Positions 1 to 64,000 of a stretch of DNA of 64,000 bases are shown one piece after another (the first letter of the stretch is position 1; every line of letters begins with the position of its first letter). The notes beneath the pieces are model-generated. The model was given only the letters and a program-made list of their open reading frames with translations, made no database searches and was not told the DNA's origin. Position numbers and translations under genes: made by a program. The stretch is from Parasegetibacter sp. NRK P23 (GTDB lineage: Bacteria; Bacteroidota; Bacteroidia; Chitinophagales; Chitinophagaceae), in the NCBI RefSeq assembly GCF_023721715.1, contig NZ_JAMDLG010000001.1, positions 251,889 to 315,888 of the forward strand, read 5' to 3'.

Positions 1-60
1 TGGGTTCCCTGACTTTTCACATTGATTAAGCTAAATTATTACAACAACACAAACATACGA

Positions 61-85
61 GACGCAAGGGAGCAAGGACGCAAAG
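61..85 (+). repeat. GCAAGGACGCAAAG-type interspersed repeat, left copy
   Basis: The stretch reads GACGCAAGG followed by AGCAAGGACGCAAAG. The reverse complement of 301-333 contains the same two blocks (ACGCAAGG and AGCAAGGACGCAAAG) with about ten extra bases between them. A shorter relative (CACGCAAAGACGCAGGAGG) occurs at 55763-55781. The copy number in the genome cannot be judged from one window. Confidence 0.6.
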
Positions 86-152
86 CCAAGATTATATTTC
101 ACCTTGTTGATTTGCAGAATTCCAGCCTGATACGTTACAATAGTTATTATTA

Positions 153-188
153 AAGAGGAGGCGCATTATTGATGATGCGCCTCCTCTT
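153..188 (+). terminator. Strong hairpin terminator
   Basis: A perfect 14-bp stem (153-166 with 175-188; core GAGGAGGCGCAT) has an 8-base loop and is followed by ATTTAC on the plus strand. The U-tract is short but the stem is very stable. The minus-strand barrel gene ends at 364, about 175 bases away, so the more likely client is a plus-strand gene left of the window. Confidence 0.65.
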
Positions 189-225
189 ATTTACATATAG
201 TCTCTGCGTGTCCGCAAGCAATCAA

Positions 226-260
226 GGCCGTTGCACCGTAGCGCCGTTGTGTGAAATAAA
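226..260 (-). repeat. REP-like palindromic repeat copy
   Basis: The sequence GGCCGTTGCACCGTAGCGCC continues with GTTGTGTGAAATAAA. It closely matches 23589-23628 and, in reverse complement, the CGCAACGGCGC-ACGACGCCACG family seen at 23491, 52111, 52149, 55788 and 55859. It is probably a member of a dispersed REP-like family. Confidence 0.6.
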
Positions 261-300
261 CCCTTCGCCATAATTAACGCTTCTAAAAATAAAACAGCTC

Positions 301-333
301 TTTGCGTCCTTGCTTCTTTGCGCGCCTTGCGTG
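301..333 (-). repeat. GCAAGGACGCAAAG-type interspersed repeat, right copy
   Basis: In reverse complement this matches 61-85, with the blocks ACGCAAGG and AGCAAGGACGCAAAG separated by about ten additional bases. The two copies are in inverted orientation about 215 bases apart. Confidence 0.55.
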
Positions 334-343
334 TTTTTTTTTT

Positions 344-360
344 GCCACGACGCCACGCAT
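344..360 (+). repeat. REP-like repeat fragment
   Basis: GCCACGACGCCACGCAT matches the ACGACGCCACG end of the REP-like family (compare 52121-52133). It lies directly before the stop codon of the minus-strand barrel gene at 364. Confidence 0.45.
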
Positions 361-363
361 TCA

Positions 364-3300
364 TCAGAAAAGCGCCCGTAAACTCGCTCTTCCCACGTGC
401 ACTGTCCGGCTCTCGCCCGGCTTCCTTCCTTCATATTGAAAATTCAGTTCCAGGTTATTTGATAACCGTTTGGTCAGCTCCAGGTTCCAAAGCATGTTGT
501 TGCCTGGGAGTAAGCCATCGAGCAGAATGTATCCTACAGTGGAGTTGGTGCCGGCGGCCGGATCTTTGGTGGAATAACTGATCCGGTTGTAGGTGAGTTT
601 TCCCCCGATCGATCCGTTCTGCAGCACATTGTATTTTAGTTCGGAAATCACCGATTGACTGAACGCTTTTTCATTGAAACCAATATTGTTTTCTTTCTCT
701 TCCATTTTGTAACTGAGCGAGAGCCGGAGGCTGGTTTTCCTCGTAAAACTTGCCCTGGGTTCGATAGAAGCGATGCCGATCCTGTAGTTTCTGTTCTCGA
801 ACTTCGGGGTAAAAAGAACATTTTCTCCTGAGCGGGTTGTAACATCCAAAAGCAGTTCCCGGCTTACGCTCCACCGTGCTTTTAGGTTCCATTCTTTCAG
901 TTCCCTGCTTTCAAAACCATACGTGAGCACCGATTTGTTTTCGTTGCTCAACCGGCTGATGTCCATCCCCCAGCGCGTGGAGAAACGGTTGAAAGAAAGC
1001 GTATTCGCAAAAATGGATTGCAGTGTAATCAATGACGTATCCTCTACCGCGCCAACAAACGGATTGAACTGGGTGATGCCGCTGGCGATCTCTTTTTTAT
1101 TGATCTGAAGGGAGGATTGCCAGTTGAACCGCGCCACAAAACCTTTTAGTCCTTTTTGCTGCGATTGGTTCCAGATGGCCCTGGGCTGGATGTTGACACT
1201 GTAGTTGAACGTGGTGTAATTGGCTTTGATGAATTCGTTGGTGGGTGTATAAATTCTGATAAAACGCATCTGGTCGCGGAACTGTGCCAGTTCAAATTCG
1301 TTGAGCTGTGGGATACCGTCTCCGTTGTAATCGTTCCAGGTGTATTCACCTTGTCCGGCGGGCACTTCAAGGTAGGTAAAATCGCGGCGTTGTTCCTGCC
1401 CGGAACCCAGTTCGTACAGCACATTCCCCGTTACCAGTCCTTTCCATTCGCTGATGCTGTATTCTGCCCTGCCTAGCAAACTTTTATCCGGAAGCGTACC
1501 TGTTAGCAGGGGGCGCTGTACCTGCAAGGTTCGGTAGGTAAGATTCATGCGGAACTGGTGCCTTTCATTTCCCATTAATTCGGTACCGATGTTAAAGTTA
1601 TGGCTCCGGTCGGTTTGAAGCAGTTCTTTGCCTGCCGGGATCTTGTCTTTTCTTGTAAAATAGCCGAGGTTCCAGCGGTTGGCCTTTTGTTCATCTGAAC
1701 GCAGGTAAGCCTGCACCGTCTCAAAAAGAAAACTCAGTTGCGAGAGCGTGTCGGCTGTTTTATCGCGCTGCCGGTTCTCTTCCCTGGCATAGTTTGCCCC
1801 CAGGGTAATGTTCCTGATTTTACTGAATGTCCTGGAAACATCTATGGTTGGACGAAGGAAATAACCTTTTGTGCGTGCCGCTTCCGCCTTTGTATATTCA
1901 AGTTTAACATTGGTTCGGAAGTTCTTCCAGTTGCCCATCTGCAAAACCGTATGTCTTGCACCTGAGAAATTATCGGAACGGTGATAAGTATTCAGTTGGT
2001 AACGAACATGGTTACCCGCACTATCCCGGAGTTCCAGTGCCGCGTTGGCGAGTTGTTCCGTTGCCGGCGCCTCCAGCAGGTTAAGTCCCCAATCGCGCGT
2101 AAACTCTACATTCCGTAAACGTTCCACCGGTTTAAAGTTCATGTCCACATATTCATACCCTGCTTCGCTTAACAAGGAATGTTTCCGTTTCCCGCCGATT
2201 TTTCTTGTGTTATTGACGCGAAACTTTGCGGCGAAACCCTGGTCGTTGCCTTTGTCTTTTGCCGAGAAAGTATTTACATCGTACCTGCTCATGGCCAGAT
2301 CTGTGTTCAGTACCGTGTTGGTGGAAAGGATGTAATCCGCGCCAACCGTCACTACCTGCTGGGCTTTGGGCGTAACGAGGTAAGTCACCGGAGCATAGGA
2401 ACCTTGCGAGATGCCGTTCACCGGTTGTATCCATCTGTATACTTTTCCGTTCGCGCCGTTGAAATCGGGTTCATAGTCACCATTTCCGGGACCTACTGCG
2501 AGAAAACCCAAACTGTATTTGGTGCCAATCGTTGTGGTATCGTAAACATAGATGGAATCGGTCCTGTTGTCGAAGGTGGTATCGATTTTTGAGTAGAGGA
2601 TTTTTCCGGCGGAAAAAGTATCTATGGAAGACACGGGATAGAACGCCTTCTGAATACTGTCGCCCAGGTCGCTGAGAAACTGCTTTTGCGGAACGTCAAG
2701 GGTTTGGTTGATGGGAGAATTTTTAGCATCGCTGTTGTTGAAGGCGCCGAGCCGGAGGGTGAGCCTGTTGTTCGGTTTCCATTCATCGTTGAGGTAAAGA
2801 TTCGCGTTCAGGAAGTTGCGGTCGGCATATTCGAATTCCACCTGAATCCTTTTGTCTTTGGTGATCATTCGCTTCGGGGTGAAGGAAATTTCGGCAGTGT
2901 TGTAATTGATGACGTAGTCCTGGTCTTCGCCGCGTTGCAACAGTTCACCGTCAATAAAAACGCGTTCTGTTCCGGCGAGGATCACGAAGAAGAATTCGTT
3001 GTTGGCGCCCTGCAACCGGTAAGGGCCCTGGTTGCCTTCAAGCCCCTGGAAGATGTTACGGGTGAATTTTCCTTTCGCGATGGAGCCGGATACGAGCACA
3101 TTGTTCTGACCACCGTTCTTTTGGTGTTGTGTATGTTCGAATGAGATACCCTGAAGCCTTTTGTAGAAGTTCAGGAAATAGTTTTTGTTCTGCCTGATAT
3201 CGATATCCCCGAGGTTGAGTTGCCAGTCTTTTTTGGAGAACCGTAACCAGATGCGGTCAAATTCATTGAGTTGCTGGGTGTTCCCATCGGGTTGAATGGG

Positions 3301-3843
3301 AATATTGTTGTCTGTAATGGCTGCGGCGATTTCAACACTATCCCCGAGGTAACCACTGAGCTGCAGGTTCAGGTTGGAGTTCACCACGGCATCCTGGGCG
3401 TTCCCGAAAGAGATGCCTCTTCCGAAACTGCCGTTGTAGTTCAGGTTACCAAAATTGAAAAGATCGTTTTCTTTTCGTCCGAAATTATTGCTGTTGAAAA
3501 CGAACGGTTTTCCTGCGATCCTGTCGCTGATGCTGTCGAAGCTGTGTTGTCTTATGGGTGCGTTTAGTTTAATCCCGAAAGTTCTGTATTCCACCCAGAC
3601 ACTATCGGATAACGGAGTTTGTTTCCAGATAAGGATGGCGTTCACCTCATCCAGTATATAGGCATCCACTCCTACTCCACTGATTTTGAAAGTATTGGGA
3701 ATGATACTGAAAGGATCGACCTTGCAAGGCGTGGTTACGACCGGGATTTTCTTTTTACGGAGATTGGTACCCGAAGGCGCTTGCGCTTCCAGCAACTGGA
3801 CGCACAGCAAGCCTATCACAAACAGTAGTACCCGGTTTTTCAA
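364..3843 (-). CDS. Large outer-membrane beta-barrel protein of unknown function
   Basis: This encodes 1159 residues with an N-terminal signal peptide (hydrophobic run RVLLFVIGLLCVQLLEAQA, cleavage probably after residue 21). The rest is dominated by alternating hydrophobic/polar strands typical of a long beta-barrel. It contains a Ca-site-like stretch NDYNGDGIPQLNEFE in the second half, as in other Bacteroidota surface proteins. The last residues (RASLRALF) end in Phe, as expected for a barrel inserted by BAM. No TonB box, carboxypeptidase-like repeat or plug domain was recognised, so it is not an obvious SusC-type receptor. The start codon is TTG: the codon at 3843-3841 directly precedes the signal peptide and no ATG fits. 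It lies 67 bases downstream of the ABC-F gene on the same strand and has its own promoter-like element at 3876-3883. The function is unknown. Confidence 0.8.
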   Translation of the reverse strand: MKNRVLLFVIGLLCVQLLEAQAPSGTNLRKKKIPVVTTPCKVDPFSIIPNTFKISGVGVDAYILDEVNAILIWKQTPLSDSVWVEYRTFGIKLNAPIRQHSFDSISDRIAGKPFVFNSNNFGRKENDLFNFGNLNYNGSFGRGISFGNAQDAVVNSNLNLQLSGYLGDSVEIAAAITDNNIPIQPDGNTQQLNEFDRIWLRFSKKDWQLNLGDIDIRQNKNYFLNFYKRLQGISFEHTQHQKNGGQNNVLVSGSIAKGKFTRNIFQGLEGNQGPYRLQGANNEFFFVILAGTERVFIDGELLQRGEDQDYVINYNTAEISFTPKRMITKDKRIQVEFEYADRNFLNANLYLNDEWKPNNRLTLRLGAFNNSDAKNSPINQTLDVPQKQFLSDLGDSIQKAFYPVSSIDTFSAGKILYSKIDTTFDNRTDSIYVYDTTTIGTKYSLGFLAVGPGNGDYEPDFNGANGKVYRWIQPVNGISQGSYAPVTYLVTPKAQQVVTVGADYILSTNTVLNTDLAMSRYDVNTFSAKDKGNDQGFAAKFRVNNTRKIGGKRKHSLLSEAGYEYVDMNFKPVERLRNVEFTRDWGLNLLEAPATEQLANAALELRDSAGNHVRYQLNTYHRSDNFSGARHTVLQMGNWKNFRTNVKLEYTKAEAARTKGYFLRPTIDVSRTFSKIRNITLGANYAREENRQRDKTADTLSQLSFLFETVQAYLRSDEQKANRWNLGYFTRKDKIPAGKELLQTDRSHNFNIGTELMGNERHQFRMNLTYRTLQVQRPLLTGTLPDKSLLGRAEYSISEWKGLVTGNVLYELGSGQEQRRDFTYLEVPAGQGEYTWNDYNGDGIPQLNEFELAQFRDQMRFIRIYTPTNEFIKANYTTFNYSVNIQPRAIWNQSQQKGLKGFVARFNWQSSLQINKKEIASGITQFNPFVGAVEDTSLITLQSIFANTLSFNRFSTRWGMDISRLSNENKSVLTYGFESRELKEWNLKARWSVSRELLLDVTTRSGENVLFTPKFENRNYRIGIASIEPRASFTRKTSLRLSLSYKMEEKENNIGFNEKAFSQSVISELKYNVLQNGSIGGKLTYNRISYSTKDPAAGTNSTVGYILLDGLLPGNNMLWNLELTKRLSNNLELNFQYEGRKPGESRTVHVGRASLRALF

Positions 3844-3875
3844 TCCTCTCAGAATAAGTTAGGTATAAATTTAAA

Positions 3876-3883
3876 CGAAAATA
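3876..3883 (-). promoter_or_regulatory. Promoter-like -7 element (TATTTTCG) for the barrel gene
   Basis: On the minus strand the bases read TATTTTCG, a one-base variant of the Bacteroidota -7 box TAnnTTTG. It lies 32 bases before the TTG start at 3843. The same octamer precedes leuA. No clear -33 TTTG was found at the expected distance. Confidence 0.35.
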
Positions 3884-3910
3884 ACTGAGAAGGATTGTGA
3901 AGCCCATGGG

Positions 3911-5554
<1,644 letters not shown>

Positions 5555-5571
5555 TTAATGTTTTGAGGGTG

Positions 5572-5602
5572 CAAAGGTAGGACATTCATGGGGGACATCA
5601 AA
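5572..5602 (-). promoter_or_regulatory. Promoter of the ABC-F gene
   Basis: On the minus strand TTTG (5599-5602), a 19-base gap and TACCTTTG (5572-5579) match the Bacteroidota consensus. The predicted start of transcription is about 15-20 bases before the ATG at 5548. Confidence 0.65.
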
Positions 5603-5610
5603 AAGCCCGC

Positions 5611-5919
5611 TCAGTACATTTTCGCCTCCTGCTTTACATGACGGATACCTACTATACGGCAGGTGTTACCAACGATCCGGAAGGAAACACGGTAACTGTA
5701 CACTACCAGGAAACGATAGGTTCCGTTGTTGTTCCACTTACGACCATCAGGCGGATAAGCATGGGGATGACGCGCCATTTTATGTATGGCATCGTAAATC
5801 GCCTTCATTAACTTCAGACAATAAGCGGGGGCATAATATTCGAAATAATCTGAGATGCGTTGTTTCTGATTCAAAGCCTGCCTTGACCAGATAATTTCCG
5901 CCGCATCCTGCTCTCCCAT
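5611..5919 (-). CDS. ParE/RelE-type toxin
   Basis: This encodes 102 residues. The pattern IIWSRQALNQKQRISDYFEYYAP at the N-terminus, a central HPHAYPPDGRKW..GTYRFLVVYSYRVSFRIVG and the terminal strand IVGIRHVKQEAKM fit the RelE/ParE toxin fold. Members of this family either cleave mRNA on the ribosome (RelE) or poison gyrase (ParE); the sequence does not decide between them. It overlaps the upstream 69-residue ORF by 49 bases, the usual sign of translational coupling between antitoxin and toxin. No alternative start is available without deleting the first helix. Confidence 0.85.
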   Translation of the reverse strand: MGEQDAAEIIWSRQALNQKQRISDYFEYYAPAYCLKLMKAIYDAIHKMARHPHAYPPDGRKWNNNGTYRFLVVYSYRVSFRIVGNTCRIVGIRHVKQEAKMY

Positions 5920-6080
5920 TCACTGAATTGCTTTAACACTTCTTCGTGGGTCACGAATTCACCCCGCTCTACCTGAGCGTTCCCCTCTTCCAGTTCCTGA
6001 TCGTATGCATCGAGGTACTCCTGGGTCAGGTATTCGTTACCGCATTTTACCAATATTTTTTTCTCCTCACGCTTCTCCAT
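5871..6080 (-). CDS. Antitoxin of the ParE/RelE-type module
   Basis: This encodes 69 residues and is strongly acidic in the middle (DAYDQELEEGNAQVERGEF). It ends in a basic tail (ESRMRRKLSGQGRL) that overlaps the toxin gene. The segment RGEFVTHEEVLKQFSEWESRMRRK resembles the C-terminal toxin-binding helix of small ParE/RelE antitoxins. No clear ribbon-helix-helix or HTH domain is visible, so autoregulation by DNA binding is not obvious. Gene order (antitoxin first) and the 49-base overlap support the call. The promoter at 6097-6127 lies about ten bases upstream of the ATG. Confidence 0.75.
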   Translation of the reverse strand: MEKREEKKILVKCGNEYLTQEYLDAYDQELEEGNAQVERGEFVTHEEVLKQFSEWESRMRRKLSGQGRL

Positions 6081-6096
6081 ATGCTCAGATTTTTAC

Positions 6097-6127
6097 CAAA
6101 GCTACACATTCGGGGATGGGTTCCAAA
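6097..6127 (-). promoter_or_regulatory. Promoter of the toxin-antitoxin operon
   Basis: On the minus strand TTTG (6124-6127), a 19-base gap and TAGCTTTG (6097-6104) match the Bacteroidota consensus exactly. The predicted leader before the antitoxin ATG at 6080 is only about ten bases. Confidence 0.7.
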
Positions 6128-6327
6128 AGTTTTCAGGGGAGAAAAAAACGGGGTGTAATGGCGTTTTTTCACGGATAAAAGTGCTGAATCTCCTGCCGGA
6201 CGTAGATTTGAGTTCTTACCAGAGGTTGGGACATTTTCTTAGTGAAACATATTTGTATTTCTCGTGATTGCTTCGTATCTCACAATAGCTTCATACTTCG
6301 CAACGCCACGACGCGGCAGAAGGCATT
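6128..6327. other. Intergenic spacer without a gene
   Basis: No ORF of interest is seen between the toxin-antitoxin promoter and the sdhB terminator. At 6297-6316 there is a weak relative of the REP-like repeat (TTCGCAACGCCACGACGCGG). Nothing else stands out. Confidence 0.5.
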
Positions 6328-6358
6328 AAAAAAGGCGCCCCCTACAGTGCGCCTTTTT
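6328..6358 (-). terminator. Terminator of the sdhCAB operon
   Basis: AAAAAAGGCGC (6328-6338) pairs with GCGCCTTTTTT (6349-6359). The A/T flanks give a U-tract on both strands, so the hairpin can work bidirectionally. It lies 22 bases after the sdhB stop codon. Confidence 0.75.
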
Positions 6359-6380
6359 TATACAAAACCTATTTAATCTC

Positions 6381-7142
6381 TTATTCAGAAACCAATCCCG
6401 CTGAGATGTATTCTCCGTTCAGGCGCGCAATATTGGTAATGGAAATTTCTTTGGGGCACGTGGCTTCGCAGGCTCCGGTGTTGGTACATGCGCCAAATCC
6501 TTCCTTGTCCATCTGGGCCACCATGTTAAGTACACGCGTTTTTCTTTCCGGGCCGCCCTGTGGCAACAAAGCGAGGTGAGAAACCTTGGCGGAGAGGAAA
6601 AGCATTGCGGAAGAGTTCTTACATGCTGCCACACAAGCTCCGCAACCAATACAGGCCGCAGCGGCGAAAGCAGCATCGGCTTTTTCCTTTTCAATGGGAA
6701 TGGCGTTTCCATCCACCGCGTTACCGGTATTCACGGAAATATACCCTCCGGCCTGGATGATGCGGTCGAAAGAAGTTCTGTCCACCACCAAATCTTTCAG
6801 TACGGGGAAAGCCTTTGCCCTCCAGGGTTCCACCACTACGGTATCGCCATCTTTGAAGGCGCGCATGTGGAGCTGGCAGGTGGTGGTTCCTTCCCAGGGA
6901 CCGTGGGGTTTGCCGTTGATGTGCATGGAACACATGCCGCAGATACCTTCCCGGCAATCATGATCGAAAGCGATGGGGTCCTTTCCTTCTTTGATCAGCC
7001 TTTCATTCAACACGTCGAACATTTCGAGGAACGACATTTCGGAGGAGATATCGCTCACCTGGTATGTTTCAAACCTTCCGGCATCCTGCTGGTTTTCCTG
7101 GCGCCATACTTTTAAATTCAGGTTCATGGTATAGTGTTCCAT
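6381..7142 (-). CDS. sdhB: Succinate dehydrogenase / fumarate reductase iron-sulfur subunit
   Basis: About 253 residues. It carries electrons from the flavoprotein to the membrane quinone. A [2Fe-2S] domain shows CREGICGMC and a later Cys in GTTTC. A C-terminal ferredoxin-like domain shows [11 protein letters not shown] for the 4Fe cluster and a [14 protein letters not shown] block for the remaining cysteines. The reading frame is open to 7238, but that would overlap sdhA and add residues unlike the family. ATG at 7142 (MEHYTMNL) is chosen; ATG at 7127 (MNLNLKVW) is equally possible, and both have a GGA 7-10 bases upstream. It is the last gene of sdhC-sdhA-sdhB, followed by a terminator. Confidence 0.95.
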
Positions 7143-7171
7143 GGTATATTCCGGTTTATAAAGTCTAAGAT

Positions 7172-9145
7172 TTATTTGTAAGAACGTTGTGAGGGTTTTG
7201 CTATTTCGAAACTGAGTTCCTCTTTGTGAAGCTCCCAATTGTGCAATCCCTTGTATTCCCAGGCGGCAACATAGGCGTATTCCTCGTCGTTCCTCAGCGC
7301 CTCACCATCTTCAGTCTGCGATTCTTCTCTGAAGTGTCCGCCACAACTTTCACGTCTATTGAGGGCATCGATGCACATCAGTTCACCCAGTTCGATAAAG
7401 TCAGCAACGCGGTTGGCCTTATCCAGTTCAGGGTTCATCTCATTAATCTTTCCGGGGATACGCACGTCGCTCCAGAATTCCGCCCTCAGCGCCCGAACCT
7501 CTTCAATCGCCTGCTTCAGTCCGGCTTCATTTCTCGCCATACCGCATTTATCCCAGATGATTTTGCCCAAACGTTTGTGGAAACTTTCAACAGATTGCGT
7601 TCCCTTAATGTTCATGAGTGTATTGATACGATCGCTCACTTCTTTTTCAGCGGCTTCGAACGCGGGGTGCGAAGTGGGGATCGAGGCCGTTCTGATATCA
7701 TCGGCGAGGTAGTTACCAATGGTGTAAGGAATCACGAAGTAGCCATCGGCCAGTCCCTGCATCAGCGCGGAAGCTCCCAAACGGTTGGCCCCGTGGTCGG
7801 AGAAGTTGGCTTCACCCAACGCGTACAATCCGGGAATATTCGTCATCAGTTCGTAATCCACCCACAGTCCACCCATTGTATAGTGCACAGCCGGGTAGAT
7901 GCGCATGGGTTGTTCGTATGGATTCTCGCCTGTAATCTTTTCGTACATATCGAAGAGGTTACCGTACTTCTCTTTCACCACTTCCTTACCCAGTTTTGTA
8001 ATGGTAGCGGCATCGGCTCCTTCAAGTCCTCTCTTGTTCACTTCCCCTTCGCCGTAACGCTGGATGGCGGCTGCATAATCCAGGTATACCGCCTGTTTGG
8101 AAGAGCCTACGCCATAACCTGCGTCACACCTTTCTTTGGCGGCACGCGAGGCCACGTCACGTGGTACGAGATTTCCGAAAGCCGGATACCTTCTTTCCAG
8201 GTAATAATCCCTCTCTTCTTCCGGAATTTCATTCGGTTTACGGTCATCGTTCTGTTTTTTCGGCACCCAGATGCGTCCGTCGTTACGGAGCGATTCAGAC
8301 ATCAGCGTGAGCTTGCTTTGATGGTCTCCGGAAACAGGGATACAGGTGGGGTGGATCTGCGTAAAGCAGGGGTTACCGAAATACGCCCCCTTCTTATGTG
8401 CTTTCCAGGCGGCGGTCACGTTGCTGCCCATAGCGTTGGTACTCAGGTAGAATACGTTACCGTATCCACCGGAGCATAACAGTACGGCATGACCGAAATG
8501 TCTTTCCAGCTGCCCTGTTACCAGGTTACGGCAGATGATACCACGGGCTTTCCCGTCAATCACCACCACTTCCAGCATTTCGTGGCGGTTGTACATTTTC
8601 ACATTGCCCAGCGCGATTTGCCTTTCCAGGCCCTGGTAAGCCCCGATCAGCAATTGCTGACCTGTTTGTCCGGCGGCGTAGAATGTACGTTGTACCTGTG
8701 TTCCACCGAAAGAGCGGTTACTGAGCAATCCACCATATTCACGCGCGAAGGGCACGCCCTGCGCCACGCACTGGTCGATGATGCTCACACTCACTTCAGC
8801 GAGGCGGTGCACGTTCCCTTCACGGGCGCGGTAGTCACCACCTTTCACCGTATCATAAAAAAGACGGAAAACAGAGTCTCCATCATTCTGGTAGTTTTTA
8901 GCGGCGTTGATACCACCCTGCGCGGCAATAGAGTGCGCGCGGCGGGGAGAATCCTGGAAGCAGAAAGCTTTCACTTTGTACCCCAGTTCACCTAAAGTTG
9001 CGGCGGCCGATGCACCGGCCAGGCCTGTTCCCACCACAATTACTTCGATCTTTCTTTTGTTGGCGGGGTTTACCAGCTTACAGCTGGCTTTATAGCTTTT
9101 CCACTTCTGATCTAACGGACCGGCAGGAATTTTTGAATTCAGCAT
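7172..9145 (-). CDS. sdhA: Succinate dehydrogenase / fumarate reductase flavoprotein subunit
   Basis: This encodes 657 residues and oxidises succinate to fumarate with a covalently bound FAD. Visible features are the Rossmann motif [19 protein letters not shown] (about residues 37-55), the FAD-attachment region [18 protein letters not shown], the substrate-site segment [44 protein letters not shown], and a helical C-terminal domain. The length and the insertions fit the menaquinone-type enzyme of Bacteroidota (compare Wolinella FrdA and Bacillus SdhA). It is the middle gene of the operon: 37 bases after sdhC and 29 bases before sdhB. Confidence 0.97.
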
Positions 9146-9182
9146 ATCGGAAGTTGATTCGTTTGAATAGAATTTTGAAGTA

Positions 9183-9872
9183 TTATTTTACCCATCCCAG
9201 GTACATGGCCACGGGCATAGAGGCGAATCCGGCGCATACAATGATGGAGAACCAGAGTCCTGTTGCTTCCAGCATACCCAGGTATTTTTTGTTGTGCACA
9301 CCCAGCGTTCTGAAAGCGCTGTGGAACCCGTGCATGAGGTGGAACGCGAGGGAGATACAGGCGAGTACATACAATACTACTACCAACAGACTTTCCTGGA
9401 AAACGACCAGCATTTCACCATAAAGGTTGTGCAGCACTTTTCCATCGGCATAAGCGATCTCTCCCAATCCGGTAATGCGGGAAGGCACCCAGAACTGCGC
9501 GATGTGCATAATAAGAAACAGCAACACAAGGGTTCCCAAAAGCCCCATGGAGCGGGAGTACCATTTACTGCCGCGGTTACCGTAAGTAACGGCATACCCT
9601 TTGCCGCGGCGGCTGTTGTTTTCAGCAGTAACCACCAATCCCTGAATAATGTGCAGCAAAATACCCAGGAACAATCCGATCTCAAGCGTACGCGTCACAA
9701 TGGTGGATCCCATAAAATGGGCCGCCTTGTTGAACATCTCTCCGTTATCGTTCGCGAAAATTGTGGCGTTAAGCCCCACGTGCACCACCAGGAAAAGGAT
9801 CAACGATATCCCCGTAAGGCTCATGATGAATTTCTTTCCAACCGACGATGTAAAAAACTGTTTCCAGTTCAT
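9183..9872 (-). CDS. sdhC: Succinate dehydrogenase cytochrome b subunit (single anchor)
   Basis: This encodes 229 residues with five predicted membrane helices: about 18-37 ([18 protein letters not shown]), 58-80, 105-128, 155-180 and 203-225. Histidines occur inside helices ([31 protein letters not shown]), as needed for two haem b groups. A single five-helix anchor is the type B arrangement that works with menaquinone. It is the first gene of the operon. A TATTTTTG element at 9909-9916 lies about 37 bases before the ATG. Confidence 0.93.
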
Positions 9873-9908
9873 ACCGCAAGAATTAGGGTTTTATTAAAAA
9901 ATATGACG

Positions 9909-9916
9909 CAAAAATA
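9909..9916 (-). promoter_or_regulatory. -7 promoter element for sdhCAB
   Basis: TATTTTTG on the minus strand matches TAnnTTTG. A TTTG is present at 9930-9933, but the gap is only 13 bases, shorter than usual. Only the -7 element is therefore well supported. Confidence 0.4.
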
Positions 9917-9986
9917 ACAATCGGAGGTTCAAAACCACCTCTCATACTCATTTTTTTATGGTATTAATTAGTGGTTATCATACACC

Positions 9987-9994
9987 TATCTTTG
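9987..9994 (+). promoter_or_regulatory. -7 promoter element (TATCTTTG) of the MFS gene
   Basis: TATCTTTG matches the Bacteroidota -7 box, but no -33 TTG is seen at the right distance. Transcription would start near 10001, after the possible GTG at 9971. This favours the ATG at 10010 as the true gene start. Confidence 0.5.
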
Positions 9995-10009
9995 CACAAA
10001 GTGTACGGG

Positions 10010-11251
10010 ATGACAGACTCCAGGAACGATCCTTTCGCATCGGTTAGAATAACAGAATTCAGGCACTTAATGTTGGGAAGATTTTTATTCATCATGGGAC
10101 TGCGCATGATGGCCACCCTCGTGGGCTGGTGGGTATATGAAATTACCCGCGACCCGCTGGCGGTGGGACTCATCGGTTTATCAGAAGTAATTCCCGCTAT
10201 TTCCCTCGCTTTGTATGCCGGTCACGTGATTGATATCAGTGATAAGCGGAAGATGATGTTGAAAGGCGTAGTGCTTTACACTTTGTGCGCAGGTATTCTG
10301 TTCAGCCTTTCCCTGTTGTTATCACGGGGCAGCATTCAACAAACACCCGCATTGATTGGTATTTACGCCACCATCTTCCTGACCGGCGTGATCCGTTCTT
10401 TCACCGGTCCCACTTTCCACGCCATCCTCGCCCAAACGGTACCACGCGAAATATTACCCAACGCCATTTCCTGGAACCAGAGCGCCTGGCTCACCGGCTC
10501 AGTTACCGGGCACGCGCTTGGCGGTTTCCTCATCGCCGGGTTTCAGAATACAGGCACCCTGGCCACGATTCTGGTGGTGTTGTGTATCGCCTTCTCCTTT
10601 CTTTTCCGCATTCTTCCCAAACCACCTGAATCCATTAACGTGGAAAAGAAAACCTGGGAAAGCGTGAAGGAAGGATTGAAATTTGTGGTAGGCACAAAAG
10701 AGGTACTGGGCGCGCTTTCCCTGGACATGTTCGCCGTACTTTTCGGCGGAGCCGTGGCCATGGTACCCGTTTTCGCAAAAGACATTCTGCACATCGGCCC
10801 TATCGGTTTCGGATGGCTCAACGCCGCGGCCGATATCGGCGCCATATGCACGGTAATCGCCATCACCCTGTTCCCGCTGCAAAAAAAACAGGGACGCATC
10901 TTATTGTTCTGCGTGGCAGGCTTCGGACTTTGCATCATCCTGTTCGGACTTTCGAAATGGTTCCTGCTCTCGTTCTTTGCCCTGCTCATCAGCGGTGTTT
11001 TAGACGGCATCAGCATGGTGATCCGCGGCACCATTTTACAGTTAAAAACCCCGAGCGAACTACGTGGCAGGGTGATGTCCGTTAACTCCATGTTCATCAA
11101 CTCCAGCAACGAACTCGGTCAGTTTGAAAGCGGCGTGATGGCCCGCCTCCTCGGCATCGTGCCCTCCGTGGTATTCGGTGGCTGCATGACCATCGCCGTA
11201 GTGATCGTGACCTGGTTCAAAGCGCCGGGATTAAGGAAGATGGAATATTAG
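10010..11251 (+). CDS. Major facilitator superfamily transporter
   Basis: About 413 residues with roughly twelve predicted membrane helices. The layout is that of the MFS drug/siderophore exporter group (EntS/MFS_3 type): a short N-terminus, a RFLFIMGLRMMATLVGWWVYEITRDPLAVGLIGLSEVIPAISLALYAGHVID block, and then DKRKMML in the conserved cytoplasmic loop 2-3. The substrate cannot be read from sequence. The frame is open from a GTG at 9971, but the promoter element at 9987-9994 would lie inside that extension, so ATG 10010 is preferred. It stands alone, divergent from sdhC. Confidence 0.88.
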   Translation: MTDSRNDPFASVRITEFRHLMLGRFLFIMGLRMMATLVGWWVYEITRDPLAVGLIGLSEVIPAISLALYAGHVIDISDKRKMMLKGVVLYTLCAGILFSLSLLLSRGSIQQTPALIGIYATIFLTGVIRSFTGPTFHAILAQTVPREILPNAISWNQSAWLTGSVTGHALGGFLIAGFQNTGTLATILVVLCIAFSFLFRILPKPPESINVEKKTWESVKEGLKFVVGTKEVLGALSLDMFAVLFGGAVAMVPVFAKDILHIGPIGFGWLNAAADIGAICTVIAITLFPLQKKQGRILLFCVAGFGLCIILFGLSKWFLLSFFALLISGVLDGISMVIRGTILQLKTPSELRGRVMSVNSMFINSSNELGQFESGVMARLLGIVPSVVFGGCMTIAVVIVTWFKAPGLRKMEY

Positions 11252-11328
11252 TCAGAAACGAATTTTAAATGAATAGTTAAAGTCGGGCATTCAAGGAGAG
11301 GTCTTGTGAACGAAATGTATATTAGTAC

Positions 11329-13089
11329 ATGTTCCTTAACCTTAATCCTGTGTCAATGCTAAAAGCTACACTACAATTTTTTCTGCTGTTTCTCCTGTTA
11401 ACTTCTGGGCTCCCTTCACCCGCTGCACCTATTCCAGGACGTGTTCAGATAAGAGGAACCGTAACAGATTATAACAGTTTCAAGGAAAAATTCTCGTTTG
11501 TACGATGGATCGTGAATGACCCAATCCTCGGCGATCAGATATCTTATGACGCTGAAGTGCAGTCTGACGGAAGCTTCCAAACAGAATTCCCCCTCTCCTT
11601 CTCCCAGGATATTATGATGGGATTGGGCGAAGAATCGATTTCCGCTGTTTTCGTCTATTCAGGCGACACCATCTACGTAACGCTGTCTGCCGCTCAGATA
11701 CTCAAAAACCGTGACGATCTTGGAATCCGCTTATCAGGAAGATCAGGTAGAATTACCAAAGATATGCTCGTATTCAACAAAATGCTTGACGAATACCCCA
11801 TGCGCGACCAGTGGGAAATTGCGGACAAACATATTGAGAAGGATTCTGCCATGCAGTACCTCGCCTACCGGACCAATGCGTTTGAACGTGACCGTGCTAT
11901 TTTTGACAGTATCAGGAAAACCGGTACACTGAGCGCAGAAGGTATCAGATTTCTCTCACTTCACATGAAGTACCATTACTATGATGATCTTATGCGTTAT
12001 ACCTGGCTCCACCAATATTATAACGATAACGTTCCCGGGAGCCATGTGCCCGACGAATACCTTGCATTTATCAAACAATCCGTTCTCCACAACAATGAGG
12101 CATTAATGACCTCCAACTACAGTTTTTCCTTTCTGAAAGGATATGAATTATACGGCTCAAAACACAGAGACAACTATCATTCAGCAAAAAGTATGGTTCG
12201 AAAATGGTACAACAAAGGCTGGAACATACTCACCCCGGAACAACAGGGATGGATGACGCGCGCTTTAAGCGGAGATGTATTCACCATCCGAACAAATAGT
12301 AAATCACTGTCGTCCGCTGATGCCGATAACCTTGCAGCGCTGGTTAAAAAGGACCCTGCTGTTTGGGATAAAAGCAATGTGAAATTATTGCTGGATGCAT
12401 ATGAGGAAAGCAACATTGACATCAAACACGGAGAGCCCAAACCTGACGCATACCTTCAAACGCTAAAAAAAGAGTATGGAGCCGGTATCGCATTCGATAT
12501 TCTTCTTGCGCAATCCTTGCAGAAAGCTATTAACCAGCATATTGAGCGCGACAAAACTTACGCAGCCAAAGCCGTCAAAGAAATCCGCAACAAACCGATC
12601 AGGGATAGAATTCAAAAAGATTACGATGCCGCAATTGCTTTCCTGAATAATCCGCAACTTCCTGACGGCAGCAACGTGCACAATCTCTCTACCAATGCCG
12701 GGGATTCAATATTAGCTTTTCTTGCGGCAAAATTCCCAGGGAAAGCACTGTACCTTGATTTCTGGGCGACCTGGTGCGGCCCCTGCTTAGAAGAGATGCC
12801 CTCCAGTAAACAACTGAGAAAAAGTTTAAAAGATAGCAATGTAGTATTTGTTTTTCTGTGCAGTTCATCGCCTGAAAGTACCTGGAAACAAGTCATCAGC
12901 AATATGAACCTGGAAGGAGAACATATTTTCCTTACTGGAAAACAAACGGAATACCTCTATAACAAATTTGGTATTTCCGCTATCCCCCATTATGTTGTAA
13001 TAAACAAGAATGGTGAGATTGCTTTCAAAGCAGCAGCACGCCCCAGTAGTCAGCAAATAAAGGAACAACTTGCCAAGGCATTAAAATAA
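11329..13089 (+). CDS. TlpA-like thioredoxin-fold protein with N-terminal unknown domain
   Basis: This encodes 586 residues and is exported: hydrophobic segment LKATLQFFLLFLLLTSGLPSPAA. The N-terminal about 120 residues look like a beta-rich domain common before TlpA domains in Bacteroidota. The middle is largely helical and unassigned. The C-terminal domain (about 445-586) is thioredoxin-like with WATWCGPC, redox cysteines C483 and C486, and a cis-Pro segment SAIPHYVV. It probably acts as a periplasmic or surface-anchored thiol-disulfide oxidoreductase; its partner is unknown. An ATG at 11356 (MLKATLQ) gives a more compact signal peptide and may be the real start. Confidence 0.85.
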   Translation: MFLNLNPVSMLKATLQFFLLFLLLTSGLPSPAAPIPGRVQIRGTVTDYNSFKEKFSFVRWIVNDPILGDQISYDAEVQSDGSFQTEFPLSFSQDIMMGLGEESISAVFVYSGDTIYVTLSAAQILKNRDDLGIRLSGRSGRITKDMLVFNKMLDEYPMRDQWEIADKHIEKDSAMQYLAYRTNAFERDRAIFDSIRKTGTLSAEGIRFLSLHMKYHYYDDLMRYTWLHQYYNDNVPGSHVPDEYLAFIKQSVLHNNEALMTSNYSFSFLKGYELYGSKHRDNYHSAKSMVRKWYNKGWNILTPEQQGWMTRALSGDVFTIRTNSKSLSSADADNLAALVKKDPAVWDKSNVKLLLDAYEESNIDIKHGEPKPDAYLQTLKKEYGAGIAFDILLAQSLQKAINQHIERDKTYAAKAVKEIRNKPIRDRIQKDYDAAIAFLNNPQLPDGSNVHNLSTNAGDSILAFLAAKFPGKALYLDFWATWCGPCLEEMPSSKQLRKSLKDSNVVFVFLCSSSPESTWKQVISNMNLEGEHIFLTGKQTEYLYNKFGISAIPHYVVINKNGEIAFKAAARPSSQQIKEQLAKALK

Positions 13090-13106
13090 AACATTGACAT
13101 AGCAAT

Positions 13107-13147
13107 AAATAAAAGGAGCGGCTCAGTAAGCGCCACTCCTTTTATTT
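13107..13147. terminator. Bidirectional terminator between converging genes
   Basis: AAATAAAAGGAG (13107-13118) pairs perfectly with CTCCTTTTATTT (13136-13147), with an inner GGC/GCC pair and a short loop. A- and T-rich flanks allow termination on both strands. It serves the TlpA-like gene (plus) and the barrel gene (minus). Confidence 0.8.
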
Positions 13148-13171
13148 ACGTTCCTTTCCTTAGTACTAAAA

Positions 13172-14815
13172 TCATTTCGTATCAAACCGAAACACCACGC
13201 CACCCAGCACATTAAATCCTAACACTTCATATTGGTTCCAGCGTTGGTACTTATTATTCAGAATATTGTTCATCTGCAACCACAGGTTCAGCGCTTTGGT
13301 GATCCTGAATTCTACCCCTGCGTTCAGGTCAAATGCACCACTTTGTTTGAAATCGGAAAGGTCTTTCCTTCTTGCGTTCGCGCCTTCCCAGGCGAAAAGA
13401 TCAGCCTTCAGGAAAAGGTCCTTCAAGGGTTGCCAGCGGATGCTGCCCGTTAATTCGGTGGGGATCAGCCCCCAGGCCTGGTCCTGCGTCTTCAGCCCGG
13501 TGTAACGGTACATGTTGAGCCCGGCTTTTACATAAAAGGCCTCTCCCTGGGTATAAGACAATTCTCCGGCCAGGTTCAGCGCCTTCATCCGGGTTTCGTT
13601 GATGTAATCGAATGTGCGCCCCGTAACGGTATCGTTCGCGAGGAGCGCGGCGTTGGTAAACTGCATCACACCGAGTTTGGCGCCATACGCGAAATGACTG
13701 CCCAGGGTTCCTTTAATACCCCCGTAAATCTCTCCAATCCTTGTGTTCAGCAAGGAATCCGGACGTTTGATCCAGGGATTGAAGTTGGCCAGCGACTCAA
13801 AGGTGGTCTTGCGGAAATAACCGGTCCATCCGGCCTGAACGGTGAATTCTTTGTCAGATGTACCTACTTCCAGTTCAATGTTCGGCAATAATTTGAAATC
13901 GCCATTGTCCCAGGAAGGACGTATCCCCGCATTCACGCGTACATTCTCCGTTTTGTAGAATATGGAAGGAGAAAGATAGAACAGGTTGTTGTTGATGGCA
14001 ACCGAATCATGTCTTTTATAACGGGTAAGATCAGCCGTAAAAGAGAGATCAATGCCTACTTTTTCACCCAGTCCTTTCTGGATGGGCAGGTTCAGGATGG
14101 CATTGCTTTCTGCGTTCTTGTAATTATCGTTGAAAGCGGAAATTTTCAATTGCGGATGATAGGATATGCCATAGGTGGTGGGTTCTATGTTGCGGAACCC
14201 TATTTCCGCGCCGATGGTCTGGTAGCGTACACGTAAGCTATCCTGCTCTTTATCCAGCACGAGGGTATTGGGTTCGAAGCCGTAGCGGTAATATTGGTCC
14301 GATTGTAATTTCACGCCTCCGTTCCATTCCTGGTTACCGATGGTTCTTTTTGTGCCGTTCAGCTTCAGTCCGGTCTGACTGTATTGCTGGAACGGCAATT
14401 TTCCTTTGGAGGCCACGTGGTCGGCGAGGATGCTGAGCGCGTTACCGGAGCCGTCTCCGAAAGTAAATCCTGCCTGTACGAACGGGGTTTGGAAGTTCCC
14501 GAAACCGAGTTTCACAAAATTGCTGTTGTCCCACCTCCCGGCTGAATCCACCTGCAGCGCCATAGGTTTCAGGGAAACCGGCTGGTACATGAAGTAGAGG
14601 TTCTGGTTCGGGATATTGTAGGTGAGTCTTGGCTTTGTCGTATCGGCGGGCGGCGGCGCAGCGGAGAAGTTGATTTTCACCGCTTCCCGCAACACTGGTT
14701 TGAAGGTGGAGGTAATGTCAATCGTTTTCTGTTTGCCGTTTTCCTGCGCGTCCACCTGTGTGGCGGCCAGTATCGCCAGCAGAGAAAATATCGTTTTACG
14801 CACTTGTATCATCAT
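13172..14815 (-). CDS. Outer-membrane beta-barrel protein paired with a TPR protein
   Basis: This encodes 547 residues. It has a signal peptide (VRKTIFSLLAILAATQVDAQ), then a short periplasmic segment (IDITSTFKPVLREAVKINFSAAPPPADTTKPRLTYNIP), then amphipathic strands to the end. The C-terminus VLGFNVLGGVVFRFDTK resembles the last strand of a TonB-receptor-like barrel (NNILNNKYQRWNQYEV is typical of such proteins). There is no plug domain, so it is not a TonB-dependent receptor. It follows the TPR gene by 33 bases on the same strand, suggesting one transcript and a joint job in the envelope. The function is unknown. Confidence 0.8.
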   Translation of the reverse strand: MMIQVRKTIFSLLAILAATQVDAQENGKQKTIDITSTFKPVLREAVKINFSAAPPPADTTKPRLTYNIPNQNLYFMYQPVSLKPMALQVDSAGRWDNSNFVKLGFGNFQTPFVQAGFTFGDGSGNALSILADHVASKGKLPFQQYSQTGLKLNGTKRTIGNQEWNGGVKLQSDQYYRYGFEPNTLVLDKEQDSLRVRYQTIGAEIGFRNIEPTTYGISYHPQLKISAFNDNYKNAESNAILNLPIQKGLGEKVGIDLSFTADLTRYKRHDSVAINNNLFYLSPSIFYKTENVRVNAGIRPSWDNGDFKLLPNIELEVGTSDKEFTVQAGWTGYFRKTTFESLANFNPWIKRPDSLLNTRIGEIYGGIKGTLGSHFAYGAKLGVMQFTNAALLANDTVTGRTFDYINETRMKALNLAGELSYTQGEAFYVKAGLNMYRYTGLKTQDQAWGLIPTELTGSIRWQPLKDLFLKADLFAWEGANARRKDLSDFKQSGAFDLNAGVEFRITKALNLWLQMNNILNNKYQRWNQYEVLGFNVLGGVVFRFDTK

Positions 14816-14848
14816 TGATGGTTGATCGGTTTTGAATTCAATGCCGGT

Positions 14849-17800
14849 TTATTCTCCGCCCAGTTTCCCGGAGGCGGCTTCTTCTTTTGTTACGGTATCC
14901 AGTTTCTGCTGTGCTTGTTCTTTCAGATCAGGGAAATTACTGTTGTCCACGATGCTCTGGAAGGTAGCTTTGGCATTGAAATAGTCTTTCTGCGCGAAAT
15001 AAATATCACCAAGCAGGATATACGCTCTGGTGAGCCACAGGTCGTACGAACCAGATTTGTTAATTACTTCAAAAGCCGATTTTTCCGCTGTTTTGTAATC
15101 TTTAAGTTCGAACTGCATTTTCGCGATTTCGTACCTGGCTTCCGCGCCATAAGCGGCTTTGTTCAAAGCAGCCACCGTTTTGTACGTACTGATGGCGAGT
15201 TCGCGCTGGTTGTTGACCTGGTAAGATTTGGCCAGGGCCATATTGGCGATGACCTTATCATCCGTGCTGGCACCTTTTTCAGCAAGCAGTTCCTTCGCGT
15301 TGGCCGCGCCTTCCGCCCACATGTTCAACTGATACTGGCTTCTTAAAAGTCCGCGCATAGCTTCCAGGCGGTTTTCCTGTGAGGCGGCGATGGATTTAAG
15401 CTGGGTGAAATACTGCGCCGCTTTCTCGTAATTTTTCAGGTCGAAGAAATTGAGTCTTGCGGCCTGCAATACCGATCTTTCAGCGAATTTATTCGGCGCC
15501 TTCAACGCCACCGCTTCATAATATTTCGAAGCGTTGGCCCAGTCTTTTTTGTTGTTATAAATCTCAGCGAGGTAATAATTCGCATCCAGTGCGCTTCCTC
15601 CATCGGGGAAGCGGCTGAGGTAATTGGTGAACCCGATCTGCGCCCCGCTGTAGTTTTCATTCATGTATTGAATTTCCGCGGAAGCGTACATCAGAGAATC
15701 TTCCTCACTCACGGACACCGCTTTACCGGCTTTTTTCATGAAAGCGACATAGTCATCGGTTCTGCCCTGCTCCACATATATGTTCCTGACGTTCTCTGTA
15801 GCGGCCTCCGCCTCGGGAGAATTGGGATACTGGTCCATCAAACTCTGGTAAGCGGCAAGTGCATCCTGGTTCTTGTCCAGGTTATAATAAGCGATACCGA
15901 GTTTCAGGTAGGCTTCCGGCTTCAGGTTACCCGTAACGCCCGACTTCAGTACATTATTCAGGTAAGGAATGCCTTCGGCGAACTGCTCGTTGGCAAGGTA
16001 TGCTTTCGCGATCTCCATGTTCGCGTCTGCCGTAAGCGTGGACTGCGGGTATTGACGCACCATGCTGTTCAACAGACTAATCTTTTCTTTGGGTTGGTTC
16101 ACACCGGCGATCATGGCGTTCTGGAAACTGGCGTAATCGGCTGCGGGCCATCCGTTGCTGACCACATTACTGTACATGCTCCTTGCTTTCGCGTATTCCC
16201 GGCTCATATAGTAGCAGTCGGCGGAACGCAGATAGGCGTCCTGCTGCACCGGGTTCGCGGTGGGCGAAGCCGTGCGGTTCACCGATTCGAACTGGGAAAG
16301 CGCCTGTTTGTAATTCTCTTTGCGCAAGTAAGCGTGGCCCAGGTTGTAACGGGCATTGGTGCCGTTCACCTCATCGTTCGTTGGGGCACCGCTGCTGAGG
16401 TAGGACGTATAGTGCCTGATAGCCGCATCGGGATTCCCTGTTCTGAACGCGATTTCTCCTTTCCAGAAATGCAGGAAGGGCAGAACGGGTATATTGTTTG
16501 GATCGGCCAATGCTTTATCCAGCAGGTCGTCCGCGGAAGCGAGTAACCCATCGTTGATAAATTCCGTGGCACGTCCGTACAATATGCGTGGGTACAGTCT
16601 TTTGGCGGCAGGACCAGGATTCTGCAAACTCTCCAGGTAAGCCAGCGCGTCTTTGTAGTTGTTGGTATTCGCCAGCACGCTCACCAGAATCTCCCGGGCC
16701 TCGGTATTGTACGTGGACTGCGGATATTCCTGGAGGAAGCGTTTCATTTCCGTAATGGCCACGTCTTGGTACCCCAGTTCATAAGAAAGTTTAGCGTAGT
16801 TGAAAAGCGACACTTCTTTCTGCTGCTGGTTGCTGCTGTTGCTGGAACAAAACAGAAACGCGTTCCTGGCATTGGCCTTCTGGCCGGTACGCAGGTACGC
16901 GTCCCCGAGCATATACATGGAACTCTGGCTCAACGAATCTTCCTTACCACTCAATTGCTTGAACCCTTCGATAGACTTTGTATAGTTCCCGGCCTGGTAA
17001 TAACAATAGGAAAGTTCGTAAAGGTCTTCCCGCGTAACTTTCGGCGCCTTCTTTACATATTCTTCCAGGTAAGGCAGTGCTTTGGCGTATTCTCTTTTTT
17101 CAAAATACGCGTGCCCCACCATCTGGCGCATCTGGATATCATAGTACTGGTTGCCTTTTTTCAATTTGGCTTCCGCGTATTCAATCGCTTTTTCCTTTTC
17201 TCCCTGGAAATAATAAATCTCCGCGATATAGTAAGGCACTACTTTTTCGTACTGCGGCTCATTTTCCACTACGCGGAAACTGGTGAGCGCATCGGCATAG
17301 TTCCTTTCGTAAAAAGCGATGAACCCATAATAATAATTAGCGTCTTTGAAATTGGCATCATCCTTCATCTGCCGGATGGCGTTCAGCAAAGGCTTCGCCT
17401 GACTGAATTTCTGCTGTGTGAAGTATCCATAGCCCTGGTGGAACTTCATCGCGGCGATCTCTTCGTTGGAAAGATGCGCGATATTGGCCTGCTCATAATA
17501 GCGCAAGGCTTCAGTGATGTTCTGCTGCCTGAAATAATATTCCGCCAGGTGAAAACTCAGCATTTCGGCACGTGCGGTATTCTGTTCCAGCAGAATGAAC
17601 TCTTTCGTTCTTTCCGCGGCTTCGGCTTCATTCTGTTTCAGCCCGCAGGCCAGGGAATAATACTTCACCTCCTGGTGAAGGATGGAATGCGTGGATTTGT
17701 CGGCAGAATTAAAATCCCTTTCCAGTTTCCTGAAGATGGGATATGCCAGACTATATTGTTGGTGCTGATAAAACTCATGCGCTTCTTTAAATGCGGCCTG

Positions 17801-17944
17801 GGGATCGCGGTAAACGGCTGTTGCCTGCGCGAAAGTTTCCTGTTCCGGAGCCAGCGTTCCCACCGCTGTTAACGCGAGGGTAAGCGCCAGCGGCAAGCGG
17901 ACCCACGTTGCGCGAAGGTGATTGTTCCTGGTATGAAGATCCAT
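14849..17944 (-). CDS. Large TPR-repeat protein, exported
   Basis: This encodes 1031 residues. An N-terminal hydrophobic segment (LPLALTLALTAVGTLAPEQETFAQA) suggests export. The rest is built of many tetratricopeptide repeats; FKEAHEFYQHQQYSLAYPIFRKLERDF, EALRYYEQANIAHLSNEEIAAMKFHQGYGYF, YYLAEIYNNKKDWANASKYYEAVA and AKATFQSIVDNSNFPDLKEQAQQKLD are clear units. Such proteins act as scaffolds; the repeat style resembles YbgF/BamD-like envelope TPR proteins. The neighbouring barrel gene suggests a periplasmic scaffold for that barrel. No catalytic domain was seen. Confidence 0.85.
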   Translation of the reverse strand: MDLHTRNNHLRATWVRLPLALTLALTAVGTLAPEQETFAQATAVYRDPQAAFKEAHEFYQHQQYSLAYPIFRKLERDFNSADKSTHSILHQEVKYYSLACGLKQNEAEAAERTKEFILLEQNTARAEMLSFHLAEYYFRQQNITEALRYYEQANIAHLSNEEIAAMKFHQGYGYFTQQKFSQAKPLLNAIRQMKDDANFKDANYYYGFIAFYERNYADALTSFRVVENEPQYEKVVPYYIAEIYYFQGEKEKAIEYAEAKLKKGNQYYDIQMRQMVGHAYFEKREYAKALPYLEEYVKKAPKVTREDLYELSYCYYQAGNYTKSIEGFKQLSGKEDSLSQSSMYMLGDAYLRTGQKANARNAFLFCSSNSSNQQQKEVSLFNYAKLSYELGYQDVAITEMKRFLQEYPQSTYNTEAREILVSVLANTNNYKDALAYLESLQNPGPAAKRLYPRILYGRATEFINDGLLASADDLLDKALADPNNIPVLPFLHFWKGEIAFRTGNPDAAIRHYTSYLSSGAPTNDEVNGTNARYNLGHAYLRKENYKQALSQFESVNRTASPTANPVQQDAYLRSADCYYMSREYAKARSMYSNVVSNGWPAADYASFQNAMIAGVNQPKEKISLLNSMVRQYPQSTLTADANMEIAKAYLANEQFAEGIPYLNNVLKSGVTGNLKPEAYLKLGIAYYNLDKNQDALAAYQSLMDQYPNSPEAEAATENVRNIYVEQGRTDDYVAFMKKAGKAVSVSEEDSLMYASAEIQYMNENYSGAQIGFTNYLSRFPDGGSALDANYYLAEIYNNKKDWANASKYYEAVALKAPNKFAERSVLQAARLNFFDLKNYEKAAQYFTQLKSIAASQENRLEAMRGLLRSQYQLNMWAEGAANAKELLAEKGASTDDKVIANMALAKSYQVNNQRELAISTYKTVAALNKAAYGAEARYEIAKMQFELKDYKTAEKSAFEVINKSGSYDLWLTRAYILLGDIYFAQKDYFNAKATFQSIVDNSNFPDLKEQAQQKLDTVTKEEAASGKLGGE

Positions 17945-18074
17945 GTTGGCTGTATAGGTTTTCTGATGAAAGAAATGTTCCCGTCCGTACCGGGAACGCT
18001 GTAAATTATCAAATTATTTTCAGCCGCACCAAAGATCGTTCCAAACACGCTGCACGGTATCAAAGGATTAACAT

Positions 18075-18104
18075 TTTGTTAGTGTAAAACTTCCGCTAAA
18101 TTTG
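18075..18104 (+). promoter_or_regulatory. Promoter of the DoxX gene
   Basis: TTTG (18075-18078), 18 bases, then TAAATTTG (18097-18104) is a full Bacteroidota-type promoter. Transcription should start near 18110, about 23 bases before the ATG at 18133. Confidence 0.75.
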
Positions 18105-18132
18105 ACGCCTGAAACATCACCCCATCCATCAA

Positions 18133-18540
18133 ATGAAAAAACTACTGACGATCCGATACTCCGACTGGGCCTTTAACGTAACCATGTTATTGGTGAGGGT
18201 AACCTTCGGCGGACTGATGCTCGTGAACCATGGCTTCGAAAAAATGAAGAAGTTCTCTACCCTTCAATATAAATTCTCCGATCCGTTTCATATAGGCAGC
18301 CGCTGGTCGCTGCTCATGGTCATTTTCGCGGAAGTATTCTGCGCATTGTTACTGATACTCGGACTTTTCAGCAGACTGGCAGCGGTGCCGCTGGTGATTG
18401 TAATGGCCATCGCGTTTTTTATGGCCCATCATGGCAATTTCGGTGAAGGTGAAAGCGCCGCTTTGTTCCTGACCGCCTTCCTCGCCGTATTGATGGTAGG
18501 ACCCGGCAAGGCCAGTATTGACGGAATGATCGGAAAATAA
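18133..18540 (+). CDS. DoxX family membrane protein
   Basis: This encodes 135 residues with four predicted membrane helices. The DoxX pattern is visible: LLVRVTFGGLMLVNHGFEKMKKFSTLQ at helix 1, WSLLMVIFAEVFCALLLILGLFSRLAAVPLVIVMAIAFFMAHH in helices 2-3, and a last helix ALFLTAFLAVLMVGPGKASID. DoxX proteins are small inner-membrane proteins, some linked to quinone or redox metabolism; the exact role here is unknown. The thioesterase gene follows 9 bases later and is probably cotranscribed. Confidence 0.9.
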   Translation: MKKLLTIRYSDWAFNVTMLLVRVTFGGLMLVNHGFEKMKKFSTLQYKFSDPFHIGSRWSLLMVIFAEVFCALLLILGLFSRLAAVPLVIVMAIAFFMAHHGNFGEGESAALFLTAFLAVLMVGPGKASIDGMIGK

Positions 18541-18549
18541 GCAGCGGTT

Positions 18550-18960
18550 ATGTTTGAATCTACTACTCAGGTGCGTGTACGGTACGCGGAAACCGACCAG
18601 ATGAACGTGGTGTACCACGGTAACTATGCGCAGTATTTTGAAGTGGGTCGCGTGGAAACGATCCGTCAGCTTGGGTTTACCTACAAGGCCATGGAACAGA
18701 TGGGTGTCATTATGCCCATCGTAGAATTCCACAGCAAGTTCCTGCGCCCCGCGCATTATGACGACCTCCTCACGGTGAAGACCATCCTCAAAGAACTGCC
18801 TTCCGGCCACAGGATTGAATTTCATCAGGAAGTGTACAATGAAGCGGGCAAGCTGCTCACCATCGGGAAAGTAACTTTGTATTTCGTAAAAGCAGGTAGT
18901 ATGGAGAAAACCACCTGCCCTGAAGCGCTCCTGGATAAACTAAAAACTTACTTCACCTGA
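18550..18960 (+). CDS. Acyl-CoA thioesterase, YbgC/4HBT family
   Basis: This encodes 136 residues, a single hot-dog domain. The N-terminal motif RVRYAETDQMNVVYHGNYAQYFEVGRVETI matches the YbgC/4-hydroxybenzoyl-CoA thioesterase signature, with the catalytic Asp in ETD. The protein should hydrolyse an acyl-CoA in the cytoplasm; the chain preference is not evident. It ends three bases from the stop of the converging antiporter gene, with no terminator between. Confidence 0.92.
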   Translation: MFESTTQVRVRYAETDQMNVVYHGNYAQYFEVGRVETIRQLGFTYKAMEQMGVIMPIVEFHSKFLRPAHYDDLLTVKTILKELPSGHRIEFHQEVYNEAGKLLTIGKVTLYFVKAGSMEKTTCPEALLDKLKTYFT

Positions 18961-18963
18961 TTG

Positions 18964-21114
18964 TTATTTCCCTTTTCCGCCAAAGAAACGTTGTACGACC
19001 TTCCTGATCTTATTCAGGTTTTTCAACTGCTCTTCAATGGGCGCGAGCGTAATATCTTCCGCACGGATTCCGGGTTCATGGATATTGCCTTCCAGTTGTT
19101 CCGGGTAAATCAGCACGGCGTTGTTGCGGGAAAAATGTTTGGATATCTTGCCCACCACATTATCCATGGAACTTTCATAAGAGATGCTTCCCTTTCTCGA
19201 GGTGAGTACCACCAGCATATCGTCTTCCCTGGCTTCCCTTGCAATCAGCAGCAGGTCCTCGATTCCGGAGAATTCACGGTGTTGTACATCCGTAATCCCT
19301 TTCATACTTTCCAACACGGCTTTCACGGCTTTGAAGGAGCGGGCGGTTCCGTAAACCACTAACCTCGCTCCTGCCTGCTTCGCGAGATAGTTCAGTTTCT
19401 GCACCCAGTGCACGAACCCTTTTTCGAATTCGGCGTTTTTCGGAACGGCCACCACGATTTTCTTTACGATGTTCATCGGCTGTACAAAGCGGCAGATGTA
19501 AATCGTTTCGCGTACGCCGTTCAGGATATTATCGATATTGGTACCGAAGAGGGTACCAAAAAGTCTTTCGGTGGTCGTAGGTTTTTCGGGCCAGGGCAAT
19601 ACGAGGTCAGAGATCATCAGTTCCTTCACGGCGCGGGCGATACCGTCCGACAGGTTGAGGTCTATTCTTGTGACCACCTGTACTTTCGCGTCGGTGGCCG
19701 CGGCGTGCGCCACCACTTTTTCAAGGAGGCGGTTACTTCTCACAATCTGCTCTTTCGCGGCGGCATCATCCTGTACCACGGCGAGTGGGTAAACTGGTGT
19801 GGTGTGTTGTTTGTCGTGGATCATCAACGCGAAATCCACCAGTTCTTCCATTTCTTCTTCTTTCAGAATAGGCACCAGGAACCTGTCTTCCACACTGTCG
19901 GGCGCTTTATGGTTCATATCCGCGGCCTGGATTGCAAGCTTCCTGCCCGCGTTGGCCGTTACGAAAGAGCCCACCATGCAGGTAACGAGAATCAGGATCA
20001 CGGTGCCGTTCAGCACGTTTTCATCCACGATATTCATGTTGTAACCGATCAGGATCACCGCGATGGTAGCAGCGGCGTGTGCGCTGCTGAGTCCGAAGAT
20101 CACGTTCCGTTGCGTGGCGGAGAATCCGAAGAATTTCTGCGCCAGGAAAGCGGCGAGGAACTTGGTGGAAAGCGCCATCAAAGTAAGTGCGGCCGCGATT
20201 TTAAGCGCCTCCGGTCCTTTCAGCAAAACCCTCAGGTCCACCAACATGCCCACGGTGATCAGGAAAAAAGGAATAAACAACGCGTTCCCGACAAATTCGA
20301 TCCTGTTCATGAGTGAAGAAGAATGCGGAATAAGTTGGTTCAGCGCCAGGCCCGCCAGGAAGGCCCCGATGATGGCTTCAATGCCTGCGAGTTCAGCAAG
20401 GAAACCTGCCAGGAAAACCATGGCCAGCACGAATATGAAGTGCGAGGTTTTATCGTCCTTTATCTTTTTGAAGAACCACCGGCCAATTAAAGGAAATCCC
20501 CACATCACGGCTACCGCGAACAAGGTGATGGATAACCCGAGCCGGAGCCAGAAACCCTGGTTCAGTTCGCCCGATGCCGCCCCGGTGATCACTGCAAGAA
20601 TAATGAGTACAGCCGTATCCGTAATAATTGTTCCGCCCACAGTAACAGTCACCGCTTCGTTCCTGGTAATGCCGAGCCTGCTCGCCAACGGATAGGCCAC
20701 CAGGGTATGTGTGGCGAACATACTGGATACCAGTAAAGAGGCCATGAAACTGAAATCCATCACGTAACGGCATAGCGCAAAACCAACAAACAAAGGAATC
20801 GCGAACGTGAATATCCCGAAGCCGATACTTTTATTGCGGTTCTTTTTAAATTCAGTCATGTCCAGTTCAAGCCCTGCAAGGAACATGATATACAACAGGC
20901 CTGCTTTTCCGAACAGGTCAATGCTGCTTTTCTGGATGATACCGAAGCCGTTCTCCCCGATCACCATCCCCGCGATGATAAGGCCGATAATACTGGGAAT
21001 GCGAAGTTTCCGCAGCAGTATGGGCGCCAGTAAAATGATGAACAGCACGAGCGAAAAGATCAGCACGGGATCTTTCAGGGGAAGCTGCCATTTCGCCGAT
21101 AAAAAAATGGTCAT
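18964..21114 (-). CDS. Cation/proton antiporter (CPA2 type) with cytoplasmic C-terminal domain
   Basis: This encodes 716 residues. The N-terminal about 410 residues form about twelve membrane helices with Kef/CPA2 features (LRIPSIIGLIIAGMVIGENGFG, FLAGLELDMTEFKKN, ELAGIEAIIGAFLAGLALNQLIP, FLITVGMLVDL). The C-terminal about 300 residues are soluble. They contain two stretches resembling universal-stress-protein folds (ALMIHDKQHTTPVYPLAVVQDD and IVVAVPKNAEFEKGFVHWVQKLNYLAKQAGARLVVYG). It probably exchanges Na+ or K+ for H+; ion specificity cannot be read. It lies 24 bases downstream of a second antiporter gene. Confidence 0.9.
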   Translation of the reverse strand: MTIFLSAKWQLPLKDPVLIFSLVLFIILLAPILLRKLRIPSIIGLIIAGMVIGENGFGIIQKSSIDLFGKAGLLYIMFLAGLELDMTEFKKNRNKSIGFGIFTFAIPLFVGFALCRYVMDFSFMASLLVSSMFATHTLVAYPLASRLGITRNEAVTVTVGGTIITDTAVLIILAVITGAASGELNQGFWLRLGLSITLFAVAVMWGFPLIGRWFFKKIKDDKTSHFIFVLAMVFLAGFLAELAGIEAIIGAFLAGLALNQLIPHSSSLMNRIEFVGNALFIPFFLITVGMLVDLRVLLKGPEALKIAAALTLMALSTKFLAAFLAQKFFGFSATQRNVIFGLSSAHAAATIAVILIGYNMNIVDENVLNGTVILILVTCMVGSFVTANAGRKLAIQAADMNHKAPDSVEDRFLVPILKEEEMEELVDFALMIHDKQHTTPVYPLAVVQDDAAAKEQIVRSNRLLEKVVAHAAATDAKVQVVTRIDLNLSDGIARAVKELMISDLVLPWPEKPTTTERLFGTLFGTNIDNILNGVRETIYICRFVQPMNIVKKIVVAVPKNAEFEKGFVHWVQKLNYLAKQAGARLVVYGTARSFKAVKAVLESMKGITDVQHREFSGIEDLLLIAREAREDDMLVVLTSRKGSISYESSMDNVVGKISKHFSRNNAVLIYPEQLEGNIHEPGIRAEDITLAPIEEQLKNLNKIRKVVQRFFGGKGK

Positions 21115-21138
21115 AGCAACAGGTTCTCCGGTTAATGA

Positions 21139-22362
21139 TTAAATACTTACATCTGTATTGTGGTACAGCGCTTTGTCCTCTTTATAAAACAGCAATCCTA
21201 CAGTCATAAGCAAACCCGTGGCAATTACAACGAAGAACAAAATTCCTTCATTAAAGTTATTCAGTTTATTCTTTTCAGGAATACTATAAAAAAGTAATAT
21301 CGTGATGAGTCCGCGCGGCATCAGGAAGAGTTCGGGGAAAAGATTTGTTTTCAGGATCATTCTCAGGTAGAGAAAACGGATCAACAGGAGAATCCCCACG
21401 ATGGAAGAACCGATCAGGATCACATCCGGATTGGAAACGAAACTGATGTCAATGGTATAACCGAACAATACGAAGAAGAAAGTGCGGATAAGGAAAGCCG
21501 TTTCCGCCGTGATCGACTTCAGCACCACCATCAGTTCTTCAATGGTTTTAGAGTCCATGAACTTCCGCATCAACGCGTTCACTTTTGTGGAGCGGGTATT
21601 CCTGAAAACCTCGTGGTTGTTAAGGAGCAGTCCGAATACCAGGATCATCAGCAAGGAAGGAAGGTGAATGATTTTACCGGTGGAATACAATAACAACAGG
21701 ATGGCGAACAACAAGAAGAATTTTAGGTTGATACGGATATTGGCCAGCAGGAAACTCAGTACCACAGTGGAAACCAGGGAAAGGCCGATGGCCAGCAACA
21801 AACTGGTGAGGAAAGAGCCGAACGCGCCAAAAGAAAGCACTTCATCCATGATCACGTAGTTGAATACGATGATGCCGATGATATCGGAAAAAGACGATTC
21901 ATAAACGATGAACTCTTTTTTATCGTGCTGCAGCACTTCCGCACTGGGAATGGCGATGGCACTGGAGATGATGCTGAGCGGCGTAGCGTACACGATACTG
22001 TTTAACAACGGTTCTTCCAGCCAGAAATGGATCAGTCCGGAAATAAGCACCACGGAAAAAACAAAGATCACCAGGGCCGAAAAAAAGGAATTGCGGATCA
22101 GCGGCACTTTTTCCCGTTCCAGTTTGAGGTCGAGGGCGGCTTCAAGTACGATCATGATCAATCCGATGGTGCCGAGCACTTCCACCGGCTGCGTTACCGT
22201 AAACCGTTCCCAGCCAAAGGTTTCCGACAAATTGTTCACCGCGATACCGGTGCCTATCAATAACAATACGGAAGGCACTTTGATCCATCTCCCGATGATA
22301 TTAAAAAGATAGGAAAGGATGATCAGGGAACTCACAACAATTATTACGGTATTCGCACTCAT
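21139..22362 (-). CDS. Na+/H+ antiporter (CPA1/NhaP-like)
   Basis: This encodes 407 residues, almost entirely membrane helices, with no large soluble tail. VPSVLLLIGTGIAVNNLSETFG, GLIMIVLEAALDLKLEREKVP and the SIISSAIAIPSAEVLQHDKKEFIVYESSFSDIIGIIVFNYV block (two acidic residues in helix 5-6) fit the sodium/proton exchanger superfamily. RGLITILLFYSIP near the end is the conserved Arg helix. It is the first gene of a two-gene antiporter unit. Confidence 0.87.
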   Translation of the reverse strand: MSANTVIIVVSSLIILSYLFNIIGRWIKVPSVLLLIGTGIAVNNLSETFGWERFTVTQPVEVLGTIGLIMIVLEAALDLKLEREKVPLIRNSFFSALVIFVFSVVLISGLIHFWLEEPLLNSIVYATPLSIISSAIAIPSAEVLQHDKKEFIVYESSFSDIIGIIVFNYVIMDEVLSFGAFGSFLTSLLLAIGLSLVSTVVLSFLLANIRINLKFFLLFAILLLLYSTGKIIHLPSLLMILVFGLLLNNHEVFRNTRSTKVNALMRKFMDSKTIEELMVVLKSITAETAFLIRTFFFVLFGYTIDISFVSNPDVILIGSSIVGILLLIRFLYLRMILKTNLFPELFLMPRGLITILLFYSIPEKNKLNNFNEGILFFVVIATGLLMTVGLLFYKEDKALYHNTDVSI

Positions 22363-22415
22363 CTGCTCGTCTTTTAACTTTGATCCAATGGTTTTCAGGT
22401 TCCGTAATATTACGC

Positions 22416-22423
22416 TAATTTCG
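22416..22423 (+). promoter_or_regulatory. Promoter-like -7 element (TAATTTCG) of clpS-aat
   Basis: TAATTTCG is a one-base variant of TAnnTTTG and ends 7 bases before the clpS ATG, implying a leaderless or nearly leaderless message. No good -33 element was found. Confidence 0.35.
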
Positions 22424-22430
22424 CAATATC

Positions 22431-22721
22431 ATGAAAGAAGCAACCACACCTTCGAAATGGCAGGATACAGATGAGGTGGACGTTTTAGACGGCGGCCACC
22501 AGTTGATCGTCTGGAACGATGAGGTAAATACCTTTGAATTCGTGATTGAAACACTGATGGATGTTTGCGGTCATTCACCGGAGCAGGCCGAGCAATGCAC
22601 CATACTGATCCACTTCAAAGGCAAGTGCAGTGTGAAGAATGGCTCCTACGACGAACTTAAACCTTTGTGCGACGCCATCACCGACCGCGGCATCGGCGCT
22701 ACCGTGGAGGAACTCGTGTAA
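22431..22721 (+). CDS. clpS: ATP-dependent Clp protease adaptor ClpS
   Basis: This encodes 96 residues. HQLIVWNDEVNTFEFVIETLMDVCGHSPEQAEQCTILIHFKGKCSVKNGSYDEL contains the conserved substrate pocket residues (the NDE...TFEFV segment) and the ClpS fold. ClpS binds proteins with destabilising N-terminal residues and delivers them to ClpAP/ClpCP. It lies four bases before aat, which makes such N-termini, so the two genes form a complete N-degron writing and reading pair. Confidence 0.95.
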   Translation: MKEATTPSKWQDTDEVDVLDGGHQLIVWNDEVNTFEFVIETLMDVCGHSPEQAEQCTILIHFKGKCSVKNGSYDELKPLCDAITDRGIGATVEELV

Positions 22722-22725
22722 GCCC

Positions 22726-23370
22726 ATGCCCATCTTCGCACTCGATCAGCAACTTTTATTCCCACCGGTACACCTCGCCGAGCCCGATGGCTTACTCGCC
22801 ATGGGCGGCGACCTCAGCGAAGAACGGCTGCTCATCGCCTACCGCAATGGCATCTTCCCCTGGTACGAAGGCGATACGCCGCTCTGGTGGAGTCCCGACC
22901 CGCGTTTCGTGCTGTTCCCCAATGAACTTAAGGTTTCCAAAAGCATGCGAAGCCTCCTCCGTCAACAGAAATTTGATTTCACGGTCAACAAAGCTTTCCC
23001 CGAAGTGATCCGTGCCTGCCGGAAAACCCCGCGTCCCGGCTACGACGGCACCTGGATCAACGACGACGTGGAACGCGCCTACACACGGCTTCACCTGAAA
23101 GGATATGCGCATTCCGCCGAAGCCTGGGAGAACGGTGAACTCGTGGGTGGTTTGTACGGGATAAGGATGGGTACTTTCTTCTTCGGAGAGAGTATGTTCT
23201 CGCGACAGAGCAATGCCAGCAAATACGCGTTCATTCTTTACGTGCAGCAACTGGCTTCGGAAGGCGTTTCCCTGATTGATTGCCAGGTATATACCGAACA
23301 CCTCGAGAGCCTGGGGGCGAGGATGATACCGCGGGCGGAATTTGTGGGGATGCTGGGAAGGGGGTTGTGA
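22726..23370 (+). CDS. aat: Leucyl/phenylalanyl-tRNA--protein transferase
   Basis: About 214 residues. It adds Leu or Phe from charged tRNA to the N-terminus of proteins starting with Arg or Lys. Family blocks visible are FPPVHLAEPDGLLAMGGDLSEERLLIAYRNGIFPWYEGDTPLWWSPDPRFVLFP, GTWINDDVERAYTRLHLKGYAHSAEAWENGELVGGLYGI and GESMFSRQSNASKYAF. The frame is open from 22639, inside clpS, but ATG 22726 (MPIFALD) gives the family N-terminus and follows GTGGAGGAA in the end of clpS. It is cotranscribed with clpS. Confidence 0.95.
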   Translation: MPIFALDQQLLFPPVHLAEPDGLLAMGGDLSEERLLIAYRNGIFPWYEGDTPLWWSPDPRFVLFPNELKVSKSMRSLLRQQKFDFTVNKAFPEVIRACRKTPRPGYDGTWINDDVERAYTRLHLKGYAHSAEAWENGELVGGLYGIRMGTFFFGESMFSRQSNASKYAFILYVQQLASEGVSLIDCQVYTEHLESLGARMIPRAEFVGMLGRGL

Positions 23371-23490
23371 TTGCTTTTTTTCACGCGATTAGTTCTTGCT
23401 TCGCAACGCGGAGGTGCAAGGAGCGGTTGCGTTTTTCGGGAAGGCTTTTGTTTCGGCATGGGGATAGAGGGCCGTTTTCAGTTAAGGATA

Positions 23491-23520
23491 TTTTCTCGCA
23501 ACGGCGCTACGACGCAACGC
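23491..23520 (+). repeat. REP-like palindromic repeat copy
   Basis: TTTTCTCGCAACGGCGCTAC followed by GACGCAACGC. It matches the left arm of the palindromes at 52111 and 55788. It is inverted relative to 23589-23628, leaving about 68 bases between. Confidence 0.65.
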
Positions 23521-23588
23521 ATAAAGTATTTTCAAACATGTTGCATTCGCTGCCACTTATCTGTTTAATGTAAGCTCGTATTAAAACA

Positions 23589-23628
23589 GGCCGTTGCGCC
23601 GTTGCGCCGTTGCGTGAAATAAAAAAAC
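23589..23628 (-). repeat. REP-like repeat with tripled GCCGTTGC unit
   Basis: GGCC GTTGCGCC GTTGCGCC GTTGCG and then TGAAATAAA. It matches 226-260 almost base for base apart from the number of GTTGCGCC units. Together with 23491-23520 it could form a long hairpin. Confidence 0.65.
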
Positions 23629-23663
23629 TCCAAAAGGAAAGCGCTCCAAACACAAACAACGTT

Positions 23664-23764
23664 GCGAGGCATGAAGCAATGCGTCTCCGCCCCCTTGCGC
23701 TGCGCAGTGCGAAGCACAAAGCAGTTGCGAGACTGCGAGGCACGAAGCAGGAAGCAATCGCGAG
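23664..23764 (+). repeat. Degenerate GCGAGGCACGAAGCA repeats
   Basis: Three diverged units are seen: GCGAGGCATGAAGCAATGCG (23664), GCGAAGCACAAAGCAGTTGCGAG (23709) and one starting GCGAGGCACGAAGCAGG (23735) and ending AATCGCGAG. The unit starts and ends with GCGAG-like ends, so each is partly palindromic. This is a different family from the REP-like repeat next to it. Confidence 0.5.
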
Positions 23765-23782
23765 AAATTGCCCCGAAAACAC

Positions 23783-23790
23783 TAAATTTG
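23783..23790 (+). promoter_or_regulatory. -7 promoter element (TAAATTTG) of mutS
   Basis: TAAATTTG matches TAnnTTTG and lies 21 bases before the ATG at 23812. It shows that the open frame upstream of 23812 is not translated as part of MutS. The -33 element is unclear. Confidence 0.5.
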
Positions 23791-23811
23791 CCCCTCTCCA
23801 AAAAACGATCC

Positions 23812-26415
23812 ATGGCAAAGAACCCGGCAGAAACGCCCTTAATGCAACAACACAACGCCATTAAGGCGCGTTACCCGGATGCCGTGCTGCTCTTCCGCGT
23901 GGGCGACTTCTACGAAACCTTCGGCCAGGACGCCATTATTGCTTCGCAGGTGCTGGGCATCACCCTCACCAAACGCAACAACGGCGCGGCTTTTTCATCG
24001 GAACTCGCAGGATTCCCCCACCATTCGCTGGATACTTACCTGCACAAACTGGTGAAAGCCGGACACCGCGTGGCCATCTGCGATCAGCTGGAAGACCCCA
24101 AACAAGCCAAAGGCATCGTTAAAAGAGGGGTTACGGAACTGGTGACACCCGGTGTTGCCACCAGCGACAAACTACTGGAACATAACAGCAACAACTTTCT
24201 CGGAGGCGTACACATCGGCGAGGAACGCTGCGGCATAGCCCTGCTGGATATTTCAACCGGTGAATTCTTCGCCGCAGAAGGCAACCAGGAATACATCGAT
24301 AAGTTGCTGCAAAGTTTACGTCCCGCCGAAGTGGTGTACCAGCGCAACAAACAGAAACTCTTCCGCGAACAGTTCGGTGCCCGCTTCTATACATATACAC
24401 TGGACGAATGGATATTCCAGGAGACCTATGCACGCGAGACTTTGCTGAAACATTTCCAGACGCATTCCCTGAAAGGTTTCGGTATCGATCAGATGGCCGC
24501 CGCCATCATCGCCGCAGGCGCCGTGATGCACTATCTCCGCGATACGGAACACCCCAACCTGCAACACATCAGTGCCATTCAACGCATTGAAAGGGAAGAC
24601 TTCCTCTGGATGGACAGGTTCACGATCCGCAACCTGGAACTGCTTTCCAGCGGTATGGAAAACGGGAATACCTTACTGAAAGTACTGGACCATACACAAA
24701 GTCCGATGGGCGCACGTTTGCTGAAAAGATGGCTGGTGCTGCCCCTGAAAGATCCTAACGCTATTGAAGAGCGACTGGATGCGGTGGAACACCTTTTGCT
24801 GAACCCGGATCTTTTAAAGAGTATTACCCAACCCATTCACCAGTCGGGGGACGTGGAACGTTTGGTGAGTAAGATTCCGTTGAAAAAAATAAATCCACGC
24901 GAAGTACTGCAGATCGCACGCGGCCTTCAGCAGGTGAAGCTTTGTAAGGAATTCGCTTCAGGAACCAACAATGGTTGTCTGCAAAAGCTGGCGGAAAAAC
25001 TCGATCCCTGCACCGGCATCATGGAGCGGATCGTTCATACCCTTCAGGAGAACCCTCCCGTGCAAACAGCAAAAGGCGGCGTGATTGCTCCGGGTATTAA
25101 CGCCGAACTGGATGAGTTGCGCAACATTGCCACCACCGGAAAAGATTACCTGGTGCAAATGCAATTGAAAGAAAGTGAACTCACCGGTATTCCATCGCTC
25201 AAGATAGGCTTCAACAATGTTTTCGGGTACTACCTGGAAGTTACCAATACCAATAAACACAAGGTTCCCGAAACCTGGATCCGTAAACAGACACTGGCGA
25301 ACGCGGAACGTTACATTACACCGGAACTGAAATCTTACGAAGAAAAAATTACCGGTGCCGAGGAAAAGATATTGTCCATTGAACAACAATTGTTCGACCA
25401 ACTGTTGTTTGAACTGCAGGAATATATCGCCCCTATCCAGGTAAACGCGCAGATACTCGCTCAACTTGACTGCCTCTGCTGTTTCGCCCACAACGCGCTT
25501 CAGTTCAACTATAAAAGGCCGCAGATTCATACCGGAGACGAACTGTTCATCAAAGAAGGAAGACACCCCGTAATTGAACGCAATCTTCCCCCCGGCGAAC
25601 CATATATCGCGAATGACATCGTTCTGAACGGAAGTTCTCAACAAATCATCATTCTCACCGGTCCCAACATGAGTGGTAAGAGCGCCATTCTGCGCCAGAC
25701 CGCCCTCATCACGCTGATGGCGCACATGGGAAGTTTTGTACCGGCTGATGAAGCGCGCATACCCATCACCGATAAAATTTTCACCAGGGTCGGCGCTTCC
25801 GACAACCTCAGTGGCGGCGAAAGTACTTTCATGGTGGAAATGAACGAAACAGCTTCCATCATCAACAACATCACCTCAAAAAGCCTGGTGTTACTCGATG
25901 AAATCGGAAGGGGCACCTCCACCTACGACGGCATCTCCATCGCGTGGAGTATTGTGGAGTACCTGCACCATTTCACGGCGTTCAAACCCAAGACGCTCTT
26001 CGCCACGCACTACCATGAATTGAATGAGCTGGAACATAAACTGGATGGCGTTAAAAACTATCATGTCACCAACAAGGAATCCGGCAATAAGATTATCTTC
26101 CTGCGCAAACTCGCACCCGGCGGCAGTACGCACAGTTTCGGTATCCATGTGGCCAAAATGGCCGGCATGCCCCCTGCCCTGCTGAACCGCTCCAACGAAA
26201 TACTCGCCGAATTGGAAATGAAACATGGCGACGCGCCCAACACCGAGGCGCTGCAAAAAGCAACTGCCCCCAAAGTGCAACTGAGTATTTTTGACGCGCA
26301 TTCTGAAACGTTCGACCAGATCAGGAAAACACTGGACAATCTGGACATCAACCGGCTTACCCCCGTAGAGGCACTGCTGAAACTTCAGGAAATAAAGCAG
26401 ATGGTGAAGGCGTAA
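23812..26415 (+). CDS. mutS: DNA mismatch repair protein MutS
   Basis: 867 residues, the usual MutS length. It recognises mismatches and starts repair. Visible features: the mismatch-wedge motif F33-Y34-E35 in GDFYETFG, the connector and lever domains, the clamp, then the ATPase with Walker A GPNMSGKS (about residues 616-623), the GGESTFMVEM signature, Walker B LLDEIGRGTSTYDG and the FATHYHEL segment. The frame is open from 23662, but that extension reads through repeats and lies before the promoter element at 23783. ATG 23812 (MAKNPAETPL) is therefore the start. No mutL is near. Confidence 0.97.
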   Translation: MAKNPAETPLMQQHNAIKARYPDAVLLFRVGDFYETFGQDAIIASQVLGITLTKRNNGAAFSSELAGFPHHSLDTYLHKLVKAGHRVAICDQLEDPKQAKGIVKRGVTELVTPGVATSDKLLEHNSNNFLGGVHIGEERCGIALLDISTGEFFAAEGNQEYIDKLLQSLRPAEVVYQRNKQKLFREQFGARFYTYTLDEWIFQETYARETLLKHFQTHSLKGFGIDQMAAAIIAAGAVMHYLRDTEHPNLQHISAIQRIEREDFLWMDRFTIRNLELLSSGMENGNTLLKVLDHTQSPMGARLLKRWLVLPLKDPNAIEERLDAVEHLLLNPDLLKSITQPIHQSGDVERLVSKIPLKKINPREVLQIARGLQQVKLCKEFASGTNNGCLQKLAEKLDPCTGIMERIVHTLQENPPVQTAKGGVIAPGINAELDELRNIATTGKDYLVQMQLKESELTGIPSLKIGFNNVFGYYLEVTNTNKHKVPETWIRKQTLANAERYITPELKSYEEKITGAEEKILSIEQQLFDQLLFELQEYIAPIQVNAQILAQLDCLCCFAHNALQFNYKRPQIHTGDELFIKEGRHPVIERNLPPGEPYIANDIVLNGSSQQIIILTGPNMSGKSAILRQTALITLMAHMGSFVPADEARIPITDKIFTRVGASDNLSGGESTFMVEMNETASIINNITSKSLVLLDEIGRGTSTYDGISIAWSIVEYLHHFTAFKPKTLFATHYHELNELEHKLDGVKNYHVTNKESGNKIIFLRKLAPGGSTHSFGIHVAKMAGMPPALLNRSNEILAELEMKHGDAPNTEALQKATAPKVQLSIFDAHSETFDQIRKTLDNLDINRLTPVEALLKLQEIKQMVKA

Positions 26416-26453
26416 CGGCAACGTGTATTTGTTCCCGGAAAGTAGTACCTTCA

Positions 26454-27470
26454 ATGAGGTTACTGAAAACGCTTACCCGGATGACATACGAATTCGAACT
26501 ACACAACTTCAACGATTGGGTTGCTGGCCTTGCCGCTGTCTTCGGCGCTCCGGTAGAAAAAGGGCTGATGCAACTTCCTGAAAAATACGGCGAAGGTTAT
26601 GTGCTTGCAGGTCCGATCAATGGAGACATGTCCTACATCATCCAGCATTTCACCCTCAACGACGCGCTTACACTTTCCCGTAAAAAAACCGATCCGTATT
26701 CGCTCACGCTTTTCTTCAACCAGGTACAGGTAAAGGACTTTATCGAAATAAAAACCGGTACCGACCGTATTTACGATGAAGCGCGGTTCCGAAGCAATAT
26801 TTTTCTTTCCTCCACGAATTATGACCTCGATATCACCTTCTCACCCGGCACACAGGTGCGGCGCGTAGGCATTTGTTTCAATGATAAAATGATCGCGCGG
26901 TACATCGGCAAAGACATTCTTTTTGACCTCTTCCTTTATACGGGTCAACAACTCAACAATGTGAACCGGGAACTGATTACCATGGAATACAAGGCTTTCC
27001 TGGAAGATATTTTCAATACCGATCCCCGGACGCCCCTGAGTAAACTGATTCTCCACAACAGGATATTGTTGCTGGTGGAGACTTTCTTCCAATCGTTCAT
27101 CGAAAAGATGGAACAGGACAAAGGCATTCCACGCAAACTGAAAGAACACGACTTGCATGGACTTCAGACCGTGGAACAGTTGCTTAGTAATCCCGAAACT
27201 GAGAAATTCCCATCTATCGAAAACCTTTCCAAAGCGGCCATGATGAGCACCACCAAACTCAAGAACCGCTTCAAAGAGGTGTATGGGATGAAACTCTATG
27301 AATTTTACAACCGTAACCGGTTGCGTGAGGCGCGTCGGTTAATCGAGTCGGGACAATATTCCATCAAAGAGGCCGGGTACAGGATCGGCTTCACCAACCT
27401 GAGTAATTTCTCCAAAGCTTTCAGGAAAGAATTTGGTTTCCTCCCCAGCGCACTACGGGAAAACCACTAA
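26454..27470 (+). CDS. AraC-family transcriptional regulator
   Basis: This encodes 338 residues. The C-terminal about 100 residues (about 235-336) form the double helix-turn-helix DNA-binding domain: SIENLSKAAMMSTTKLKNRFKEVYGMKLYEFYNRNRLREARRLIESGQYSIKEAGYRIGFTNLSNFSKAFRKEFGFLPSAL. The N-terminal domain resembles the PchR/YbtA group, which in other bacteria senses a small ligand; the ligand here is unknown. An ATG at 26481 (MTYEFELHN) may be the true start. It is a single gene, so its target is not indicated by context; it converges on a GH13 gene. Confidence 0.88.
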   Translation: MRLLKTLTRMTYEFELHNFNDWVAGLAAVFGAPVEKGLMQLPEKYGEGYVLAGPINGDMSYIIQHFTLNDALTLSRKKTDPYSLTLFFNQVQVKDFIEIKTGTDRIYDEARFRSNIFLSSTNYDLDITFSPGTQVRRVGICFNDKMIARYIGKDILFDLFLYTGQQLNNVNRELITMEYKAFLEDIFNTDPRTPLSKLILHNRILLLVETFFQSFIEKMEQDKGIPRKLKEHDLHGLQTVEQLLSNPETEKFPSIENLSKAAMMSTTKLKNRFKEVYGMKLYEFYNRNRLREARRLIESGQYSIKEAGYRIGFTNLSNFSKAFRKEFGFLPSALRENH

Positions 27471-27554
27471 CATCAGGTGTAAACCCTTATTTTATTAAAG
27501 CCTTCTTGGTTATCGGTTTGCCTTCCGGAGGTATGCAACCGGTTACGAACAATT

Positions 27555-27562
27555 TATATTTG
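27555..27562 (+). promoter_or_regulatory. -7 promoter element (TATATTTG) in the araC/GH13 gap
   Basis: TATATTTG matches the -7 consensus and has no coding gene downstream before the terminator at 27673. No TTG sits at the ideal distance upstream, so promoter strength is uncertain. Confidence 0.4.
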
Positions 27563-27568
27563 TAGTGT

Positions 27569-27704
27569 TAAGGTTACTGGTCATTTAGTGTTGATCCATA
27601 CCCCCTGTTTCCTGAACCGTCCGAAATCCAACATCCGTAGAAGAACCGTCCCTGAACATTGAAAACGTGCGTAAAGAGCCGGGCTGAATAAGTCCGGCTC
27701 TTTT
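27569..27704 (+). ncRNA. Candidate small RNA between converging genes
   Basis: The stretch from the predicted start near 27569 to the terminator at 27673-27704 is about 135 bases, with its own -7 element and an intrinsic terminator. No known RNA family was recognised. A short frame GTG...TGA of 24 codons lies in it (27587 onward) but has no coding character. The alternative is that the terminator simply serves the two converging genes and the promoter match is chance. Confidence 0.25.
27673..27704. terminator. Bidirectional terminator before the GH13 stop
   Basis: AAAGAGCCGG (27673-27682) pairs with CCGGCTCTTT (27694-27703). It is followed by TG on plus and gives CTCTTTACG on minus. It lies seven bases from the GH13 stop codon and can stop both converging transcripts. 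Confidence 0.75.
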
Positions 27705-27710
27705 GTTACC

Positions 27711-29069
27711 CTATTTATTTTCCAGCACCAGGTATTGCCAGCCGGCAAGGTTCAGTGCGGTGCCTGGATTTAACTCGTAACCGGTTGCACTGAAAACATC
27801 CGTAAACTTACCGGTCAGGCTGCTGTCGTCCCATGTGAATGCCTGGTTCTCTCCTGTGAAGTTCAGGATCACCACCAGTTTGTCTTTTTTATTTTCCCGC
27901 ACGAATGCGAATATGGAAGGATTGGAAGAAGCTATTCTGCTGAAAGTAGCGCCCTCGTCAAAAACGGGATTGGATTTGCGGAGCGAAAGCAATTTCTTGT
28001 AGAATGGCGCTTTTTCATAGGTTCCCCACTGAATGGGATCGCGTGTGAAGAATTTCAGCCTTTTTGCGTTGGCGGATTCCTGTCCGCTGTAAATCAGGGG
28101 CAGACTTTTATCCATGGTTTGGGTAAATACCGCGAATGTTTCCGCGCCGGCGCCCATTCTTTCAAATTCGGTTCCGTTCCAGCTGTTCTCGTCGTGGTTG
28201 GAAGTGAAGTACATCCGAAGCGCATCCGGTGGAAAACGGGATTGGTTGTCCAGTAAAATACTGTCCAGGAAAACGGTGTTTTTCTTTCCTGCGGCAATAT
28301 CGTTCAGGACATGGAACACGGACCAGGTGTAGGTGGCATCGAACCCGGCCTGGTGCAGGGCGGGCTTTTCTCCTTCAGCCAGCATGAAAATCTGTTTGGT
28401 CTTGCGAAGTTCGGGGATGGCCTGCGCCCAGAAATCAACCGGCACTTCTTCCGCGATATCACAGCGGAACCCGTCAATCTTGTAGGTTGCGAGCCACCAG
28501 TTCATGGCCGCGATCATACTGTCGCGGAGAACGGGGTTTTCATAATTCAGTTCACGGGTATCTGTCCAGTCTGCATTGGGCGGAAGAATGGTTCCTGCAC
28601 TGTCGCGCATGTAGAAATCCGGGTGTGCCTTTATCCAGGGGTGATCCGGGGCCGTATGGTTGGCCACCCAGTCAACGATCACTTTAAACCCGGCTTCGTG
28701 GGCCTTTTCCACCAGGTTTTTCCAGTCATTTTCTGTCCCGAATTCCGGGCTTACCGCTTTGTAATCTTTTACCGCATAATAACTGCCGAGGTCGCCGGGA
28801 TTCATTTTCCTGCCTTCCACGCCAATCGGCGTAACGGGCATGAACCATAATATTTCCACGCCCATTTCTTTGAGGCGGGGCAATTGGGCCGTAAAAGCGT
28901 TAAAAGAACCTTCGGGACTGTATTGCCGGAGATTCACCTCATAAATATTGCTCTGAGCGAGCCAGGGAGCCCTACCCTCCGGCGTTTTTTCTTCCGGTTT
29001 CGCGGCAGGACCATTACAGGCAAGCGCACAACAAAGCGCCGCCATCGTTAGCATGGAGTAATTCATCAT
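27711..29069 (-). CDS. Alpha-amylase family (GH13) lipoprotein
   Basis: This encodes 452 residues. The N-terminus MLTMAALCCALAC ends in a lipobox-like ALAC (C18), so the protein is probably a lipoprotein. The GH13 barrel shows VIVDWVANHTAPDHPW (region I), DGFRCDIAEEVP with nucleophile D204, MLAEGEKP with acid/base E232, and TSNHDENSW with D293. A short beta-domain follows (LVVILNFTGENQAFTW). Domain B is short. It should cleave alpha-glucosidic bonds of maltodextrin-like sugars; the exact specificity is not evident. No susCD genes are near, so it is not part of a visible PUL. Confidence 0.92.
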   Translation of the reverse strand: MMNYSMLTMAALCCALACNGPAAKPEEKTPEGRAPWLAQSNIYEVNLRQYSPEGSFNAFTAQLPRLKEMGVEILWFMPVTPIGVEGRKMNPGDLGSYYAVKDYKAVSPEFGTENDWKNLVEKAHEAGFKVIVDWVANHTAPDHPWIKAHPDFYMRDSAGTILPPNADWTDTRELNYENPVLRDSMIAAMNWWLATYKIDGFRCDIAEEVPVDFWAQAIPELRKTKQIFMLAEGEKPALHQAGFDATYTWSVFHVLNDIAAGKKNTVFLDSILLDNQSRFPPDALRMYFTSNHDENSWNGTEFERMGAGAETFAVFTQTMDKSLPLIYSGQESANAKRLKFFTRDPIQWGTYEKAPFYKKLLSLRKSNPVFDEGATFSRIASSNPSIFAFVRENKKDKLVVILNFTGENQAFTWDDSSLTGKFTDVFSATGYELNPGTALNLAGWQYLVLENK

Positions 29070-29191
29070 TTACAGGTTTGCGTAAAATTATGGATTTTGA
29101 ATGTTGGATGAGCAAACCGGGGGCTTCATCCAACAACAGGACTTCAGAAAGAAAATTGTCCTAAATTCCGGGCGAAAAATACCAACTGCCC

Positions 29192-30286
29192 ATGCAACAG
29201 AACGCCATGTACTACGGAACTTATCTTCATCTCGATAAAATACTGGACAGCCAGCATCCCGTTAGCTTTGAAGACGGACAGGAGCCCGCGCACGATGAAA
29301 TGCTCTTCATCGTGATCCACCAGGCCTACGAACTCTGGTTCAAACAAATACTTTTCGAAATGGACTATATCCTTTCCATTTTCAGAAAAGAAAAGATAGA
29401 AGACCATTCCGAAGACCTGAACCTGGTATTTCACCGCATGGAACGCATTCAACGCATACTGGAACTGCTGAACCAGCAGGTGCACATCCTGGATACCATG
29501 ACCCCACTCGATTTCCTTGATTTCAGAAACCTGCTTACGCCCTCCTCCGGCTTCCAGAGCCTTCAGTTCAGGCTGATAGAAGCCAGGCTTGGATTGCAGA
29601 TGGAAAAACGCCACCAATATGATTATTACAAACGCACAAACGAGGGCGGCTTCACCCCACACGATTACAATGCCATCAACCAGGCGGAATCAGGAGAAAG
29701 CCTGTTGCAACTCATTAACCGCTGGCTCGAAAGGATGCCCTTCTTTGAAGCGGAACACTGGAAATCGTATGAATCCAAATACCTCAACAAAGAAAAGAAA
29801 CATCCTTTCTGGAACGATTACCGGTATATCTATCAGTCTGGCCTAACCGAACATGAAGCGGCCAAGATATACGATTTTGATGCCGTTTTCTTCGACCATA
29901 TTCCCGAAGAAGTGAGTGCCGAGGAAAAAGAGCGTTTACAGGGGGCTAGGGCATCCCTTTCCGCAAAAGCCATGCGGGCAGCACTGTTTATCATGATGTA
30001 CCGTGATTTCCCCGTGTTCCAGCATTCTTTCCGGATACTGGACGGACTTGTTGATATAGACCACCACCTGGCAGGCTGGCGGCACAAACATTTCATGATG
30101 GTACGCAGGATGATCGGCATGCGGGTGGGAACCGGGAACACCTCCGGCGCAGGCTACCTCCAGGGCGCATTGAACAGGCATTATATCTTCCGCGACATTG
30201 CGGGACTATCCACTTTCCTGATCCGGAGAAAAAGCCTGCCGGCGCTGCCTCCGGAACTGATCAGCCGATTGCAGAACCAATCCTAA
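29192..30286 (+). CDS. Tryptophan 2,3-dioxygenase family protein
   Basis: This encodes 364 residues. It matches haem-dependent tryptophan 2,3-dioxygenase: MLFIVIHQAYELWFKQILFEMD near the N-terminus (H43 corresponds to the active-site His), LTPSSGFQSLQFRLIEARLG, and WRHKHFMMVRRMIGMRVGTGNTSG near the C-terminus, where H300 corresponds to the proximal haem ligand. The usual GTGGSSG is GTGNTSG here. The protein is longer than the roughly 280-residue bacterial enzymes, with extra sequence in the middle. The expected reaction is oxygen-dependent opening of tryptophan to N-formylkynurenine. No other kynurenine genes are in the window. Confidence 0.85.
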   Translation: MQQNAMYYGTYLHLDKILDSQHPVSFEDGQEPAHDEMLFIVIHQAYELWFKQILFEMDYILSIFRKEKIEDHSEDLNLVFHRMERIQRILELLNQQVHILDTMTPLDFLDFRNLLTPSSGFQSLQFRLIEARLGLQMEKRHQYDYYKRTNEGGFTPHDYNAINQAESGESLLQLINRWLERMPFFEAEHWKSYESKYLNKEKKHPFWNDYRYIYQSGLTEHEAAKIYDFDAVFFDHIPEEVSAEEKERLQGARASLSAKAMRAALFIMMYRDFPVFQHSFRILDGLVDIDHHLAGWRHKHFMMVRRMIGMRVGTGNTSGAGYLQGALNRHYIFRDIAGLSTFLIRRKSLPALPPELISRLQNQS

Positions 30287-30297
30287 CCTTATCTTTG
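30269..30297 (+). promoter_or_regulatory. Promoter of the sugar-oxidoreductase/transferase pair
   Basis: TTG (30269-30271), 18 bases, TATCTTTG (30290-30297). The -33 element lies inside the end of the dioxygenase gene. Transcription should start near 30303, about 15 bases before the ATG at 30318, which is preceded by AGGAG. Confidence 0.7.
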
Positions 30298-30317
30298 TCC
30301 ATTAAACAGGAGCGAAC

Positions 30318-31295
30318 ATGCTACGAATAGGCGTTTTTGGAACAGGGCACCTCGGGAAATTCCACCTCAACAACTGGCAGCAGATCGAAGGAACGGAACT
30401 GGTGGGATTTTACGATCCCAATGATGATACCGCGAAAGAAGTAAGTGAGAAATACAATATCGCACGCTTCCTGGATCCTACCGTACTGATGGACGCCGTG
30501 GATGCCGTGGATATTGTGGCCCCTACGCCATTTCATTTTGAACTCTGCCAGGCTGCCATCCGCAAGGGCAAACATATTTTTGTGGAGAAACCCCTCGCCA
30601 ATACGATGGACGAGGCACGTGAACTCCTGAAACTGGTAGCCGAATCGAAAGTAAAGCTCCAGGTTGGACATGTGGAAAGGTTCAACCCCGCTTTCCAGGC
30701 CGCACAAAAAATGAACCTGAACCCTATGTTCATTGAAGTGCACCGCCTGGCCCAGTTCAATCCAAGGGGAACAGAAGTAAGTGTGATCCTTGACCTGATG
30801 ATCCATGATATCGACATCATTCTTACCCTCGTAAAAAGCGATGTAAAAAATATTTACGCCAGCGGTATCGCCGTAATGACCGATACCCCTGACATTGCCA
30901 ACGTACGCATCGAATTCAACAACGGCTGCGTGGCCAATCTTACTTCCAGTCGCATTTCCATGAAGAAGATGCGAAAGATCAGGCTGTTCCAGAAAGACGC
31001 CTACATTGGCATCGACTTCCTGGAGAAAAAGACGGAAGTGATCCGGTTGAAAACACCGGAAGACACTTCGGCTTTCACCTTCGACCTTGAAACACCAGCG
31101 GGTGTGCGCACCATCGCCATAGATGCACCGCCGGTGGAAGACGGCAACGCCATCCGCATGGAACTGGAAGCTTTCAGGGATGCCATCGGGAACAACACAC
31201 GCACACAGGTAAACGAAATAGATGGATTCGCGGCCATGGAAGTGGCCCACCAGATTCTTCATAAAATCCGCCATTCCACGCCCAAAGACGAATAA
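30318..31295 (+). CDS. Gfo/Idh/MocA family oxidoreductase
   Basis: This encodes 325 residues. The N-terminal Rossmann fold shows GVFGTGHLGKFHLNNWQ and the family motif EKPLANTMDEARELL (EKP with the catalytic-region Lys). The C-terminal alpha/beta domain follows. Family members reduce or oxidise sugars and related compounds with NAD(P). It shares one base (TAATG) with the next gene, a lipid-linked sugar transferase, so it may act in nucleotide-sugar or surface-glycan chemistry; that is inference from context. Confidence 0.88.
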   Translation: MLRIGVFGTGHLGKFHLNNWQQIEGTELVGFYDPNDDTAKEVSEKYNIARFLDPTVLMDAVDAVDIVAPTPFHFELCQAAIRKGKHIFVEKPLANTMDEARELLKLVAESKVKLQVGHVERFNPAFQAAQKMNLNPMFIEVHRLAQFNPRGTEVSVILDLMIHDIDIILTLVKSDVKNIYASGIAVMTDTPDIANVRIEFNNGCVANLTSSRISMKKMRKIRLFQKDAYIGIDFLEKKTEVIRLKTPEDTSAFTFDLETPAGVRTIAIDAPPVEDGNAIRMELEAFRDAIGNNTRTQVNEIDGFAAMEVAHQILHKIRHSTPKDE

Positions 31296-32677
31296 TGAGC
31301 GCCCGCACAGTGAAAGCCACGCATTACCTTATCTCTGATACCTGCTCCGCAATGGCGGCATGGCTGTTGTTTGCTGTGTACAGCAATCATTTTTCACCTG
31401 GCATCACCGCTACTCAATATGGACTACTGCTCGTCACTGCCGGATGGCTGCTGTTGTATTATTCATCCGGCTCATACAGGAATATCTATCAAAAATCAAG
31501 GATCAGCGAAGCACTCAACACGTTTTTCCTCACAGTTGCAGGGGCAGGAATTTTACTCCTTATACTTTCTCTTCCCGGAATCTTGAACCACAATGTGGAT
31601 TTCAATTCCTTCTATATGTACTGGGCGCCGCATTTCGCACTTACCCTGGCAGGGCGGGTATTGATTCTGGAAACGATGAAAAGGCAAATCCTTTCCAAGA
31701 AGATTGTCTTCCCCACACTGCTGGTAGGAAACGGCCCATCAGCTTTAAAAACCTGGAAAAACTCGCGCAGGAACCTCAGCAATACCGGGTACCATTACAG
31801 TGGATACCTGGCATTGAATGGGCAGCACAATGATCTGCCTGGGGAACGCCTCGAAAAACTCGGGGACCAATCGTCGTTGGAAGAGGTGTTAAAACGGGAG
31901 AACATTAAACTGGTGATCATCGCCACCGAACCCAACCAGAAACAACTGGTGGAAGCATTGCTCCCAAGACTGATATCCAGAGAGGTGGAAATCAAAATCA
32001 TTCCTTCCGATATCGATCTCCTGACGGGAGCCGTCCGTACTGAAAGCATGTATGGATTACCGTTGGTTGATATTCGCTTCGGCGGTATGCCTTACTGGCA
32101 ACAGAACATCAAACGCCTTACAGATGTTGTACTGTCATTTTTCGGACTGTTTGTGCTTTCTCCTTTTTTTCTGCTTATCGCTATACTAGTGAGAAAATCT
32201 TCGCCCGGACCGGTATTTTACCGCCAGGAAAGAATTGGCTGGAAGGGCAAACCTTTTTACATCATCAAGTTCCGCTCCATGTTCCAAGATGCGGAAAAGA
32301 GCGGTCCGCAATTATCTTCAGAAAACGATCCCCGCATTACCCGCTGGGGTCGCATTATGCGGCAATGGCGGATAGACGAGCTGCCGCAGCTTTGGAATGT
32401 ATTCAAAGGAGACATGAGCCTGGTGGGGCCGCGCCCGGAAAGAAAGTATTATATCGACCAGCTTTCCACCCATACCCCTTATTATACCTTTTTGTTCAAA
32501 ATGAAACCGGGATTAACCTCCTGGGGCATGGTGCAATACGGTTACGCGGAAAACGTACAACAGATGCTGGAGCGGTTGCCCTACGACCTTTTGTACATTG
32601 AAAGTTGCTCGCTCCTGCTTGATTTTAAGATTTTGATCCATACCTTTCGGATCATTCTGATGGGGAAAGGGAAATAA
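31295..32677 (+). CDS. Polyprenyl-phosphate sugar-1-phosphate transferase (WcaJ-like)
   Basis: This encodes 460 residues. Four N-terminal membrane helices (about 10-125) are followed by a Rossmann-like middle domain ([16 protein letters not shown], about 145-260) and one more helix. Then comes the bacterial sugar transferase domain, [26 protein letters not shown], with [42 protein letters not shown]. Such enzymes place a sugar phosphate on undecaprenyl phosphate to start capsule or exopolysaccharide repeat units. No other glycan genes are adjacent apart from the upstream oxidoreductase. Confidence 0.93.
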
Positions 32678-32716
32678 GCGCCCGCCCTTTTCGTTAAAAC
32701 AAAAACGGTCACGCCG

Positions 32717-35545
32717 ATGCGCATCTTTATCCCGCTGCTGCTTTTACTTCCCTGCATTTCTTTTGGCCAGCATTACTGGCAGCAGCGTACCGATTACCAG
32801 TTGGAGGTAACACTCAACGACCGTGAACATACCCTTGATGGCACCGTTAAAATACGGTATACCAATGCGTCCCCTGATACGCTGAATTATATTTGGTTCC
32901 ACCTCTGGCCCAACGCCTATAAGCATGATAAAACAGCCTTCAGCGACCAACTGTTACTGCTCGACAGAACAGATTTCTATTTTTCAAAACCCGCAGACAA
33001 AGGATACATCAACCGGCTTGATTTTAAGGTGAACGGGATCACCGCACAAACGGAGGACCATCCTTCTTTTATTGATGTACTTCGTGTCGACTTACCTTCT
33101 CCTTTACCACCAGGTTCATCCGTCGACATCAGTACGCCCTTCCATGTGAAAATTCCAGCGTATATTTCAAGGCTTGGACATGTTGGACAGCAGTACCTGA
33201 TCACACAGTGGTACCCCAAGCCCGCGGTATATGATGCAGCCGGCTGGCACCCGATGCCTTATCTTGAGCAGGGTGAGTTCTATGCTGAATTTGGCAACTT
33301 TGACGTGAAAATTCATTTGCCGGAAGATTATGTGGTAGCCGCCGGCGGAACGCTTTTGAACAAGCCAGTAGTAGCTGCGCCTGAAATGGAACAGGTGAAA
33401 AAAACTGTAAAACAGCAGCAAAAAACGTTGCCGTCCTCCGTTAAAAAAACGGATCCGGATACGGTGGTCACACCCTCTTCTTCCCAACTGAACACCTGGC
33501 ATTTCCAACTGGAGAACAGCTCCGATTTCGCCTGGTTTGCCGGGAAGAAATGGATCAAACAGGAAGAACTAATCACATTGCCTTCCGGGAAAAACATTAC
33601 CCTCCAGGTATATTTTCAACCCTGGGTGGCCGACCGGTGGAAGCCGGCCATGCGTTACGCCGAAAGGGCCATCCGTTTTTATTCCGGCTATCTTGGCGAC
33701 TACCCCTACCCGACTTTTTCCGTGGTAGCAGCTCCGGGCAAACGCTTCACCGGCATGGAATACCCCGCCATCACATTGATCAGTTCACAAAAAGATACTG
33801 CCCTTCTTCAGCAGGTGATCGCACATGAAGCAGGACACAACTGGTTCCAGGCCGCGATCGGTTCCAACGAAAGGCTACACCCCTGGATGGATGAGGGATT
33901 GAATACCTGGGTAGAACAACAATATCTGCGGGAATATGATGTATTGAAAGAAGACCAGAAAGGCATTTACCAACAGGAGCAATTCTTTCTCCACCAGCTT
34001 TTCAAAGCGAAACTGGACCAGCCTATCGCTATCCCTGCTGAAAAATTTAGTGGAACAAACTACGGGCTTGTTACTTATAAAAAAACAGCGCAATGGCTGA
34101 ACGCCATGCAGCAAAAAGTTGGACAACCCGCCATGCAGGAAGCTTTCAGAAAATATTACGAATCATGGAAATTCAAACATCCTACTCCCAATGATCTGAA
34201 AGAGACATTAGAAACCAGTACCGGAAAAGACTTCAAAACTTACTTCGACCTCCTGGATAAAAAAGGGGCTATCCCCTCCCGCGATTCAGCTGGTAGAAAA
34301 CGCATTAAACTCACCGGGTTCTTCAACCAGAAAAACACCGATTCCCTCCAGTATATTTCACTGATGCCGGTGCCTGGTTACAACGCGAATGACGGCTTTA
34401 TGCCCGGGTTGCTGGTCCACAATTACCAACTGCCCATGCCCGCGTTCCGTTTTATGCTGGCACCGGTTTATGGCACACAAAGCGGTCAATGGAACGGACT
34501 TGCGAAAGCCGCGTACCACCAATACCGCGATGCACGGCTCAAAGAATGGAGCGCCGGTATCAGCTATACCACTTTCTCCACTTCCCGCTATGATGCAGGC
34601 AGCGAAAAGTTTTATTTCAGGATGCAAAGGTTCATGCCGGAACTCAATTTTAAATTCGGCACCGGAAACCCTTTGGAGAAAATAGAGAAAAGCATCCGGT
34701 TCAGGCATTACAGTTTCAGGGAAGAAAGCCTGCTCTTTCAACGACAAATCATCGGCAACGATACGAGTTTCGTTCCCGGCCGTGCCACCGGTTCGCGGTA
34801 CCTGAACCAGCTTTCCTTCCAACTGGACAACAACCGGGTACTATATCCCTACACCGCCGCGCTGGTGCTGGAACAAATGCAGGACCTCTTAAAACTCGGC
34901 TTTACGGGAACTTATTTCTTCAATTATCCCACCCTCAAAAAGCAGGGATTACAAGCCAGGTTCTTCGCCGGAAAAATCATTTATCCCGGTGAAGTCTCTC
35001 TTTCCAAACGTTTCAGGAACAGCCGTTACCATTTGAATATGACCGGTCCGAAAGGTGACGAGGACTATACTTACAGCGACTATTTCATCGGCAGGAATGA
35101 CTTTGAAGGTTTCCGCTCCCAACAGATCATGGTCAGGGATGGCGCCTTCAAAGTAAGAACGGACCTGTTGAGCAGTAAAGTGGGCAAAACCGACGACTGG
35201 CTGGCGGCACTGAACCTGGTGACTGATGTACCTTCCAAACTCAACCCGTTGCAGGTGCTGCCCGTTAAAATCCCCCTCAAACTCTTCCTGGATATCGGTA
35301 CTTACGCGGAAGCATGGGACCCGCAAACACCTGAATCTGAGGCAAAGTTCCTGTATGACGCGGGACTACAGTTCTCGCTGTTCCGTGAGGCACTGAATAT
35401 TTACGTCCCCCTCTTCTACAGCAAAGTATACCGGGATTATTTCAACTCCACACTGGGCGATAAAAAATTCTGGAAAACCATTTCATTCAGCATCCAGCTC
35501 CAGGCCTTACAACCCCGGAAATGGATGCCGGGCATCGGATTATAA
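32717..35545 (+). CDS. M1 family metallopeptidase with C-terminal barrel-like region
   Basis: This encodes 942 residues. There is a signal peptide (IPLLLLLPCISFGQ). The peptidase part (about 20-530) has an N-terminal beta domain and the zinc site HEAGH (H370, H374) with E393 in WMDEGLNTW, so a gluzincin aminopeptidase is expected. The usual GAMEN exopeptidase motif appears only as RFTGMEYPAIT. From about 545 to the end the sequence consists of amphipathic strands (SAGISYTTFSTSRY, MPELNFKFGTG, LNQLSFQLDNN, AALNLVTDVPS, ISFSIQLQALQPRKW) like an outer-membrane barrel. It may therefore be a surface-anchored peptidase. Confidence 0.88.
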   Translation: MRIFIPLLLLLPCISFGQHYWQQRTDYQLEVTLNDREHTLDGTVKIRYTNASPDTLNYIWFHLWPNAYKHDKTAFSDQLLLLDRTDFYFSKPADKGYINRLDFKVNGITAQTEDHPSFIDVLRVDLPSPLPPGSSVDISTPFHVKIPAYISRLGHVGQQYLITQWYPKPAVYDAAGWHPMPYLEQGEFYAEFGNFDVKIHLPEDYVVAAGGTLLNKPVVAAPEMEQVKKTVKQQQKTLPSSVKKTDPDTVVTPSSSQLNTWHFQLENSSDFAWFAGKKWIKQEELITLPSGKNITLQVYFQPWVADRWKPAMRYAERAIRFYSGYLGDYPYPTFSVVAAPGKRFTGMEYPAITLISSQKDTALLQQVIAHEAGHNWFQAAIGSNERLHPWMDEGLNTWVEQQYLREYDVLKEDQKGIYQQEQFFLHQLFKAKLDQPIAIPAEKFSGTNYGLVTYKKTAQWLNAMQQKVGQPAMQEAFRKYYESWKFKHPTPNDLKETLETSTGKDFKTYFDLLDKKGAIPSRDSAGRKRIKLTGFFNQKNTDSLQYISLMPVPGYNANDGFMPGLLVHNYQLPMPAFRFMLAPVYGTQSGQWNGLAKAAYHQYRDARLKEWSAGISYTTFSTSRYDAGSEKFYFRMQRFMPELNFKFGTGNPLEKIEKSIRFRHYSFREESLLFQRQIIGNDTSFVPGRATGSRYLNQLSFQLDNNRVLYPYTAALVLEQMQDLLKLGFTGTYFFNYPTLKKQGLQARFFAGKIIYPGEVSLSKRFRNSRYHLNMTGPKGDEDYTYSDYFIGRNDFEGFRSQQIMVRDGAFKVRTDLLSSKVGKTDDWLAALNLVTDVPSKLNPLQVLPVKIPLKLFLDIGTYAEAWDPQTPESEAKFLYDAGLQFSLFREALNIYVPLFYSKVYRDYFNSTLGDKKFWKTISFSIQLQALQPRKWMPGIGL

Positions 35546-35546
35546 T

Positions 35547-36458
35547 ATGCAAAGCGGGATTCAACATATCACAAGGGACCGACTGAACACCGCCGCGTAT
35601 GACGCGTGCATCACGCAGGATCATAACGGAGCTATATACGCGCAATCCTGGTACCTCGATCAGATGGCCTCGCATTGGGATGTACTGGTGAAAGGAAATT
35701 ATGAAGCGGTAATGCCGCTTCCCTGGCGTAAAAAATATGGAGTCAAATACCTTTACATGCCGGCTTTCACGCCGATGCTCGGGGTTTACGGTCAGGATTC
35801 GGAGGCATCAACGGGTGCATTCCTGAAAGCAGTTCCTCCATCGTTCAGGTTCTGGGAAATATCGTTGCACAAAGGCAATTCCATTCCAACGGAGTGGCAG
35901 CCTTCGGCCCGCGCCAACTACGTACTATCCTTGCAACAGGACTATCCTTCCCTTTTCGCGGGCTACAAACAAAATATCCAACGCAACTGTAAAAAGGCGC
36001 TGAACCTGGGTTGCACTGTGGTACATGGTTTTCCCGTTTCGGAAGTGATTGCCATCGCCAAAACACAGTTACAACCCATCTCCAATATCACCGACGAAGA
36101 TTTCGTGCATTTCGAACAGCTGTATGCGTTACTTGAACCACAAGGAAAGGCTGTTACTTATGGCGTAACAGATGCGGGGGGGAAATTACTCTCGTCCTGC
36201 GTGTTCTTCTTTTCAAACGGACGGGCTTATTACATACTCGTGGGCAATCACCCCAATGGCAGAACACTGGGCGCCTCCCATGCGCTGATCGATGGGTTTA
36301 TCCGGGACCATGCCGGGCAAAATCTTATACTTGATTTTGAAGGATCTGATATCAGGAATCTGGCCTATTTCTACAGCAGCTTCGGCAGCACTATGGAAAC
36401 CTACCACCGGATTAAAGTGAACCGTTTGCCGTGGTGGATGAAACTGGTAAAGAAATGA
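35547..36458 (+). CDS. FemAB/GNAT-like acyltransferase, function unknown
   Basis: This encodes 303 residues with no signal peptide. QNIQRNCKKALNLGCTVVHGFP in the middle and LSSCVFFFSNGRAYYILVGNHPNGRTLGASHALIDGFIRDHAGQNLILDFEGSDIRNLAYFYSSFG near the C-terminus resemble the GNAT-fold of FemAB-type transferases. The substrate is unknown. The gene starts one base after the M1 peptidase stop, so the two are probably cotranscribed. It ends flush with the converging ispD (stop codons at 36456-36458 and 36459-36461) with no spacer. Confidence 0.6.
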   Translation: MQSGIQHITRDRLNTAAYDACITQDHNGAIYAQSWYLDQMASHWDVLVKGNYEAVMPLPWRKKYGVKYLYMPAFTPMLGVYGQDSEASTGAFLKAVPPSFRFWEISLHKGNSIPTEWQPSARANYVLSLQQDYPSLFAGYKQNIQRNCKKALNLGCTVVHGFPVSEVIAIAKTQLQPISNITDEDFVHFEQLYALLEPQGKAVTYGVTDAGGKLLSSCVFFFSNGRAYYILVGNHPNGRTLGASHALIDGFIRDHAGQNLILDFEGSDIRNLAYFYSSFGSTMETYHRIKVNRLPWWMKLVKK

Positions 36459-37121
36459 TTAACCGATCAATTGTTCTGCCAGCAAAAGGTCAAGCGGCGT
36501 AGTGATCTTGAAATTGTTCTCTTCTCCTTCCACGAGGTGTACTTTCAGTCCGAAGGCTTCTACCACGGTGGCTTCATCCGTGAACTTCTCTTTGTAATCG
36601 ATCTGGAAGGCAGGTAACAATATTTTGCTGTGGAAAGTCTGGGGCGTTTGAATGAGTACCAGGCTGGAGCGGTCAACCGCCTCGTTGCCGTCTTCCAGCA
36701 ACATGCGTACACTGTCTTTACAGGGAATGGCGGGTATGGCGGTACCGAATTCAAGGGCCGCGTCGAAACAACGGCGCACCAGTGTGGTGGAGAGCAGGCA
36801 TCGTACCCCGTCGTGCACAAAGATCACGGATTCCTCGTCAATTAACGCAAGCCCGTTCTGCACGGAGTGGAAACGTGTTCTTCCGCCAACGGTGATGGTT
36901 ACGCGGGAAGGATCGAAGAACCCGTCGATGATCTCTTTGCCCATATCCAGGAATTCTTCGGGCAGCACGAGAATAATGTGCATGTCCTCATAACTGGCGA
37001 GGAAAGTATCGAGGGCATAATAAAGCAACGGCTTCCCTTTGATGGGCAGGAACTGTTTGGGGATCTGGCTGTTCATACGCTGGCCGCTTCCGCCGGCTAC
37101 TATTACTGCATATTTTTTCAC
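36459..37121 (-). CDS. ispD: 2-C-methyl-D-erythritol 4-phosphate cytidylyltransferase
   Basis: This encodes 220 residues. It transfers CMP to methylerythritol phosphate in the non-mevalonate isoprenoid pathway. The CTP loop AVIVAGGSGQRMNSQIPKQFLPIKGKPLLYYAL is clear at the N-terminus, with VHDGVRCLLS, TIPCKDS-like AIPCKDSVRML, QTPQTFHSKIL and FTDEATVVEAFG later. It is the last gene of ompH-DUF4254-GT9-ispD; 11 bases separate it from GT9. Confidence 0.95.
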   Translation of the reverse strand: MKKYAVIVAGGSGQRMNSQIPKQFLPIKGKPLLYYALDTFLASYEDMHIILVLPEEFLDMGKEIIDGFFDPSRVTITVGGRTRFHSVQNGLALIDEESVIFVHDGVRCLLSTTLVRRCFDAALEFGTAIPAIPCKDSVRMLLEDGNEAVDRSSLVLIQTPQTFHSKILLPAFQIDYKEKFTDEATVVEAFGLKVHLVEGEENNFKITTPLDLLLAEQLIG

Positions 37122-37132
37122 GGTCTTCTCCT

Positions 37133-38164
37133 TTATGGTTTCACCGCCTCAAAGGCGCGTTGGTCTTTAATTTTTGCGATAATCTGTTCCGGGGCGATGT
37201 TGTTCATGCAGGCATGGTCGCCGCGGTAACAAGGTTTATTGCCGAACACAGAACATGGCCGGCAATACAATTCGGTTTCCACGATATCCTTCAGTTCCTG
37301 TTTCCAGCCGTAAAACCCGGCGAAGCGGTGCGTGGCGCCCCATACGGACACCACCCGTGTTCCAACAAGTGAAGCCAGGTGCATGTTCGCGGAGTCCATG
37401 CTCACCATGATGGTCAAACGCTTCATCACCGAAAGTTCTTCTGCCAGGGTATATTTTCCTGCCAGGGAAATTAAGCCGGGAAAGGCTTTCTCCCATTGCA
37501 TGGCCTGTTCCACTTCCTGCTTTCCGCCCCCGAAGATATACACCCTGTTGCTTTTTTCACCCACAAGTGATTGGATCACTTTTTCCATGGCTTCCAATGG
37601 GTACCTTTTCTCCTGGTGTTGGGCAAAAGGCGCGATGCCGATATGATTAACACCCTCCTCCATCAGGAACGGCGGCTGATTGAAACGTTGTTCAGAAGTA
37701 GAAGCAGAAAGGTCGATCGGAAAGCCTGCCTTGCTGAATACCGCCGCATACCTTTCGTGGGAGCTGGGCAGTTGTTTCAGCAATTTCGCGCCTTTTCGCG
37801 TGAGCGCTTTTTTTTCGCTCCTGCCTTTATCGATTCGCTTCAGTCTGATACCCCGCAATTGCAGGAAGAATCCCAATATCCTTGACCGTAAAACATTGTG
37901 CAGATCGGCAACAACACGGATACCAGTTCCCGTTAGTTCCCCCGAAAGTCTGGCGATACCGCCCAATCCCTTGTGCTTCCCTTTCAGGTCGGCGGATACA
38001 AACTGCGTGCGTTCCAAGCCTTCGAACAAAGGTTTGAAAGCGGCGCGGGACACCACTACCAGTTCCAGTTGCGGATACTGTTGCAAGGCACAACGCAATA
38101 CGGGAACGGTCATGGCAACATCGCCGAGGGCCGAAAATCGTATTACCAGTATCCTGGTCGACAT
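37133..38164 (-). CDS. Glycosyltransferase family 9 (heptosyltransferase-like)
   Basis: This encodes 343 residues. ILVIRFSALGDVAMTVPVLRCALQQYP at the N-terminus and HIGIAPFAQHQEKRYPLE, VYIFGGGKQE, VSMDSANMHLASLVGTRVVSVWGATH in the second half match GT9. These enzymes add heptose or related sugars to the LPS core at the cytoplasmic face. CRPCSVFGNKPCYRGDHACMNNI near the end is the Cys cluster common in this group. It overlaps the DUF4254 gene by one base (TAATG), implying translational coupling. Confidence 0.92.
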   Translation of the reverse strand: MSTRILVIRFSALGDVAMTVPVLRCALQQYPQLELVVVSRAAFKPLFEGLERTQFVSADLKGKHKGLGGIARLSGELTGTGIRVVADLHNVLRSRILGFFLQLRGIRLKRIDKGRSEKKALTRKGAKLLKQLPSSHERYAAVFSKAGFPIDLSASTSEQRFNQPPFLMEEGVNHIGIAPFAQHQEKRYPLEAMEKVIQSLVGEKSNRVYIFGGGKQEVEQAMQWEKAFPGLISLAGKYTLAEELSVMKRLTIMVSMDSANMHLASLVGTRVVSVWGATHRFAGFYGWKQELKDIVETELYCRPCSVFGNKPCYRGDHACMNNIAPEQIIAKIKDQRAFEAVKP

Positions 38165-38772
38165 TATTGGGATTTTTGCGCGTACAACACGGGATTCAAA
38201 GATGGATCGTTGTACATCTTCATCTGCTTGTACACTTTCATGTATTTTCTACCGGCGGAGATTTCCATCATCAGTTCATCGATGGCCTGGGAAAGATCCT
38301 TCTGCTGTTCCAGCAGTATCTCCAGTTTGGCTGCGCATTTGGCACGGTGCTCTTCAGAGGCGTCTTCCCTTTCAGACTCCTCCTGCATATGGTAAATCTT
38401 CAACGCCAGAATTGAGAGCCTGTCAATGGCCCATGCCGGGCTTTCCGTGTTGATGGAAGCGTCCTGCTGGGGAATCACCTGGCTGAATTTATCCAGAAAG
38501 AAACTGTCAATGTATTCCACCATATCCGTACGTTCCTGGTTGGAAGCGTCGATCCTTCTTTTGATGGCGAGCGCTTCAACGGGATCGATGGCCGGATTCC
38601 TGATGATGTCTTCCAGGTGCCACTGCACTGTATCGATCCAGTTCTTCGCGTATAGAAGATGCTCCAGTTTATCGGAAGGGTGCGGGTTGACCAATGGCGT
38701 ATCTACATGATCCGTTTCGTGGTAACGCAGGATACTTTCTTCAAAAACCTTATTACAAACCTGGCTGATCAT
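38164..38772 (-). CDS. DUF4254 protein
   Basis: This encodes 202 residues, helical and without signal peptide. Conserved segments HPSDKLEHLLYAKNWIDTVQWHLEDIIRNP, NQERTDMVEYIDSFFLD and SPAWAIDRLSILALKIYHMQEE mark it as DUF4254, a family restricted mainly to Bacteroidota. The function is unknown. It overlaps its upstream and downstream genes by one base each, which ties it to GT9 and so perhaps to LPS biogenesis. Confidence 0.85.
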   Translation of the reverse strand: MISQVCNKVFEESILRYHETDHVDTPLVNPHPSDKLEHLLYAKNWIDTVQWHLEDIIRNPAIDPVEALAIKRRIDASNQERTDMVEYIDSFFLDKFSQVIPQQDASINTESPAWAIDRLSILALKIYHMQEESEREDASEEHRAKCAAKLEILLEQQKDLSQAIDELMMEISAGRKYMKVYKQMKMYNDPSLNPVLYAQKSQ

Positions 38773-39365
38773 CAGTTCTTCTTCTTGTATTTGGAGTTGA
38801 GGCCATTCACAACGTCTGCGGTTACATCATACAATGTATCCTTGAAGTAGAAAAGTCCTGGTTCGTTGGCCATGATATAAGAATAGCCTTTGGTCTTGTT
38901 GTATTCTTTCAGGAAGTCTTCGATTTCCTTTTTAATGTTCGCTTTCAGCGTTTCGTTCTGGTTGTAGAATTCCCTTTCGAGCGATTGTTTCCTGCTCTGG
39001 TAATTCTGTTCCATCTGGAAAAGTTCGCGTTGCGCTGCTTCTCCTTCACTTTGTGACATGCTTGGACCGCGTTGGTTCAGCTCATTCATCCTTTTCTTAT
39101 AGGAACTCTCCAGGCCGCCGAGTTCTCTGGCGATCTGTCCTTCTTTTCCTTTCAGTTGCTCGAGCGCGTCTTTTACGAGCTCATAACTTTTTTCTACGGA
39201 ATCCATTTCAAAATAAGCCACCCGGAATTCATCAGGTGAAGCAGCCGTGTTATTTCCGGCCGCTACTTTTTTGGCACCATTGGGTTTGTTGGAAAACTGG
39301 AAATAAAAAAGAACACCTACTGCCACGAGCAGCAAAAGATTCAATGCAATCGAGAAATTCTTCAT
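38772..39365 (-). CDS. OmpH/Skp-like periplasmic protein
   Basis: About 197 residues. A membrane or signal segment FSIALNLLLLVAVGVLFYFQF is followed by a low-complexity linker and a long coiled coil (about 60-160: ELVKDALEQLKGKEGQIARELGGLESSYKKRMNEL...FQMEQNYQSRKQSLEREF). The end, VNGLNSKYKKKN, fits OmpH. Skp-like proteins chaperone outer-membrane proteins in the periplasm. The first 25 codons of the open frame (from 39440) lack family character; ATG 39365 gives a proper signal segment. It is the first gene of a four-gene unit. Confidence 0.85.
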   Translation of the reverse strand: MKNFSIALNLLLLVAVGVLFYFQFSNKPNGAKKVAAGNNTAASPDEFRVAYFEMDSVEKSYELVKDALEQLKGKEGQIARELGGLESSYKKRMNELNQRGPSMSQSEGEAAQRELFQMEQNYQSRKQSLEREFYNQNETLKANIKKEIEDFLKEYNKTKGYSYIMANEPGLFYFKDTLYDVTADVVNGLNSKYKKKN

Positions 39366-39420
39366 GAAACCTGGTTTGGTGAAAGATATCCAAATGAGGG
39401 AATGCGAAATGTTAAGGAAA

Positions 39421-39455
39421 ATAAAAAAGTAGGAAGCCAAGGACTTCCTACTTTA
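39421..39455 (-). terminator. Terminator of rpoC
   Basis: AAAGTAGGAAG (39426-39436) pairs with CTTCCTACTTT (39444-39454). On the minus strand the stem is followed by a T-run (TTTTTTAT). It lies 18 bases after the rpoC stop codon. Confidence 0.85.
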
Positions 39456-39472
39456 AGTATGATGTGGATCAA

Positions 39473-42400
39473 TTATTCATCGTCATCGAAACTCATGGCT
39501 TCGCGGGTGGTTTGCAGGAGTTCGTATTCTTCCTTGCTGCCCACGATCATGTTTTCGAATTCTCTGAGACCGGTACCTGCAGGTATCTGGTGACCAGTGA
39601 TCACGTTTTCTTTCAGGCCGAGCATTTCATCGGTTTTACCCATGATGGCTGCGGAAGAAAGTACTTTCGTGGTTTCCTGGAACGATGCGGCGGAAATCCA
39701 GCTTTGTACACCCAGAGAAGCTTTGGTGATACCCAGCAACAACGGATGTGAAGTAGCGGGTTCTGCATCCCTGTATTCAGCCAGCTTGCGGTCGGAACGG
39801 CGCAGTACGGAATTTTCTTCCCTTACTTCGCGCAGGCTCACGATCTGTCCGGCTTTCAGCTTAGTGGATTCACCTGCATCGGTGATGATCTTTTTATCGA
39901 AGATCCAGTCGTTCTCGTCGATGAAATCGAAGCGGTCAACGGTATCTCCTTCGAGGAAGCGGGTATCTCCGGCATCCAGGATTTCAACTTTTTTCATCAT
40001 CTGGCGAACGATCACCTCGATGTGTTTGTCGTTGATTTTCACACCCTGCAAACGATATACTTCCTGGATCTCATTCACTACGTACTCCTGTACGGCGAAA
40101 GGTCCTTTGATGGCGAGGATATCGAACGGAGCGATCTGTCCGTCGGAAAGTGCCGTACCTGCTTTTACGAAGTCGCCGTCCTGTGCCAGGATCTGGCGGG
40201 TCAGCGGAACCAGGTATTTCTTCACCACACCGTCTTTGGCCTCCACGATGATCTCGCGGTTACCACGTTTGATGTTACCGAAGGATACCACACCATCGAT
40301 TTCAGAAACGATCGCGGGGTTACCTGGGTTACGTGCTTCGAACAATTCAGTTACACGTGGCAGACCACCGGTGATGTCGCGGAGTTTTCCGAGTACACGC
40401 GGGATCTTCACCAGTACCTGTCCGGCTTTCACTTCGTCGCCCATATCTACGGCGATGTGTGAACCTACGGGCAGGTTGTATGATTTCACCTCTTTCCCTT
40501 CCACGAAGATGGACGGGATACGGGTTTTGTCTTTTGTTTCAATTACCACTTTCTCGCGGTGACCGGTTTGTTCGTCGGACTCTTCACGGAAGGTAATACC
40601 TTCAATAACGTTCTCGAACTTAATGGTACCTGGGATTTCAGCGATGATAACATTGTTGTACGGGTCCCATGTACAGATCGTATCACCTTTGGCTACTTTC
40701 TGTCCGTCTTTCACTTTCAGGATAGAACCATAAGGCACGTTGATCACGTTCAGGAGACGGTCGTTCTTCACGTCCATATTCCTGATCTCACCTGTACGAC
40801 CGATAACCACCTGTACTTTCTCTCCTTCATTGTTTTCTGCGGTAACCGTACGGAGACCGTCGAACATCAATGTACCGTCGAACTTGGCGAGGATGGAAGA
40901 TTCTACTGATGTAGAACCGGCCACACCACCCACGTGGAAGGTACGGAGGGTAAGCTGTGTACCTGGTTCACCGATGGACTGTGCCGCGATGATACCCACC
41001 GCGTCGCCGCGTTGAGCGGTATAACCTGTTGCCAGGTTTTTACCATAACACCTTACGCACACGCCGCGCTTGCTTTCGCAAGTCAGTACGGATCGGATTT
41101 CCACGGTTTCGATCCCTGCTTCTTCGATGGCTTTGGCTACATCTTCAGTGATCTGCTCACCGGCGGTGATCAGCACTTCTTCTGTAAGCGGGTTCAGTAC
41201 ATCGTGGAGTGAGGTACGTCCGAGGATACGGTCGTACAGCGGTTCAACGATGTCTTCGTTGTCTTTCAACGCTGAAGTAGCGATACCACGGAGGGTGCCA
41301 CAATCTTCTTCGTTGATCACCACATCCTGGGCAACGTCCACCAAACGACGGGTCAGGTAACCCGCATCCGCCGTTTTCAGGGCCGTATCCGCCAGACCCT
41401 TACGGGCACCGTGGGTAGAGATGAAGTAATCCAATACGTTCAGGCCACCTTTGAAGTTAGAGAGGATCGGGTTTTCGATGATCTCAGAACCTGTGGAACC
41501 TGATTTACGTGGTTTCGCCATCAGTCCCCTGATACCAGCCAGCTGTTTGATCTGCTGTTTGGAACCACGGGCACCGGAATCCAGCATCATGTACACAGAG
41601 TTGAAGCCCTGCTTGTTGGTCGCCAGTTCACGGATCAGTGTTTCAGTGATGCGGGTATCCACGCGAGACCAGATATCAATGATCTGGTTGTAACGTTCGT
41701 TGTTGGTGATCAATCCCATGTTGTAGTTCTCCCACACTTCTTCCACTTCAGCTTTCGCCTGGTCGAGGAGTTCTTCTTTCGTATCGGGGATGATCAGGTC
41801 GTTGATGTTGAACGACAAGCCGCCTTTGAAGGCCATACGGAAACCGAGTTGCTTGATATCGTCCAGGAACTTCGCCGCTTTTGGTATATCGGTGATCTTG
41901 ATGATCTCACCGATGATCTCACGAAGAGATTTCTTCGTGGCGAGGGCGTTCACGTAGCCAACTTCTTTGGGTACGAACTGGTTAAAAAGAATACGTCCCA
42001 CTGTTGTTTCCAGCAGTTTCTTCTCCAGTTGTCCCTGTTTATTGCGCACATCCACTTTCACTTTGATGGTGGCGTGGAGGTCAATTCTTTTTTCGTTGTA
42101 AGCGATGATCACTTCTTCGGGAGAGTAGAAAGACATGCCTTCTCCGCGAATGGTTTCTTCCGCGTTGGTTTTCTTACCCTTGGTAATGTAGTACAGGCCA
42201 AGAACCATGTCCTGTGAAGGCAGGGTAATGGGCGTACCATTCTGTGGGTTAAGAATGTTGTGGGAAGAAAGCATCAACAGTTGGGCTTCCAGGATAGCGG
42301 CGCTGCTCAGGGGCACGTGCACGGCCATCTGGTCACCGTCGAAGTCGGCGTTGAACGAAGTGGTTACCAGCGGGTGAAGCTGGATGGCCTTACCTTCAAT

Positions 42401-43765
42401 GAGGCGGGGCTGGAACGCCTGGATAGACAGACGGTGCAGCGTTGGAGCCCTGTTCAACATCACGGGGTGTCCTTTCAGGATGTTCTCCAGGATATCCCAG
42501 ATCACGGCTTCTTTCTTATCTACCAGTTTGCGGGCGCTCTTCACCGTTTTCACGATACCGCGCTCAATGAGCTTACGGATAATGAATGGCTTGAACAGTT
42601 CTGCCGCCATATCTTTTGGCAGACCGCATTCGTGCATTTTCATTTCTGGTCCCACCACGATCACGGAACGACCGGAGTAGTCCACACGTTTACCGAGGAG
42701 GTTCTGACGGAAACGGCCTTGTTTACCTTTCAGTACATCTGAGAGGGATTTCAGGGCGCGTCCGCCTTCCGCTTTCACGGCGTTCGACTTACGGCTGTTA
42801 TCGAACAGGGAGTCGATCGCTTCCTGGAGCATCCTTTTTTCGTTACGCAGGATTACTTCAGGCGCTTTGATCTCCAACAATCTTTTCAGACGGTTGTTCC
42901 GGATGATCACCCTTCTGTAGAGGTCGTTCAGGTCGGAAGACGCGAAACGGCCGCCATCCAGGGGAACCAACGGACGGAGTTCAGGCGGAATAACGGGAAT
43001 ATACTGCATGACCATCCACTCGGGGCGGTTGGTGATGCGTGTATTGGCATCGCGGAATGCTTCCACCACGCTCAGACGCTTAAGGGCGTCGGCCTTCCTT
43101 TGCTGGGAAGTTTCGGTAGCGGCGGCATTACGGAGGTCAAATGAAAGTTGGTCGAGGTCGATGCGGGCCAGCAGGTCATGCACCGCTTCGGCACCCATCT
43201 TCGCGATGAATTTGTTCGGGTCCTCATCAGGGAGATACTGGTTGTCCTTCGGAAGGGTTTCCAGGATTTCCAGGTATTCTTCTTCCGTGAGAAGATCGCC
43301 ATAGTTCTGCCCTTTATCAGCGCGGATACCGGACTGGATCACCACGAAGCGTTCGTAGTACACGATGCTTTCCAGTTTCTTGGAACTCATCCCCAGCAGG
43401 TAACCGATCTTATTGGGAAGGCTTTTGAAATACCAGATGTGTACAATAGGCACCACCAGCTTGATGTGCCCCATTCTTTCACGGCGCACTTTCTTTTCGG
43501 TAACTTCTACCCCGCAACGGTCGCACACAATTCCTTTGTAACGAATCCTCTTGTACTTTCCGCAGGCGCACTCATAATCTTTTACCGGACCAAAAATACG
43601 CTCGCAGAACAAACCATCTCTTTCAGGCTTGTACGTACGGTAGTTAATGGTTTCCGGCTTCAGCACTTCCCCGTAGGAACGCTCCAGAATGGAGTCGGGA
43701 GAGGCCAATCCAATGGTGATCTGAGAGAAATTGAACCTGGGACGGTTTTCTTTTTTAATAGCCAT
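39473..43765 (-). CDS. rpoC: DNA-directed RNA polymerase subunit beta'
   Basis: This encodes 1430 residues, the length usual in Bacteroidota. The zinc ribbon [19 protein letters not shown] (C66, C68, C81, C84) and the active-site motif [16 protein letters not shown] (about residues 470-486) with three Asp ligands of Mg are intact, as are the bridge helix and trigger loop regions ([30 protein letters not shown]). rpoB is not next to it: upstream on the same strand is an unrelated 519-residue protein and then the divergent leuA. It carries its own promoter element (43840-43847) and terminator. Confidence 0.98.
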
Positions 43766-43839
43766 AGATCTATAGCAGGTTGTTTAAATTTTTCGAGATT
43801 CAGGGAAAAATAGCCAATGATCCCAAAATAAATAGTGGG

Positions 43840-43847
43840 CAAAGGTA
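43840..43847 (-). promoter_or_regulatory. -7 promoter element (TACCTTTG) of rpoC
   Basis: On the minus strand TACCTTTG matches the consensus. The predicted start near 43833 gives a leader of about 68 bases before the rpoC ATG. No TTG at the ideal distance was found. Its presence supports separate transcription of rpoC. Confidence 0.5.
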
Positions 43848-43967
43848 GGAAATTATTACGGAAAAAAAATAATTGATACTTATGTGTAGAAGTGTAAGAA
43901 CTAAAACAACATTTTGTTAATCGTAAAATACAAAAGCAATCAAACTTTGTCTATCGTAAAAGACAAT

Positions 43968-45527
43968 TTACTCCTTCTTCCCATTCTTCCGCCCCCGCAT
44001 ATACCGCCGCCTGATCACCTCCTGCACCGGCACCCCTTCAATTTTACTCTCCAGCCAGCCAATAATGTCCAGGTACATATATGACCTGCTTTCCAATGGT
44101 TTACCCTGATGTTTTTCGAGTTTTTCCTTCAGTACTTTGAACGCGGCTTTCAACTTAACAGGTGTCATATAGAATGATTTCCGGAGGAATCCGAATATCT
44201 CTTCCTCCACCACGCTGAGGTTCTGCATTTTGGCCATGAACCGGAAAACGGATTTGATCAGGTATTCGAGCAGATCGTAGTTCCCCAGCTCGTAGTGCGC
44301 GATAAGGTGCAGCAGCCGGGAATAGCACTGCAGATCGGTGCGGAGGTCCACTTTCCAGTGAATGATGCGGTTTAGGTATTCGATGGCTTTTTCATTGTTG
44401 CCACTGCCGAAATACAAACAGGCTATCTTGTAATAAAAAACGAGAATACGATGCCTATCTAATTGTAATTCAAACTCTTTCAGCTTATTTTCAATTTCGG
44501 GAACCAGTTCCAGTCCGGTCGAAAATGTACCTTCCATAAAATGTTTATTGATCCGCGCAGTTTGCAGATATACAAAGGTTTGTATACGACTATTATCATT
44601 ACAATTGCCACAATCTGAACTGGCGAAGGCTTCGAAAAGACTCAGCGCTTCATTGAACTTATCGCCGTTACCGAGCATAAAATGCGCTCCGAGTAAATTA
44701 TGAAGTCCTTTGATGTATTGCCCCGTCTCGATCTGGATCATGTAGGGATGCTGAGAGAAAAGATCCACCCATTTTTGTGTATAGCGGTAGTATTGGAGCA
44801 GGTCCTGCAGGATGAATGCGTACCAGCAATAGCACTGCCACAGGTACAGTTTTTCGTAAAAACCCAGTTGCGCGGCTTCTACGGGCGGCAGTTTTGTTTC
44901 ATAAAAAAGTTTAAGTGCCGATACGTCTTTCTCATCGCGCGCGTGGCCCATTTTGATGTACCAGCTGTACAACTGGAGGGCCAGGTTCGAAAGTTTGTTG
45001 ATTAGGGTGAGGTGCGCGGTCACCTGTTCCGTTTCCCTCGAAAGCTGTTCCGCCCTATCCTCCATACTGCGGGTAATATGTAGTCCTTCGATCTTTTTCT
45101 CGAAGATGATGGCCTGAAGGGCGAAAGTGTACTGGAACCTGGAAAGCGCATGTTCCTTAATCTTATCCAGGAGCTTCAGACTTTGGTGGTAAAGTCCCTT
45201 ATTATAGAGTATGCGGGCAAAATCCATCTGCTCATGCAGTTGGATGTCGATATTTTCTTCATCCCGCATTAACCTTAAACTTGCCAGTATCTGCCGGTAC
45301 AACTGGGCTTTCATGTTGGAAAGCTGTTGCTTTTTGATGTCAGGGCTCTTTTTCAGCAGCAGCCCCTCATCGTATTCCTCCATTTTATCGAGGGCATCAA
45401 AAAGTTGTACCGATTTCAGGTCGCCCTGAACAGTATTGCGGCCCATGTAGAGCTTAAAATTGCGCTTTTCGGACTTCTCCAGCGACTTTATGAGTTGATA
45501 TACAGTGTCTGCGGAACGGTTGGGCAT
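43968..45527 (-). CDS. Conserved helical protein of unknown function
   Basis: This encodes 519 residues with no signal peptide, almost fully helical. Pairs of helices such as YNKGLYHQSLKLLDKIKEHALSRFQYTFALQAIIFEKKI, GNGDKFNEALSLFEAFASS and YFGSGNNEKAIEYLNRIIHWKVDLR look like degenerate TPR units. The N-terminus SADTVYQLIKSLEKSEKRNFKLYMGR and the basic tail RRRYMRGRKNGKKE are distinctive. Similar long TPR-like proteins are common in Bacteroidota but have no assigned role. It lies upstream of rpoC and is divergent from leuA. A TACCTTTA element at 45537-45544 may be its promoter. Confidence 0.7.
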   Translation of the reverse strand: MPNRSADTVYQLIKSLEKSEKRNFKLYMGRNTVQGDLKSVQLFDALDKMEEYDEGLLLKKSPDIKKQQLSNMKAQLYRQILASLRLMRDEENIDIQLHEQMDFARILYNKGLYHQSLKLLDKIKEHALSRFQYTFALQAIIFEKKIEGLHITRSMEDRAEQLSRETEQVTAHLTLINKLSNLALQLYSWYIKMGHARDEKDVSALKLFYETKLPPVEAAQLGFYEKLYLWQCYCWYAFILQDLLQYYRYTQKWVDLFSQHPYMIQIETGQYIKGLHNLLGAHFMLGNGDKFNEALSLFEAFASSDCGNCNDNSRIQTFVYLQTARINKHFMEGTFSTGLELVPEIENKLKEFELQLDRHRILVFYYKIACLYFGSGNNEKAIEYLNRIIHWKVDLRTDLQCYSRLLHLIAHYELGNYDLLEYLIKSVFRFMAKMQNLSVVEEEIFGFLRKSFYMTPVKLKAAFKVLKEKLEKHQGKPLESRSYMYLDIIGWLESKIEGVPVQEVIRRRYMRGRKNGKKE

Positions 45528-45536
45528 CGTAATTTT

Positions 45537-45544
45537 TAAAGGTA
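45537..45544 (-). promoter_or_regulatory. Promoter-like -7 element of the 519-residue protein
   Basis: On the minus strand TACCTTTA, one base off TAnnTTTG, ends about ten bases before the ATG at 45527. Confidence 0.35.
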
Positions 45545-45616
45545 AGAATCCTTAACCAGCTTGTATTTCAGCGGATTTTTACGCCATTGTGGAGTGTAAA
45601 AAAGCGCTTGTTTTGG

Positions 45617-45648
45617 TTTGATTACGAAAATAAGGAAAGATATTTTCG
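45617..45648 (+). promoter_or_regulatory. Promoter of leuA
   Basis: TTTG (45617-45620), 20 bases, TATTTTCG (45641-45648). The -7 box differs from TAnnTTTG by one base. Transcription would begin near 45654, giving a leader of about 77 bases that starts with the hairpin described at 45653-45711. Confidence 0.5.
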
Positions 45649-45652
45649 TTAC

Positions 45653-45711
45653 GCAGACTGTTTACAAATTCATACGGCAGGCAATACAAAAAATAAGCAG
45701 TCTGCACTTTT
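45653..45711 (+). promoter_or_regulatory. Hairpin and T-tract in the leuA leader
   Basis: GCAGACTG (45653-45660) pairs perfectly with CAGTCTGC (45698-45705), with 37 bases between. It is followed by A-C and then a run of T. It lies 20 bases before the leuA ATG. This may be an attenuator or a 5' stabilising hairpin. No leader peptide ORF lies in the predicted transcript. Confidence 0.4.
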
Positions 45712-45730
45712 TTTACTTTTAACGCTAACT

Positions 45731-46900
45731 ATGAACGGTACTAAGATCCACATTTTCGACACCACCCTGCGCGACGGCGAACAGGTTCCGGGCTGTAAAC
45801 TGAATACGAAGGAGAAAGTTCAACTGGCGGAAAAACTGGAAGCGTTGGGTGTGGATGTGATCGAAGCGGGATTTCCTATTTCCAGCCCGGGCGATTTTCA
45901 ATCCGTACAGGAGATAGCCCGTATCGTAAAGAACGCCACTGTTTGCGGGTTGAGCCGCGCCGTGCAGAAAGACATTGAAGCCGCCGCCGAAGCGCTCAAG
46001 CCAGCCAAAAGGCCCCGCATCCATACCGGGATCGGCACTTCCGATTCCCACATTAAATCGAAATTCAATTCCACCCGTGAGGATATCCTCCAAAGGGCTA
46101 TACAGTGTGTGAAATGGGCACGCAACTTTGTGGATGATGTGGAATTTTACGCGGAAGACGCGGGCAGAACTGACAATGAATACCTCGCGCGTGTAGTGGA
46201 AGCGGTGATTGCCGCCGGCGCTACCGTAGTGAATATACCCGATACCACCGGCTATTGTTTGCCGCACCAGTATGGCGAGAAGATCGCTTACCTGATGAAC
46301 AACGTGCCGAATATCGACAAGGCTATTCTCTCCTGCCATTGTCACAACGACCTGGGCCTGGCCACCGCCAACTCCATCGCAGGAGCCATGGCAGGCGCCC
46401 GCCAGATCGAGTGTACCATCAACGGCATCGGGGAAAGAGCCGGGAACACCTCGCTGGAAGAAGTGGTGATGGTGATCCAGCAACACAAACACCTGGGACT
46501 GTACACCGGGATCGACGCCACACAGCTCAACCCGATGAGCAGGCTGGTTTCCGATACCATGCGGATGCCGGTTCAGCCCAACAAAGCCATCGTAGGCGCA
46601 AATGCGTTCTCGCACTCTTCAGGTATACACCAGGATGGGTTCCTGAAAGATACCAGCACCTACGAAATCATCGCTCCCGAAGAAGTGGGCGCTGAAAGTT
46701 CTAAAATCGTGCTCACCGCCCGCAGCGGACGTTCCGCACTCGCCTACCGCTTCCTGAAACTCGGCTTCGAGTTCAACCGGAACGATGTGGATGTACTGTA
46801 CGACAGGTTCCTGCAGGTAGCCGACAGTAAAAAAGAAGTAGAGGACGCCGACCTGGCCACCCTCGCCAAATCATACAAAGCCGAAACAGTACACGCATAG
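45731..46900 (+). CDS. leuA: 2-isopropylmalate synthase
   Basis: 389 residues. It condenses 2-oxoisovalerate with acetyl-CoA, the first step of leucine synthesis. [23 protein letters not shown] and the metal-binding [14 protein letters not shown] are clear, as is [17 protein letters not shown]. The protein ends soon after the catalytic and accessory region ([20 protein letters not shown]). It lacks the C-terminal allosteric domain of about 130 residues that carries leucine feedback in LeuA of E. coli or Mycobacterium. The frame is open from 45587, but ATG 45731 gives the family N-terminus. It is followed by leuC after 110 bases. Confidence 0.95.
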
Positions 46901-46961
46901 TACCTGCCGCTTTGTTGCACAACACAACGGCAAGTTTTCACATGTGTTTTAGTTTAGGTAC

Positions 46962-46985
46962 GGCGTGATGCTTCTGCATCACGCC
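46962..46985 (+). promoter_or_regulatory. Stem-loop in the leuA-leuC gap
   Basis: GGCGTGATGC (46962-46971), loop TTCT, GCATCACGCC (46976-46985). The 10-bp perfect stem is followed by CTCTTTAAAAAAG, a weak T-tract. It ends 25 bases before the leuC ATG. It could partly terminate or process the transcript; no leucine-rich ORF precedes it. Confidence 0.45.
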
Positions 46986-47010
46986 CTCTTTAAAAAAGTT
47001 CAAAGATTCA

Positions 47011-48414
47011 ATGGGAAAAACATTATTCAATAAGATCTGGGACAAGCACGTCGTTAAATCCATTCCGGAAGGCCCTTCTGTTTTGTATATCGACAAACAT
47101 TTCATCCACGAGGTAACCAGTCCGCAGGCATTCAAAGGCATTGAAAACCGCGGCCTGAAAGTTTTCCGCCCGCAACAGATCGTTGCCACCGCGGACCACA
47201 ACGTTCCCACACTCAACCAGCACCTTCCCATCAAGGAAGAGCTTTCGCGTTTACAGGTGGACCAACTCATTAAAAACTGCGCCAACCACGGTGTGGAATT
47301 GTATGGTCTGGGCCATCCCTTCCAGGGCATCGTTCACGTGATCGGACCGGAACTGGGCATCACCCAACCAGGCATGACCATCGTTTGCGGCGACAGCCAT
47401 ACCAGCACCCACGGCGCCTTCGGCTCCATCGCCTTCGGCATCGGTACCAGCGAAGTGGAAATGGTATTCGCTTCACAATGCCTCATGCAGAGCCGCCCCA
47501 AGCTGATGCGCATCAACGTGGAAGGTGAACTGAAGAGCGGCGTACTCTCTAAAGACATCATACTATATATTATATCGCTTATCTCCGCCTCCGGCGCTAC
47601 CGGTTACTTCGTGGAATATGCCGGCTCCGCTATCCGCAGCCTGAGCATGGAAGCGCGCATGACCATCTGCAACATGAGCATCGAAATGGGTGCCCGTGGC
47701 GGATTGATCGCACCGGACGAAACGACTTTCCAATACATGGAAGGCCGGCTGTTCGCACCTAAAGGAGATGAATGGACGAAGAAGCTTACGGAATGGAAAG
47801 CACTGTATTCTGACGCGGATGCCAGCTTCGACAAGGAGATCAACATCAAAGCCGAAGACATTGAGCCGATGATTACCTATGGCACTAACCCGGGAATGGG
47901 CGTGGGCGTTACAGGCAATATTCCTTCTACCGATACGATGGAAGAAACGGAAAAACCTTCTTTCCTGAAATCACTCGCTTACATGGGCTTCGAACCCGGT
48001 ATGGCCGTGAAAGGACAGAAAGTGGATTACGTTTTCATCGGCAGTTGCACGAACTCCCGCATCGAAGACCTTCGCCTTGTGGCCGATTTTGTGAAAGGAA
48101 AGAAAAAAGCCGATGGCGTGGAAGTATGGATCGTTCCCGGCAGCAAGCAGGTAGAAAAACAAGCCAAAGCAGAAGGCATAGACCAGGTGCTGGAGTCCGC
48201 AGGATTCATGTTGCGTCAGCCCGGGTGCTCCGCTTGTCTGGGTATGAATGAAGATAAAATTCCCGCGGGCAAATACTGCATCTCCACTTCCAACAGGAAT
48301 TTCGAGGGAAGGCAGGGCGCGGGCGCACGTACTTTACTGGCAAGCCCGCTCACAGCGGCCGCCGCAGCCATTACAGGCGTGGTAACAGATGTAAGAGAAC
48401 TGATTGAACAATAA
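47011..48414 (+). CDS. leuC: 3-isopropylmalate dehydratase large subunit
   Basis: This encodes 467 residues. With LeuD it isomerises 2- to 3-isopropylmalate using a [4Fe-4S] cluster. Cluster cysteines are in [13 protein letters not shown] and GCSACLGMN. The aconitase motif [26 protein letters not shown] is present. It is 21 bases before leuD. Confidence 0.97.
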
Positions 48415-48435
48415 ACGAACGGAACAGAACAAAAC

Positions 48436-49017
48436 ATGCAAGCATTCACTACAGTAACGTCGCGGTTCGTTCCGCTGAATATCGAGAACATCGATACAGA
48501 CCAGATCATCCCCGCACGTTTTCTCAAGGCCACCACACGGGAAGGATTCGGAAAGAATCTTTTCCGCGACTGGCGTTATGAGAACGATGATGAACACCAA
48601 CCCAAAAAAGATTTCGCGCTGAACAACCCCGCTTTCTCGGGGAACATACTCGTGGCAGCTAAGAACTTCGGGTGCGGATCCAGCCGCGAACATGCCGCCT
48701 GGTCCATTCTTGATTATGGATTCCGCGTGGTGGTGAGCAGCTTCTTTGCCGACATCTTCAAGAACAACGCCCTCAACAACGGCGTACTCCCCGTTCAGGT
48801 GAGCGAACCCTTCCTCCAGGAAATCTTCGCCCAGCCTGCCGACGCCACACTTACCGTGGACCTCTCCGCCCAAACCATCACCATTGATGCAACAGGCGCC
48901 TCGGAAAATTTTGAGATCAACAATTACAAGAAAACATGCCTGCTGAACGGGTACGATGATATCGACTACCTGTTAAGCATACGCGAAGATATTGAAGCGT
49001 ACGAAAAACAACGCTGA
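48436..49017 (+). CDS. leuD: 3-isopropylmalate dehydratase small subunit
   Basis: This encodes 193 residues, the swivelling domain of the isomerase. [20 protein letters not shown] and [41 protein letters not shown] are the family signatures (substrate loop GSSREH). It forms a complex with LeuC. It lies between leuC (21 bases) and leuB (29 bases). Confidence 0.97.
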
Positions 49018-49046
49018 ATCAGCCTACACTAAAACACCTCCTTGAA

Positions 49047-50162
49047 ATGAAAAAGAAAGTCGCGGTAATATATGGAGACGGGATCGGTCCCGAAGTCACC
49101 AAGCAGTCGATGAAAGTGCTGGACGCCATTGCACAACGCTTTGGCCACGAGTTTGAATATGAGTTCTGCCTGATGGGCGCCGATGCCATCGACAAAACCG
49201 GTTCTCCCCTTCCCGATGAAACACTCGAAGTGGTACTGAACAGCGATGCGATCCTCTTCGGAGCGATTGGTCACCCCAAATACGATAATGACCCGTCCGC
49301 TAAAGTACGTCCTGAACAAGGGCTGCTGAAACTGCGGAAATCTCTGCAATTGTTTGCCAACATCCGCCCGGTAACTACGTACCAGGCACTGCACCATCTC
49401 TCCCCCCTCAAACCTAAGAACCTTGAGGGGGTGGATGTGGTCATCTACCGCGAATTAACAGGTGGTATCTATTTCGGTAAGAAAGAACTTTCCGAAGATG
49501 GTAACACCGCCATGGACGACTGTACCTATCACCGCCACGAGATTGAACGCATCGCCAAACTCGCGTTCGAACAAAGCATGCAACGCCAGAAGAGATTGAC
49601 ATTGGTTGACAAAGCCAATGTACTGGAAACTTCCCGCTTATGGCGCGCAGTGGTACGCGAAATGGCCGCGAACTACCCTGAAGTTGCCGTGGATTATATG
49701 TTCGTGGACAACGCCGCGATGCAGATGATCGTGAACCCCAAACAATTCGATGTGATCCTCACCGAGAACATGTTTGGCGATATCATCAGCGACGAGGCCA
49801 GTGTGATCACCGGATCACTGGGTATGTTGCCCTCCGCATCGGTTGGAACCGGTACCGCCATGTTCGAACCCATCCACGGTTCTTACCCGCAGGCCGCGGG
49901 CAAAGACATCGCCAACCCGCTTGGCTCCATTCTTTCCGCCGCGATGATGCTCGACTACTTCAACATGTTTGAAGAAGCGAAACTGGTGCGCGCCGCTGTG
50001 GAATGGACTTTGGAAAACGGATTCGTAACAAAGGATATCGACCCCGTGAACAATTATACCACCACCACTATTGGTGACCTGGTAAAGGATTTTGTAGAGA
50101 ATAAGATTCCCTCGGCGATCAACAAAAGCAACCTGTCGCTGAGCAAATCCACCATCATCTGA
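49047..50162 (+). CDS. leuB: 3-isopropylmalate dehydrogenase
   Basis: This encodes 371 residues. It oxidises and decarboxylates 3-isopropylmalate with NAD. The N-terminal VIYGDGIGPEVTKQSMKVL, the substrate helix LRKSLQLFANIRPV, the NMFGDIISDEASVITGSLGMLPSAS segment and the GTAMFEPIHGSYPQAAGKDIANPLGSILSAAMML motif are typical. It is the last gene before the ilv leader region. Confidence 0.97.
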   Translation: MKKKVAVIYGDGIGPEVTKQSMKVLDAIAQRFGHEFEYEFCLMGADAIDKTGSPLPDETLEVVLNSDAILFGAIGHPKYDNDPSAKVRPEQGLLKLRKSLQLFANIRPVTTYQALHHLSPLKPKNLEGVDVVIYRELTGGIYFGKKELSEDGNTAMDDCTYHRHEIERIAKLAFEQSMQRQKRLTLVDKANVLETSRLWRAVVREMAANYPEVAVDYMFVDNAAMQMIVNPKQFDVILTENMFGDIISDEASVITGSLGMLPSASVGTGTAMFEPIHGSYPQAAGKDIANPLGSILSAAMMLDYFNMFEEAKLVRAAVEWTLENGFVTKDIDPVNNYTTTTIGDLVKDFVENKIPSAINKSNLSLSKSTII

Positions 50163-50185
50163 AATGAACAGGAACAAAAATAAAT

Positions 50186-50216
50186 TTTGGAGCAAGGCAG
50201 CCAATTGCTATGTTTG
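50186..50216 (+). promoter_or_regulatory. Promoter of the ilv leader and ilvDBNCA
   Basis: TTTG (50186-50189), 19 bases, TATGTTTG (50209-50216): a full consensus promoter. Transcription should start near 50223, twelve bases before the leader peptide ATG, giving a leader RNA of about 175 bases up to the terminator. Confidence 0.75.
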
Positions 50217-50234
50217 CAATACAGCAGAATCGCT

Positions 50235-50345
50235 ATGTTCAGAAAAGGAATCAATATTAATGTCGTAAACATCGTTGCAGTGGTCATTACCATTGTGGCT
50301 GTCATTATTATTATTCCAGAACATCCAGGCGCGCTGTCAATGTAG
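50235..50345 (+). CDS. Ile/Val-rich leader peptide of the ilv operon
   Basis: 36 codons from ATG to TAG, not previously called because of the length. Nine are Ile and seven Val, including four ATT in a row (codons 24-27). The second half reads VITIVAVIIIIPEHPGALSM. E. coli IlvL, the leader of ilvGMEDA, has VISVVVIIIPPCGAALGRG at the same place, so the resemblance includes the Ile run, the following Pro and the GA(A)L tail. It lies between its own promoter (50186-50216) and the terminator before ilvD. I infer a ribosome-sensing leader peptide; the alternative is a small single-helix membrane protein. Confidence 0.75.
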   Translation: MFRKGININVVNIVAVVITIVAVIIIIPEHPGALSM

Positions 50346-50363
50346 CATTAGTAAGCACAACAT

Positions 50364-50397
50364 AAAGGCCCGCCTCTCAAAAGGCGGGCCTTTTTTC
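50364..50397 (+). terminator. Attenuator terminator before ilvD
   Basis: AAAGGCCCGCCT (50364-50375) pairs with AGGCGGGCCTTT (50382-50393) over 12 bp with a 6-base loop, followed by TTTTTTC. It starts 18 bases after the leader stop codon and ends 24 bases before the ilvD ATG. A competing helix is possible: AGGCGCGC (50327-50334, inside the leader ORF just after the Ile run) pairs with GCCCGCCT (50368-50375) at seven of eight positions. This would act as the antiterminator when a ribosome stalls at the Ile codons. Confidence 0.85.
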
Positions 50398-50420
50398 ATT
50401 TATATCAATACTAACCAAGA

Positions 50421-52103
50421 ATGGCACAGGAACTGAACAAGTACAGTAAAACGATCACACAGGATCCCACGCAACCAGCCGCGCAGGCCATGTTGTACGG
50501 GATTGGTCTGACGGACGAGGACCTCGCGAAGGCGCAGGTGGGCATTGTGAGCATGGGCTACGATGGCAACACCTGTAATATGCACCTGAACGAACTCGCT
50601 GCCGTCGTCAAAAAAGGCGTATGGGAGCAGGACCTTGTTGGTCTCGTTTTCAATACGATCGGGGTGAGCGATGGTATCTCCAACGGAACCGATGGTATGC
50701 GCTACTCCCTGGTGAGCCGTGATGTAATTGCAGATTCCATTGAAACCGTTTGTGGCGCGCAGTATTATGATTCACTGATCGCGATTCCCGGTTGCGATAA
50801 GAATATGCCCGGATCCATCATCGCGATGGGCAGGCTGAACCGTCCGGCCATCATGGTATATGGCGGCACCATTGCTCCCGGTCATTACAAGGGCCAGGAC
50901 CTGAACATTGTTTCTTCTTTTGAAGCCCTCGGGCAAAAAATAGCCGGACAGCTGGACGAAGCTGATTTCAAAGGCATCGTCATGAACTCCTGCCCTGGTG
51001 CCGGTGCATGCGGTGGTATGTATACCGCGAATACCATGGCATCGGCCATTGAAGCGCTGGGTATGAGTCTCCCCTATTCTTCTTCCAACCCTGCCCTGAG
51101 CAAGGAGAAGAAGGAAGAATGTGTTGCCGCGGGCAAAGCCATCCGCCTGCTGATGGAGAAAGACATCAAACCCCGCGATATCATGACGCGCGAGGCTTTC
51201 GAGAACGCCATCGTTACCCTGATGGTACTCGGCGGAAGCACCAACGCTGTACTGCACCTCATCGCCATGGCGAAAAGTGTGGATGTTCCCTTAACACAGG
51301 ATGACTTCCAGGCTGTAAGCGACCGTGTTCCCCTGCTGGCCGATTTCAAACCCAGCGGTAAATACCTGATGCAGGACCTGCACGAACATGGTGGTGTACC
51401 TGCGGTAATGAAATACCTGCTGGAGAAAGGATTGCTCCACGGCGATTGCCTTACCTGCACCGGTAAAACGCTGGCGGAAAACCTTGCGGAAGTACCTTCT
51501 CTCGATTTCGATAAACAAAAGATCATCTATCCGCTGGAGCAGCCATTGAAAGCCACCGGCCACCTTCAGATACTGTACGGTAACCTCGCCGAAGGCGGCA
51601 GTGTAGCCAAGATCACCGGTAAAGAAGGTGAACGCTTCGAAGGACCCGCACGCGTATTTGATGGCGAACACGCCCTGATTGCCGGTATCCAGAGCGGTCG
51701 TGTGAAAGAAGGTGATGTGGTGGTGATCCGCCAGGTTGGTCCCAAAGGCGCGCCCGGTATGCCCGAAATGCTGAAACCCACTTCCGCCATCATCGGCGCG
51801 GGGCTAGGTAAATCTGTGGCGCTCATCACCGATGGCCGCTTCAGCGGCGGAACACACGGTTTTGTGGTAGGGCACATCACACCAGAATCGCACGATGGCG
51901 GATTACTCGCTTTCGTTCACGACGATGATCCCATTACTATTGATGCGGTGAACAACAAGCTTACCCTTCATGTAAGTGAGGAAGAGATCGCCAAAAGGAA
52001 AGCCAACTGGAAACAACCCGCCTTAAAAGCACAGAAAGGCGTTTTATATAAATATGCGAAATGCGTTTCCACAGCCGCGGAAGGCTGTGTTACAGACGCG
52101 TAA
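50421..52103 (+). CDS. ilvD: Dihydroxy-acid dehydratase
   Basis: This encodes 560 residues. It dehydrates dihydroxy acids to the 2-oxo acids of valine and isoleucine using an Fe-S cluster. Cluster cysteines are in [17 protein letters not shown] and [37 protein letters not shown] near the end is conserved. It is the first structural gene of ilvDBNCA, directly after the attenuator. Confidence 0.97.
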
Positions 52104-52110
52104 TATTCCA

Positions 52111-52171
52111 CGCAACGGCGCTACGACGCCACGCGTAACATGCTCTAACGTGGCGTCGTAGCGCCGTTGCG
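52111..52171. repeat. REP-like perfect palindrome between ilvD and ilvB
   Basis: The 23-base arms 52111-52133 and 52149-52171 are exact reverse complements, with a 15-base loop. The arm begins CGCAACGGCGCTACG and ends ACGCCACG. In the transcript it would make a very stable hairpin ending 16 bases before the ilvB ATG. It belongs to the family at 226, 23491, 23589 and 55788. Confidence 0.8.
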
Positions 52172-52187
52172 AGAAAAACAACATAAA

Positions 52188-53936
52188 ATGAGTCAGTCAA
52201 CAATCATACAGAAAACGACCAAACCCGCACCACAGCAACCCGCGGCACAAACCCTTTCCGGTTCGCAGGCCGTATTGGAATGTTTCCTTGCGGAAGGTGT
52301 GGATACCATTTTCGGTTACCCCGGCGGCGCCATCATGCCCATCTATGATGCGCTGTACGATTACAAAGAAAAGCTGGAGCACATCCTCGTTCGCCACGAA
52401 CAGGGTGGTATTCATGCCGCGCAGGGTTACGCCCGCGCATCCGGTAAAACAGGTATCGTGTTCGCCACTTCAGGTCCCGGTGCCACCAACCTGGTAACGG
52501 GTCTTGCAGATGCGATGATCGATAGTACACCATTGGTATGTATCACCGGTCAGGTATTCGCGCACCTGCTTGGTACCGATGCGTTCCAGGAAACAGACGT
52601 GATCAACATTACCACACCCGTTACCAAATGGAACTACCAGGTAACCGACGCGAAAGAGATCCCGAGCGTGTTGGCCAAAGCCTTCTACATTGCAGGCAGC
52701 GGTCGTCCGGGTCCTGTATTGATCGATATCACCAAGAATGCCCAGCTCGAAAAATTCGAGTTCCAGGGTTATGAAAAATGTGACCATATCCGCAGCTACC
52801 GTCCCAAGCCGGTGGTAAGGAAAGAATACATTCAGCAGGCGGCCGAACTCATCAACAGTGCGGAGAAGCCATTCATTCTGCTGGGGCAGGGCGTGATCCT
52901 CGGTAAAGCGGAGAAAGAATTCATCACCTTCGCGGAGAAAAGCGGTATCCCCGTAGCCTGGACCATCATGGGCATGAGTGCTATTCCTACCAACCATCCG
53001 CTGGCGGTGGGTATGCTGGGCATGCACGGCAACTACGGTCCGAACGTACTCACCAATGAAGCCGATGTGATCATCGCCGTGGGTATGCGCTTCGACGACC
53101 GCGTTACGGGCCGCCTCGATAAGTACGCCAAACAGGCGAAGATCGTCCACCTCGATATTGATCCCGCTGAAATAGATAAGAACGTTCAGTCCACCGTTCC
53201 TGTTTGGGGCGATTGCAAGGAAACCCTTCCCCTGCTTACCGCCGCCATCGAAACAAAAGTATACCCCCAGTGGCTGCAGAAATTCCGCGATTACCAGCAG
53301 CAGGAAGAAGAAACCTGTATTCAGCCGGAAATGAATCCTGAAGGCGAAGTGCTTTCCATGGCGGAAGTAATCAATGAGCTGAACCAGCTTACAAAAAATG
53401 AAGCCATCATCGTAACGGATGTGGGTCAGCACCAGATGGTGGCCTGCCGTTACGCGCAATACAATCAAAGTAAAAGCAACATCACTTCAGGCGGACTGGG
53501 CACTATGGGCTTTGCTTTGCCCGCAGCCATCGGCGCTAAGTTCGGCGCACCGGAACGTACCGTGGTAGCCATTATCGGAGACGGCGGGTTCCAGATGACG
53601 CTCCAGGAACTGGGCACCATCATGCAGAGCAAAGTGAATGTGAAAATACTGATCCTGAACAACGAGTTCCTGGGTATGGTGCGCCAGTGGCAGCAACTGT
53701 TCCACGACAAACGCTACTCTTTCGTGAACATTGAAAGTCCGGACTTCGTAGCCGTTGCCAAAGGCTATTACATTGATGGACAACGCGTGCGGGAACGAGA
53801 AAAGTTGCGTGAAGCCCTGAAGACTATGCTGGAACACGATGGCGCTTACCTGCTGGAAGTAATGACCGGCAAAGAAAACAACGTGTTCCCGATGGTGCCG
53901 CAGGGATGCAGTGTAAGTGAAATAAGGCTGAAATAA
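52188..53936 (+). CDS. ilvB: Acetolactate synthase large (catalytic) subunit
   Basis: 582 residues. With thiamine diphosphate it makes acetolactate from pyruvate, or acetohydroxybutyrate from pyruvate and 2-oxobutyrate. The catalytic Glu is E71 in LVRHEQGG. The ThDP motif GDGGFQMTLQELGTIMQSKVNVKILILNN is intact, as is FGYPGGAIMPIYDAL. A TTG at 52167 extends the frame into the palindrome; ATG 52188 (MSQSTIIQ) is preferred. The residues before about 25 form a flexible extension rich in Pro, Thr and Gln. Confidence 0.96.
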   Translation: MSQSTIIQKTTKPAPQQPAAQTLSGSQAVLECFLAEGVDTIFGYPGGAIMPIYDALYDYKEKLEHILVRHEQGGIHAAQGYARASGKTGIVFATSGPGATNLVTGLADAMIDSTPLVCITGQVFAHLLGTDAFQETDVINITTPVTKWNYQVTDAKEIPSVLAKAFYIAGSGRPGPVLIDITKNAQLEKFEFQGYEKCDHIRSYRPKPVVRKEYIQQAAELINSAEKPFILLGQGVILGKAEKEFITFAEKSGIPVAWTIMGMSAIPTNHPLAVGMLGMHGNYGPNVLTNEADVIIAVGMRFDDRVTGRLDKYAKQAKIVHLDIDPAEIDKNVQSTVPVWGDCKETLPLLTAAIETKVYPQWLQKFRDYQQQEEETCIQPEMNPEGEVLSMAEVINELNQLTKNEAIIVTDVGQHQMVACRYAQYNQSKSNITSGGLGTMGFALPAAIGAKFGAPERTVVAIIGDGGFQMTLQELGTIMQSKVNVKILILNNEFLGMVRQWQQLFHDKRYSFVNIESPDFVAVAKGYYIDGQRVREREKLREALKTMLEHDGAYLLEVMTGKENNVFPMVPQGCSVSEIRLK

Positions 53937-54008
53937 TCTTGAATGTTGGATGTTGGATGTTGAATGGGAGAATACATCATTTAAATCCAGATTCTAAAAT
54001 CATCAGAA

Positions 54009-54599
54009 ATGCAAAAACAGGAATTCACCATAACGGTTTACACAGAGAACCACATCGGTTTGCTGAACCGCATCGCGATCATCTTTTCGCGCCGTAAAAT
54101 AAACATCGAGAGTCTGAATACCTCTCCTTCCGAAGTGGATGGCATCCACCGTTTCACCATCGTGATCAACGAAACGGAAGACGTGGTGCGCAAACTGGTG
54201 CGTCAGATTGAGAAACAGGTGGAAGTGCTGAAGGCTTACTTCAATACCGAAGAAGAGATCGTTTGGCAGGAACTGGCGATGTACAAGGTTTCCACCGATG
54301 AGATCGCAGAGAAAGTTAAGGTGGAACGTTTGCTCCGCGAGTATGGCGCTCGCGCCGTAGTGATCCGCAAAGACTATACGGTATTTGAAACCACGGGGCA
54401 CCGGGAAGAAACAGAAAAACTGGTAAAAGTACTGGCGCCTTACGGACTCATAGAATTCGTACGCAGCGCACGGGTAGCCATCATCAAAGCCAGCGCGGGC
54501 TTCCACGATAAACTCCGTGAATTTGAAAGAAGAGAGCCCGGAGAAGAAGTGATCGAGAACGAATACCTCGACAAACAGGAAGAAGTATTTACCATGTAA
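54009..54599 (+). CDS. ilvN: Acetolactate synthase small (regulatory) subunit
   Basis: This encodes 196 residues. The N-terminal ACT domain (EFTITVYTENHIGLLNRIAIIFSRRKINIESLNTSPSEVDGIHRFTIVI) binds the feedback amino acid, and the second domain (about 85-175) activates the large subunit. The final ten residues or so (ENEYLDKQEEVFTM) are an acidic tail. The 72-base gap to ilvB holds direct repeats of ATGTTGGATGTT at about 53943-53966. Confidence 0.95.
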   Translation: MQKQEFTITVYTENHIGLLNRIAIIFSRRKINIESLNTSPSEVDGIHRFTIVINETEDVVRKLVRQIEKQVEVLKAYFNTEEEIVWQELAMYKVSTDEIAEKVKVERLLREYGARAVVIRKDYTVFETTGHREETEKLVKVLAPYGLIEFVRSARVAIIKASAGFHDKLREFERREPGEEVIENEYLDKQEEVFTM

Positions 54600-54663
54600 A
54601 CTGCTTTTCAATCATAAAAACTGATAAACTTTTTAATCTTAAAACAATCTAACAAAACAAGCT

Positions 54664-55728
54664 ATGGCTAAATTAAATTTCGGCGGGGTTGAAGAAAACG
54701 TTGTGACCCGCGAAGAATTCCCGCTTGCCAAAGCGCAGGAAGTATTGAAGAACGAAACAGTGGCAGTAATTGGTTACGGCGTACAAGGTCCGGGCCAGGC
54801 GCTGAACCAGAAAGATAACGGCATCAACGTGATCGTTGGTCAGCGGAAGAATTCCAAAACATGGGACAAAGCCGTTGCCGACGGATTCGTTCCCGGAGAA
54901 ACCCTGTTCGAAATTGAAGAAGCCCTCGAGCGTGGTACCATCATCTGCTACCTGCTGAGTGATGCCGCACAAATCGAACTGTGGCCCACTGTAAAGAAGC
55001 ACCTCACTGCCGGTAAAGCACTCTACTTCTCTCATGGTTTCGGTATCACTTTCAACGAACAAACAGGCATCATTCCTCCTGCTGACGTAGATGTGTTCCT
55101 GGTGGCCCCCAAAGGTTCCGGTACTTCCCTGCGCCGCATGTTCCTGCAAGGCCGTGGTCTGAACTCCAGCTACGCCATCTTCCAGGATGCTACAGGTAAA
55201 GCAAAAGAAAGAGTGGTGGCCCTCGGTATCGCTGTAGGAAGTGGATACCTCTTCGAAACAGATTTCCGCAAAGAAGTATTCTCCGACCTCACCGGTGAAA
55301 GAGGAACTTTGATGGGCGCTATCCAAGGCATCTTCGCCGCCCAGTACGAAGTGCTGCGCAGTAAAGGCCATACGCCTTCCGAAGCGTTCAACGAAACAGT
55401 GGAAGAACTCACGCAGTCCCTTATGCCCCTCGTTGCAGAAAACGGCATGGACTGGATGTACGCCAACTGCTCCACTACCGCGCAACGCGGCGCACTCGAC
55501 TGGTGGAAAAAATTCAAAGACGCGACCAAACCCGTGTTCGAAGAACTCTACGAAAGCGTTGCTACCGGTAAAGAATCTCAGCGTTCTATCGATTCCAACA
55601 GCCAGGCTGATTACCGCGTGAAGCTGGAAGCCGAACTGAAAGAACTCCGTGAAAGCGAAATGTGGCAGGCAGGTAAAACTGTGCGTAGCCTTCGTCCGGA
55701 GAACCAGAAGGTAGCGGCAGAAGCATAA
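54664..55728 (+). CDS. ilvC: Ketol-acid reductoisomerase
   Basis: This encodes 354 residues. It isomerises and reduces acetolactate with Mg and NAD(P)H. The Rossmann motif is GYGVQGPGQALNQKDNGINVIVGQRKNSKTW, where GYGVQG is a variant of the commoner GYGSQG and Gln-Arg follow the second strand. The metal-binding segments FETDFRKEVFSDLTGERGTLMGAIQG and FNETVEELTQS (Asp and Glu ligands) are intact. It is shorter than the two-domain E. coli enzyme. Confidence 0.96.
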   Translation: MAKLNFGGVEENVVTREEFPLAKAQEVLKNETVAVIGYGVQGPGQALNQKDNGINVIVGQRKNSKTWDKAVADGFVPGETLFEIEEALERGTIICYLLSDAAQIELWPTVKKHLTAGKALYFSHGFGITFNEQTGIIPPADVDVFLVAPKGSGTSLRRMFLQGRGLNSSYAIFQDATGKAKERVVALGIAVGSGYLFETDFRKEVFSDLTGERGTLMGAIQGIFAAQYEVLRSKGHTPSEAFNETVEELTQSLMPLVAENGMDWMYANCSTTAQRGALDWWKKFKDATKPVFEELYESVATGKESQRSIDSNSQADYRVKLEAELKELRESEMWQAGKTVRSLRPENQKVAAEA

Positions 55729-55760
55729 TTATATTTCCCGCAGAAGTGCTGGATTTTCTT

Positions 55761-55885
55761 TTCACGCAAAGACGCAGGAGGTAGTGGTTTCTCGCAACGG
55801 CGCAACGACGCCACGTGAACACTCTCCTCCTGCGTTCTTCCAAAAAACGCATCAGCGCCGCGTCGTTGCGCCGTTGCGAGAAAAA
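55761..55885. repeat. REP-like composite palindrome between ilvC and ilvA
   Basis: Left arm TTTCTCGCAACGGCGCAACG plus ACGC (55788-55811) is the reverse complement of 55859-55882 over 24 bases. An inner pair uses CGCAGGAGG (55772-55780) and CCTCCTGCG (55826-55834), and CACGCAAAGACGC at 55763-55775 belongs to a second repeat type. The right arm ends about eight bases before the ilvA ATG. Confidence 0.75.
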
Positions 55886-55890
55886 ACAAA

Positions 55891-57144
55891 ATGGCAACAA
55901 CCACCCACATGAAACCCCTCGAATTCCACAAAGCAGCGCTGCGACTGAAAAAGGTTGTATCGAGAACACCCCTCATGCACAACCTCAACCTCTCGCGCAA
56001 ATACCACTGCAATGTGTTCCTGAAAAGAGAGGACCTGCAGGTGGTACGTTCCTACAAACTCCGCGGCGCTTACAATATGATGAGCAGCCTGCCGGAAGAA
56101 CAACTGAAGAACGGCGTGGTATGCGCCAGTGCCGGTAACCACGCGCAGGGCTTCGCCTTCTCCTGTAAGAAGCTCGGCGTGAAAGGCGTGGTGTTCATGC
56201 CCGTGATCACACCCAAACAAAAAGTCACCCAAACGAAAATGTTCGGGGAAGACAATATCACCATCCAACTGGTGGGCGATACATTCGACGATTGCGCTAT
56301 CGCCGCTAAAAAATTTACGGAAGAAAACGGGATGACATTCATCCCTCCTTTCGATGACCACCGCATCATCGAAGGACAGGGCACCGTGGCCCTCGAAATA
56401 CTGGAAGACCAGGATGATGTCGATTTCCTGTTCGTGCCCGTTGGTGGAGGCGGACTCGCAGCAGGCGTCGGTTCCTATTTCAAAACTTTCAGTCCCAAAA
56501 CAAAAATCATCGGCATTGAGCCCGAAGGCGCTCCTTCCATGAAAAAAGCACGCGAAGCAGGCCATCCGGTTACCCTGGAAAGCATCGACCGCTTTGTAGA
56601 TGGCGCCGCCGTTAAACGTGTGGGTGAACTCACTTTCTCCATCTGCCAGGAAGTGCTGGATGAAATAGAAACCGTTCCCGAAGGAAAGGTTTGTTCCACC
56701 ATCCTGAAATTGTACAATGAAGACGCGATTGTGGTGGAACCCGCAGGTGCATTGTCCATCGCGGCCCTTGATGATTACGCTGACCAGATCAGGGGCAAGA
56801 ATGTTGTTTGTGTGGTAAGCGGCAGCAACAACGATATCGCCAGGATGCAGGAGATCAAAGAAAGATCGCTGCTCTATGAAGGTTTGAAACACTACTTCAT
56901 CATCCGCTTCGCGCAACGCCCGGGCGCATTGAAACAATACCTGAACGAAGTACTCGGTCCCACAGACGATATCATCCGCTTCGAGTTCATGCAGAAGAAC
57001 AACAAAGAAACCGGTCCCGCACTGGTAGGTGTTGAATTACAAAACGCGGAAGATTATGAAGTACTCCTCAACAAAATGATCAGCTTACAGATCGATTATA
57101 CGGAATTGAATAAAGACGATAAACTCTTCGGTTATCTTGTATAA
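55891..57144 (+). CDS. ilvA: Threonine ammonia-lyase (biosynthetic type)
   Basis: This encodes 417 residues. It makes 2-oxobutyrate from threonine, the entry to isoleucine. The PLP lysine is in KREDLQVVRSYKLRGAYNMM, and the Gly-rich loop VPVGGGGLAAGVGSYF is clear. The C-terminal about 95 residues (HYFIIRFAQRPGALKQYLNEVLGPTDDIIRFEFMQKNNKETGPALVGVEL) form one ACT-like regulatory domain, compared with two in E. coli IlvA. The gene joins the ilv block to the thr block and is the last gene before the thr leader. ATG at 55909 (MKPLEF) is a possible later start. Confidence 0.95.
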   Translation: MATTTHMKPLEFHKAALRLKKVVSRTPLMHNLNLSRKYHCNVFLKREDLQVVRSYKLRGAYNMMSSLPEEQLKNGVVCASAGNHAQGFAFSCKKLGVKGVVFMPVITPKQKVTQTKMFGEDNITIQLVGDTFDDCAIAAKKFTEENGMTFIPPFDDHRIIEGQGTVALEILEDQDDVDFLFVPVGGGGLAAGVGSYFKTFSPKTKIIGIEPEGAPSMKKAREAGHPVTLESIDRFVDGAAVKRVGELTFSICQEVLDEIETVPEGKVCSTILKLYNEDAIVVEPAGALSIAALDDYADQIRGKNVVCVVSGSNNDIARMQEIKERSLLYEGLKHYFIIRFAQRPGALKQYLNEVLGPTDDIIRFEFMQKNNKETGPALVGVELQNAEDYEVLLNKMISLQIDYTELNKDDKLFGYLV

Positions 57145-57161
57145 AAAATTTTCGCAAACGA

Positions 57162-57193
57162 TTGTGTGGTATTAGGTAAACATCGTATATTCG
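57162..57193 (+). promoter_or_regulatory. Promoter of the thr leader and thrABC
   Basis: TTG (57162-57164), 21 bases, TATATTCG (57186-57193). The -7 box has the same C for T change as that of leuA. Transcription would start near 57200, eleven bases before the leader start codon. Confidence 0.45.
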
Positions 57194-57210
57194 AATCCCA
57201 ATTCATTCAG

Positions 57211-57315
57211 TTGAAACACTTGATACAACATACAGGCATCACTTCCAACACCGGTTCAACACCGGCGCCTGTACGTGTTTCCACTATTTCCACCATTATT
57301 ATTACAACCCTGTAA
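57211..57315 (+). CDS. Thr/Ile-rich leader peptide of the thr operon
   Basis: 34 codons from TTG to TAA; a second TTG at 57220 could also start it. Eight codons are Thr and six Ile, with the dense part VSTISTIIITTL just before the stop. E. coli ThrL (MKRISTTITTTITITTGNG), which controls thrABC by attenuation in response to Thr and Ile, has the same composition. The stop codon lies in the loop of a hairpin, TACAACCC (57303-57310) with GGGTTGTA (57317-57324), so a ribosome reaching it would open the hairpin. A leader peptide is inferred; the absence of an ATG and of a clean terminator lowers confidence. Confidence 0.55.
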   Translation: MKHLIQHTGITSNTGSTPAPVRVSTISTIIITTL

Positions 57316-57324
57316 AGGGTTGTA
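57303..57324 (+). promoter_or_regulatory. Hairpin around the thr leader stop codon
   Basis: Eight base pairs enclose the loop TGTAAA containing the stop TAA. The bases after the hairpin (CATTTCTATATT) are not a good T-tract, so this is more likely a pause or regulatory hairpin than a terminator. A second GC-rich element, GGGCCCCCGGGC (57343-57354), follows. Confidence 0.45.
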
Positions 57325-57411
57325 CATTTCTATATTACCATTGGGCCCCCGGGCTATCTTACAGCTGAAGAAGTTTTCTTTCCTTAATATTCCATTCAAA
57401 ACACAACATAC

Positions 57412-59856
57412 ATGCAGGTGCTCAAATTTGGTGGCAGTTCCGTTGCCACCGCTGAAAATCTTAAAAAGGTGGCCGCCATCAGCGTACAGGCCATGCAACA
57501 GAAACCGGCCGTGGTGGTGGTTTCCGCACTGGGAGGCGTTACCGACCAACTGCTTGCCGCAGGCAACCTGGCAGCAGGTGGCAATGAACAATACCGCAAC
57601 GTGCTGCAACAACTCGAACAAAGGCACCTCGATATGGTGCGCGAGCTATTGCCCGTCACTTCTCAAAGCGCAACACTGAGCCTCGTCAAGCAACACTTCA
57701 ACACATTGGAAAGTATCTGCGACGGGGTTTTTCTTTTACAGGAACTTTCCCTGCGCATCAAAGATAAAATTGCAGCCTACGGCGAAAAGCTTTCTTCCCA
57801 AATCTTATCGGCTTACCTCCATGCTCAGTCTGTTGCGCATGAATTACTCGAAGCAACTGAACTCATCCGCACCAGTTCCGATTTCGGCAATGCCACCGTT
57901 TATTTCAGCGCCACCAACCTGGCCATCAAAAATAAACTGGAAGAGAAAAAAGCAAGATTATACGTTACGCAAGGGTTTACCGGCTCCGATGAAAAGGGAC
58001 AGATCACCACCCTGGGAAGAGGTGGCTCTGATTATACCGCAGCCATCTTCGCCGCGGCCCTGCCCGCTGATGTACTGGAAATATGGACCGACGTTTCCGG
58101 CATGATGACCGCTGACCCACGCCTGGTAAGCAATGCGCGCATCATCCCGCACATCTCCTACCAGGAAGCGATGGAACTCTCACATTTCGGGGCGAAAGTA
58201 ATCTACCCCCCTACTGTACAACCTGTGATGAGCAGGAACATTCCAGTGCTCATCAAAAACACTTTCAAACCCGAAGATCCGGGCACCTTCATTACCCAGC
58301 AGGCACCAGATGACGGTGAACTGATCCGTGGTATCTCCAGCATCCCGAACATGGCTTTGCTGAGCCTGGAAGGCAGTGGCATGGTGGGCATTCCCGGTTT
58401 CTCAAGAAGGTTATTCGATGCGCTGGCCGCTGAAAAAATCAATGTGATCCTGATCACACAAAGTTCTTCCGAACACTCCATTTGCGTGGCCGTGAACGAA
58501 GCTGAGGCAGATGCCGCGAAACACGCGGTGGATAAAGAATTTGTGCATGAAATAACTTCCGGGGGCGTAGAGCCGCTTCGTGTGGAACGTTCACTTTGCG
58601 TAGTAGCTGTGGTGGGCGACCAGATGAAAAGCCATCCCGGTATCAGTGGAAAAATGTTCGAAGCATTGGGCCGGAACGGTATCAACGTAAGGGCCATCGC
58701 GCAAGGATCTTCTGAAAAAAATATCTCCGCGGTACTCTCCATGCATGATGTGAAGAAAGCCATCAACGTATTGCACGAAGCCTTTTTTGAAAGCGGGATC
58801 AAACAACTGAACCTGTTCGTGGCAGGTGCAGGTAACGTGGGCGGAAAACTGCTGGAACAACTAAAGCAACAGAAACAGTTCCTGATGGAAAATTTCCGGT
58901 TACAGATCAACGTGATCGGACTTACCAACAGCAGGAAAATGGTATTGAAGGAAGAAGGTGTAAATCTTGACCGCTGGCAGGAAGAACTGGCCGCCGGAAC
59001 CGATATGAGCCTGGATGGATTTGTGGAGGAAGTAAGAAAAAGAAACCTGCGCAACTCCGTGTTCGCCGATGTTACCGCGAACGCCGAAGTAGCCGGTGTA
59101 TATGAAAGACTATTGGAGAAAAGTGTTTCCGTAGTGGCCTGTAACAAGATCGCCTGTTCGTCTGCATATCCCCGTTATAAAAAACTGAAATCACTGGCAT
59201 CGGAATACAACGCGCTCTTCCTCTTCGAAACCAATGTTGGCGCAGGACTACCGGTGATCAGCACCCTGAACGACCTCATCAAGAGTGGCGACCGCGTGCA
59301 CAGCATTGAAGCAGTGCTTTCAGGAACACTCAACTTTGTATTCAACCACTATAATGGTACCGCCACTTTTTCCGAAGTGGTACGCCAGGCCCAGGCCGAA
59401 GGATACACCGAACCCGATCCACGCCTCGACCTGAGTGGAACCGATGTGATGCGGAAGATCATGATCCTGGCACGCGAAGCGGGACAGGTGCTGGAAATGG
59501 ACGGTATCACCAACAACATGTTCCTCCCCGATTCCTGCATACCGGGAACCGTGGAAGATTTTTACCAGGCTATGGTGAAAGAAGAAGCGCACTTTAAAAA
59601 GTTGTACGATGACGCCGCGGCGAAAGGGTGCAGGCTGAAGTTCGTCGCCTCTTTTAAAGAAGGAAAAGCCTCCGTTGGATTGCAGCAAATTCCTCCGGGC
59701 CACGATTTTTATGACCTGAAAGGAAAAGACAATGTGGTACTTTTCCATACTGCGCGTTATCCTGAACTTCCCCTCGTGGTGAAAGGCGCGGGAGCCGGTG
59801 CAGATGTGACCGCTTCAGGTGTTTTCGCGGACATCATCCGCATCGCGAGAATCTAG
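57412..59856 (+). CDS. thrA: Bifunctional aspartokinase / homoserine dehydrogenase
   Basis: This encodes 814 residues. The aspartokinase part (about 1-300) starts with LKFGGSSVATAENLKKVA and shows TLGRGGSDYTAAIFAAAL. Two ACT-like segments follow (GIPGFSRRLFDALAAEKINVILITQSSSEHSICVAV; GISGKMFEALGRNGINVRAIAQGSSEKNISAVL), which carry feedback control in this family. The homoserine dehydrogenase part (about 465-814) has the NAD(P) motif FVAGAGNVGGKLLEQL and GTLNFVFNHYNG, with the catalytic region GYTEPDPRLDLSGTDVMRKIMILARE. It commits aspartate to threonine and is first in thrABC, behind the leader. Confidence 0.97.
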   Translation: MQVLKFGGSSVATAENLKKVAAISVQAMQQKPAVVVVSALGGVTDQLLAAGNLAAGGNEQYRNVLQQLEQRHLDMVRELLPVTSQSATLSLVKQHFNTLESICDGVFLLQELSLRIKDKIAAYGEKLSSQILSAYLHAQSVAHELLEATELIRTSSDFGNATVYFSATNLAIKNKLEEKKARLYVTQGFTGSDEKGQITTLGRGGSDYTAAIFAAALPADVLEIWTDVSGMMTADPRLVSNARIIPHISYQEAMELSHFGAKVIYPPTVQPVMSRNIPVLIKNTFKPEDPGTFITQQAPDDGELIRGISSIPNMALLSLEGSGMVGIPGFSRRLFDALAAEKINVILITQSSSEHSICVAVNEAEADAAKHAVDKEFVHEITSGGVEPLRVERSLCVVAVVGDQMKSHPGISGKMFEALGRNGINVRAIAQGSSEKNISAVLSMHDVKKAINVLHEAFFESGIKQLNLFVAGAGNVGGKLLEQLKQQKQFLMENFRLQINVIGLTNSRKMVLKEEGVNLDRWQEELAAGTDMSLDGFVEEVRKRNLRNSVFADVTANAEVAGVYERLLEKSVSVVACNKIACSSAYPRYKKLKSLASEYNALFLFETNVGAGLPVISTLNDLIKSGDRVHSIEAVLSGTLNFVFNHYNGTATFSEVVRQAQAEGYTEPDPRLDLSGTDVMRKIMILAREAGQVLEMDGITNNMFLPDSCIPGTVEDFYQAMVKEEAHFKKLYDDAAAKGCRLKFVASFKEGKASVGLQQIPPGHDFYDLKGKDNVVLFHTARYPELPLVVKGAGAGADVTASGVFADIIRIARI

Positions 59857-59895
59857 GAGAATGTTGAATTTTGAATGCTGAATTAAAATTGTAGA

Positions 59896-60819
59896 ATGTC
59901 ATCAATTAAAATATATGCGCCGGCAACTGTGGCCAACGTGGTTTGCGGCTTCGATATCATCGGCTTCGCCTTACAGGACCCGAACGATGAAATGTACATG
60001 CGTTTGAGCGATAAGCCCGGGGTTACCATCCGTAATCTGGACGATTACAACCTGCCCACCGAACCGGAAAAGAACGTGGCTGGCGCAGCCTTGCTTGCCA
60101 TGCTCGAACAATTGCCACCCGGCACGGGGTTTGAGGTGGAGATCAGGAAAAACATTAAACCCGGCAGCGGAATCGGATCCAGCGCTGCAAGTGCAGCGGG
60201 AGCGGTCGTAGGCGCGAACGCGCTGCTGGACAATAAATTCTCAAGGGAAGACCTTGTACGTTTTGCCATGTTCGGGGAAAAAGTAGCCTCCGGCGTAAAA
60301 CACGCGGACAACATCGCACCCTGTATTTATGGGGGGTTCACGTTGATCCGTTCCATATTTCCGCTGGACATCATTCCATTACAGGCGCCACCGCTCCATG
60401 TAACTGTCGTGCATCCGCAGATAGAAGTGCGAACCTCCGATGCCCGCAGTATCCTGAAGCAGAAAGTGCTGCTGAAAGACGCCATCCGACAATGGGGCAA
60501 CATCGCCGGACTGGTGGCTGGTCTAACCAAAGGAGATTACGCGCTGATAGGCCGTTCCCTGGAAGATGTAATTATTGAACCGGTACGCAGTATCCTGATC
60601 CCGGGATTCGATGAAGTAAAACAAAAATGCGCGGAGGCTGGTGCATTAGGTGGCGGCATCTCCGGTTCAGGGCCATCGGTATTCATGTTAAGCGAAAGCC
60701 AGTCAACCGCAAAACAGGTGGAGAAAGTAATGGCCGAAGTGTATACCCGTATCGGCATCGATTTCCATACCTATGTTACCACAGTGAACAACGGAGGGGC
60801 AAGGGTGGAACTGGTATAG
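59896..60819 (+). CDS. thrB: Homoserine kinase
   Basis: This encodes 307 residues of the GHMP kinase family. It phosphorylates homoserine. The N-terminal IYAPATVANVVCGFDIIGFALQDP and the ATP loop KPGSGIGSSAASAAGAVVGANAL are typical, as is GGGISGSGPSVFML near the end. It is 39 bases after thrA, in a gap that holds TTGAATTTTGAATGC-like direct repeats. Confidence 0.96.
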   Translation: MSSIKIYAPATVANVVCGFDIIGFALQDPNDEMYMRLSDKPGVTIRNLDDYNLPTEPEKNVAGAALLAMLEQLPPGTGFEVEIRKNIKPGSGIGSSAASAAGAVVGANALLDNKFSREDLVRFAMFGEKVASGVKHADNIAPCIYGGFTLIRSIFPLDIIPLQAPPLHVTVVHPQIEVRTSDARSILKQKVLLKDAIRQWGNIAGLVAGLTKGDYALIGRSLEDVIIEPVRSILIPGFDEVKQKCAEAGALGGGISGSGPSVFMLSESQSTAKQVEKVMAEVYTRIGIDFHTYVTTVNNGGARVELV

Positions 60820-60845
60820 CTTATTCAAATTCAAAATTGCCAAAA

Positions 60846-62147
60846 GTGATCTACAAAAGTTTAAATAAAAAAGCCCCTGATGTCAGCTTCCGCGAAGCGG
60901 CCATCCAGGGACAGGCGCCTGATAAAGGACTTTATTACCCGGAATATATTCCAAAGCTGGAAGAAGATTTTCTGGAAGAATTGCCGCATCTTTCCAAAGC
61001 GGATATCGGCTTCAAAGTGATGAAGCCATTTGTAGCCGGAACGATCCCGGATGATGTATTGTTCAATATCGTGGACGAAACCACCAACTTCCCGTTCCCC
61101 CTCGTTCCGGTAAACAACAGCAATATATATGCGCTGGAACTGTTTCACGGTCCAACCCTTGCGTTCAAAGATGTAGGCGCGCGCTTTATGAGTCGTTGCC
61201 TGGGTTATTTCGCCAAAGAAAAAAGTGAAAAAATAACTGTGCTGGTAGCTACTTCGGGAGATACCGGCGGTGCCGTAGCGCACGGGTTTCACAATGTGCC
61301 GGGTGTGGAAGTAGTGATTCTCTATCCTTCCGGAAGGGTTTCTCCCGTACAGGAGAAACAACTGACCACACTGGGCGGAAACATCACCGCACTGGAAGTG
61401 AGTGGTAATTTTGATGATTGTCAGCGGATGGTGAAAGACGCTTTCATGGACGAAGAACTGAATAAAAAACTATTCCTTACTTCAGCCAATTCCATCAACG
61501 TGGCGCGCTGGCTGCCCCAGCAATTGTATTATTTCTTCGCGTACCAGCAATGGGATAAAAACGCATTACCTCCTGTTGTTTCCGTTCCCAGCGGCAACTT
61601 CGGCAACATCTGCGCAGGTATGGTGGCGGCCGCATCCGGATTGCCCATCAAACATTTTATCGCCGCCTGCAATGCGAACGATGTGGTACCACGTTTCCTT
61701 CAAAGCGGTCATTACAAACCCGAACAGGCCGTAGCCACGATCTCCAACGCGATGGACGTGGGCAGCCCGAGTAACTTCGTTCGTGTGCTGGAACTGTTTC
61801 AGAACGATATCCAGGAACTGAAATTCGCTTTGAGTGGATACACTGTTTCAGACGACACCACAAGGGAAACTATCAGCAAAGTATATACGCAGTATAAATA
61901 TTTGCTTGATCCGCATGGCGCCGTTGGCTACAAGGCCCTTGAAATGTACCTGGAGCAATTCCCGGAAAGAAAAGGGATCGTACTGGAAACAGCGCACCCT
62001 GTGAAGTTCCCCGATAGCATTGAAGAAATTACAGGGAAACCAGTGGAAATACCAGGCTCGGTAGCAGGTATCATGAAGCTGGAAAAGAAAAGTATAGAGC
62101 TGGATGCTACATCTGATGCGCTGAAAAGCTGGTTGCTGAACCGATAA
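60846..62147 (+). CDS. thrC: Threonine synthase
   Basis: 433 residues. It converts O-phosphohomoserine to threonine with PLP. The PLP lysine lies in HGPTLAFKDVGARFMSRCLGYF, and the phosphate-binding loop is ATSGDTGGAVAHGF. VPSGNFGNICAGMVAAASGLPIKHFIAACNANDVVPRF is another family block. The frame is open from 60627 through the end of thrB, but family homology starts at GTG 60846 (IYKSLNKKAPDVSFREA). The start is therefore GTG, 26 bases after thrB. Confidence 0.95.
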   Translation: MIYKSLNKKAPDVSFREAAIQGQAPDKGLYYPEYIPKLEEDFLEELPHLSKADIGFKVMKPFVAGTIPDDVLFNIVDETTNFPFPLVPVNNSNIYALELFHGPTLAFKDVGARFMSRCLGYFAKEKSEKITVLVATSGDTGGAVAHGFHNVPGVEVVILYPSGRVSPVQEKQLTTLGGNITALEVSGNFDDCQRMVKDAFMDEELNKKLFLTSANSINVARWLPQQLYYFFAYQQWDKNALPPVVSVPSGNFGNICAGMVAAASGLPIKHFIAACNANDVVPRFLQSGHYKPEQAVATISNAMDVGSPSNFVRVLELFQNDIQELKFALSGYTVSDDTTRETISKVYTQYKYLLDPHGAVGYKALEMYLEQFPERKGIVLETAHPVKFPDSIEEITGKPVEIPGSVAGIMKLEKKSIELDATSDALKSWLLNR

Positions 62148-62157
62148 TTTTTTTCGT

Positions 62158-62193
62158 TGATGCAGCCCCGTTACCTGCACGGGGTTTGCATCA
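62158..62193. other. Stem-loop between thrC and the converging gene
   Basis: TGATGCA (62158-62164) pairs with TGCATCA (62187-62193), and inside it CCCCG (62166-62170) pairs with CGGGG (62180-62184). The stop codon of the minus-strand gene lies within it. There is no T-run after the stem on either strand (a T-run precedes it on plus), so it is not a standard intrinsic terminator, although it may protect the 3' ends. Confidence 0.5.
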
Positions 62194-63517
62194 GCGGAAT
62201 AAATCTTGTAGTGTAGAGGTTCATCTTATGGTGGAACAATTGTTTGGGATCGTCCCTGAACTTACGATCTAGAAATACTGCTTCTTCCAGTATCTTGTCC
62301 ATCGTGATGATGCGCTGCGCGGCACACGCGGATGCCTTTCTGGCTTTATCCGCATTTTCAGCGGACAATCCTCCTTTCAACAATTTCTTTTCGTTTTCAA
62401 TCTTCACTTTTTTCATTTCCAGTTGCGCGATCTCAAACACCTGATTGCCGGAGGTGGCTGCGAACACATTCTCCCGGAGTACCGTCATATCGCCCTCTTT
62501 TTCCGCCACTTTCGAAGCTTTGCTGGCTGTCCCCTTCTGCATCTCCTCTTTTTTCCGGACGATCGCTTTTTTAATGGAAAGCAGTTCTTCATCCATCTGC
62601 CGCAAGTGCTCACTATTCGGCGCAGACGAAATATTTTCACGCCTTCTCCTCAATTCCGTTTCCCTGCGTTCAAGGGCTGCATTCTGCCGGATGCTGTCCT
62701 TCTGCATGGCGGTTAAAAAGCCGGATATTTTCTGGTCCGCTTTTTCCTGGTAAGTCTGGTAAACGGTTCCATCAAAAGTGAAATGCACATCTTCTATCTT
62801 CACCAATCGCGCCACATAACCATCACTCTCCCAACCGGCGAGTAATTGTGTTCTTCCTTCCAGGAAAATAAATCCGATCCCGAACACGCTCAGTATCATC
62901 AACTGGTGATCCGGATTAATTTCCTGTCCCGGGTTATCGGCCAGCAACGCATTCATGTGTCCACCTTCCATGTTCACGCCCTGGTAGCGGATCGCGCTGT
63001 GTTGTTCTTTGTCGCCGATCTTTACCTTGTCGCCGGTGGGTTCAAAATAATCCTTAAAGTGTTCGGTATTGCGCAGGTCTTCCAGGTATTGCGGGATAAA
63101 ACCGGGGCCCTCTTTCAATACGCTGGCTAGTTTTGTTTTATCTCCGAACAGTTGGTAAGCGAAATGATTACCGTCATTCATTTTGATGGCGAACTCCAGG
63201 GTGCTGTATGCTTTTCCCATTTGTTTCGCCACATCTTTATCGTAGCCAGTCAACCCGGTTTTAGTGCTCAGGTAGAAATAAGAGGAGATGTTCACCTCGC
63301 TTGTTTTTGCCGTGAAGTATATCTTCTTATTGAAGTTGAAAGTTTGCCTTAATTGAAAAGGATTTTTCTTGGCGGAATCCACACCGTACATTTCCCATTT
63401 ATCTGCAAGGGCGAAAAGCCTTTCCCGGTCCGCATCCGAAAGAGAATCGGGATCAGCCTGGGCCAATGACACTGAAGCACGTATTATAACGGTAATGAAT
63501 AGCAGCAATAAGCGCAT
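62171..63517 (-). CDS. Secreted protein of unknown function
   Basis: This encodes 448 residues. The signal peptide is RLLLLFITVIIRASVSLAQA. The N-terminal half (about 20-260) looks alpha/beta and binds no known cofactor (YTFTAKTSEVNISSYFYLSTKT-like segments, HMNALLADNPGQEINPDHQLMILSVFGIGFIFLEGRTQLLAGWESDGYVARLVKIEDVHFTF). The second half is a charged helical or coiled-coil stretch (RRETELRRRRENISSAPNSEHLRQMDEELLSIKKAIVRKKEEMQ). No family was recognised. It lies nine bases downstream of an OmpA-family gene and is probably cotranscribed with it in the envelope. Confidence 0.7.
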   Translation of the reverse strand: MRLLLLFITVIIRASVSLAQADPDSLSDADRERLFALADKWEMYGVDSAKKNPFQLRQTFNFNKKIYFTAKTSEVNISSYFYLSTKTGLTGYDKDVAKQMGKAYSTLEFAIKMNDGNHFAYQLFGDKTKLASVLKEGPGFIPQYLEDLRNTEHFKDYFEPTGDKVKIGDKEQHSAIRYQGVNMEGGHMNALLADNPGQEINPDHQLMILSVFGIGFIFLEGRTQLLAGWESDGYVARLVKIEDVHFTFDGTVYQTYQEKADQKISGFLTAMQKDSIRQNAALERRETELRRRRENISSAPNSEHLRQMDEELLSIKKAIVRKKEEMQKGTASKASKVAEKEGDMTVLRENVFAATSGNQVFEIAQLEMKKVKIENEKKLLKGGLSAENADKARKASACAAQRIITMDKILEEAVFLDRKFRDDPKQLFHHKMNLYTTRFIPLMQTPCR

Positions 63518-63526
63518 AAACGATAT

Positions 63527-64000
63527 TTACTGAATTTTTCTGAACTCCACCCTTCTGTTCTTTCTTTTGCCTTCTTCGGTGGTGTTTGGGGCCGTAGGCG
63601 CTTCTTCCCCTCTTCCTTTTATAGACAGGTTCTTTTCAGGTACAGCACATTGCTGGACGAGGAATTTCTTCACACTGCCTGCCCTTTGTTCGGAAAGTAG
63701 TTTATTCTTCGCGGCATCGCCATCGCTATCGGTATGACCTACTACTTCAAAAGCAGCATTGCTCTCTTTCAGTACCGAACCAATTTTTCGGAGCAATTCA
63801 TAAGAATCAGCAGACAGCTCCGCGGAACCGGATGCGAAAAGAATATTACTCGTGCTGAAAAGCCCATCTTCCAGTAACTGTGCACGGAGGTCCTTTTCAA
63901 TTGCGGTGATCTTTATGTTCTGAAGAATGAACTGGTGGCCCTCTTCCTTCTTAGTTCCGTTCAGCCTGAAATTCACGAAACCCGCTTTGAAGCCGGAAAG
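63527..64000 (-). CDS. OmpA-family protein, 3' part (cut by the window edge)
   Basis: The reading frame is open to the last base of the window, so the 5' part lies beyond it. A GTG at 63976 is an internal codon, not the start. The visible about 157 residues end in a peptidoglycan-binding OmpA domain: NILFASGSAELSADSYELLRKIGSVLKES, the binding motif VVGHTDSDGDAAKNKLLSEQRAGSVKKFL with Asp and Arg in place, and RGEEAPTAPNTTEEGKRKNRRVEF. The domain links an envelope protein to the cell wall. It is followed by the unknown secreted protein after nine bases. Confidence 0.85.
   Translation of the reverse strand, partial: LSGFKAGFVNFRLNGTKKEEGHQFILQNIKITAIEKDLRAQLLEDGLFSTSNILFASGSAELSADSYELLRKIGSVLKESNAAFEVVGHTDSDGDAAKNKLLSEQRAGSVKKFLVQQCAVPEKNLSIKGRGEEAPTAPNTTEEGKRKNRRVEFRKIQ

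Follow-up and report, generated by a model that had tools for sequence, protein, structure and literature searches.

Structure of the ilvD–ilvB junction

The ilvD and ilvB genes are located in the same orientation on the stretch of DNA that was analyzed (64,000 nt at its full length, hereafter the window), and an inverted pair of repeat arms, referred to as a dyad, lies in the gap that separates the ilvD stop (52103) from the ilvB ATG (52188). The features of the junction and the other arm copies discussed here are listed below, with mismatches counted against the family pattern described in the following section.

50421..52103, forward strand: ilvD, the upstream gene (from the ORF list and tblastn to relatives)
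52106..52133, forward strand: left 28-nt arm, with an exact 23-nt core at 52111–52133; 3 mismatches
52134..52148: loop of 15 nt, separating the two arms
52149..52176, reverse strand: right 28-nt arm, with an exact core at 52149–52171; 1 mismatch
52188..53936, forward strand: ilvB, counted from the ATG 3′ of the hairpin
55788..55883: second dyad of the ilv operon, in the ilvC–ilvA gap; perfect 24-nt arms with 48 nt between them
23492..23619: third dyad of the window; 28-nt arms, 89% complementary, with a 72-nt spacer
229..256, reverse strand: lone arm copy; 3 mismatches

The two cores were found to be exact reverse complements of 23 nt each around the 15-nt loop, and when two mismatches were allowed, the pairing widened to 52106–52176 (28-nt arms, 93% complementary). 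The RNA of positions 52101–52190 was predicted to fold at −49.8 kcal/mol (z −8.83), and none of 200 shuffled sequences was equally stable. The first-pass annotation, which had described two exact 23-base inverted arms that form a very stable hairpin in the ilv mRNA and end 16 bases before the ilvB ATG, is borne out in its coordinates, complementarity, stability and distance. The listed ilvB ORF starts at a TTG (52167) within the right arm.

A scan of the window for inverted pairs (arms of at least 14 nt, separation of up to 150 nt) returned 12, the first of which was the ilvD–ilvB dyad. The next two, at 23492–23619 and 55788–55883, are elements of the same kind that had not been noted earlier, and the latter stops 7 nt short of the ilvA ATG (55891). 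The 23-nt arm gave 6 matches in the window at up to 3 mismatches, against a mean of 0.00 over 100 shuffles. A third motif, resembling GCGATTGCTTCGTGCCTCGCA, occurs in several degraded copies (4–5 mismatches) around the dyad at 23492–23619 (region 23360–23770), and similar motifs were found inside nested elements at other loci.

When positions 50000–57000 were compared with Rfam, nothing scored above the gathering score; the best match, mir-5366 (48.3 bits vs 73), was rejected as a microRNA identity because it fell below that score and reflected a generic long stem. Carriage by plasmids was likewise rejected, with zero plasmid matches to the ilv dyad. Upstream of ilvD, the leuB–ilvD gap (50235–50396) contains a 36-codon, Ile/Val-rich leader, MFRKGININVVNIVAVVITIVAVIIIIPEHPGALSM, followed by a terminator, GGCCCGCCT...AGGCGGGCC-TTTTTT; this layout is evidently that of a leader-peptide attenuator of the ilv operon. 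An attenuator-like layout was also seen by eye in gaps of the relatives L035, L036, L037, L048 and L109.

Copy number and unit of the repeat family

The ilvD–ilvB palindrome belongs to an interspersed repeat family, of which it is one compact dyad. Uniqueness of the arm in the genome, which the first-pass annotation had named as the observation that would speak against a REP-like palindrome, was not what was found: a 22-nt arm gave 81 matches at up to 3 mismatches in its own genome, an assembly of 4.83 Mb in 32 contigs that is 99.87% complete; the control with the reversed pattern gave 0. In the same genome, the 28-base pattern TTTCTCGCAAMGRCGCWAMGRCGCAAMG was matched 145 times when 3 mismatches were allowed, again with 0 for the reversed pattern. 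From 73 stretches taken around the TTTCTCGCAAMGRCGCWAMGRCGCAAMG matches listed (about 100 of the 145 places), 130 units at up to 4 mismatches were obtained and aligned without gaps.

As shown by this alignment, conservation rises sharply at base 1 (T) and stops at base 28 (G), with TTTCTC at the start of the unit, CAACG at its end and a faint AT-rich signal outside the 28-mer. Variation is greatest at sites 13 (A/G), 17 (T/A/C) and 21 (A/G). An 8-nt period, GCAACGRC, runs through the 28-nt head, which is followed by a weakly conserved tail; an iterated nhmmer profile extended through this weak tail to a unit of about 71 nt in total and gave 256 matches in 93 loci of the own genome, the loci having been chosen for their arms. 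When the single consensus arm was folded as DNA, no self-fold was obtained (−1.7 kcal/mol, z +1.05; reverse complement, z +1.93). The strings GTAG and CGTC were observed within the paired arm and never as a terminal tag.

Two contigs (C2 and C7) open with a near-identical stretch and a repeat cluster (L250:1–460 and L184:1–450), and a third (C17) terminates near a pair of the sister arm described below. The assembly seems to break at repeat clusters in these three contigs.

Arrangement and matching of paired arms

Most arms occur in pairs: 101 of the 130 are paired at less than 450 nt, and the other 29 have no neighbor within that distance. Adjacent pairs less than 450 nt apart (n = 55) comprised 31 in +− order, 13 in −+ order, 6 in ++ order and 5 in −− order, so that 44 of the 55 were inverted (p = 9e-6). 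In the 31 +− dyads, in which TTTCTC is outermost, the spacers range from 15 to 388 nt, with the shortest, 15 nt, in the ilv copy, and 11 of them form a group with spacers of 141–159 nt. A further 12 dyads show the opposite, −+ arrangement around a center of 4–32 nt.

The interiors of most +− dyads are dissimilar to one another, though relatedness is seen among a few (89% over 116 nt and 81% over 70 nt). When the 31 interiors were compared by BLAST at E 0.01, 13 pieces were obtained, two of them long, with segments at the ends partly shared; in an alignment of whole interiors, the ends alone could be aligned.

Both arms carried the same bases at the three variable sites in 20 of 43 pairs, where 4.5 would be expected. 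According to pair type, agreement was seen in 10 of 12 −+ (tail-out) pairs (2.8 expected), in 6 of 11 +− pairs with spacers of up to 100 nt (1.4 expected) and in 4 of 20 +− pairs with longer spacers (1.75 expected, p = 0.08). Close arms are thus matched and distant arms hardly so, a pattern that fits a joint origin of the two arms, repair between nearby inverted arms and selection for pairing alike.

Genomic placement and nesting with a sister arm

Gene neighborhoods were assigned by simple longest-ORF calls. Convergent junctions accounted for 39 of the 75 clusters examined, codirectional junctions for 30 and divergent junctions for 2; of the other four, 3 are without a neighbor and 1 is within a small ORF. 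Since a circular chromosome has as many convergent as divergent junctions, the divergent share of 2 in 41 is far from an even split (p = 8e-10); the window itself contains 4 junctions of each type. Arm midpoints fell inside called ORFs of at least 100 aa in 6 of 130 cases. At codirectional junctions, the cluster was nearer to the upstream stop than to the downstream start in 20 of 29 (p = 0.06), with one of the 30 clusters (L162) dropped for a negative gap. One ORF between two arms (L113) encodes a Rieske protein, and its candidate identity as a transposase was rejected on this ground.

A sister arm, GCAAAGGAGCAAGGACGCAA, gave 93 matches at up to 2 mismatches in the own genome (control, 0). 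Fifty-two of these make up 26 pairs of neighbors no more than 500 nt apart, all of them in +− order. In 13 of 32 loci, which had been chosen for such nesting, sister arms were located outside arms of the first type; in L253 and L167 they enclose a complete inner pair from either side, and when a shorter pattern was used the same was seen in L250 and L251. The clusters of the sister arm (n = 21) showed a weaker junction bias than the first arm, with 7 at convergent, 9 at codirectional and 3 at divergent junctions and the other 2 at contig edges. By eye, the centers of L251, L253 and L255 contain terminator-like hairpins.

Distribution in related genomes

The genus is sampled by a single genome, the one studied here. 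Within the family, 13 of 98 genomes (own included) contained matches at 2 mismatches, 116 of them in the own genome and 8 in the next best. When a broader pattern was used at 1 mismatch on a sample of the phylum, matches were observed in 24 of 296 genomes (own included) from 11 families, with 0 for the control. Elsewhere in the phylum, GCAACG is often replaced by GCAAAG or GCAGAG. A looser 23-mer applied to the 18 repeat-bearing genomes also matched in reversed form in three, 8 times in one and once in each of the other two, so that these counts are less clean. At 30 loci from these 18 genomes (two of the loci, L218 and L236, being the same place), the arms were mostly intergenic, with 4 at convergent, 5 at divergent and 21 at codirectional junctions; the convergent bias is absent from these loci. 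A BIME-like array in one of these loci (L243:1444–1729, from G265, another genome of the phylum) is made of six arms whose orientation alternates strictly. Among viral contigs, the exact arm consensus was found in 0 and a GCARAG variant in 5.

To place the ilv dyad, 80 named ilvB loci of relatives, nearly all from Bacteroidota, were compared. The ilvD gene was upstream on the same strand in 77 of the 80, and the arm was found at none of the 80 at up to 5 mismatches. The ilvD–ilvB gaps of these relatives (30–400 nt) folded with z below −3 in 6 of 36, as did the ilvN–ilvC gap in 7 of 34 and the ilvB–ilvN gap in 4 of 22; by contrast, the leuB–ilvD (7 of 10) and ilvC–ilvA (13 of 18) gaps are specially structured. 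A conserved regulatory hairpin of the ilvD–ilvB junction was rejected because the corresponding gaps carry no special structure. With the arm absent from the 80 loci and the gaps not specially structured, the hairpin is thus not one that this junction has inherited. The ilvD–ilvB dyad fits a lineage-specific acquisition; the insertion for which the first-pass annotation suggested comparing this gap is consistent with the absence of the arm, among relatives that all lie outside the genus. In the same gap of a Mucilaginibacter relative (L047), a different palindrome, TTGTCATTGCGCGCGATTGCTTTGTACCTCGCAATGACAA, was observed, which we take to resemble REPs of the CGTC/TGTC type.

Search for an associated transposase

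The own genome gave one Y1_Tnp match (34.8 bits, C1:1552526), in a 210-aa ORF (L031:1306–1938) whose neighbors are presumably mnmA and ssb. The protein scored 21.6 bits with the IS200 model (cutoff 55) and 13.4 bits with that of RAYT (cutoff 80). It has DQLH in place of HUH, and a Lys occupies the position of the IS200 Tyr; in four relatives used for comparison (L187, L194, L200 and L212), the HUH motif was intact, with both His residues, in all four. Lacking the first His of HUH and the catalytic Tyr, this Y1/IS200-type protein would be a fossil or a domesticated enzyme. A sequence search of the PDB with the protein returned zero matches. In the 7.8 kb around the gene, the sole arm at up to 7 mismatches is about 3.5 kb away (L143).

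The 18 repeat-bearing genomes gave 79 Y1 matches, distributed over 17 of them. At 30 of these 79 loci, no arm (23-mer, 3 mismatches) was found beside the Y1 gene; at one of the 30, an arm lies at the 1.5-kb edge. The genome with no Y1 match, G293, contains 22 arm matches. The first-pass annotation had suggested a test for an associated tyrosine transposase (RAYT); none was found in the own genome or at the 30 loci examined among the 79 Y1 matches of relatives, and the link was rejected as far as tested, given the degenerate own protein and the absence of flanking arms.

Predicted effect on the ilv operon

The hairpin is followed by AGAAAAACAACAT, which contains no U-run, and for this reason it is not a U-tract terminator; it was not listed by a terminator scan that covers loops of 3–8 nt, the dyad having a loop of 15. 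In the modelled RNA, the mean unpaired probability around the ilvB start was 0.75 with the element and 0.70 without it, and around the ilvA start it was 0.52 and 0.55, respectively. Direct occlusion of the ilvB start is not predicted by this model, and the earlier suggestion that the hairpin may affect ilvB translation finds no backing in a fold that keeps the start open. The ilv dyad is most likely an incidental intercistronic hairpin.

REPs have been proposed to act as barriers to 3′-exonucleases that favor the upstream mRNA, and the malE–malF REP forms a stable structure in a polycistronic mRNA. By analogy, the hairpin could protect the upstream ilvD mRNA. Segments of E. coli operons are described, in the cited part of PMC5927463, as carrying protective RNA structures that are generally in coding regions and frequently conserved. 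The ilv hairpin resembles these as a stable fold in a polycistronic mRNA that could shift the stability of segments, here known from sequence; unlike the conserved structures in that part of PMC5927463, it lies between genes and was not found in relatives.

Explanations for the repeat family

Selection might keep the dyads as hairpins at mRNA 3′ ends or as bidirectional barriers to transcription or decay, including a regulatory role between ilvD and ilvB. The strong avoidance of divergent junctions, the matching of paired arms, the long perfect stems and the presence of two copies in one operon would agree with such a role; however, the junction bias is also explicable by selection against insertions in promoters, and the matching by joint origin or inverted-arm repair. 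T-rich sides were few (at least 5 T in 8 bases on 3 of 62 sides of +− dyads and 3 of 24 sides of −+ dyads; at least 5 A on 26 of the 62), and the ilvD–ilvB gap of relatives is without a conserved hairpin. A selected function is judged unlikely on this balance.

The 31 dyads with TTTCTC outermost, the 11 spacers of 141–159 nt and the partly related interiors (13 BLAST pieces, with 89% over 116 nt at best) recall an ordinary MITE, mobilized by a DDE transposase and ending in terminal inverted repeats of 28 bp. Most interiors, however, do not match one another, 12 dyads are reversed in arrangement, and 29 of the 130 arms are solitary within 450 nt. Direct target duplications of 5, 6, 8 or 9 nt were found in 0 of 31 +− and 0 of 12 −+ dyads, and shorter ones in the +− dyads numbered 3 at 2 nt, 0 at 3 nt and 1 at 4 nt. 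We regard a MITE as improbable.

The same absence of target-site duplication (0 of 31 at 5, 6, 8 and 9 nt) is what an HUH enzyme would leave, and together with the high copy number, the intergenic inverted dimers and the Y1_Tnp-related protein at C1:1552526 it would suit a canonical REP/RAYT system, in which the dyad is a REP dimer (REPIN) mobilized by a Y1 tyrosine transposase. A Bacteroidetes Y1 subclass, 2.6, is moreover described in the cited passage of PMC6006769 as having atypical flanking structures that are copied elsewhere in the genome. Against this system stand the score of the own protein (13.4 bits vs the cutoff of 80), with DQLH for HUH and Lys for Tyr, the distance of about 3.5 kb to the nearest arm, the 30 Y1 loci of relatives of which none is flanked by arms, the 22 arms of G293 with zero Y1, and a single unit that does not fold (z +1.05); it is very improbable here. 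A Rho-independent terminator or attenuator within the ilv operon, suggested by the very stable GC-rich hairpin, can practically be set aside, given the AGAAAAACAACAT that follows with no U-run, the missing entry in the terminator scan (loops 3–8 only) and the operon's evident attenuator, which lies elsewhere, upstream of ilvD.

The preferred reading, to which we assign a probability of roughly 0.72, is a scattered REP/BIME-like repeat that has spread without a resident active RAYT and forms an incidental hairpin in the ilv operon, with a predicted stabilization of the ilvD-side mRNA. The units would have spread as selfish or neutral mosaic repeats, like REPs and BIMEs, by a mechanism that may need no resident active RAYT, and they would have been tolerated at the 3′ ends of genes. 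Once transcribed, the ilv pair would form an intercistronic hairpin without a U-tract, which would most likely leave transcription into ilvB and the ilvB start unaffected; by blocking 3′-exonucleases, it may render the ilvD-side mRNA steadier than the ilvB-side mRNA. The weak matching of arms beyond 100 nt, the weak preference for stops, the absence of the junction bias in other genomes, its weaker form for the sister arm and the simple longest-ORF basis of the gene calls count against this reading. So do the related interiors of some dyads (89% over 116 nt and 81% over 70 nt, for example), which a mobile cassette would also produce.

More tentatively, and with a good deal less confidence, the arms could represent a phylum-wide, RAYT-independent class of REP-like repeats, with 8-nt-periodic arms (GCANNGRC) that are palindromic only as inverted pairs, lineage-wise diversification (GCAACG, GCAAAG, GCAGAG) and nested concentric inverted repeats at gene 3′ ends and terminators, spread perhaps by template switching between inverted arms and not by transposition. 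A REP-like family for which neither a self-folding unit nor, so far, a cognate transposase was found raises the question of what copies the arms, and the distance-dependent matching of paired arms offers a testable lead on the copying. Dispersed hairpins of this kind can also silently alter operon mRNA stability and break assemblies.

Comparison with known systems

MITEs of Porphyromonas gingivalis are reportedly non-coding, dispersed elements with inverted terminal repeats. The arm family is similar to MITEs in its inverted ends, non-coding nature and scattered distribution, and differs from them in its mostly unshared interiors, in the target duplication that was not seen and in the presence of both arm orders.

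REPs tagged with GTAG or CGTC are presented in the cited sections of PMC3733652 as self-folding stem-loops of 20–40 bp with an unpaired tag, and those of the CGTC type, reported there also in Bacteroidetes, as being without a dedicated transposase. As with the REPs and BIMEs described in those sections of PMC3733652, the arms are short, high-copy and intergenic, form inverted dimers and clusters, and are biased toward unidirectional and convergent junctions; as with the CGTC REPs described there, no dedicated transposase was found for the arm family among the Y1 loci examined. Unlike the tagged REPs of the same sections, the 28-nt unit is untagged, has an 8-nt period and forms a hairpin only from two units.

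The short units in inverted pairs are also reminiscent of REPINs. RAYT genes are stated, in the part of PMC2817692 cited here, to be always flanked by two inverted REPs; differing from the systems described in that part, no arm-flanked RAYT gene was found in the own genome or at the 30 examined of the 79 Y1 matches in relatives. The atypical structures flanking Y1 genes of subclass 2.6 (PMC6006769, cited passage) are alike by description, in that copies of them occur elsewhere in the genome. In a table row of the RepRanger survey of REPs (PMC12306157, tabulated part), many predicted sequences are given for three Bacteroidota species, a likeness at the level of the table entry. A description of the arm family was not found in searches of open-licence PMC papers (supplements and figures apart), which leaves its absence unproven.

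The REP-like character proposed by the first-pass annotation holds for the number of copies, their placement between genes, their inverted pairing and their spread, and does not extend to a self-folding unit, a GTAG/CGTC tag or a RAYT. High-copy intergenic inverted pairs and mosaics, by which REP/BIME-like repeats are broadly described, are present in the arm family, and none of the three narrower marks of a REP (self-folding, a terminal tag and an arm-flanked Y1 gene) was found as tested; the family is therefore named a REP/BIME-like repeat and not a REP.
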